From NCBI RefSeq assembly GCF_900116425.1, contig NZ_FPAS01000008.1, positions 1 through 33,713 of the forward strand: a stretch of DNA of 33,713 nucleotides. The letters are read 5' to 3'. The stretch is from Lishizhenia tianjinensis. Its GTDB lineage: Bacteria > Bacteroidota > Bacteroidia > Flavobacteriales_D > Crocinitomicaceae. This document shows positions 1 to 33,713 of the stretch, in pieces. Positions within the stretch are counted from its first letter, which is position 1. Each line of letters begins with the position of its first letter. Both the position numbers and the translations under genes were made by a program. The notes beneath the pieces were generated by a model that was not told where the DNA came from, ran no database searches, and saw only the letters and a list, made by a program, of their open reading frames with translations.

Positions 1-270
1 CTATCAATAAAACCGTATTTTCCATCTTTTTGAACGAGTGCCCAATTTTTTTTGTAGATGCCGAATAGGTCGATTTGGTCATAAACAGTAGCTACGATTT
101 CAGTTCCATCACTATCAATAAAACCGTACTTTCCATCTTTTTGAACTCTAGCCCAATCCGCCTTATAGGATCCGAATAAGTCGATTTTGTAATAAAGGAC
201 ATCCACTACTAATTCACCATCACTGTCAATGAAACCGTATTTACCCTTCTTCTCAACCTTGGCCCAACCT
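1..270 (-). repeat. 111-bp in-gene tandem repeat (WG units)
   Basis: The string CTATCAATAAAACCGTA and its variants start at 1, 112 and 223, which gives a strict 111-bp period. The copies at 1 and 112 differ by only a few bases over their first 35 bp; the one at 223 is more diverged. This is an in-frame coding repeat that could expand or contract by recombination. Confidence 0.85.
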
Positions 271-371
271 TTTTTGTAAAGACCATAGGCCTCTATTTGA
301 TCGTAATTTTGGGCGATAGCAGAGGTGAATAAAAGAAATAGAAAGGCGGTAATAAATGTTAGTGTTTTCAT
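1..371 (-). CDS. Secreted WG-repeat protein, C-terminus outside window
   Basis: This is a partial gene: the ATG is at 371-369 and the frame stays open for 123 codons to the window edge. Residues 1-20 form a signal peptide (MKTL start, hydrophobic core, Ala-Gln at the likely cleavage site). The mature part consists of WG-type repeats, each with a GWAKVEK/DWARVQK/NWALVQK core followed by GKYGFIDSDG. Three repeats are visible with an exact 37-residue (111-bp) period, and the DNA itself is nearly identical between copies. WG repeats are thought to form beta-rich, probably protein- or surface-binding, scaffolds; no enzymatic role can be assigned. A terminator lies upstream (444-480), so the gene probably has its own promoter in the 72 bp between them. 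The total number of repeats is unknown. Confidence 0.85.
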   Translation of the reverse strand, partial: MKTLTFITAFLFLLFTSAIAQNYDQIEAYGLYKKGWAKVEKKGKYGFIDSDGELVVDVLYYKIDLFGSYKADWARVQKDGKYGFIDSDGTEIVATVYDQIDLFGIYKKNWALVQKDGKYGFID

Positions 372-443
372 GGTAATTGTTTTGATTTGTGTGGTTGTAT
401 AATTAAAAAGAAGTGAAATGGTTACTCTTCTTCGTGCAAAAAA

Positions 444-480
444 AAATAAGGAGATAAAATTAAATTTACCTCCTTATTTT
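444..480 (-). terminator. Rho-independent terminator of the GNAT/deacetylase pair
   Basis: An AAAATAAGGAG...TAAA arm (444-458) pairs with 465-480 across a 6-nt loop with one mismatch. Read on the minus strand the stem is followed by a run of about nine T. It sits just past the stop codon of the GNAT gene (491), so it ends that operon and separates it from the WG-repeat gene. The opposite strand also carries a short T-run. Confidence 0.8.
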
Positions 481-490
481 CTTTTGTATG

Positions 491-1555
491 TTAGATAGCT
501 CCTTGTGTGGCCATTCTTGAAACGATGAAGTTCTTAGGATTTACCCCGGTTTGTGTTAGTTCTTTCCAAACAAATCCAATTCCTCGGTTGAGGTGCACGT
601 AACCAGCTGTTTGGAAGAGTTCAGCTTCTTCTTTATTCAAAGGGTTGGTGTCAAACATCCAGGTTCTAACCGCGCTGATGCCACTTTTGAAAAGTCGGGC
701 CGTTACGCTTTTTATAATATTGGCTTTTTCTGTATCGCTAAGTTTTCCACGGAAGCTTGCTTGACATAAATAAGCAATTCCATTTTCGTGTGAATTAAAC
801 ACCATTAACGCAATGAGTTTTTCCTGTTCGTAGATACCATAAGTATGCGTTTTGAAATAATTCGGGTTGTCGTAAATTCTCCATTGCTGAAAGTTAGCCG
901 ATTGAAGGATGGCAAAATTTTCACGAGATTGTTGCAATCCTTCAAAAATTAATTCATCTACACCCTCTGTTAGGGTGTCGTATACTTTGATATCGAATTT
1001 ACTTTTATTTGTTCCAAGTTTACCCAATGTTTTGAATTTGGAAAGGGTACAAAGTCCAAATATCTTAAGCTTATCCATAAACTTGTTTTGAGGATTGAGT
1101 CCTGCCAAATACAGGTAACTTTTCCAAATCTTGTTCACCGCTAAGGATTGTTGATGATCAAAAGGAATTTCAAATTCTAAGTTCTTAAATGGTTTTTTAG
1201 CGGCAGTAAAGCCCCAAATTACCTCAATGTTGGCCTCTCTACATTTCTCAAAAAGAAAGTCATAAATTTTGTAGAAGATTTTCTGACCTCTGTAATCAGG
1301 ATCAACCAAGGTGTCTTCACTTTTTCCGGAACGAATAATCTTGTTTTCTGCAGTAATTAAATCAATGGGAATAACACAGTTAGTACCCACAACCTTACCC
1401 TCGTCTTCCGCTATAACATAAATGGATGCACCGAAAGGTCCGTTGTGGAACTCCCAGTAAAATTGCTCCATTGTTCTGTTTTTTTTATAGATGCGATTGT
1501 GAAAATTGTTGATGTTTTCATAATCATCCGGGGTTGCAATTCTGTATGTTACCAT
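491..1555 (-). CDS. GNAT-family N-acetyltransferase
   Basis: This is a 354-residue protein with a GNAT-like N-terminal half. It starts MVTYRIATPDDYENI, the usual beta1-alpha1 opening. Residues about 45-75 contain the IYVIAEDEGKVVGTNCVI strand pair, and about 80-100 read DTLVDPDYRGQKIFYKI, matching the acetyl-CoA pyrophosphate-binding R/Q-x-x-G-x-G/A region (here RGQKIF). The C-terminal half (about 190-340) looks like a second, diverged acyltransferase fold. The start overlaps the end of the upstream deacetylase gene by 7 bp, so the two are translationally coupled. In this setting the substrate may be an amino group on a surface or exported sugar; the acceptor cannot be read from sequence. The family call is firmer than the role. 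Confidence 0.7.
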   Translation of the reverse strand: MVTYRIATPDDYENINNFHNRIYKKNRTMEQFYWEFHNGPFGASIYVIAEDEGKVVGTNCVIPIDLITAENKIIRSGKSEDTLVDPDYRGQKIFYKIYDFLFEKCREANIEVIWGFTAAKKPFKNLEFEIPFDHQQSLAVNKIWKSYLYLAGLNPQNKFMDKLKIFGLCTLSKFKTLGKLGTNKSKFDIKVYDTLTEGVDELIFEGLQQSRENFAILQSANFQQWRIYDNPNYFKTHTYGIYEQEKLIALMVFNSHENGIAYLCQASFRGKLSDTEKANIIKSVTARLFKSGISAVRTWMFDTNPLNKEEAELFQTAGYVHLNRGIGFVWKELTQTGVNPKNFIVSRMATQGAI

Positions 1556-2817
1556 GTTAATTTATTTTCGTCGATTAAGTGTTGTGGTGTTACACAATCT
1601 ATTTTGTTTTCGTAGAGATAAGATAATACTTTTTTGTATTCCTCTAAGAAAGAGTTGTATTTATAATTGGTAAAGTAAGTGTTATGCCAAAGCAGAGAAA
1701 AGTCACAATTCTCATTATTTTTTTCATAGAAGTTTATAATAGTTTTGGCAATGTTTTGAGATGGCATTTTCATGTATTTATGAAAAGTGCCGTCCATAAA
1801 ATGTAAAGGTGCTTCTACAAAATCGTAGGGTTTCTTTTCGTCAACATTAAAGGGTTGGAAGGCTTTTCCGTACGAATTTCTAAACCCGTAATGTTCGGCA
1901 AAACCTAAGCTGCCGTCGAATTCTAAATCAGAGTCAGAAATCTTTTTCCAGTCACTGTGGGCTTTAAAGTTTAGAAAGTGATAGCGATTGTAGGGATTAG
2001 AAATATTACCCTTGGTTAATTCTTCATTTATGCTCATGGTAGAACAGGATTTATGAAGTCCGTTGGTGTTATTTGAGTTTGCAACCAGTTCTAAGAGATC
2101 TTTTTCCTTGTTGATCTTATAGTCAGCATTCATCACATCCTGGGTTCCTTTCCCTTTGTTTACCAACCAAAAGAAGGTGGTTTTTACATCATATTCATCA
2201 TTGATTTTAATGATTTTATCCATGTTTCTCCAGTGAGGTTTACGCATCAATTCTAATGTGATGAGGTGCAGTAAAGTACCAATTTTTAAATTCTTTACTG
2301 CCCAGAAACCATCTTGCAATAAGGACCCATAAATTGTATCTATATCGTGAGAAATGAAAAATCTGCTTTTTGTTTTTTTGCCCGTTAAATTGTGCTTCGT
2401 ACAAAATACGTTCATGAGTTCTTCCACCAGGTTTCGTTCAATGTTCTTGAACTTATACTGGTAAGAATGCGTGTATTTAAAGCGGTTGAAGTTGTCGAAA
2501 TCTTCAGGACTCGTAGAAATTTCTTGTAAACAGTTCACCAAGTAAAAGATAGGTGCTATAAGGTCCTGTTTGGGGTCTAAAGTCGGCTCCTCGCTGAAAT
2601 AATTTTCATGTTTTAACAGCTCACGATTTTCTATAAGGTTGTTGTAGAAGGAAATGTCTATGGGTTCTGAAGAAGGATGATGTTCATCCCAGGAAATGTC
2701 GGCATTTTCTACACTATCCACAAAGGAGAAAGTAAGTTTGCGGTTTTTTTCGATAAGCTTCAATACGTATTTTATTGGAGCGTAATAGTTGGTGTTTTCT
2801 TTTATATATACTTTCAT
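1549..2817 (-). CDS. Polysaccharide-deacetylase-like protein
   Basis: This is a 422-residue protein with an N-terminal domain (about 1-145) of unknown function followed by a deacetylase-like domain. The domain shows SHDID at 156-160, matching the catalytic/metal HDxD-type first motif, and GLHKS at 251-255, matching the GxHxS second metal-site motif. A final SLLWHN block fits the last His motif. NodB-type enzymes remove acetyl groups from N-acetyl sugars in a metal-dependent way. No signal peptide is seen, so a cytoplasmic or precursor-level substrate is possible. It overlaps the downstream GNAT gene by 7 bp, pairing a putative deacetylase with a putative acetyltransferase. ATG at 2817 follows an AGG-containing leader. 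The family call is good; the substrate is unknown. Confidence 0.7.
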   Translation of the reverse strand: MKVYIKENTNYYAPIKYVLKLIEKNRKLTFSFVDSVENADISWDEHHPSSEPIDISFYNNLIENRELLKHENYFSEEPTLDPKQDLIAPIFYLVNCLQEISTSPEDFDNFNRFKYTHSYQYKFKNIERNLVEELMNVFCTKHNLTGKKTKSRFFISHDIDTIYGSLLQDGFWAVKNLKIGTLLHLITLELMRKPHWRNMDKIIKINDEYDVKTTFFWLVNKGKGTQDVMNADYKINKEKDLLELVANSNNTNGLHKSCSTMSINEELTKGNISNPYNRYHFLNFKAHSDWKKISDSDLEFDGSLGFAEHYGFRNSYGKAFQPFNVDEKKPYDFVEAPLHFMDGTFHKYMKMPSQNIAKTIINFYEKNNENCDFSLLWHNTYFTNYKYNSFLEEYKKVLSYLYENKIDCVTPQHLIDENKLTW

Positions 2818-2956
2818 CCTATACCTTGTATACTATCTTGTTTTACTTGTGATGGAATGTGGACTAATGTAGTAAAATCAAATCAATTTTATCCCACGAA
2901 AATAGCGTGATATTGGGAGGTTTCTAAGAGAATTTCTTGGGTGTGATCAATAAGTG

Positions 2957-3616
2957 CTAAGCCTTAAATGCCGCCACCAAAGCATTCAAATCCTCAAAGA
3001 AAAAGTGGGCCAACTCTAATTTTGGATTGGGAATGTGAGATTTTTCAGGAATCACACAAACTTTCATTTGAGCGGCCATTCCGGCTATCATTCCATTAAA
3101 CGAATCTTCAATCACCAAACATCTTTCTGGTGCGACTTCTAAATTTTTAGCACTGTCCATATAAACTTCAGGGTGAGGTTTACCATAAGGTAAATGCTCC
3201 GCGCTTAAGGTAGAAGAAAAGTAATGGTCTATTCCCAAGGTTTCTAATGTACAATCCATCAATTCTTGGAAGGAAGAGGTAGCCAAAGCTATCTTTAAAC
3301 CTTGTGATTTAAAGTATTCCAAACTTTCTAAAACTCCTGTAATTGGAGTTCCATAGGTAGAAATTTGGTGTATCATCTCGGCCATTATTTCATCGATGAT
3401 GTCTTGTTGTGATTTGCCTGTCCATGGTCTTTCTCTGTATCGAAATGCAATTACTTCATCCAAGCGAAGTCCAACAGTTCGCGCACAATCTTCAACCGTT
3501 AAATCTATACCCACGGTTCCAAAAACTTTAATAATTGCTTTTTTCCAAAGCGGTTCAGAGTCTATGAGTACTCCGTCCATATCATAGATTACGGCATCAA
3601 ATTGTGTTATTTCCAT
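2957..3616 (-). CDS. hxpB: HAD-family sugar phosphatase (HxpB/YniC-like)
   Basis: This 219-residue HAD hydrolase has all four motifs: DMDGVLIDSEP at 12-22 (nucleophile Asp12, acid/base Asp14), ATSSFQE (motif II Ser/Thr), KPHPEVY (motif III Lys) and VIEDSFNGM (motif IV acidic pair). The cap region contains GLRLDEVIAFRYRERPW, close to the GLRIDMVVDLWYARQPW stretch of E. coli YniC/HxpB, which dephosphorylates 2-deoxyglucose-6-phosphate and other hexose/hexitol phosphates. Length matches that family. It is cytoplasmic. The ATG overlaps the 3' end of the secreted-protein gene (3607-4431) by 10 bp, implying co-transcription. The exact phosphorylated substrate is inferred from family only. Confidence 0.8.
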   Translation of the reverse strand: MEITQFDAVIYDMDGVLIDSEPLWKKAIIKVFGTVGIDLTVEDCARTVGLRLDEVIAFRYRERPWTGKSQQDIIDEIMAEMIHQISTYGTPITGVLESLEYFKSQGLKIALATSSFQELMDCTLETLGIDHYFSSTLSAEHLPYGKPHPEVYMDSAKNLEVAPERCLVIEDSFNGMIAGMAAQMKVCVIPEKSHIPNPKLELAHFFFEDLNALVAAFKA

Positions 3617-4431
3617 CGCAGTTTATAGATTTTTGGTGCAATAATAGTTTTTTCTTCGCTTAAATAAATGTTGCTTTGATGAACATGTATGGCTTCCCAC
3701 ATACCAAATCGGTTGAGTAAACGGGTGTTTTTCCAAACTAGTTTTCCGTTTACAACTTGATATATGTAGATTTTACTGTAGGTAAGAACAAATAAATGAT
3801 TTTGTTCCAAACAAACAGAGGTAATGCAATCTTCCATCCAAGAACTGGCTTTTAATTGAAGGGATGTATGTACCGTTGCCTTATACTTACCCGGCTTTTT
3901 AGGTAGAGTATAAACTTTGCTCACGCCGTCAAATGGAACTGTTCTATTCTTGGTGAAAATCCATATTTTATTTTGAAAGTAACAAATGGCCTCGGCGTCA
4001 TAATATTTCTGAGCCTCGCTTGGTGGAAATTCTTTTTGATCGGGGTAGGTGAAATTAATACTGTCGGCTTTGCTTTCTTTCTGGGTTAAAACTTCGTGTA
4101 AGTCAACAATGTAAAGTTTTAAATCTTTGCGGGTATTGTTGTTATTTCCTATGTCTGCGATGTAGATCAGACTGTCATCCACCAAACACAAATCTTCCCA
4201 ATCCTTATTGCGAGCCCCATTAATAGTGCAAGTGTTGAGTACCTCTCCTTTTGTATTGAGCACGTAAAGTTCGTTTTTATTTCCACTGTCGTTATGGGTG
4301 ATGAAAACGCTGTCTCCTATGCAAAGTAGACCCGAACTTTCGGAGATGTAGTCTGGCAAGTTACAGACAACTTCTTGCGACCATAGCTGCGAGGTGAAAA
4401 TGAAGCAGAGAAGGAAAAATACTGTTTTCAT
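3607..4431 (-). CDS. Secreted protein, probable beta-propeller-like, unknown function
   Basis: The frame stays open upstream to 4506, but the ATG at 4431 is chosen because it gives a textbook signal peptide (MKTVFFLLCFIF, cleavage near SQA-like LWSQ) and a 274-residue protein. The mature part is rich in short beta-strand segments of the type DDSLIYIADIGNN, EAICYFQNKIWIFTKNR and CLEQNHLFVLTYSKIYIYQV, spaced as in six- or seven-bladed propellers. Conserved-looking HNDSG and DIGNN motifs could bind Ca2+. No catalytic residues are recognised. It overlaps the HAD phosphatase gene, so the two share an mRNA, and is divergent from the LETM1-like gene at 4545. Location is predicted to be periplasmic or outer-membrane/exported; the fold is an inference. 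Confidence 0.6.
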   Translation of the reverse strand: MKTVFFLLCFIFTSQLWSQEVVCNLPDYISESSGLLCIGDSVFITHNDSGNKNELYVLNTKGEVLNTCTINGARNKDWEDLCLVDDSLIYIADIGNNNNTRKDLKLYIVDLHEVLTQKESKADSINFTYPDQKEFPPSEAQKYYDAEAICYFQNKIWIFTKNRTVPFDGVSKVYTLPKKPGKYKATVHTSLQLKASSWMEDCITSVCLEQNHLFVLTYSKIYIYQVVNGKLVWKNTRLLNRFGMWEAIHVHQSNIYLSEEKTIIAPKIYKLRWK

Positions 4432-4544
4432 GGATGTAATTATAGGGTATTTAGTCTTTCCGATAAATGTAATATTAATGCCAAGGCTGGGGGCTATTAA
4501 AAACAAAATTTGTTACTTAGTAGAACTTTTTAAGCAGAACGCAA

Positions 4545-5813
4545 ATGTTATCTCCAGGAGCCAAAGGTTGGATTAAGAAATACGAGCAATTATTAGACGA
4601 GGGAATGTTTACCATCAAGGAGGTAAACCCTATGCATATTTCTACCGATGAACACTTGCGTTTGGAGAGTATTAGAACTGGTTTGGCCTTTGGTTTTCCA
4701 GCTCAATTGCTCTATGCTACCAACTTGCCGCAAGAGCAATGGACCATAGAGGAAAAACTAAAAGTATTGCTGTTCGAAAGTTTACTATCTGTCTACAACC
4801 TCGAATGTAGAGACACTTCAAAAGAAGATTTTCTTCAGAAAGTTTTGGGGTTTTATAAGATGCACGACAGTAGGTCTATTTTGAATTTTTACAAAAAGCT
4901 TATACCAGAATCAGACTATGATAAACTAGAGAAAATTCTAGATAAGCGTATAGGAATTCGTAAAACCATGGAAAACAAGTTGTGGGTGAACTACCTGAAT
5001 AACTCTGTGGTTTATTTGGATGTGTTGTTGTTTAAAAAGTACTTGGCCTCTCCAGAACATACCTTGCAAGTGAATTACAAGCAGCGTGTAAAAACTTTGT
5101 TGAAGACCATAATCATGGCTGTGAATTCTGATAATAATGTTGCTAAGCGAGAAAAAATGTTGTTCGATGTTTTCTTGGCTTCCGCTAATTTGAAGGAAGA
5201 AGAGCGCAAGGAGATGAATCAACTTTTTAAGGAGGGTGATGTTGATTTTGAAGATTTGGACAGCTGTCACCAAGAAGATTGGATCTTTAAACATTATTTA
5301 CTCGACATCTGCTCCTTGTGTATTTTTGCCGATAACGACGCGGCAGATGAAGAATTGAAATTTTTACAAAACTTCTGCGAGCACTATCGTATTCCCCTAG
5401 ATGAATTGCCCAACAGTATTGCCTTGGTAGAGACCTTTCTCTTAGACAATCAACACAAAATTTCTTTCTTAAAGGAAAGTTCTCAGTACGATAAATTGTT
5501 TTCTAACCTATCCAGAAGATGGATAAAAATATTGAGTAGGAACAAGGATAAACTAGCCCAGGAGCTCAAACAGAGTAAAGAGTTAGTTTACCTGATCAAT
5601 AAATCCATGAAGGAGGAGTTGACAGCAGAAGAAAAAGAAAAAGTGAGGGTACAGTTTTTAGACATAGTTAAGTCTATGCCTGCGCTGGCCATCTTTATGT
5701 TACCTGGAGGAGCTATTCTCCTACCCCTGGTGTTAAAAGTAATTCCAGATTTGGTACCCTCTGCTTTTAAGAACAATGCTTTAGACGATAAAAGCACCAA
5801 GTTTAAAGAGTAG
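4545..5813 (+). CDS. TerB/LETM1-like protein
   Basis: This is a 422-residue cytoplasmic protein without a signal peptide. Residues about 180-300 contain two alpha-helical acidic segments with TerB-like character (IIMAVNSDNNVAKREKMLF and CIFADNDAADEELKFL). The C-terminal part (about 365-410) reads KSMPALAIFMLPGGAILLPL, which resembles the start of the LETM1 domain; this stretch is also the only hydrophobic segment. Flavobacterial proteins of this kind are annotated as LETM1-related biofilm-associated proteins, from memory. Eukaryotic LETM1 is an inner-membrane cation/proton exchange factor; no such activity is established here. Its stop codon is one base from the stop of the convergent lipoprotein gene. 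Confidence 0.65.
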   Translation: MLSPGAKGWIKKYEQLLDEGMFTIKEVNPMHISTDEHLRLESIRTGLAFGFPAQLLYATNLPQEQWTIEEKLKVLLFESLLSVYNLECRDTSKEDFLQKVLGFYKMHDSRSILNFYKKLIPESDYDKLEKILDKRIGIRKTMENKLWVNYLNNSVVYLDVLLFKKYLASPEHTLQVNYKQRVKTLLKTIIMAVNSDNNVAKREKMLFDVFLASANLKEEERKEMNQLFKEGDVDFEDLDSCHQEDWIFKHYLLDICSLCIFADNDAADEELKFLQNFCEHYRIPLDELPNSIALVETFLLDNQHKISFLKESSQYDKLFSNLSRRWIKILSRNKDKLAQELKQSKELVYLINKSMKEELTAEEKEKVRVQFLDIVKSMPALAIFMLPGGAILLPLVLKVIPDLVPSAFKNNALDDKSTKFKE

Positions 5814-5814
5814 C

Positions 5815-6390
5815 CTAAACAGCGGACTTTTCAGATCTTCTCGCAATTTCCGCTATCGTTGTTCGCATCACGTTAATGATAGGCTTCTCATATCCAGCTT
5901 TACGCGATGAAATTAAATAATTGATCCCGTCTGCAGTAAACATACCTACGCAGTGGTAGCTGTAGTGCTCAACACTGGTGGTGCTTTCTTTCTTTAAGCT
6001 TTGTTTGTATACCAAAACCTGGGCACTATCTTCTAAAATTTCGTAATTGTGTATGTCATCGTACCTACCCATATTTTCTTTATATAGGGCCAAGGCATCG
6101 CGTTCACCGTAATCTTCTATGTGTAATTCAAAGGCTCTACTTGCCTTGATGGTCCAAGAAAAATCATCTTCCTCATGAATAATTTCCGGCTCAACAGCTC
6201 CGCCTACCAATTGTTCATCATTGGGTAAATAAAGCGATGTAGGAATCTGATAGGGAGTTAAATCCAAGGGAGCGTAAAGGCTCAAATCTAAAGTGTTAAC
6301 GGCAGTTGGTGTAGGGTTGTCTGTTTTGCTTTCGCTATTGCATGACCATACAAGGCCTGCAATGAGCAAGGAGTAAATTAATTTTTTCAT
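5815..6390 (-). CDS. Lipoprotein, unknown function
   Basis: This is a 191-residue predicted lipoprotein. It has a short MKKLIYSLL signal and a GLVWSC lipobox, with Cys17 as the lipidated residue. A low-complexity linker (NSESKTDNPTPTAVNT) precedes a compact domain with alternating polar/hydrophobic strands, ending in a basic helix (MRTTIAEIARRSE). No known family is recognised. The residues after Cys (N-S-E) do not by themselves settle inner versus outer membrane location in Bacteroidota. It is convergent with the LETM1-like gene with one base between the two stop codons, so the two transcripts must overlap at their 3' ends. Upstream lies the REP-like element. Confidence 0.7.
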   Translation of the reverse strand: MKKLIYSLLIAGLVWSCNSESKTDNPTPTAVNTLDLSLYAPLDLTPYQIPTSLYLPNDEQLVGGAVEPEIIHEEDDFSWTIKASRAFELHIEDYGERDALALYKENMGRYDDIHNYEILEDSAQVLVYKQSLKKESTTSVEHYSYHCVGMFTADGINYLISSRKAGYEKPIINVMRTTIAEIARRSEKSAV

Positions 6391-6445
6391 GTTAGCGCGT
6401 TCTTACTTTCAAATATAGTGTTTTCCTAATTTTATTTAGGCTATT

Positions 6446-6545
6446 CCCCCAATTAAAAGTTCGCTAAAGCTGCCTTTTAGTTGGGGTCGGGTCATCCATT
6501 CTAGTCCCGATAAAAAATCGGGAGCTGCCATTTCTACCCCTAATA
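6446..6545. repeat. REP-like palindromic intergenic element
   Basis: There are two adjacent hairpins. The first is CCCCAATTAAAAG (6447-6459) pairing with CTTTTAGTTGGGG (6474-6486): 13 bp with one G-T wobble and a 14-nt loop. The second is TCCCGAT (6505-6511) pairing with ATCGGGA (6517-6523) across five A. The intervening GGGTCGGGTCATCC and trailing GCTGCCATTTCTACCCC resemble, from memory, a dispersed intergenic repeat common in Flavobacteriia. It sits in the 218-bp gap between the divergent lipoprotein gene and the secreted protein gene at 6609. Confidence 0.6.
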
Positions 6546-6608
6546 GTTATTTACAGACTAATTCTTTTATTTTAGCGTTCAAGTTCAAACCACTTAAAAA
6601 TCACACCT

Positions 6609-7712
6609 ATGAAAAAGACAGTTTTAGGTCTTCTAATCTTTATTAGTTCCCTTAGTCAGGCTCAGCTTCAAATCCTTAATCACAAGCAAGAAGCATTAAA
6701 CAATGTTGAAGTCTTAAAACACGGAGAATTAGTAGGGATTTCTAATGATGAAGGAAGGTTACCCGCGTTGGAAAAGGACACTACCTATACCTTGTTTCAT
6801 CCCAGTTATCGTTTGAAAGAATTTGTTTACAACAAGCAAGAAAACCTTAACCTTGGAGAGCCCATTCAATTGTTTGAAAGTGTAGGTGTGAGTCAAAACG
6901 AAGGGAATTTATTCCAAAGAATTTACGACAGTACCTATCACAATTTTGTAAAACAAAACATCGCCGTTTTGGGTGAATTGTGGATTTATCAGAGGGTGGT
7001 AGCCACTTCCTCAGAAAAAAATGATACAACCCTCAACATCATTAAAGCAGATGTGGCCTACGCTAAACATGAGAAACGTAAAAAAGAAACCTGGTGGGTA
7101 AAGGGTGAACCACAGCGCATGTTTCAAAGAGGTGGTGTATTGTTTGGAGAAAAGGAATTTAAAAAGGAAAGCTTGAATCTGAATGGAGCACTTCCTTCTC
7201 CTGATTACTTGACTTCATTTTTTAGATACAAAAGTTTTTTTGAGAGTAGTAGTGGTTACGACCAAGAACGTTATTATTCACCAACTTTGTCCAGAGTTAA
7301 TTTGAAATATAGCAATGAGAAGAATTATTTATTAAGTCATGATATTCAGTATGCAAGCTTGAATTATAGTTGTGAAAAGTATGAAAGTATACGTAATAGT
7401 CCTGAAAGAATTGCAACAGTAATGAATATAGAAATGTTCATTCCTAAGAAATACAATTATTGGAAGTTTGTTGAAAAAGAAGGCCATTATTATCCAGAAA
7501 TGATGAGGTTTGGATATCATCTTCATACCTCTAGAACAGATATAATTTACTCTGGTGATTTCGAGACCTGCTACATCTTCAAAGCAAAAGAAGTAGTCCC
7601 TCAAAACGAACTTTCTGAAGAATATAAAAAAGAAAATTTTTCTAATAACAATTTCATACAACGCATAAAACCCACGCCAGAAATCCTAAACTTTCCCTAT
7701 GTAATGGAATAG
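6609..7712 (+). CDS. Secreted protein with carboxypeptidase-regulatory-like N-terminus
   Basis: This 367-residue protein starts with a clear signal peptide (MKKTVLGLLIFISS, cleavage after SQA). Residues about 20-85 read like a CarboxypepD_reg/DUF4480-type beta-sandwich (NNVEVLKHGELVGISNDEGR, then DTTYTLFHPSYR), a domain often found at the N-terminus of Bacteroidota outer-membrane and exported proteins. The remaining 280 residues are Tyr- and Lys-rich and beta-strand-like, with no recognised catalytic motif and no transmembrane segment. It stands alone, between the REP-like repeat and the merR promoter. Family members with this layout are usually annotated as hypothetical. The codon use (many AAA/GAA/TAT) gets more AT-rich from about 7200 onward. 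Confidence 0.65.
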   Translation: MKKTVLGLLIFISSLSQAQLQILNHKQEALNNVEVLKHGELVGISNDEGRLPALEKDTTYTLFHPSYRLKEFVYNKQENLNLGEPIQLFESVGVSQNEGNLFQRIYDSTYHNFVKQNIAVLGELWIYQRVVATSSEKNDTTLNIIKADVAYAKHEKRKKETWWVKGEPQRMFQRGGVLFGEKEFKKESLNLNGALPSPDYLTSFFRYKSFFESSSGYDQERYYSPTLSRVNLKYSNEKNYLLSHDIQYASLNYSCEKYESIRNSPERIATVMNIEMFIPKKYNYWKFVEKEGHYYPEMMRFGYHLHTSRTDIIYSGDFETCYIFKAKEVVPQNELSEEYKKENFSNNNFIQRIKPTPEILNFPYVME

Positions 7713-7760
7713 TCAACCTACAATTTTGTTTAATTCCTTAACCCATCCTTTAAACATTTC

Positions 7761-7768
7761 TAACTTTG
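7761..7768 (+). promoter_or_regulatory. Probable -7 element of the merR promoter
   Basis: TAACTTTG matches the Bacteroidota -7 consensus TAnnTTTG exactly and ends 15 bp before the merR ATG at 7784. No convincing -33 TTTG lies at the usual spacing. The half-sites TGTTTAA (7727-7733) and TTAAACA (7750-7756) lie just upstream and match those in the sigma-factor promoter, which suggests autoregulation. Confidence 0.5.
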
Positions 7769-7783
7769 CATTGTTATAACTGC

Positions 7784-8632
7784 ATGACGGTGTATAAGAT
7801 CAAAGATCTAGAAATATTATCGGGAGTAAAAGCACATACCATTCGTATGTGGGAAAAACGCTATGGACTTCTCAAGCCTGAGCGTACGGATACCAAAATT
7901 CGTATGTACTCGGACAAAGACCTCATGGTGTTATTGAACGTAGCTTTGCTCAATAAAAACGGTAAGAAAATTTCTCATATCGTTAATATGAGTGATGATC
8001 AGATTAGCCAAGAGGTAATGGCTATAGACGATAAGGTGAGTCAAGACAGTTTAGTAGATAAGATGATTTTGGCTTTGATACAAATGGACAAGAAATTGTT
8101 CCTGGCGAATTTCCATAAAATCATCGCAGAGGAAGGTTTGTTCGAGGCGTTTTCGGGAAGGTTAAGAAGCTTTTTGACGCGTATAGGTGTCATGTGGCAG
8201 GTCGGGACGATAGATCCTGCGCAAGAACATTTCGTATCTAACATGATGCGCAATACCTTGATCGCTGCAACAGAAAACTTAGAAGAAAACCCCAAACCTG
8301 AAAAGCTCTTTATTCTGTTTTTACCAGAGAATGAATGGCACGAAATCTCTTTGTTACTCTACAATTACAAATTATTGAAGGATGGTTATGCAACGGTTTA
8401 TTTGGGACAATCTGTTCCAGATCAGGCCTTGATAAACACAATTGCACGCTTTAAAGTCGATGCTTTGGTAACCTCTTTCATCACAGCGGTAGACGAAGAC
8501 CACATCTTAGAATTTTTTACTACCCTGAGCAAGAATCACCAATTGCCTATCTACACAGGAGCAGAAATGTTGGATAGTTTATCCAAACCCTTACCTGCTA
8601 GTATTCATAAGGTTACCGATTTATTTAAGTAA
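7784..8632 (+). CDS. MerR-family regulator with B12-binding-type domain (CarH/LitR-like)
   Basis: The ATG at 7784 is used (282 residues; MTVYKIKDLEILSG), because an upstream TTG at 7766 overlaps the -7 element. Residues 1-70 are a MerR winged helix (HTIRMWEKRYGLLKP, then RMYSDKDL). Residues about 95-165 form the cobalamin-binding four-helix region with the family motif W-x9-EH: Trp138, Glu148, His149. The C-terminal Rossmann domain carries EWHEIS, aligned with the ExHxxG lower-ligand loop: His186 is kept, the final Gly is Ser189. The residue after Trp138 is Gln, where T. thermophilus CarH has the upper axial His132. In Thermus and Streptomyces, relatives repress carotenoid genes in the dark. 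Its place directly before sigma factor and crt genes supports the same job here; light sensing is not proven. Confidence 0.85.
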   Translation: MTVYKIKDLEILSGVKAHTIRMWEKRYGLLKPERTDTKIRMYSDKDLMVLLNVALLNKNGKKISHIVNMSDDQISQEVMAIDDKVSQDSLVDKMILALIQMDKKLFLANFHKIIAEEGLFEAFSGRLRSFLTRIGVMWQVGTIDPAQEHFVSNMMRNTLIAATENLEENPKPEKLFILFLPENEWHEISLLLYNYKLLKDGYATVYLGQSVPDQALINTIARFKVDALVTSFITAVDEDHILEFFTTLSKNHQLPIYTGAEMLDSLSKPLPASIHKVTDLFK

Positions 8633-8664
8633 GTGTACATCCATAAAAGGGTGTGGAGCGTAGG

Positions 8665-8701
8665 TTAAACAAGCCGTTTAGGCTGTGTTACATGTGTGAC
8701 A
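8665..8701 (+). promoter_or_regulatory. Upstream candidate operator half-sites
   Basis: TTAAAC (8665-8670) faces GTTTAG (8676-8681) across five bases, an imperfect version of the operator within the promoter. Just after it lies TGTTACATGTGTGACA (8686-8701), an imperfect inverted repeat of TGTnACA halves, reminiscent of TGTACA-type LitR/CarH boxes. Both assignments are inferred from pattern and position only. Confidence 0.35.
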
Positions 8702-8734
8702 ATTTGTTAAAGAAAATATTTTGTTTAATAAATA

Positions 8735-8767
8735 TTTGGAAAGATTAAACAAAAGTGTTTAACTTTG
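8735..8767 (+). promoter_or_regulatory. Promoter of the sigma factor/carotenoid operon with internal operator
   Basis: TTTG (8735-8738) and TAACTTTG (8760-8767) are separated by 21 bp, which fits the Bacteroidota housekeeping promoter. The perfect palindrome TTAAAC-AAAAGT-GTTTAA (8745-8762) fills the spacer and runs into the -7 element. A bound regulator would block or reshape the promoter, as MerR proteins do. Another TTAAACA copy (8780-8786) lies in the leader just before the ATG at 8789, and TGTTTAA is at 8722-8728. Confidence 0.65.
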
Positions 8768-8788
8768 AAGGTGTAAAACTTAAACAAA

Positions 8789-9289
8789 ATGTCTACAATA
8801 GAATTTAACAACGCTCTCATTGCTTTAGAATCTTACTTGATTGCTTTTGCAATGCGCTACACCAAAAACGAGGAAGACGCGAGAGATCTTACCCAAGAAA
8901 CCATGTTGAAAGCAATGAAAAATAAAAACTACTATACGCCAAAGACCAATTTCAAGGCGTGGTTGTTTACCATCATGCGCAACATCTTCATCAATCAATA
9001 CAGAAGAAAAGTGAGATCGAAAACAATTTTCGATAACTCGGAAGAGAAGTATTTGATGAATGGTTCAACTGAAGCGAGAAACACACCGCAAAACCACATT
9101 ACATCTTTAGAGGTGGAAGCACAAGTGGAAGCTTTAAGTGATGTGTACAAAACTCCTTTTGAACTTCATTACAAGGGCTATAAATATCAAGAGATAGCAA
9201 ATGAACTAAATATACCCATTGGTACGGTAAAGAGTCGTATATTCATTGCTAGGAAAAAATTAATGGAGTGCTTACCCGAGTACGCATAA
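8789..9289 (+). CDS. ECF-type RNA polymerase sigma factor
   Basis: This 166-residue sigma-70-family ECF factor has only regions 2 and 4. Region 2 spans about residues 10-75, with the DARDLTQETMLKAMKN core-binding segment and FKAWLFTIMRNIFINQYRR for -10 recognition. Region 4 spans about 110-160, with FELHYKGYKYQEIANEL then GTVKSRIFIARKKL as the HTH. No anti-sigma gene is adjacent; instead a CarH/LitR-like regulator precedes it and crtI follows 7 bp after the stop. In Streptomyces coelicolor a similarly placed ECF factor, LitS, is induced by LitR and transcribes crt and photolyase genes. By analogy it may drive light-induced genes elsewhere. The family call is firm, the regulon inferred. Confidence 0.9.
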   Translation: MSTIEFNNALIALESYLIAFAMRYTKNEEDARDLTQETMLKAMKNKNYYTPKTNFKAWLFTIMRNIFINQYRRKVRSKTIFDNSEEKYLMNGSTEARNTPQNHITSLEVEAQVEALSDVYKTPFELHYKGYKYQEIANELNIPIGTVKSRIFIARKKLMECLPEYA

Positions 9290-9296
9290 TAAGCAT

Positions 9297-10766
9297 ATGA
9301 GTAAAAAAATTGTAGTCATAGGAAGTGGAATAGCAGGTTTATCTTGCGCAAGTTATTTAGCTCAAGCCGGTAATGATGTTACCTTATTGGAGAAAAATAA
9401 TTCTGTAGGTGGAAGAGCAAGAAAGTTTGAAGCTGCCGGTTTTACTTTCGACATGGGACCAAGTTGGTATTGGATGCCCAATGTTTTTGAAAAGTTTTAC
9501 CAAGATTTTGGTCATACCGCCAAAGACTTCTATCAACTCGAACGCTTAGACCCAAGTTACCAAGTAATTTGGAAAGATAAATCAAGTGATCACGTTCCCG
9601 CTAACCTTGACGAATTTAAAGTTTGGTTCGAAAAGTTAGAACCCGGAAGTTCAGCCAAATTGGATGAATTTCTAAAAGAAGCTGCTTACAAATACGACGT
9701 GGGTATGAACGACTTGGTGCACAAGCCAAGTTTAAAATTGACAGAATTTGTTGACAAGCGCGTTATTGGTGGGGTGTTTAAAATGCACCTATTTTCATCC
9801 TTTAGCGCTTATATCAAAAAGTACTTTTCTCATCCCAAAATCATAGAATTACTTGAGTTTCCTGTTTTGTTTTTAGGAGCCATGCCCAAAGATACGCCTG
9901 CTTTATATTCATTAATGAATTATGCAGATATTGTTTTAGGAACGTGGTATCCCAAAGGAGGAATGCATGAAATCATCAAGGCTTTTGTAAAAATTGCAGA
10001 AACACAAGGGGTTAAAATTGAAACCGATAAAGAAGTTGTAGGCTTTGAATATGCCGACAGAAAAATTTCTGCAGTAAACGTTGCCGATGGTAGTTCTTAT
10101 CCTTGTGATTTCATGGTCAGTGGTGCAGATTATGCCCATACTGAATTTCAGTTATTAAAGGAGAAAGCGAACTACTCCGAGAAATATTGGGACAAGAGAA
10201 CCATGGCACCATCGTCATTATTGTTTTATTTAGGTGTAGATAAAAAAATTCCTAAATTGGAACACCACAATCTTTTCTTTGATGAAGATTTTAACCTTCA
10301 TGCGGAGGAAATTTACAACGAACCTAAATGGCCTAAAGCTCCGTTGTTTTATGCATGTTGTCCTTCTAAGTCAGACGATACCGTTGCACCAGAAGGCAAA
10401 GAGAATTTGTTTTTACTCATCCCTATAGCTCCAGATTTGAAAGACAATGAGGAGAAAAGAGAGAAGTATTACCAAATGTTAATGGATAGGCTTGAAGAAT
10501 TTTGTGGAGAAGAAATTAGAGAGCATGTAATCTACAAACGCAGTTATTGCGTAAATGATTTTAAGAAAGATTACTATGCCTTTAAAGGCAATGCATATGG
10601 ATTAGCCAATACACTTAAACAAACGGCCATTTTAAAGCCGCAGATAAAGAATAAGAAATTGAGTAACATGTATTACACCGGGCAACTTACGGTTCCAGGA
10701 CCGGGAGTTCCGCCAAGCATCATTTCTGGAGAAGTGGTGGCTCGTGAAATACTAAAAGCTATATAA
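9297..10766 (+). CDS. crtI: Phytoene desaturase, CrtI type
   Basis: This 489-residue FAD-dependent enzyme successively desaturates phytoene, normally to lycopene. The N-terminus shows the dinucleotide-binding GSGIAGLS loop (Gly9, Gly11, Gly14), then LLEKNNSVGGRARKF, the second FAD contact typical of amine-oxidase/CrtI proteins. The C-terminus has the CrtI signature YYTGQLTVPGPGVPPSI followed by SGEVVAREI. Length fits bacterial CrtI. It follows the ECF sigma gene by 7 bp and precedes crtB by 19 bp in one operon. No crtE, cyclase or hydroxylase gene is in the window, so the final carotenoid cannot be deduced; geranylgeranyl diphosphate must come from a gene elsewhere. Confidence 0.93.
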   Translation: MSKKIVVIGSGIAGLSCASYLAQAGNDVTLLEKNNSVGGRARKFEAAGFTFDMGPSWYWMPNVFEKFYQDFGHTAKDFYQLERLDPSYQVIWKDKSSDHVPANLDEFKVWFEKLEPGSSAKLDEFLKEAAYKYDVGMNDLVHKPSLKLTEFVDKRVIGGVFKMHLFSSFSAYIKKYFSHPKIIELLEFPVLFLGAMPKDTPALYSLMNYADIVLGTWYPKGGMHEIIKAFVKIAETQGVKIETDKEVVGFEYADRKISAVNVADGSSYPCDFMVSGADYAHTEFQLLKEKANYSEKYWDKRTMAPSSLLFYLGVDKKIPKLEHHNLFFDEDFNLHAEEIYNEPKWPKAPLFYACCPSKSDDTVAPEGKENLFLLIPIAPDLKDNEEKREKYYQMLMDRLEEFCGEEIREHVIYKRSYCVNDFKKDYYAFKGNAYGLANTLKQTAILKPQIKNKKLSNMYYTGQLTVPGPGVPPSIISGEVVAREILKAI

Positions 10767-10785
10767 ACCGCATAGATTAAACGTT

Positions 10786-11622
10786 ATGAAAGAACTTTTT
10801 GATAAGCTTTGTGAGGTAACAAGTAAGATTACAACACAGAAATACAGTACCAGTTTTTCACTTGGGATAAAGTTCTTGAGTAAAGATCTACAACAACCGA
10901 TTTATAATATTTACGGTTTTGTTCGCTTTGCGGATGAAATCGTTGATACTTTTCACGATTATGACAAAAAACTTTTGTTGGATGAGTTTAAAGAAGAAAC
11001 ACATAAAGCCATAGATAGAGGGATATCTTTAAATCCCATTTTGAACTCCTTTCAAGCTACAGTTCGCCAATACAACATACCAAAAGATATCATTGATACC
11101 TTTTTGTATTCCATGGAAATGGATTTGACCAAAGAGTTCTACAACCAAGAGAAGTACGAACAATATATTTTAGGTTCGGCTGAGGTAGTAGGACTCATGT
11201 GTCTGAAAGTTTTTGTTCGTGGAGACGAAGCAGAGTACGAACGCTTGAAATCTCCAGCCATGAAATTGGGTTCTGCTTTCCAAAAGATTAATTTCTTAAG
11301 AGATTTAAAAGCAGATTACCATGAATTGGGGAGAACTTATTTTCCAGGTGTCGACTTAAAAGAGTTCAACGATGTAATCAAAAAGCAAATTGAAGCAGAT
11401 ATAGCACTCGATTTTGAGCTGGGCTACAACGGAATTATGCAATTGCCTAAGAACGCGAGGTTTGGAACTTATATGGCTTACATTTATTACTATAAATTGT
11501 TCAAGAAGATTAAGGAAACACCTGCAAAAGTAATACTCAATCAACGTATTCGTATTCCAAATAACAGAAAATACGGACTCTTTATATCTTCTTATCTCAG
11601 ACATAGTCTTAACTTAGTGTAA
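10786..11622 (+). CDS. crtB: Phytoene synthase
   Basis: This 278-residue squalene/phytoene synthase family enzyme condenses two geranylgeranyl diphosphates head-to-head into phytoene. Both Mg2+-diphosphate-binding aspartate motifs are visible: DEIVD at 50-54 (in YGFVRFADEIVD) and DLKAD at 173-177 (in NFLRDLKADYHELGRTYFP). Location between crtI and idi identifies it as phytoene rather than squalene synthase. The ATG at 10786 has the half-site variant TTAAACG just upstream (10777-10783). The stop is 3 bp before the idi ATG, suggesting coupled translation. Confidence 0.92.
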   Translation: MKELFDKLCEVTSKITTQKYSTSFSLGIKFLSKDLQQPIYNIYGFVRFADEIVDTFHDYDKKLLLDEFKEETHKAIDRGISLNPILNSFQATVRQYNIPKDIIDTFLYSMEMDLTKEFYNQEKYEQYILGSAEVVGLMCLKVFVRGDEAEYERLKSPAMKLGSAFQKINFLRDLKADYHELGRTYFPGVDLKEFNDVIKKQIEADIALDFELGYNGIMQLPKNARFGTYMAYIYYYKLFKKIKETPAKVILNQRIRIPNNRKYGLFISSYLRHSLNLV

Positions 11623-11625
11623 TAG

Positions 11626-12150
11626 ATGAGCGAACAGATTATTTTAGTTGACGAGGAGAATAATTTTTTAGGTGAAATGGAAAAGATGGAGGTGCACGAA
11701 AAAGGCCTACTTCATCGTGCTTTCTCTGTAATGATTTTCAATGATAAAAGAGAAATTCTCATCCATAAACGCGCAAGTGATAAGTATCATTGTGGAGGTT
11801 TGTGGACCAATGCATGTTGTTCTCACCCTAGAAAAAATGAAAGTGTTGTTGAGGCCGGACAAAGACGTTTACAAGAAGAAATGGGCTTTAGTCTACCCAA
11901 TTTAAAAGAACATCATTCCTTCATATATAAAGCACCCTTCGACAATGGTTTAACAGAGCATGAGCTCGATTTTTTGTTAACCGGAAGGTATAACGCAGCA
12001 CCGCTTCCCAATGCTGAAGAAGTTGAAGATTGGAAGTACATAGGAGTGCAAGATTTGAAAAAAGACATCGCAGAAAACCCGGAAGATTATACCCCTTGGT
12101 TTCGCATCATCATGAATGATCATTTGGAAAAAATAATGGCTGGACTTTAG
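11626..12150 (+). CDS. idi: Isopentenyl-diphosphate delta-isomerase, type I
   Basis: This 174-residue Nudix-fold isomerase interconverts isopentenyl and dimethylallyl diphosphate, balancing the precursors for carotenoid chain building. The active-site Cys lies in TNACCSHP (Cys65 aligned with Cys67 of E. coli Idi; Cys64 is an extra neighbour). The second catalytic region is LTEHELDF, with Glu111/Glu113. RRLQEEMGF is the Nudix helix. Length matches bacterial type I enzymes. The start is 3 bp after the crtB stop, inside the same operon. Coupling idi to crt genes also occurs on the Thermus megaplasmid, where it is associated with LitR control. Confidence 0.93.
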   Translation: MSEQIILVDEENNFLGEMEKMEVHEKGLLHRAFSVMIFNDKREILIHKRASDKYHCGGLWTNACCSHPRKNESVVEAGQRRLQEEMGFSLPNLKEHHSFIYKAPFDNGLTEHELDFLLTGRYNAAPLPNAEEVEDWKYIGVQDLKKDIAENPEDYTPWFRIIMNDHLEKIMAGL

Positions 12151-12167
12151 TCCTCCAACCCTTAAGT

Positions 12168-12578
12168 ATGAAATTAAAAATCTGTAGAAGAGAAACCTTT
12201 AACGCTGCACATAGATTAAACAACCCAAATTGGGATGAACAAACCAATGCAGAAGTTTTTGGTAAATGTAATTCGCCCAATTATCACGGCCATAACTATG
12301 TATTAGAAACCTACGTGAGTGGCGAGCCTGATCCAGAAACTGGGTATTTGATGGATTTAAAAATTCTTAAAGAAATCATTAAGGAAGAAATTTGCGAGCG
12401 TTTTGACCACAGAAATCTAAATTTAGATACAGAAGAATTTAAAAACTTGAACCCAACCGCAGAGAATATTGTAATGGTGTGTTACCGTTTGTTGAGAGAA
12501 AAAATAGACCCCAAATTAGGTTTGTATTTGAGACTCTATGAAACTCAGAAAAATTGGGTAGAATACGGAGAAGAATAA
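12168..12578 (+). CDS. 6-pyruvoyl-tetrahydropterin synthase/QueD family protein
   Basis: This 136-residue T-fold enzyme acts on dihydroneopterin triphosphate. Zn ligands are His15 (FNAAHRL), His40 and His42 (HGHNY); catalytic Cys34 lies in CNSPNYHGHNY. The C-x5-HGH spacing matches animal PTPS rather than the C-x3-HGH of E. coli QueD. FDHRNLNLD, NPTAENI and the substrate-anchoring Glu in LYETQKN are also present. Products could be 6-pyruvoyltetrahydropterin (tetrahydrobiopterin route) or 6-carboxytetrahydropterin (queuosine route). No queC/queE neighbours exist, and the gene lies 17 bp after idi and 66 bp before photolyase, so a pterin cofactor or chromophore role is an alternative to queuosine. 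Family certain, reaction uncertain. Confidence 0.85.
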   Translation: MKLKICRRETFNAAHRLNNPNWDEQTNAEVFGKCNSPNYHGHNYVLETYVSGEPDPETGYLMDLKILKEIIKEEICERFDHRNLNLDTEEFKNLNPTAENIVMVCYRLLREKIDPKLGLYLRLYETQKNWVEYGEE

Positions 12579-12614
12579 ATTCTTTATGAGCTGAACTTTT
12601 CTTTGGGAGGGGTG

Positions 12615-12639
12615 TTAAACAAACACACAAGATTAAACA
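12615..12639 (+). promoter_or_regulatory. Two TTAAACA half-sites before photolyase
   Basis: TTAAACA occurs at 12615-12621 and 12633-12639 as direct repeats 18 bp apart, in the longest gap of the crt operon (66 bp) just before the phr ATG. The same heptamer forms the palindrome in the sigma-factor promoter. It could allow separate regulation of phr. The AGGAG ribosome-binding site begins directly after the second copy. Confidence 0.4.
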
Positions 12640-12644
12640 AGGAG

Positions 12645-13940
12645 ATGAATATATTTTGGCACAGAAGAGATTTACGTAAAGATGATAATGCTGGGTTGTA
12701 CAAAGCACTCAAATCGGGTGATGAGGTACAACCCATTTTTATTTTTGATACTAACATTTTGGATGAATTGCCCAAAGGCGATCAGCGTGTGCTATTTATT
12801 CATCAAGAGTTAGAACGACTCAAAAAAGAGTACCAAAAAGAGGGTGGAGATTTATGGGTGTTTTACGGTACTCCAGCTTCGGTATACAAAGAGTTGTTGC
12901 AAAAACACAAGATTCAAAAGGTATATACCAACCGAGATTATGAGCCTTACGCCCGTGAACGTGACGCCACATTACATCAATTTTTCAGTGAACATGATGT
13001 TGAGTTTATAGGTGCGAAAGATCATGTGATTTTTGAAAAAGATGAGGTGCTGAAAGATGATGGAACACCTTACAAAGTATACACACCTTACATGCGCAAA
13101 TGGAAGGAATGTTTGAATGCTTTTTATGCGTCGTCTTACCCAACAAGAAAATATATATCAACGCTACATCAGTGTGAAGCGCAAGCACTCATCTCTTTGG
13201 AAGAAATGGGCTTTGATAGTGAGCAAACACAAGAGTTTCCGTCGCGTGAATTTCCGAAAAGCATAGTGAAATCTTACCACGATACCAGAGATATTCCGGC
13301 AATTAAAGGAACGAGTCGTTTGAGCTTACATTTGCGTTTTGGAACCATATCCATACGCGAACTTTCACGCTTTGCCCAACAGCACAACGAAAAGTATTGG
13401 AATGAATTGATTTGGAGAGATTTTTATCAAATGATATTGTTTCATTTTCCAGATTCCGTAAATACAGCTTTTAAACCCGAGTACGATAAAGTACAATGGC
13501 GCAATAATAAAGAAGAGTTTGAATTGTGGTGTAAAGGTAAAACGGGTTACCCCATGGTGGATGCAGGCATGCGTGAATTGAATAAAACTGGGTTCATGCA
13601 CAACCGCGTTCGTATGGTGGTGGCAAGTTTTTTAACCAAACATCTCCTCATAGATTGGCGCTGGGGTGAAGCCTATTTTGCAGAGAAATTACTCGATTTC
13701 GATTTAGCTAGTAATGTGGGTGGCTGGCAATGGGCGGCAAGTTCAGGTGTGGATGCACAACCCTATTTTCGTATTTTTAACCCCGAAAGTCAGCTACAAA
13801 AGTTCGATAAAGACGAGAGATACATTAGAAAATGGATTCCAGAATACGGAACTTCTAAATATCCTTCGCCTATGGTTGAACATAAAATGGCCCGACAAAG
13901 AGCGTTAGATGCGTACAAATTTGCTTTAAACAAATCATGA
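12645..13940 (+). CDS. phr: Deoxyribodipyrimidine photolyase / cryptochrome family
   Basis: This is a 431-residue flavoprotein. The ATG at 12645 is chosen for its AGGAG ribosome site and because it gives the classic MNIFWHRRDLRKDDN start; upstream TTG/GTG starts add nothing. Residues 1-130 form the antenna Rossmann domain. The FAD domain carries WRDFYQMILFHFP, TGYPMVDAGMREL, TGFMHNRVRM and GGWQWAASSGVDAQPYFRIFNP, the last including Trp residues of the electron-transfer chain and the conserved Asn/Asp pocket. Class I CPD photolyases use blue/UV-A light to split cyclobutane pyrimidine dimers. Operon context with a CarH/LitR-like regulator supports a light-induced repair role. Whether it repairs CPD or other lesions is inferred from class. 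Confidence 0.92.
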   Translation: MNIFWHRRDLRKDDNAGLYKALKSGDEVQPIFIFDTNILDELPKGDQRVLFIHQELERLKKEYQKEGGDLWVFYGTPASVYKELLQKHKIQKVYTNRDYEPYARERDATLHQFFSEHDVEFIGAKDHVIFEKDEVLKDDGTPYKVYTPYMRKWKECLNAFYASSYPTRKYISTLHQCEAQALISLEEMGFDSEQTQEFPSREFPKSIVKSYHDTRDIPAIKGTSRLSLHLRFGTISIRELSRFAQQHNEKYWNELIWRDFYQMILFHFPDSVNTAFKPEYDKVQWRNNKEEFELWCKGKTGYPMVDAGMRELNKTGFMHNRVRMVVASFLTKHLLIDWRWGEAYFAEKLLDFDLASNVGGWQWAASSGVDAQPYFRIFNPESQLQKFDKDERYIRKWIPEYGTSKYPSPMVEHKMARQRALDAYKFALNKS

Positions 13941-14347
13941 AAATAGGAGAGAAGTTACCCAACCTTAAGTTAAAAACACATCAAGAGACCTTTATATATA
14001 CCCTATCTTTGATCGGAGAAAGTAACTTGCTTTTTGTGGTTCAAGGAAAAGAAGAAGGTGTTGAAAAGCTGTTGTTAGAAAACTTCGATGCCTTGGTAAA
14101 TGAGAATATTGAAGTGTACATCATCAATCAAACTTCACCACAAGAAAACTTGGAGCTACAGCGTTCAAAAGGATGGCCTTTTACTTTTATTTCTGATACT
14201 AAAAAGGAGCTACTTAGAGCCTTGGGCGCCAAAAAATCACTTCTGAATACCAAGCCAGCCACTATTTTTCTTTTAGGTATGGATGGAAGTTTACAAAAGA
14301 GCTGGAAAAACGAGGAGTTTGACATTACCGAACTTTTAGCGGTGTAA
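13937..14347 (+). CDS. Cysteine-free thioredoxin/peroxiredoxin-fold protein
   Basis: This 136-residue protein overlaps the photolyase stop by 4 bp (ATGA), so it is translationally coupled. The opening MKIGEKLPNLKLKT, the internal WPFTFISDTKKELLRALGA (compare PFPLLSDPxxxLxxxYGV of AhpC/TSA proteins) and the C-terminal PATIFLLGMDGSLQKSW follow the peroxiredoxin order. No cysteine occurs anywhere, so it cannot be a thiol peroxidase; the position where TPxC is expected reads VVQGKEEGV. It may be a binding or structural partner of the photolyase or a degenerate redoxin. No signal peptide. Fold by pattern, role unknown. Confidence 0.6.
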   Translation: MKIGEKLPNLKLKTHQETFIYTLSLIGESNLLFVVQGKEEGVEKLLLENFDALVNENIEVYIINQTSPQENLELQRSKGWPFTFISDTKKELLRALGAKKSLLNTKPATIFLLGMDGSLQKSWKNEEFDITELLAV

Positions 14348-14393
14348 AGTCCCTCTTTCTCCAATGTGAGCACATTTCTTACGTCTAAATCTT

Positions 14394-14401
14394 TATTTTT
14401 G
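14394..14401 (+). promoter_or_regulatory. Probable uvrC -7 element, near-leaderless start
   Basis: TATTTTTG matches TAnnTTTG and ends five bases before the uvrC GTG codon at 14407. Transcription would start at or just before the start codon. No -33 TTTG at normal spacing and no Shine-Dalgarno are seen. Confidence 0.4.
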
Positions 14402-14406
14402 TTGAC

Positions 14407-16203
14407 GTGGAAAACTACAAGGAAGACATCAAGTTTAAGCTCAAAACGCTCCCCGAAAAACCTGGGATTTACCAATATTTTAACGATAAGGGAAAGATCA
14501 TTTATGTAGGGAAGGCCAAAAACCTTAAACGTCGTGTTACTTCTTATTTTACTAAAAATCACGATACCGCTAAAACGAGAATACTCGTTAGAAACATACG
14601 TGATATCAAATATATTGTGGTAGACACAGAGTTGGATGCCTTGCTCTTGGAAAACAACTTGATTAAGAAGTACCAACCCAAGTACAATATTCAATTAAAA
14701 GACGATAAAACCTATCCGTGGATTTGTATCAAAAATGAACCTTTTCCACGAGTTTTTAGTACGCGTCGTATTGTAAAAGATGGTTCCCAGTATTTCGGAC
14801 CTTATCCTTCGGTGAAGGTAATGAATACACTTTTGGAGTTGATTCGAGAGCTATATCCCATACGTACTTGTAACCTCGATTTACACCAAAATAAAATAGA
14901 GGAGAAGAAGTACAAAGTCTGTTTAGAGTACCATATCGGGAATTGTTTAGGTCCGTGTGTAGGTAAAGATTCTAAAAAGAATTACGATGAGTACATCAAG
15001 CAAATTAAACACATTGTAAAGGGAAATATATCTTCGCTTATCAAAGATTTGAAAGAAAAAATGGCAGCTGCAGCAGAGCAATATGCCTTTGAAGAAGCCC
15101 AGAATTACAAGCTCAAAATAGAATCTTTAGAAAAGTACAAAGCCAAGTCAACCGTGGTTTCTCCTGTCATAGACAAGGTAGATGTAATTACCATGTTGCA
15201 AGATGAGAAAAGTGCTTTTGTAAATTACTTGATGATTGCCAATGGAGCTATTATCAATGGATTTACTGTGGAGGTGAAAAAGAACATGGCCGAAACCAAA
15301 GAAGAGATTTTGGCCTATGTGCTCTTGGAAATGCGCGAACGTTTCAAAAGTATATCGAAAGAAGTATTGGTAGAAGAAGATTTGAATTTAGAGTTTGATG
15401 AATTCAAATTCTTTACGCCGCAACGTGGAGATAAAAAATACTTGATAGATCTTTCTTTGAAGAATGCGCGTTTCTTCCAGATGGATAAATACAAGCAGGA
15501 GAAAATTAAAAATCCAGAGAAACACGCCAACAGGATTTTAGAGACCATACAAAAGGATTTCCGTTTGCAAGAATTACCGGTGCATATGGAGTGTTTCGAT
15601 AACTCTAACATTCAAGGGACAAATCCAGTTTCGGCATGTGTGGTGTTTAAAAATGCAAAACCAAGTAAAAAAGATTACCGCCATTTCAATATCAAAACAG
15701 TTGTAGGTCCAGATGATTATGCTTCCATGACAGAGGCTGTTTATAGACGTTATAAACGCTTATTGGACGAAGAAGAGCCCTTGCCACAGTTAATTGTGAT
15801 TGATGGAGGTAAAGGTCAGCTAGGAGCCGCTTTGGAAGCTTTGGAGCAATTAGGTTTACGTGGAAAAATTGCCATCGTGGGTATTGCCAAGCGTTTGGAG
15901 GAAATTTTCTTCCCAGGAGATAGTTTGCCTTTGTACCTCGACAAAAAATCCGAAAGTTTAAAGGTCATTCAACATATGCGTAACGAAGCCCACCGTTTTG
16001 GTATTACGCATCATAGAAACAGAAGAAGCAAGGCGGCATTGGTCTCAGAAATTACCCAAATCAACGGTATTGGACCCAAAACCCAAGAAGATTTGATGAA
16101 GGCTTTTAAAACCATTTCTAACATCAAAAAAGCAAAGAAAGAAGAAATAGAAAGTATAGTAGGTTTTTCTAAGGCCAAGTTGATTTGGGAGTATTTTCAT
16201 TAG
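14407..16203 (+). CDS. uvrC: Excinuclease ABC subunit C
   Basis: This 598-residue nuclease makes the dual incisions in UvrABC nucleotide excision repair. GIY-YIG domain: GIY at 20-22 and YVG at 33-35, with catalytic-region GKAKNLKRRV following. Cysteines in RTCNLDLHQNKI...YKVCLEYHIGNCLGPC resemble the Fe-S-cluster-binding set of UvrC. A UVR helix for UvrB contact lies near 200-235 (EQYAFEEAQNYKLKIESL). The RNase-H-like nuclease domain (ECFDNSNIQGTNPV, VIDGGKGQL) and helix-hairpin-helix end (INGIGPKTQEDLMKAF) complete it. GTG is used as start (MENYKEDIKF), since no ATG fits. It lies 59 bp after the photolyase operon, putting two UV-repair routes side by side. Confidence 0.95.
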   Translation: MENYKEDIKFKLKTLPEKPGIYQYFNDKGKIIYVGKAKNLKRRVTSYFTKNHDTAKTRILVRNIRDIKYIVVDTELDALLLENNLIKKYQPKYNIQLKDDKTYPWICIKNEPFPRVFSTRRIVKDGSQYFGPYPSVKVMNTLLELIRELYPIRTCNLDLHQNKIEEKKYKVCLEYHIGNCLGPCVGKDSKKNYDEYIKQIKHIVKGNISSLIKDLKEKMAAAAEQYAFEEAQNYKLKIESLEKYKAKSTVVSPVIDKVDVITMLQDEKSAFVNYLMIANGAIINGFTVEVKKNMAETKEEILAYVLLEMRERFKSISKEVLVEEDLNLEFDEFKFFTPQRGDKKYLIDLSLKNARFFQMDKYKQEKIKNPEKHANRILETIQKDFRLQELPVHMECFDNSNIQGTNPVSACVVFKNAKPSKKDYRHFNIKTVVGPDDYASMTEAVYRRYKRLLDEEEPLPQLIVIDGGKGQLGAALEALEQLGLRGKIAIVGIAKRLEEIFFPGDSLPLYLDKKSESLKVIQHMRNEAHRFGITHHRNRRSKAALVSEITQINGIGPKTQEDLMKAFKTISNIKKAKKEEIESIVGFSKAKLIWEYFH

Positions 16204-16281
16204 AGCTTATTTGTTTTGTGTAACCATTGATAGGTACTTCACTTATCCTCATAGCAAAACATAAAACCTAAATAATCAAGT

Positions 16282-16749
16282 ATGAAATACCACCTCCTGT
16301 TGTTGGGCTTTTGTTTAAGCCTATCCTCAATTGCTCAAATCAAAGTTCAATCACCAACTATCCATTATGTGAGTAATTGGGATCTAGAAGAAGTTAAATC
16401 TATTGCTTTAGGAGAGAAAATCCTATTTCAACAAAATTGTTCTCCAGGTTTACCTGAAAACATCACTAACGGAGTAGTATTCTTTGAAAATGTATACTTG
16501 GAAGAAGAGAGGATTTCAGTGACTATTACTTTTAAGGATACAGTGGTAGTTGGACTTACTTTTCATTTAAAAGCAAAACAATATCATGTGTTAAGTGAAT
16601 TAGGATTTGAAGAAATCATAGGCAATACTACGACATCCAAAAAAAGTTGGACATCAACTTACATTCAAGATGGTATCACCTCAGTGATTGTTGCAGATAG
16701 AAAAAAGATAGTAGTTGTTCAAAGCTATAACGATAGGGAAGGTGGGTGA
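16282..16749 (+). CDS. Small secreted protein, unknown function
   Basis: This 155-residue protein has a signal peptide (MKYHLLLLGFCLSLSS, cleavage after IAQ). The rest is beta-strand-rich, with VISV-type alternation (ERISVTITFKDTVVVGLTF, ITSVIVADRKKIVVVQSY). One Cys only in the mature protein (QQNCSPG). No family recognised. It sits 78 bp after uvrC with no visible terminator between, so read-through is possible. Codon use matches neighbours. Confidence 0.6.
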   Translation: MKYHLLLLGFCLSLSSIAQIKVQSPTIHYVSNWDLEEVKSIALGEKILFQQNCSPGLPENITNGVVFFENVYLEEERISVTITFKDTVVVGLTFHLKAKQYHVLSELGFEEIIGNTTTSKKSWTSTYIQDGITSVIVADRKKIVVVQSYNDREGG

Positions 16750-16876
16750 TTTTATTGGTGAGCTGCTGCTGACACCCTTTTAGATTAGAAAAAAGGTTAA
16801 AAAATGTCAGTTGTTAAATTGAGCTATTATTTTCGTCTTACTTTAAATCTATAACCAGAGCATTTATAAAATATCA

Positions 16877-17553
16877 ATGTCTAAATTTCTAACCATCATT
16901 ATTTCTGTTATTTGTTTAAGCTCCTGTGCAAAAGTGATTACAAGAGCCATAGGAATAAAACAACCCAAACTGTATCTAACACGAGAACTTTCTGAAGTAG
17001 AAAATAGTAAACGTATCACGCGTTTTGGAGAAAGCGAATTTTTGTTTTTGTACAGAGATAGTGGTCATGTAGATTATGTTGAGAATTATGAGAAGGATGA
17101 ATATAATTTTTCCTTATTACCTCAGATTTTAATAGTAATGGAGAGAAAGCAGAATATAGACATTTGGTAAGGAATTGTTATAGAAAGGAATTCCGTCAAT
17201 TGGTAAAACAGGAAACTCCTTTAGATAGTTTACGTTGGTTAAAGGATTCTTTAAATCTTCGAACCTATTTAACGCATTTGCATAATGAGGATGGTGTTGC
17301 TTTTGAAGATTTAACTTTGCCGAAAGTAGACTATTACATTGTGCAAGATTGTAATGCTTTTATGTATGGTTTTCAAAAGAGAAATGAAAAAGCCATTGCT
17401 GAATATTTTGAGGGTAAAACTGTATTGAGAATATACATTAACAAAGACATGATAGCTACTGAAGCCAAATCTTACCCCAAAGAATTATTTGATTTTGATG
17501 TGGATACTTTGTCTAAGTCAGAGATGAGAAAGGCAAGTATTGAGTATAAATAA
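16877..17553 (+). pseudogene. Frameshifted lipoprotein gene
   Basis: The ATG at 16877 opens a lipoprotein (MSKFLTII signal, lipobox CLSSC, Cys17), but this frame ends at 17170 after 97 residues. The coding signal continues in another frame to 17553 (129 residues from a TTG at 17164, with no proper start or ribosome site). Upstream of that TTG, frame 2 is open back to the five-T run at 17107-17111. Adding one T there gives an uninterrupted reading YNFFLITSDFNSNGEKAEY joining both parts into about 225 residues. So a one-base deletion in a homopolymer (real mutation, phase-variable tract or read error) splits one gene. Function unknown; the C-terminal part contains KVDYYIVQDCNAFMYGF. Confidence 0.7.
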
Positions 17554-17569
17554 CAGTTGATAAGTATTG

Positions 17570-18298
17570 TTATTTCCTTGTCTTCAAATTTCTTATATCC
17601 AACAAGAAATCCAAGTCTTCTTCTAGCTTATTACCAACCACCAAAATATTGACAGTTTTTAAGTTTTCCAACTGTTCAATGGATCGTAAACCACCACCTA
17701 CAACTATGGGTAAGGTGGTTTTTTCTTGTAGGGCTTTCACAATTTTCGGGTCAACACTTTCTGTAGCACCAGAGCCCGCATCTAAATAAATGAGTTGTTT
17801 GCCCTGGAGTTCTCCGGCTATAGCTGTATTGGTTATCAAAGAAATTTGGTCTTGCGGTAAAGGTGTAGTTTGACTCACATAAGCCACTGCACTTTGTTTT
17901 CCACCATCAATTAATAAATAAGCAGTGGGTATCACTTCCAAATTCATAGCCTTGATATCTGAAGCATTTTGAATGTGCTGTCCAATGAGATATTCTGGAT
18001 TTCTCCCCGATAAGAGGCTTAAATAGAGCAGGGCATCCGCATCTTCAGAAACTTGATGATAATTACCAGGAAACAACACCAAAGGTATTAAAGTGAGCGC
18101 CTTTAAAGATCTTATTACAAAATCCAATTGTGTCTTATTAGCTGTACTTCCTCCCACAAAAAAGTAATCGATACCCGCAAATTCAGCTTTTTTAATTAAA
18201 TCTCGTAAGTATTCAACGTCCTGACTCTTCTCAGGGTCTATTAACACGGCAATTTGTCCTGTTTTGGCTTTGAATTGATCTAAAAGCTTAGTTGTCAT
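17570..18298 (-). CDS. Geranylgeranylglyceryl/heptaprenylglyceryl phosphate synthase family
   Basis: This 242-residue TIM-barrel prenyltransferase joins sn-glycerol-1-phosphate to a polyprenyl diphosphate, the first step to archaeal-type ether lipids. Motifs: QIAVLIDPEK, FFVGGSTANKT, PLVLFPGNYHQVSEDADALLYLSLLSGRN (cut here: the FPG phosphate/diphosphate region), YLDAGSGATESV and PIVVGGGLRS phosphate-binding loops. The ATG at 18298 (MTTKLLDQ) is preferred over an in-frame TTG at 18304. It overlaps the PPTase gene by 11 bp. Such enzymes are widespread in Bacteroidota and have been shown active in Flavobacterium, though the lipid's role in these bacteria is unclear. Chain length of the prenyl donor cannot be read here. 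Confidence 0.88.
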   Translation of the reverse strand: MTTKLLDQFKAKTGQIAVLIDPEKSQDVEYLRDLIKKAEFAGIDYFFVGGSTANKTQLDFVIRSLKALTLIPLVLFPGNYHQVSEDADALLYLSLLSGRNPEYLIGQHIQNASDIKAMNLEVIPTAYLLIDGGKQSAVAYVSQTTPLPQDQISLITNTAIAGELQGKQLIYLDAGSGATESVDPKIVKALQEKTTLPIVVGGGLRSIEQLENLKTVNILVVGNKLEEDLDFLLDIRNLKTRK

Positions 18299-18917
18299 AG
18301 TCAAAATAAGCTTCTGCGTTGATGGAAATTACAAAATCCTTATGCGTCAAGACTTTCATTTCTACACGGCGTGTTAAAAATGGATTAATGATGTTTCCTA
18401 TCCAGTTTTCTTGATCAATTTTATGTAATAAAAGCTCCTTGGCAAAAATGATTTCTTTTCGTCCGGCCAATTTGTACAAGGCTTCTTTAGCACTCCACAC
18501 TTTGATCATTTCTTCGGTAGAATCCACATCAAAAGTGGCTTTCTCTTTTTCACTTAAAAACTTGTGTTTTACACGGTGTACTTTTTCTCTTATGGGTTCT
18601 AAATCGAGTCCGACTGCATGATGTTTGCAAAAAGCGAGTCCAACAACATTGGTAGAATGAGAAATAGAAATATATCCTTCACCTTCTATGTAGGGTGCAC
18701 CAATAGAATTGTAAAGTATCTCATCGTTACCAAATTTGGTAGTTCTTAAAATTCGCGTGGCCACATATTCTCTTCTTCTGTTGGGATGCGAAAAAGTGGC
18801 TAGTTTTTCTAGTTCAGAAGGTAGCAAATTGTGTAGATGTTCCTCAAGAGGGAAGTCTTGATAATACATCAAATGTACATCCACATCATTAACGGTAATT
18901 TGCTCAAAAGTAAACAT
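18288..18917 (-). CDS. 4'-phosphopantetheinyl transferase, Sfp type
   Basis: This 209-residue enzyme transfers phosphopantetheine from CoA onto a carrier-protein serine. The signature is present: AVGLDLEPI (Mg2+-binding D-x-E) and VWSAKEALYKLAG (W-x-x-KEA-x-x-K), with ISHSTNVVGLAF before them. Length fits the Sfp/AcpT group. It precedes and overlaps the GGGP-synthase gene on the same strand. No PKS/NRPS genes are in the window, so it may be the general acyl-carrier-protein activating enzyme; an AcpS gene elsewhere would change that view. Confidence 0.85.
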   Translation of the reverse strand: MFTFEQITVNDVDVHLMYYQDFPLEEHLHNLLPSELEKLATFSHPNRRREYVATRILRTTKFGNDEILYNSIGAPYIEGEGYISISHSTNVVGLAFCKHHAVGLDLEPIREKVHRVKHKFLSEKEKATFDVDSTEEMIKVWSAKEALYKLAGRKEIIFAKELLLHKIDQENWIGNIINPFLTRRVEMKVLTHKDFVISINAEAYFDYDN

Positions 18918-18982
18918 GGTGAAAAGATAAGAATTCTTGATGTTTTTAAGGTTTAGAAGCTTTGTTTTGTTTGAAATGGAAA

Positions 18983-19156
18983 CTGAATATCCGCTTTCTG
19001 ACCAATCATTAAACCCTTGATTTTTGTGGGTATTTACCTCAAATTATTTTTTACAAATGTTTATAACTATGAAATGACTAAAAATAGAAACCTGAGTATG
19101 GTTGTAAGTCATAGATATAACTAGGTTTTTTAATTGGTAACATAGCGGATATTCAG
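18983..19156. repeat. 13-bp inverted repeat pair flanking 148 bp
   Basis: CTGAATATCCGCT at 18983-18995 is repeated exactly, inverted, as AGCGGATATTCAG at 19144-19156. Between them lies AT-rich non-coding sequence. The arrangement fits a small non-autonomous transposable element or a pair of binding sites; clear target duplications are not visible (only A-rich flanks on both sides). It sits in the 290-bp gap between the divergent PPTase and OmpA genes. Confidence 0.45.
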
Positions 19157-19207
19157 AAAAGTTGTAACAATTGGTAAACTCAGCGTTACATGGCAAAACC
19201 TTAAAAT

Positions 19208-20023
19208 ATGAAAGGATTTATTACCACTTGCATACTACTGTTAGCAGCTTATACCTTCGGACAACAATCCACAGTATTTACTTTCTATTTTGAAACGAAT
19301 CAAGCTACTTTTTCAGAAAAGAAATTCATTGAGCTAGAGAAGTTAATAGATACTGTTGAGGTACTTGCAGTTAATATCCTAACAAGTTGTGATGACGTGG
19401 GAAGTGAAGAAAGTAACCTTGTATTATCACAAAGAAGAGCCGATTTTTTAATGAGCTATTTACGGAAGAACAAGAAATGGACGTACATAAATATTCAAAG
19501 TAAGGCTTTGGGAGAAATAGCCTTAAAAGACACTACTATTTCTATTCAAAACCAAAGGACAAAGAATAGAAAGGGAGAGGTGAGGTTGACTTACAGACTT
19601 ATTGAATCTATTGAGAAGGAAGAAATTGTAGCAGTACAGGTGAATGAAAGTGCCCTGTCTTTAACAAATGTTGTGAAAGGAGAGAAAATAAGATTGGAAG
19701 CAATACAGTTTGTAGGAGGGAAGGATGAGTTTTTAAGTTCGGCATATCCAGTTTTAAATGAAATGTTGAACCAGCTGAAATCGAATCCTAATGTAAAGAT
19801 TGAAATACAGGGGCATGTTTGTTGTATGACCAATGGTGAAGAAGGAGAAAATCTAGTAACAGGTAGAAGGACCCTTTCTGAGGATAGAGCTCGTGCGGTT
19901 TATAATTACTTGATTCATTATGGAATTAGCAAGGATAGATTGAGTTATGTAGGATTAAAAGGTCAGTTCCAAACAGGAGTAAATAACCTTGCGGATAGGC
20001 GTGTAGAAATATTAATAAAGTAA
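19208..20023 (+). CDS. OmpA-family protein with two OmpA-like domains
   Basis: This 271-residue exported protein has a signal peptide (MKGFITTCILLLAA, cleavage near FGQ). Residues about 22-125 form a degenerate OmpA-like domain (FTFYFETNQATFSE start, SQRRADFLMSYL helix). Residues about 150-271 form the complete one: IQFVGGKDEF, KIEIQGHVCCMTNG, LSEDRARAVYNYLIHYGI, NLADRRVEILI. OmpA C-terminal domains bind peptidoglycan, anchoring the cell envelope. The GHVCC variant with adjacent cysteines could form a disulfide or metal site. No beta-barrel or TPR/PD40 region precedes, so it is periplasmic rather than integral. Ends before a bidirectional terminator. Confidence 0.8.
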   Translation: MKGFITTCILLLAAYTFGQQSTVFTFYFETNQATFSEKKFIELEKLIDTVEVLAVNILTSCDDVGSEESNLVLSQRRADFLMSYLRKNKKWTYINIQSKALGEIALKDTTISIQNQRTKNRKGEVRLTYRLIESIEKEEIVAVQVNESALSLTNVVKGEKIRLEAIQFVGGKDEFLSSAYPVLNEMLNQLKSNPNVKIEIQGHVCCMTNGEEGENLVTGRRTLSEDRARAVYNYLIHYGISKDRLSYVGLKGQFQTGVNNLADRRVEILIK

Positions 20024-20101
20024 TTAGGTACTCTACAATTTTAGCAGCAATTGACACGTAATAGTTAGAGCATAAGAACGTTTCATATGTAGAGTGTAAA
20101 A

Positions 20102-20127
20102 AGCACCTCGGTTGAGGTGCTTTTTTT
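20102..20127. terminator. Bidirectional Rho-independent terminator
   Basis: AGCACCTC (20102-20109) pairs with GAGGTGCT (20114-20121) around a GGTT loop, followed by T7 on the plus strand and, for the minus strand, T-rich sequence. It ends the OmpA transcript, and its T-run overlaps the TAA stop (20126-20128) of the convergent fic gene, which it can also terminate. Confidence 0.9.
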
Positions 20128-21169
20128 ATGATCTTAAAATTGAAATATAACGTTGTAAAGATTTAATTTCTGTATCTATGATGAAATTGTAGAAATCATC
20201 TTTGTCTCCTTCAACTTGTGCTTTTTCAAGACTTTCGTAATAGTTCATCCTGTTGCTTAAATCTCCTTTTATATCGGCGATAACAAAGCCATGACTCAAT
20301 AGAACTAGATTCATTACTAATCGAGCGGTTCTACCATTTCCATCTATAAAAGGGTGTATGGTAACTAACCTTTCGTGCATCTCAGCTGCTAAGATTACTG
20401 GATGGTATTTGTACTTGTTGGCTTCATACCAAAAAAAATAATCTTCCATTTGCTTGTTAACCAAATAGGGTGCAGGAGGCATGTGTTGACTCCCTTGAAT
20501 CATTACTTGAACATTTCTGTATTTTCCGGCCTCTTTTTGGTTAATACCCCGCAATATGAGGTTGTGTAATTGCAAAACCTCTCGTTCTGAAAAAGCAATT
20601 TTTTTATGAATGATTTCTTTTAAATATTCCAAAGCCTCTTGATGGTTGATTGCCTCCAAATGTTCATTCATAGATTTTCCAGAAATGGTTAACCCTTGAT
20701 TTACCACCAAATCAGTTTCTCTTAGGGTAAGTGTATTGCCCTCTATTTTATTACTATTGAAAGTGTACTCTAATTCTAAAGCTTGAGCAACCCTATAGCT
20801 ATCAAAACTTCTTAACTGTTGTAATTCAGAAAGCAATTCATCGAGGTACTTTAATTTATCTTCAAAGTGTTCGTAGGGTCTGGGCTGTCTGCTGTTGTAT
20901 TCAACAACGTCTTCCATAACCATCTGTAATGCCCTTTCAGCAATCTGGTAATCGTCTATTTGAGAAATGATTTTTTCTTTCATCCACCACGCTAAGGCAT
21001 CATCTAATGGAAGTTGTAAATGTTTCGCTAAGAGGATGATTTGTTGTTTGGTGGGAAGTCTTTTGCCATTTTCAAATTTACTGATTAAGGCCTGATCGAT
21101 CCCACTGATTTGTGCCAAGTCCTTAACTTTCAACTGTAAATTGGTACGTTGTGTTTTAAGGATATTCAT
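20126..21169 (-). CDS. Fic-family protein with N-terminal HTH domain
   Basis: The ATG at 21169 gives 347 residues; an in-frame TTG at 21196 is part of the promoter. Residues 1-62 are an XRE-type HTH (LKVKDLAQISGIDQALISKF, then LPTKQQIILLAKHL). The Fic core has HPFIDGNGR at 272-280, the full HPFx[D/E]GNGR active site that transfers AMP or another nucleotide moiety to protein hydroxyls. The inhibitory-helix motif [ST]xxxE[GN] is present as SNKIEG (Ser139, Glu143, Gly144) N-terminal to the core, making it a class II, self-inhibited Fic. The HTH suggests autoregulation or DNA-linked action. No toxin or antitoxin partner is adjacent. Target unknown. Confidence 0.88.
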   Translation of the reverse strand: MNILKTQRTNLQLKVKDLAQISGIDQALISKFENGKRLPTKQQIILLAKHLQLPLDDALAWWMKEKIISQIDDYQIAERALQMVMEDVVEYNSRQPRPYEHFEDKLKYLDELLSELQQLRSFDSYRVAQALELEYTFNSNKIEGNTLTLRETDLVVNQGLTISGKSMNEHLEAINHQEALEYLKEIIHKKIAFSEREVLQLHNLILRGINQKEAGKYRNVQVMIQGSQHMPPAPYLVNKQMEDYFFWYEANKYKYHPVILAAEMHERLVTIHPFIDGNGRTARLVMNLVLLSHGFVIADIKGDLSNRMNYYESLEKAQVEGDKDDFYNFIIDTEIKSLQRYISILRS

Positions 21170-21193
21170 TTTAATTGACGTATTATTTCTTGA

Positions 21194-21225
21194 CAAATTT
21201 AGTCATTTTTATTTGGTCTTCCAAA
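21194..21225 (-). promoter_or_regulatory. Promoter of the fic gene
   Basis: On the minus strand TTTG (21225-21222), 20 bp, TAAATTTG (21201-21194) match the Bacteroidota consensus in sequence and spacing. The start codon follows about 24 bp later. The -33 TTTG lies within the T-run of the groEL terminator on the same strand. Confidence 0.7.
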
Positions 21226-21254
21226 AAAAGAGAGTCCCTTAATAAGAGACTCTC
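21223..21254 (-). terminator. Rho-independent terminator of groESL
   Basis: GAGAGTC (21230-21236) pairs with GACTCTC (21248-21254), extended inward by CTTA/TAAG; on the minus strand T7 follows. It lies about 75 nt after the groEL stop and ends that transcript before the fic promoter. Confidence 0.85.
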
Positions 21255-21269
21255 CATATATATTGCCAG

Positions 21270-21323
21270 CCTAACTATCTGTAAAAACAGGAAATTAGGA
21301 CAGAGAAATCCGCCGAAGCGGAT
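21270..21323 (-). other. Structured groEL 3' untranslated region
   Basis: Two hairpins precede the terminator. ATCCGC-TTCG-GCGGAT (21323-21308, minus strand) is a stem with a cUUCGg tetraloop, an exceptionally stable RNA fold, 5 bp after the groEL stop codon. CCTAA...CTGT/ACAG...TTAGG (21270-21299) is a nested weaker stem. Likely protects the mRNA 3' end. Confidence 0.55.
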
Positions 21324-21328
21324 ATAAA

Positions 21329-22969
<1,641 letters not shown>

Positions 22970-22983
22970 CTAAACTTTTTAAA

Positions 22984-23259
22984 TTATCCTACGATTCCGT
23001 AAATGTCTGCTTCTCTCATGATAAGGTAAGTTTTACCCTCCAATTTGATTTCAGTTCCTGAGTACTGACCATAGATTACGCTATCGCCAACTTTTACCGT
23101 CATAGGCTCGTCTGGTTTACCATTTCCGGCAGCAACGATAGTTCCTCTCAATGGTTTCTCTTTCGCTGTATCTGGAATAATAATTCCACTTGCTGTCTTT
23201 TCTTCTGCAGGTGCCGGCTCAATAAGAACGCGGTCTGCTAATGGTTTCATTAATGACAT
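22984..23259 (-). CDS. groES: Co-chaperonin GroES
   Basis: This 91-residue lid subunit caps GroEL rings. [20 protein letters not shown] and the mobile-loop region [13 protein letters not shown] are typical, as is the [14 protein letters not shown] strand before the C-terminus. It leads the groESL operon. Start choice [11 protein letters not shown] (ATG 23259) versus the internal Met4 (23250) is not decided by sequence; most homologues begin near the second Met. Upstream region 23260-23345 has no CIRCE element. Confidence 0.97.
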
Positions 23260-23298
23260 ATCTATTTGTGTTTATGTAAAATTTATATGTTGCTGCTT

Positions 23299-23327
23299 GT
23301 CGAAAAATATGCCAAAGCATTTTTGAC
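23299..23327 (-). promoter_or_regulatory. Imperfect palindrome upstream of groES
   Basis: GTCgAAAAAtaTGC (23299-23312) faces GCATTTTTGAC (23317-23327) across CAAA. It lies 40 bp upstream of the groES ATG, where a heat-shock operator would be expected. The CIRCE repeat (TTAGCACTC-N9-GAGTGCTAA) is absent. Role as operator is inferred from position only. Confidence 0.3.
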
Positions 23328-23337
23328 AGTTGAAAGC

Positions 23338-23373
23338 AAAAAAAATGTCAGTATGCGTGACATACTGACATTT
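23338..23373 (-). terminator. Rho-independent terminator after secG
   Basis: AAATGTCAGTATG (23343-23355) and CATACTGACATTT (23361-23373) form a perfect 13-bp stem with a CGTGA loop. On the minus strand it is followed by T8. It separates the secG transcript from groESL. Confidence 0.88.
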
Positions 23374-23419
23374 AAAAATATAGTTTAAGCCCAATAAGAA
23401 TGACGAAATGCCACGCTTA

Positions 23420-23728
23420 TTATTGTGCTCCTCCTTGTTCTCCTGCAGGAGCTGGAGCTGGCTGCTCTGTTTGTGTTGGTTGTTCTTGTTGAACTGGAGC
23501 GTCTTCTCCTTTGTAAATCATCGTCATTACAATAGATAAAACACCAATGATTCCTGCTAATCCCCATGTAGCTTTCTCAATAGAATCGTTCGTTTTCTGA
23601 ACACCACCTAACTGGTGAGCAGCACCGAAGTCTGTTGATAAACCACCACCTTTTGGATTTTGAATTAAAACTACTAATACAAGTAGTACACTCGCCAAAA
23701 GGATTAAGATAGTAAGTAATGTTCCCAT
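23420..23728 (-). CDS. secG: Preprotein translocase subunit SecG
   Basis: This 102-residue inner-membrane protein has two hydrophobic helices (about 4-22 LLTILILLASVLLVLVVLI, and 53-70 TWGLAGIIGVLSIVMTMI). Between them lies QNPKGGGLSTDFGA, the conserved SecG cytosolic loop. The C-terminal 30 residues are a Gln/Pro/Glu-rich tail. SecG assists SecYEG in protein export. It follows the Glu-rich TPR gene by 3 bp, and is ended by its own terminator. Confidence 0.95.
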   Translation of the reverse strand: MGTLLTILILLASVLLVLVVLIQNPKGGGLSTDFGAAHQLGGVQKTNDSIEKATWGLAGIIGVLSIVMTMIYKGEDAPVQQEQPTQTEQPAPAPAGEQGGAQ

Positions 23729-23731
23729 GAT

Positions 23732-25189
23732 TTATTTAATTAATTTTTGTTTCAGTTTTTTAATTTGATTTGCAAAGAAACTCTTTTTTTCTGGAAATTT
23801 CAACATTAATTGCTCATAAGATGCAATTGCTTTTGGATAATTTCCCTGAGCGGCAAAGATTTGTGCCAAGGTTTCTGATACTGGAAGGCTTGATTCGTCT
23901 AGACTTTTCTTGGCAACTTTGCTTGGTGAAAAGAATTCTTTTTTCGGCCTACTTATTTGTGGTTCTTCGTTAATAAACTTCTCAATGATACTGTCGACCT
24001 TCGATTTTGGAGCTTCAAGCTCTTCTTTTTCCTGCTTTTGAACTTCAGTTTTTTCTTCAATATCACTTTTTACAGAACCTAACTTTTGATTTTCTTCCCT
24101 CGTTTCAGGTGTAATTTCTTCTTCCGCTATTGGGGCTGAGTTGAGAGTTGTTTTTGCAACTTCAGTTTCCGTAGATGAAGGCAATGCTTCTTTTTCTATT
24201 TCTTGCGTTTTTTCTTCTGTGTTTTGTGCTTTTTTAGCTGCTAACCATGCAAAGAAATCTTTTGGTTTTTCAGTTTCTTGCTGAGGAGTTACGTCATTTG
24301 TTTCAACCTCCTGTTCTTCGGTAAGATGCAGCATGTCCTCAGCAGGTGCATCAGTGCTTTCCTCCGTGAAGCTCACTTGTTCTGAAGTTGTATTAGCAGC
24401 TGAAACTTCTGTTTCTTGCTCTGTATGTCCCTCCTCTTCAGAAACTGAGCGTACTATGCGGACCTCGTGTTCTATTGTACGACTCACCGCAGTAGCGTAC
24501 ATGTCAATTTCTAAAATATCTGTAGGAAGGTCCTCTTTTTCTGCAGTTTCCTTCTCCACATTAAGAGTTTCTTGTTCTTCTTCATCCACCGTTATTTCGG
24601 TTTCAGTAGTTTCAATTTCGAAACTCAAAGTCTCTTCGTGGTTAAAATCTTCTTCTGCCTTTTCTTCCTCATTTTCAGAAGAAATTTCCTCAATTTCCTG
24701 ATCTGGGGTTATACTGAAGATAGGTGTTTCGTCAATAGAAGAAGGTGTTGATTGGTCCTCCGAGATTTCCTCATTAACCTCTTCCAAAGCTTCCTCTGTA
24801 AACTCTTCCGAATCAGTTGCTTCTGACTCTAAGTTTTCTGTTGGAAGCTCCTTGTCTACTTCAAGATTTTCCACTTCAAGATTCTCTTGGATAGGGAAGG
24901 AGGTAGCGTCTGGTTCAGGTATTTCAAGCTCAGGTTCTTCAATGTTAACCTGTGTTTGTATGTCGTGCGTTAAATTGAACAAACGAATTCTATCTGGAAT
25001 TCTATAGGCATGTTCACTTAATTCCTCTTCAAAACTAAAATCATCGTGTTGGGATAAACCAGATAAAAGCAAGAGCGAAAAAACAGGAGAAAAGCTGTAT
25101 TTCTCTGCCAAGTTTTTCAACGCGGGGATATCCGATTGCTGTATTTTTTTCGGATCTATAATTCGCTCTGTTAATTCTGCCTTATTCAT
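23732..25189 (-). CDS. Glu-rich protein with C-terminal TPR-like motif
   Basis: This 485-residue cytoplasmic protein has three parts. Residues 1-80 are a compact helical domain (KNLAEKYSFSPVFSLLLLSGL). Residues about 85-405 are extremely acidic and low in complexity, dominated by Glu, Thr and Ser, probably disordered. Residues about 425-485 carry a TPR-like pair (LAQIFAAQGNYPKAIASYEQLMLKFPEKKSFFANQIKKL). It is located between lptE (1 bp gap) and secG (3 bp gap), a gene order I recall as conserved in Flavobacteriia, suggesting a link with export or envelope assembly. No signal peptide. Specific function unknown. Confidence 0.75.
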   Translation of the reverse strand: MNKAELTERIIDPKKIQQSDIPALKNLAEKYSFSPVFSLLLLSGLSQHDDFSFEEELSEHAYRIPDRIRLFNLTHDIQTQVNIEEPELEIPEPDATSFPIQENLEVENLEVDKELPTENLESEATDSEEFTEEALEEVNEEISEDQSTPSSIDETPIFSITPDQEIEEISSENEEEKAEEDFNHEETLSFEIETTETEITVDEEEQETLNVEKETAEKEDLPTDILEIDMYATAVSRTIEHEVRIVRSVSEEEGHTEQETEVSAANTTSEQVSFTEESTDAPAEDMLHLTEEQEVETNDVTPQQETEKPKDFFAWLAAKKAQNTEEKTQEIEKEALPSSTETEVAKTTLNSAPIAEEEITPETREENQKLGSVKSDIEEKTEVQKQEKEELEAPKSKVDSIIEKFINEEPQISRPKKEFFSPSKVAKKSLDESSLPVSETLAQIFAAQGNYPKAIASYEQLMLKFPEKKSFFANQIKKLKQKLIK

Positions 25190-25190
25190 C

Positions 25191-25700
25191 TTACCAATTC
25201 GAAAGTAGTTGGTTGATTACGTCTTGAATGATCTGTCTGTTCACCTCTTCGTATAAGTTCGTTTCTATACTTCCCAAATCTTGTGTTGCGTCGTAATCTG
25301 CGAAACGAGAAGCTCTTACCTGCATCATGTCTTCTTCAGGAGAGGTGATGAATATATCAAAAATAGCTGTAATCGTTAATCTATTTTTAGAAGCATTATC
25401 ATTACCTTGAATAGCTACAGGAGCAATCTCATATCCAATAATATTTCCTGAAATATTGATTTGAGATTCCTGATTTCCTGTATTCAATTTTAAGCCTGTT
25501 CTATTTTGAATTTCGTCTTTTAAATCTTCCGTAAGTAAAGGAGCATAATTCAAAGGAGCATTTGCTGCTTCACTTTTAATCGTTTCCACCGAAAAGTGTT
25601 TCCAACTAGGATCTATACTACCATCCTTAAAACCTACACTCGTTGGCCAGCAACTTGTAAATAGAAAAAACGAAACCAAAAAGAGGGCAAACTTCATCAT
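25191..25700 (-). CDS. lptE: LptE-like LPS-assembly lipoprotein
   Basis: This 169-residue lipoprotein (MMKFALFLVSFFLFTSC; lipobox FTSC, Cys17) matches Bacteroidota LptE. Features are VGFKDGSIDPSWKHFSVETI, the long amphipathic segment LTEDLKDEIQNRTGLKL and the beta-strand INISGNIIGYEIAPVAIQ followed by LTITAIFDIF. In the outer membrane LptE plugs the LptD barrel for LPS delivery to the surface. The gene lies between the sigma-54 activator (21 bp) and the Glu-rich TPR gene, the familiar Bacteroidota order. Either of two adjacent ATG codons may start it. Confidence 0.85.
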   Translation of the reverse strand: MMKFALFLVSFFLFTSCWPTSVGFKDGSIDPSWKHFSVETIKSEAANAPLNYAPLLTEDLKDEIQNRTGLKLNTGNQESQINISGNIIGYEIAPVAIQGNDNASKNRLTITAIFDIFITSPEEDMMQVRASRFADYDATQDLGSIETNLYEEVNRQIIQDVINQLLSNW

Positions 25701-25721
25701 ATCTATGCCGAATATACTAAC

Positions 25722-26984
25722 TTATTTTAAATGGAATTCCTTGATTTTTCTGTACAAAGTACGTTCTGAAATTCCTAATTCTTTGGCCGCATACTTGCGT
25801 TTACCATTGTGCTTTTCTAAAGCTTTTTGAATGAGTTCTTTTTCTCTATCTTCTAAAGAGAGCGATTCTTCTACCTCTATGTGCTCTTCGTAATCGTCTT
25901 CTATGATGCGGACTTCGTCGTCTTTACTTGAGGAGTAGTCGTTATCTCTATTAACAACCGTACTGGGTAAGAAATTATTTGGACTATCACTTTGATAATC
26001 TTCATACATCTTGTTCAATACATCTCTTTGGTTAGCACTTAAGTTTACCTCTGAGTTGTTGTTAAGTATTTCAACCACTAATTTTTTCAATTCATTCAGG
26101 TCGTTTTTCATATCGAACAAGAATTTATACATCAATTCTCTATCGCTATAAAACTCGTCCTTTTCTTTCTCCTTATTTACAATCGCAGGCAAATTGCTGT
26201 GAGGTGATTCAGGCAAATATTGACGCAATATCTCAGGAGTTAAGAGACGCTCATTCTCAATGACAGATATTTGCTCGGCAATATTCTTTAATTGTCGGAT
26301 ATTTCCTGGCCATGGATAATTCAGCATCAATTCAACCGCCTCATCGGTTAATTTAACTGCGGGCATTCTGTATTTCTCTGCGAAATCATGGGCAAATTTT
26401 CTAAACAAGAGGTGAATATCATCTTGTCTATCACGCAGGGGAGGAAGTTGAATTGGAACGGTACTTAATCTGTACAACAAATCCTCTCTAAACTTTCCTT
26501 TTTGTATGGCCTGCATCATGTTTTCATTGGTTGCTGCCACCACACGTACGTCAGTTTTAATCACTTTAGAAGATCCAACACGAATAAATTCGCCGGTTTC
26601 TAAAACCCTTAATAAACGTACTTGAGTTTGCATGGGAAGTTCTGCTACTTCATCTAAAAAGATAGTACCACCGTCTGCAACTTCAAAATATCCTTTTCTG
26701 CTTCCGCTTGCACCTGTAAAGGCTCCTTTTTCGTGACCAAATAATTCTGAGTCTATGGTTCCTTCAGGAATTGCACCACAGTTTACTGCAATGTATTCAC
26801 CATGCTTTCTCGAACTTAATTGATGTATGACTTGAGGGATAATTTCCTTACCCGTACCACTTTCACCCGTAACAAGAACCGAGATATCTGTAGGGGCTAC
26901 TTGTGCCGCCACCTCTAACGCTCTGTTTAAAAGCGTTGCGTTACCAATAATTCCGAAACGTTGTTTAATTTGTTGTATAGTCAT
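25722..26984 (-). CDS. Sigma-54-interacting transcriptional activator
   Basis: This 420-residue AAA+ enhancer-binding protein lacks an N-terminal receiver or sensor domain; the AAA+ core begins at residue 10. Walker A GESGTGKE is at 40-47, the sigma-54-contacting GAFTGA loop at 87-92, and Walker B FLDEVAEL from 109. RPxxDxIxLLFRKF and WPGNIRQLKNIAEQI follow. The C-terminal Fis-type HTH is at about 377-420 (HNGKRKYAAKELGISERTLYRKI). A polar linker (260-370) with an acidic cluster separates the two. It uses ATP to open sigma-54 promoters. Without a sensor, control may be by expression or partner binding. Upstream of lptE in a stable cluster; regulon not deducible here. Confidence 0.92.
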   Translation of the reverse strand: MTIQQIKQRFGIIGNATLLNRALEVAAQVAPTDISVLVTGESGTGKEIIPQVIHQLSSRKHGEYIAVNCGAIPEGTIDSELFGHEKGAFTGASGSRKGYFEVADGGTIFLDEVAELPMQTQVRLLRVLETGEFIRVGSSKVIKTDVRVVAATNENMMQAIQKGKFREDLLYRLSTVPIQLPPLRDRQDDIHLLFRKFAHDFAEKYRMPAVKLTDEAVELMLNYPWPGNIRQLKNIAEQISVIENERLLTPEILRQYLPESPHSNLPAIVNKEKEKDEFYSDRELMYKFLFDMKNDLNELKKLVVEILNNNSEVNLSANQRDVLNKMYEDYQSDSPNNFLPSTVVNRDNDYSSSKDDEVRIIEDDYEEHIEVEESLSLEDREKELIQKALEKHNGKRKYAAKELGISERTLYRKIKEFHLK

Positions 26985-27001
26985 AGTCAGTTGAAAAAGA
27001 A

Positions 27002-28438
27002 TTAAGCCACTACCTCACCAATTAATGTTGCAGAAGTACAATCTGTAATTTTTACATTTACGTAAGACGCTGGTTGAACATCAACTTTCGGGAAAACAAC
27101 CATGGTGTTCTGATCATTTCTTCCACAAAGCATATCATCTGATTTTTTTGAAGTTCCTTCCACCAAAACCTTCACAGTTTTACCTACATAGCTTTGGTTA
27201 ATAACCATTCCTTGTTCTCTTTGTAGAGTAATGATTTCTGTTAAACGTCTTTGTTTAACTTCTTCTGGTATGTCGTCTTCGTATTTTCTTTCCGCTAAAG
27301 TTTTAGGTCTTTCAGAGTACTTGTACATGTAAGCAAAATCGAATTTTACTTCTTCTATTAAGCTTAAAGTATCCTGGTGTTGCTCTTCTGTTTCTCCACA
27401 GAAACCTGTAATGATATCTGTACTGATGGCAGCTTCAGGAACAATGCGCTTAATGGCGTCAATTCTATTTAAATACCACTCTCTAGAATATCCTCTGTTC
27501 ATTTTCTTCAATACTTCTGTATTTCCAGATTGAACAGGTAGGTGGATGTAATTACAAATGTTGTCGTATTTAGCAATAGTTTCCAACACTTCATCCGTCA
27601 TATCTTTTGGATGAGAAGTAGAGAAACGAATTCTTAAATCTGGATGAACCTCTGCACACATTGCCATCAATTCAGCAAAGTTTGTAGTTGGTTTAGTTTC
27701 GTCTTTAATTTCTCCTTTGTTGGTAATGTTCCAACGGTAACTATCTACGTTTTGTCCTAACAAGGTAACTTCTCTATACCCTTGTTCGAACAATTCTCTA
27801 CATTCCTGAACGATGGTTTGTGGATCTCTAGATCTTTCTCTACCTCTTGTAAAAGGTACAACACAGAAAGAACACATGTTGTCACACCCTCTAGTGATAC
27901 TTACAAATGATGAAATTCCTTTGTTATCTAGACGTACAGGACTAATATCTGCGTAAGTTTCTTCTCTACTTAATAAAACGTTTACTGCTTTTTGTCCACC
28001 TTCAACTTCATTAATTAAAGAGGGTAAATCACGGTAAGAGTCTGGTCCAGCAACAATGTCAACCAATTTTTCTTCTTCCAATAACTGTTTTTTCAAGCGT
28101 TCGGCCATACAACCCAAAACTCCTACGATTAAAGAAGGTTGGTGTTGTTTGCGGTATTTGAAGTTGGTTAAACGCTTACGTACTCTTTCCTCAGCGTTTT
28201 CACGTATACTACAAGTGTTAATCAATATAAGGTCTGCCTCTAACTCGTCGTTAGTGGTTTGGTATCCTTGTTTTATCAAAATAGAAGCAACTACTTCACT
28301 GTCTGCAAAGTTCATCGCACAACCGTAGCTTTCTAGAAATAATTTCTTTCCATTAGGATTTGATGATGATGCCATTTCTAATGCCTCACCTTGTCTTGTT
28401 TCGTCTATCTTCTTTCCCTCAAGAATATTATCCATCAT
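27002..28438 (-). CDS. miaB: tRNA-2-methylthio-N6-dimethylallyladenosine synthase MiaB
   Basis: This 478-residue radical-SAM methylthiotransferase adds the 2-methylthio group to i6A37 of tRNAs. The N-terminal UPF0004 domain has the three cluster-binding cysteines in [17 protein letters not shown] and LGCMAERL. The radical-SAM triad is CDNMCSFC, followed by [12 protein letters not shown]. The C-terminal TRAM domain is about 410-478. An extra 12-15 residues ([16 protein letters not shown]) after the QNVDSYRW motif are an insertion also seen in Bacteroidota members. Start Met1 or Met2 (MMDN) is undecided. It lies 17 bp before the sigma-54 activator gene. Confidence 0.96.
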
Positions 28439-28595
28439 TGTTCATCAAATTTGTGGGACAAAAGTAACTAAAATCTAGGATTAGTGTCAAAATGGCAGAG
28501 TGAAAATACGTTAATTAAAGACCAACTATGCGAACTTTTTTAGCGGAAATGGTGTATATAAGTAGAGCTTAAATTAACAGAGTTTCCAAGGGTGG

Positions 28596-28627
28596 TTTGT
28601 TTTTAGCAATAATTTAAACTTATTTTG
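28596..28627 (+). promoter_or_regulatory. Candidate topA promoter
   Basis: TTTG (28596-28599), 20 bp, TTATTTTG (28620-28627). The -7 element differs from TAnnTTTG only in its second base. It ends 39 bp before the topA ATG at 28667, in the 228-bp region divergent from miaB. Confidence 0.5.
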
Positions 28628-28666
28628 CAGCTAATTCGATTCACCTTTTAATATAGAAAATAGGAC

Positions 28667-31033
28667 ATGTCAAAGAATTTAGTAATTGTCGAGTCACCTG
28701 CAAAAGCAAAAACCATAGAAGGTTATTTGGGGAAAGATTTCACTGTAAAATCTAGTTATGGTCACGTAAGAGATCTTGCCAAAAAAGGCTTAGCAATTGA
28801 CGTCGAAAACAATTTTAAACCTGATTATTCGGTGAGTCCAGACAAGAAAGCGCTGGTTACAGAATTAAAGAAATTAGTGAAAGGTGCCGAAACGGTATGG
28901 CTCGCAACCGATGAGGACCGCGAGGGAGAAGCTATTTCTTGGCACTTGTATGAAACGCTAGGATTGGATAAAAAGGAAACGAAACGAATTACTTTTAACG
29001 AGATTACAAAAACTGCCATCTTAAAGGCGATAGAAAGTCCGAGAGAAATCAACAAAGAGTTGGTAGATGCGCAGCAAGCAAGAAGAATATTAGATAGATT
29101 AGTTGGTTTTGAACTTTCTCCTGTTTTGTGGAAAAAAGTTAAACCAAGTTTATCTGCAGGCCGTGTACAATCTGTTGCGGTTCGTTTAATTGTTGAGCGC
29201 GAAAGGGAAATACAAAACTTTACACCAGAAACTTTTTACAGACTCTCTGGTTTTTTCCAAAAAGATGCGGATACTATTAAAGCAGATTTAGCGCATAACT
29301 TAGGTACAGACAAAGAAGTTGAAGCTTTCTTGGATTCATGTAAAGCCGCCGAGTTTGAAATTACAGACGTAGTGAAAAAGCCCGGCACGAAATCTCCAAC
29401 GGCGCCGTTTACAACTTCTACCTTGCAACAAGAGGCGAGTTTGAAACTTGGTTTCTCTGTTTCAAGAACCATGTCAGTTGCACAACGTTTGTATGAAGCA
29501 GGTAAGATTACTTACATGAGAACAGACTCTGTGAACTTCTCAGACGATGCCATCAATGCAGCGGAAAAAGAAATTAAGAGTGCTTACGGTTCAGAGTATT
29601 CTAACCCAAAGCGCTACAAGAATAAAAATTCTGGAGCACAAGAAGCCCACGAAGCAATTCGTCCTACGAGTTTTGCTGCCCACAGTGTAAACATGGGGTC
29701 AGACGAAACGCGTTTATACGATTTGATTTGGAAGCGTTCAATAGCTTCTCAAATGACCAACGCAAAATTAGAGCGTACAACCATTAAAATTGGAGCCGAA
29801 GGAGTTGCAGATATTTTCCAAGCAAAAGGTGAGGTGATTAAATTCGACGGGTTCTTGAAAGTGTATTTAGAGTCTAATTTAGATGAGGACGAAGAAGACG
29901 GAACAGTTGATGGATTGTTGCCTGCAGTTAATGTTGGTGATAAAGTTAATGCCAATGTAATTACAGCAACGCAGCGTTTCACCCGTGCAGCTCCACGTTA
30001 CGTAGAAGCTTCTTTGGTGAAGAAATTAGAGGAGTTAGGTATAGGTAGACCTTCTACGTATGCACCAACGATTTCAACGATACAGAAAAGAGGTTACGTT
30101 GAGAAGATAGAACACGAAGGAAAAGAAAGAAAATATGATGTTTATACGTTAGAAGGTTCTGAACTTTCTAAAGAGTTGAAAACTGAAATTACGGGTAGGG
30201 ATAAAAATAAACTTACACCTACAGATATAGGTATAGTGGTTACCGATTTCTTGGTAGAGCATTTTGGTAGAATTTTGGACTACAACTTTACAGCAAAAGT
30301 AGAGGAGCAGTTTGATGAGATTGCCAAAGGTTTGCAAGAATGGACACAAATGATCAAGGAGTTTTACGATCCTTTCCATACCAATGTAGAAGATACTTTG
30401 GAGCACTCTGACAGAGCCTCAGGGGAGCGTCACTTAGGTGAAGATCCGAAAACAGGTGAAAAGGTAATTGTGCGTATAGGGCGTTTTGGACCTATGGTAC
30501 AAATTGGAGATACAGAAGGAGAGGAGAAACCTCGTTTTGCTTCACTTAGGGCTAATCAATCGATTACGACGATAACTTTTGAGGAGGCGATGGATCTCTT
30601 TAAATTGCCAAGAACTTTGGGGGAATACGAAGGGAAAGTTGTGAAGGCAAATGTTGGACGTTTTGGTCCTTACATCCAGCACGATGGTAAGTTCGTTTCT
30701 TTAAAAGAGGATGACCCTATGGAAGTACAACTGGATAGAGCCATAGAGTTGATTCAGTTGAAGCGTGAGGAAGATGCTAAGAAGTTGATCAAAACGTTCG
30801 AGGAGGATGAAACTATGCAGTTGTTGAATGGTAGATGGGGAGCTTACTTGAAGATAGGTAAGAACAACTTTAAATTACCAAAAGATGTTGAGCCAGAAAG
30901 TTTGACGTATGAACAATGTATAGAGATCTCTGAAAATCAACCGAAGAAAACTACGCGTAAAACAGCGGCAAAGAAAAAAGCGCCGGCGAAAAAGACAACA
31001 GCAAAAAAGAAAACTACAGCTAAGAAGAAGTAG
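28667..31033 (+). CDS. topA: DNA topoisomerase I
   Basis: This 788-residue type IA topoisomerase relaxes negative supercoils. The Toprim domain starts VIVESPAKAKTIEGYLG and carries the metal-binding DEDREGE. The catalytic Tyr is residue 283 in GKITYMRTDS, with SAGRVQSVAVRLI and EAHEAIRPT as further core motifs. Instead of zinc-finger cysteines the C-terminus has repeated topoisomerase C-terminal modules (VIVRIGRFGPMVQIGD, KANVGRFGPYIQHDG, NGRWGAYLKIGKNNFKLP). It ends in a Lys-rich tail (KKTTRKTAAKKKAPAKK and repeats), histone-H1-like. Divergent from miaB; terminated by a strong hairpin. Confidence 0.96.
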   Translation: MSKNLVIVESPAKAKTIEGYLGKDFTVKSSYGHVRDLAKKGLAIDVENNFKPDYSVSPDKKALVTELKKLVKGAETVWLATDEDREGEAISWHLYETLGLDKKETKRITFNEITKTAILKAIESPREINKELVDAQQARRILDRLVGFELSPVLWKKVKPSLSAGRVQSVAVRLIVEREREIQNFTPETFYRLSGFFQKDADTIKADLAHNLGTDKEVEAFLDSCKAAEFEITDVVKKPGTKSPTAPFTTSTLQQEASLKLGFSVSRTMSVAQRLYEAGKITYMRTDSVNFSDDAINAAEKEIKSAYGSEYSNPKRYKNKNSGAQEAHEAIRPTSFAAHSVNMGSDETRLYDLIWKRSIASQMTNAKLERTTIKIGAEGVADIFQAKGEVIKFDGFLKVYLESNLDEDEEDGTVDGLLPAVNVGDKVNANVITATQRFTRAAPRYVEASLVKKLEELGIGRPSTYAPTISTIQKRGYVEKIEHEGKERKYDVYTLEGSELSKELKTEITGRDKNKLTPTDIGIVVTDFLVEHFGRILDYNFTAKVEEQFDEIAKGLQEWTQMIKEFYDPFHTNVEDTLEHSDRASGERHLGEDPKTGEKVIVRIGRFGPMVQIGDTEGEEKPRFASLRANQSITTITFEEAMDLFKLPRTLGEYEGKVVKANVGRFGPYIQHDGKFVSLKEDDPMEVQLDRAIELIQLKREEDAKKLIKTFEEDETMQLLNGRWGAYLKIGKNNFKLPKDVEPESLTYEQCIEISENQPKKTTRKTAAKKKAPAKKTTAKKKTTAKKK

Positions 31034-31054
31034 TTAGAAAATATTTGAAGAAGT

Positions 31055-31088
31055 AAAAGTCGTACCTTATATAAGGTGCGACTTTTTT
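31055..31088 (+). terminator. Rho-independent terminator of topA
   Basis: A near-perfect 16-bp inverted repeat (31055-31070 with 31071-31086, one T-G wobble at 31063/31078) is followed by a T6 run. It begins 22 bp after the topA stop codon. Confidence 0.9.
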
Positions 31089-31122
31089 GTTTAGCTCCTT
31101 CTTCTAAGTAGAATCATCTTTA

Positions 31123-31194
31123 AATCCTTGAATCCTTGAATTCTTGAATCCTTAAATCCTTGAATTGTTGAATCTTTAAATTGTTGAATCATTA
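31123..31194. repeat. Nine-copy 8-bp tandem repeat
   Basis: Successive octamers from 31123 read AATCCTTG, AATCCTTG, AATTCTTG, AATCCTTA, AATCCTTG, AATTGTTG, AATCTTTA, AATTGTTG, AATCATTA. The consensus is AATYNTTR. No coding frame uses it. It separates the topA terminator from the structured element downstream. Confidence 0.85.
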
Positions 31195-31204
31195 AATCCA
31201 CCCT

Positions 31205-31380
31205 GTTTCATTTCCACCACGGATAGGAACGATAGCTTACCGCATCCAAGGCCTTAGCAGTTAGTGCGCTAGAGTACGACCACCGGAAGTGCTTTAGCAA
31301 AACTTAAACTGCTTGGACTTGGGAAGGTAACTAAAGTGGATAGCCGTAAATGGGGGCCAAGAAAAACACTAAAAAGAGGT
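31205..31380 (+). ncRNA. Structured intergenic element, possible non-coding RNA
   Basis: The region has no coding frame but folds strongly. An inner 10-bp stem (31268-31277 with 31289-31298) contains two G-T pairs that are compatible with RNA. An outer stem (31246-31262 with 31307-31322) has 14 pairs and small internal loops. Single-stranded flanks carry GGATAGGAACGATAGC (31221-31236) and GTGGATAGCCG (31337-31347). From memory these flanks resemble a repeated flavobacterial structured element (Flavo-1-like), unverified. G-T pairs keeping the stem suggest RNA rather than a DNA palindrome. Strand is inferred. Confidence 0.4.
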
Positions 31381-31442
31381 TACTAACATTGAACCTTTGA
31401 TTTTTACTCTGAGCACAGGGTGAAGCTTAACCTTGACTTATG

Positions 31443-31450
31443 TAGTTTTG
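31443..31450 (+). promoter_or_regulatory. -7 element before the arginase-fold gene
   Basis: TAGTTTTG matches TAnnTTTG and ends 14 bp before the ATG at 31465. No TTTG -33 is at normal spacing. It excludes the upstream in-frame GTG (31420) as start, since that codon would lie before the transcript start. Confidence 0.5.
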
Positions 31451-31464
31451 TACAAAGCACAATT

Positions 31465-32622
31465 ATGAAAGATATTTCAATTTATTTTCAAGGTATAGCC
31501 GTAGATAGATTTGTAGAAGAGGAAGCCAACCTATTAAATAATGTTGAGATACATAGTCCTGATAACTTTCCCGAATTGAAGGAAAAGGGAGTTGCTTTAA
31601 TATACTGTCCAGAATACCGCAGTGTGAGCGAAGTAATGCCGAAGGGTTCGGATGCTTTCAGAAAAGAGTTGTACAAATTGTTTCCAGCTGCCTCATGGAA
31701 TTTCAAGCTGTACGATTTGGGTAATTTATTGCCTGGTGAAAAGTATACTGATACTTTCTTTGCTTTGTCGAGTGCAGTGCAGGAATTAATTAAAAAAGAT
31801 ATCGTGCCTATTGTAGTAGGTGGTTCTCAGGATTTAACCTATGCTTTGTATAAGGCCTACGAAGAGTTGGAGCAGTTTGTGAACTTAACTACTATAGATG
31901 CAAAATTGGACCTTGGAACAGGAGAGGGTGCAATTGATAAGAATGGATGGTTGAGTCACATCGTATTACACCAGCCAAATTATCTGTTTAATTATAGTAA
32001 TCTAGGTTGTCAAGCCCATTATAATCCTACCTCAACCTTCGATCTTTTTGAACAGTTGTTTTTTGACGTGCATAGATTGGGTGTTTTGAACACAGATATC
32101 ACCTTGGCAGAACCAGTTTTAAGAAATACGGATATTTTAAGTTTGGATATAGAGGGCTTGAGAGCGAGCGAGTTAAATTCTACTTCTTATCTGCATCCTA
32201 ATGGATTTTTTGCCAATGAAATGTGTAGGTTGGCGCGTTATGCTGGGGTGTCAGACAAGTTAAGTTCTTTCGGTATTTTTAACCTCTGGGGAGGTAAGGA
32301 TAGCGGTGTGACGGATGCTTTATTGGCACAAATTATCTGGTATTTTATGGATGGTTATGCTGCACGTTTTGGAGATTTCCCTATTGGAACTACAAAAAAT
32401 TATTTGCGCTTTAAAGTTTATTTAGAAGAAATTGATACAGAAATTAATTTCCTGAAAAGTGATAAGTCGGGCAGATGGTGGATGGAAGTTCCGTATCCGC
32501 AAACAAAAGGGAATAAGTATGTTAGGCATCACATGGTGCCTTGTTCTTATCAGACTTACCAAGATGCCATGCAAAATGAGATCCCAGATTTATGGTGGTC
32601 TACCTACCAGAAGCTTTCTTGA
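31465..32622 (+). CDS. Arginase/formimidoylglutamase-fold protein, probably inactive
   Basis: This 385-residue ureohydrolase-fold protein starts at ATG 31465 (MKDISIYFQG), favoured by the -7 element just upstream. The three metal-binding motifs of the arginase family are recognisable but altered. GGxH[SD] is GGSQD at 119-123 (His to Gln), DAHxD is DAKLD at 145-149 (His to Lys), and S-x-D-x-D is SLDIE at 226-230 (last Asp to Glu). A dimanganese site is therefore unlikely and catalysis doubtful. Flavobacterial homologues are annotated formimidoylglutamase and, from memory, often lie beside type IX secretion genes, as here (PorP/SprF-like gene 180 bp downstream). A structural or regulatory role in that system is possible. 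Confidence 0.8.
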   Translation: MKDISIYFQGIAVDRFVEEEANLLNNVEIHSPDNFPELKEKGVALIYCPEYRSVSEVMPKGSDAFRKELYKLFPAASWNFKLYDLGNLLPGEKYTDTFFALSSAVQELIKKDIVPIVVGGSQDLTYALYKAYEELEQFVNLTTIDAKLDLGTGEGAIDKNGWLSHIVLHQPNYLFNYSNLGCQAHYNPTSTFDLFEQLFFDVHRLGVLNTDITLAEPVLRNTDILSLDIEGLRASELNSTSYLHPNGFFANEMCRLARYAGVSDKLSSFGIFNLWGGKDSGVTDALLAQIIWYFMDGYAARFGDFPIGTTKNYLRFKVYLEEIDTEINFLKSDKSGRWWMEVPYPQTKGNKYVRHHMVPCSYQTYQDAMQNEIPDLWWSTYQKLS

Positions 32623-32802
32623 GTTGTAACTTTTATTGAGTTAACCCGTTAGTATTAACAACGATATGTTGAAACCAACACGATTGACGATTGAAATTTG
32701 TTAAAAATGACTGTTTTTAGATAATTTTAATTATTTTAGTCGCCTATTGGTCCATATTTTTATATGAGCCATGGGAATAAATTGTGCTAACTATTTGATA
32801 TT

Positions 32803-33713
32803 ATGGATAAAAGATTACTTTTTGTAGCGACGCTGCTCCTGTGCATTACGGGGACTTCTTTCGCTCAGCAAGAAAAGTTGTTGACTCACTTTATTTTTGA
32901 TAAAATGAGTTTGAACCCAGGTGCTACAGGGATTACAACTGAGAACACAGTTTGTGCTACTTCGATTTATAGAAATCAGTGGGACAGAGTGAACGGAGCT
33001 CCAAACTCTGCAGTTCTTAATGTTGAGGCTAACCTTCAGCGTTATTTCCCAAGTGCAGCGGGTATTTCTTTTTACCATGATGCGATTGGTTTTTACCGTC
33101 AAAACAACGTAGTGTTGAACTATGCGTATCACCAACCTTTATCAAACGGTGATTTGTTAGGTATAGGGTTAGGTATAGGTATTTCTAGTATGAGTAATAC
33201 ACCAACGTGGGTAACTCCGCAAACGCAGTTCCCTGCAGGTGTTGATCCAATACTATACACAACAGCTTATTCTCAAACAAATGTGGATATGAACTTTGGA
33301 GTTTATTACCACTCCGATAAGAATTTTTACGCGGGTATTTCAGGTGTTCACTTGAATGCCGCGCAATTCGATACGGCTATCGGACTTTCAATGTCACGTC
33401 ACTTCTATTTAATGGGAGGGAAGTATTTTGAAGATTTAATTGCTCCAGATGTAGATTTAGAAGCAAACGTTTTAGTTAGAACAGACTTAGTAAAGACAAG
33501 TGCAGATGTTAATGTACGTGCTTTATACGACGATAGATTTTATGGTGGGTTAACGTTTAGAGCAAACGATGCAGTTGCTATTATGTTAGGGATGATAGAT
33601 GTGATTCCTAACTTAAACGTAGGTTACTCTTACGATGCCACTGTAAATAAGTTGAGAACGAATTCTTGGGGGTCGCATGAGTTAATGGTGAAATACTGTT
33701 ACATACTTCCGCC
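32803..33713 (+). CDS. PorP/SprF-family outer-membrane protein, C-terminus outside window
   Basis: This frame is open from ATG 32803 to the window end (303 codons). A signal peptide (MDKRLLFVATLLL, cleavage near SFA-QQ) is followed by the PorP/SprF hallmark: FDKMSLNPGATG, then YRNQWDRVNGAP. Repeated beta-strand/turn units follow, as in an outer-membrane barrel: SAAGISFYHDAIGFYRQ, YAGISGVHLN, YGGLTFRANDAVAIMLG, LNVGYSYDAT. PorP/SprF proteins are tied to type IX secretion and attachment of exported proteins; several paralogues usually occur per genome. In many Flavobacteriia such a gene precedes gldKLMN, which may lie just outside the window. Confidence 0.9.
   Translation, partial: MDKRLLFVATLLLCITGTSFAQQEKLLTHFIFDKMSLNPGATGITTENTVCATSIYRNQWDRVNGAPNSAVLNVEANLQRYFPSAAGISFYHDAIGFYRQNNVVLNYAYHQPLSNGDLLGIGLGIGISSMSNTPTWVTPQTQFPAGVDPILYTTAYSQTNVDMNFGVYYHSDKNFYAGISGVHLNAAQFDTAIGLSMSRHFYLMGGKYFEDLIAPDVDLEANVLVRTDLVKTSADVNVRALYDDRFYGGLTFRANDAVAIMLGMIDVIPNLNVGYSYDATVNKLRTNSWGSHELMVKYCYILP

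Follow-up and report, generated by a model that had tools for sequence, protein, structure and literature searches.

Flavo-1 (RF01705) is filed in Rfam as an sRNA, and Table 1 of the 2010 publication rates it as probably RNA, not cis-regulatory, and occurring in Bacteroidetes (PMC2864571). In Flavobacterium psychrophilum, according to a 2021 transcriptome study, Flavo-1 hits coincide with several 5′ transcribed regions but lie indistinctly in sense and antisense, and many fall beyond transcribed regions; the study found no real clue to the function of the family (PMC9723704). The accessible parts of the literature searched, in which subscription journals are thinly covered, yielded no reading of Flavo-1 as mobile or single-stranded DNA. 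A second reference system is that of REP sequences, for which the relevant passages of PMC3733652 give a length of 20–40 nt, describe GTAG and CGTC REPs, dimers and RAYTs, and state that most REP families favour head-to-head dimers and seldom form head-to-tail ones; two Flavobacterium species appear in the part of PMC12306157 that gives REP counts.

Here we analyse a hairpin from Lishizhenia tianjinensis that shares its base with Flavo-1. It lies in a window of 33,713 nt (contig NZ_FPAS01000008.1, positions 1–33,713 of the forward strand), and all coordinates without a contig label refer to that whole stretch.

A strand-specific hairpin downstream of topA

On the + strand, the region 31205–31380 folds as RNA at −55.9 kcal/mol (z = −3.66), a value equalled by none of 200 shuffles, compared with z = −0.74 for the − strand. 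Folding of 31214–31355 with DNA parameters gave z-scores of −3.07 (+) and −1.04 (−). This bears out, in strand-specific form, the stem-loop that a preliminary description of the window had proposed here, and the nested stems it listed were recovered as well: a 10-bp inner stem pairs 31268–31277 with 31289–31298, includes two G-T pairs, and with its apex occupies 31268–31298 (+) of the fold, inside nested outer stems. The apical motif CGACCACCGGAAG at 31277–31289 (+), recognised through counts of the pattern CGACCANNGGAAG, consists of a GA/AA internal loop, CC-GG pairs and a triloop. At the base, the 5′ side of a core, GGATAGGAACGATAG (31221–31235, +), carries the purine internal loops common to Flavo-1 and is conserved in alignment A1 (see below) and where other copies are aligned to Flavo-1; its partner on the 3′ side, CTAAAGTGGATAGCCGT (31331–31347, +), follows from the fold and from A1. 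Two GGATAG words, at 31221–31226 and 31338–31343, had been described as flanks of the element; both lie inside the hairpin, where they form opposite sides of purine-rich internal loops.

The region is free of genes, as had been claimed, with no ORF of ≥80 aa covering the hairpin. The gene topA ends at 31033, 5′ of the hairpin, and the ORF that follows has a called start at GTG 31420 and a probable start at ATG 31465. Searches of the window for tRNA and tmRNA found none, a search against Rfam at gathering scores gave no match, and at E ≤ 10 the hairpin at 31205–31367 likewise matched no Rfam model, those of Flavo-1, 6S and 6S-Flavo included.

The surroundings contain further features. Just 3′ of topA, at 31055–31086, lies a strong palindrome followed by a T run, resembling an intrinsic terminator. 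Directly 5′ of the hairpin, 31116–31203 is a tandem array of about 10 units of a degenerate 8-nt word (TTGAATCC-like); it has 44 further matches in the same genome, some overlapping, and some copies of the repeat described below adjoin such stretches. A second degenerate low-complexity word (GAGTGTGAGTAnGGAGTATTGAG-like) occurs beside several copies (at 1281–1303 of stretch L026, and flanking the L041 and L045 copies).

A large family of covarying and dispersed copies

A 22-nt apex sequence has two further occurrences in the L. tianjinensis genome, and the apex pattern CGACCANNGGAAG is found there at 27 places, compared with 2 for the same pattern read backwards. All 27 places align as one element (alignment A1), from which we built a covariance model of 163 positions, R1. 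Across the 3.56-Mb genome, R1 matched at least 116 places at E ≤ 1 and at least 113 at E ≤ 1e−3, both being lower bounds obtained by scoring 150 of 676 candidates; the element measures about 160 nt and is mostly intergenic. A second scan took in 1.19 Mb, in 60 stretches of ~20 kb placed around copies, and produced 90 matches at E ≤ 0.01. Two had not been listed before, and they brought the listed places to 118. Alignment A2 comprises 109 of these, with nine outside, and was fitted to the model, so that it leans towards it. The scan of individual stretches took 99 fetched stretches and the window, with L274 left out. Two copies, C2:1489928 and C6:290915, share 99.5% identity across 392 bases including flank and may be one locus repeated at contig ends.

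By length, 101 of the 109 copies exceed 140 nt, including the full, long-armed copy of the window, and 8 are short. The full copy at 31205–31367 (+) matches the whole model (positions 1–163, 100.9 bits), being also one of the 27 sequences from which R1 was built. A second, short-armed copy of the same family (82 nt) lies at 6474–6555 on the − strand (49.5 bits, E = 9.9e−12); its own fold is unexceptional (z = −0.36).

Among 119 genomes including that of L. tianjinensis, at least 36 contain an R1 match at E ≤ 1e−5, with 24 candidates per genome scored. Eight relatives, chosen for having matches, hold at least 2–16 copies each at E ≤ 0.01, again lower bounds (150 candidates per genome scored); since these numbers are low, the L. 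tianjinensis genome shows an expansion. A DNA similarity search of 99 genomes, its own included, with 31205–31420 as query found, beyond the query itself, only matches of 22–46 nt. As to carriage by phages, a 17-nt apex is present in seven viral contigs, but R1 covers only 17–23 of its 163 positions there.

The preliminary description had listed covariation among genome copies among the checks on its element, and its absence, along with that of a transcript, as refutation. Covariation is massive. In A1, which MAFFT aligned without structure and whose structure is the consensus that RNAalifold derived from it, changes on both sides affect 24 of 28 pairs; 86.5% of cells were paired, versus 64.0% after shuffling and at most 44.0% after sliding. 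The corresponding values for A2 (109 copies) were 26 of 28 pairs, and 87.7% versus 59.7% and 48.5%. The hairpin structure is under constraint, and on one strand. In 95 of 109 copies it is the forward strand that folds at the lower energy, and z < −2 is reached by 58 forward versus 40 reverse strands; among short copies, the forward strand is lower in only 2 of 8. The G-T pairs to which attention had been drawn are meaningful: at one near-apex pair, U-G is the most frequent combination (20 of the 27 A1 copies), and the complement would hold an A-C mismatch at that position. The hairpin strand therefore appears to act in single-stranded form, as a duplex site or a cruciform needs no U-G. Neither the strand asymmetry nor the G-T pairs distinguish RNA from single-stranded DNA.

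Comparison of the most similar copies bears on how the family spreads and ages. Nine pairs of copies are ≥70% identical; in eight of them both flanks score ≤25, within the random range (random median 19, 95% at 24, maximum 40), and in the ninth (C8:454916 and C8:457415) a score of 32 is reached on the downstream side. Similarity ends within 25 nt of the model edges in five of six inspected pairs, and in the sixth, again C8:454916 and C8:457415, it continues for ~100 nt beyond the 3′ edge. As judged from these flanks, similar copies at unrelated sites show dispersal. Within the nine pairs, 81 stem pairs have changed on both sides versus 33 expected under independence, and 56 of them still pair. 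At the same time, of 260 stem pairs with a change, 141 no longer pair (116 by change on one side, 25 on both), and copies therefore decay too.

Relation to Flavo-1 and to other hairpin systems

The element and Flavo-1 share a basal stem with two purine-rich internal loops (GnA/GGA), and both occur in Bacteroidetes (for Flavo-1, Table 1 of PMC2864571). They differ in that the long-armed class has ~80 extra nt and a conserved apex (CGACCANNGGAAG), whereas Flavo-1 is short-armed, with a model of 76 positions; the full copy of the window is long and its second copy (82 nt) short. The window copy has no match to the Flavo-1 model at E ≤ 10, let alone at the 42-bit cut-off. In the L. tianjinensis genome the four Flavo-1 matches at E ≤ 10 all fall on R1 places and none exceeds the cut-off, the best being 37.2 bits for copy C3:30723, in which the basal core is aligned around a long insert; at E ≤ 0.1, 2 of 20 copy loci have a Flavo-1 match. 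We therefore reject strict membership in Flavo-1.

The eight relatives gave 58 Flavo-1 matches (E ≤ 0.1), of which 30 overlap an R1 match, in every case on the same strand; 35 Flavo-1 matches lie above the cut-off, and 19 of those overlap R1. Viewed from R1, the overlap involves 30 of 49 short matches and 0 of 23 long ones. From these overlaps we read Flavo-1 and the R1 elements as one putative superfamily whose members share a base and fall into two length classes. Of these, the window copy represents the long-armed one, which is new and which the Rfam Flavo-1 model does not capture. Of the earlier suggestion, Flavo-1 or an unnamed relative, the second half comes close to the results, and the first has the missing match at E ≤ 10 against it.

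A likeness to 6S (RF00013) and 6S-Flavo (RF01685), whose models have 187 and 108 positions, lies in the long rod-like hairpin; the element differs in being multicopy. Neither model matched 31030–31480 at E ≤ 10 or any place in the L. tianjinensis genome, where the 6S-Flavo search is to be read with its silence in every control genome too. A 6S RNA was rejected for want of a covariance-model match and of a single copy. Compared with integron attC sites, the copies are dispersed in both orientations and hence form no same-orientation array.

Like REPs and REPINs, the copies are numerous dispersed intergenic hairpins with G-T pairs at unrelated sites, and four of five adjacent pairs less than 1 kb apart are inverted. 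The element is much longer, at ~160 nt versus the 20–40 nt given for REPs in the passages cited above (PMC3733652), and its ends are without the GTAG or CGTC tag: among 102 copies, GTAG occurs at 2 5′ ends and 6 3′ ends, CGTC at 3 and 2. A search of the L. tianjinensis genome for a Y1 (RAYT) transposase with PF01797 found none, in a search for which 5 of 14 controls, including E. coli, were positive. With neither a Y1 gene in the genome nor terminal tags, a RAYT-driven REP was rejected. Of 118 relatives, 35 are element-positive, 27 of them with Y1, and 83 element-negative, 46 of them with Y1; none of six Y1 loci of relatives (L282–L287) has an R1 match at E ≤ 0.1. Between close copies, 20 ORFs were listed and 10 scanned; eight have a Pfam family, none of them a mobility family. 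The genes concerned are ordinary and include those for valyl-tRNA synthetase, zinc dehydrogenase, dihydrouridine synthase and CHU_C proteins.

Strand skew and orientation of the copies

Skew was measured at fourfold sites after regression on replichore and coding strand, using longest-ORF gene calls, as for the gene context; the tests of skew and orientation were exploratory and run in sequence on the same data. On the hairpin strand, G-C was +0.038±0.008 within 300 bp of a copy and +0.043±0.009 at 300–1000 bp, declining to +0.016±0.007 at 1–2 kb, +0.007±0.005 at 2–4 kb, −0.001±0.005 at 4–6 kb and −0.009±0.005 at 6–9 kb, with T-A near zero at all distances. Taken over genes within 1 kb, it amounted to +0.034 and was positive at 81 of 112 copies (p = 3e−7). 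Among genes within 300 bp the skew was present in all four classes, whether upstream or downstream of a copy and whether on its strand or the other, and it persisted in + and − copies, in copies agreeing and disagreeing with the replichore, and in isolated copies. Being found whichever way the genes point, it hints at a DNA-level, strand-specific process.

For comparison, the replichore effect was 0.041 for G-C and −0.011 for T-A, and the coding effect −0.034 and +0.048. The local skew is about as large as the replichore effect, and its signature resembles replication asymmetry, unlike that of transcription. Some residual skew is also common to neighbouring genes far from copies (r = 0.11), and across a copy the correlation is r = 0.22 (p = 0.05). 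The local skew could be an effect of the copies, or could precede insertion and reflect a preference for such sites.

Adjacent copies less than 11 kb apart, a limit picked after the positions had been seen, are oppositely oriented in 30 of 34 cases (0 of 5000 permutations); the fraction is 15 of 22 at 10–20 kb and 17 of 31 at 20–40 kb. Close pairs in the eight relatives do not repeat this pattern, with only one of five opposite. Orientation with respect to the replichore, whose sign was assigned per contig by hand from sampled skew, is weakly biased (59 vs 45, p = 0.20; 60 of 105 at 200 kb).

Gene context

The 109 copies are distributed over gaps between convergent genes (41), between divergent genes (16) and between tandem genes (23 sense, 21 antisense), with 5 lying across a called ORF and 3 without a called gene upstream. 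Copies ignore the direction of tandem genes. Convergent gaps are favoured: among gene pairs that hold a copy, 32 are convergent and 12 divergent, versus 122 and 125 among other gene pairs (p = 0.005), or 42 and 90 when gaps of ≥100 bp are compared (p = 3e−6).

The gene 3′ of the window copy encodes an arginase-family protein with weak likeness to formimidoylglutamase, far under the cut-off of that model; a PorP/SprF gene comes second. Related arginase loci of relatives (best 80 of 375, 48–58% identity) gave 0 of 80 with an R1 match, a count in which five loci have fewer than 400 bases upstream and in which R1, built from the L. tianjinensis genome, may miss diverged copies.

Discussion

Taking together the covarying structure, the copy number, the dispersal, the local strand bias, the kinship with Flavo-1 and an orientation that is random with respect to tandem genes, we consider it probable, if well short of certain, that the element is a non-autonomous dispersed repeat that spreads and acts as folded single-stranded DNA, a strand-specific hairpin built on a Flavo-1 core. 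The hairpin strand would fold as single-stranded DNA, and this would be the acting and moving form; a trans-acting protein, for which the element's own genome has offered no candidate, would recognise the folded strand. By analogy with REPs and REPINs, the element may spread non-autonomously, though without a Y1/RAYT transposase, and its hairpin strand would join a polar DNA process, e.g. replication, repair or transposition. Against this reading stand the failure to find a mobiliser by the Y1 search or in the 10 ORFs scanned, the decay of copies, the weak orientation to the replichore, the opposite orientation of neighbours that did not recur in relatives, a local skew that could precede insertion, the transcribed regions at several Flavo-1 hits, and the fact that only 58 of 109 copies reach z < −2.

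The strongest competitor is a multicopy structured RNA family, with Flavo-1 as an sRNA, that is transcribed and binds a common protein, e.g. as a sponge or stability element. We regard this as rather unlikely. The strand-specific structure, the conserved U-G pair and the compensatory changes are what an RNA would display, and Rfam's filing of Flavo-1, its rating as probably RNA in Table 1 of PMC2864571 and the transcribed regions at several F. psychrophilum hits reported in the passages of PMC9723704 point the same way. The same passages, however, place those hits in sense and antisense alike (PMC9723704), and the copies studied here are randomly oriented to tandem genes. Signals of transcription are in no clear excess: TANNTTTG, present upstream of 8 of 102 copies, is slightly more frequent there than in controls (3 and 4), whereas a two-box promoter pattern (27 vs 27 and 30 in controls) and a downstream T5 run (25 vs 25) show no excess among the same 102 copies. 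For lack of any T-run excess, an intrinsic terminator was rejected too. An RNA family also leaves the skew of neighbouring genes on both sides of the copies unexplained. The structured RNA of the preliminary description holds as far as the covarying structure goes; an RNA role may exist, and within the genome the element behaves like a dispersed DNA repeat.

Less probable still, in our estimation, is a REP/BIME-like chromosomal binding site for a DNA-topology or nucleoid protein, maintained at each locus separately and working where convergent transcription units end. The preference for convergent gaps, the opposite orientation of 30 of 34 neighbours within 11 kb and the retention of pairing by diverged copies would agree with it. 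Against it, the 80 best of 375 related loci gave no match to the element, relatives hold few copies (at least 2–16 each), and the opposite orientation does not recur in them (1 of 5); duplex binding, moreover, would need no strand asymmetry.

The window copy lies upstream of the arginase-family gene and on the same strand, which would speak for a leader RNA acting in cis on that gene or on the T9SS gene. Such a leader is very improbable and was rejected, since none of the best 80 of 375 related arginase loci carries the element, the genome has at least 113 matches, with unrelated genes beside those inspected, antisense copies between tandem genes are as frequent as sense ones, and a TANNTTTG-like box at 31443–31450 is located after the element. 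The link to a T9SS gene suggested earlier is unsupported on the first three of these counts, and on PorP/SprF being the second gene rather than the next.

Returning to the single-stranded-DNA repeat, a wider generalisation is possible, though we put it forward tentatively and with more doubt than confidence: Flavo-1 and its long-armed relatives might together be, in place of RNA genes, a widespread class of single-stranded-DNA elements in Bacteroidetes chromosomes, spread by other means than RAYTs and marking a polar DNA process that leaves a strand-specific mutational footprint of ~2 kb on each side. With more than 100 copies of a long-armed relative in one genome, statistical study of the Flavo-1 family becomes feasible. 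If single-stranded DNA is the acting form, the Rfam family would be misfiled, and these elements would constitute a new class of mobile or replication-linked element.
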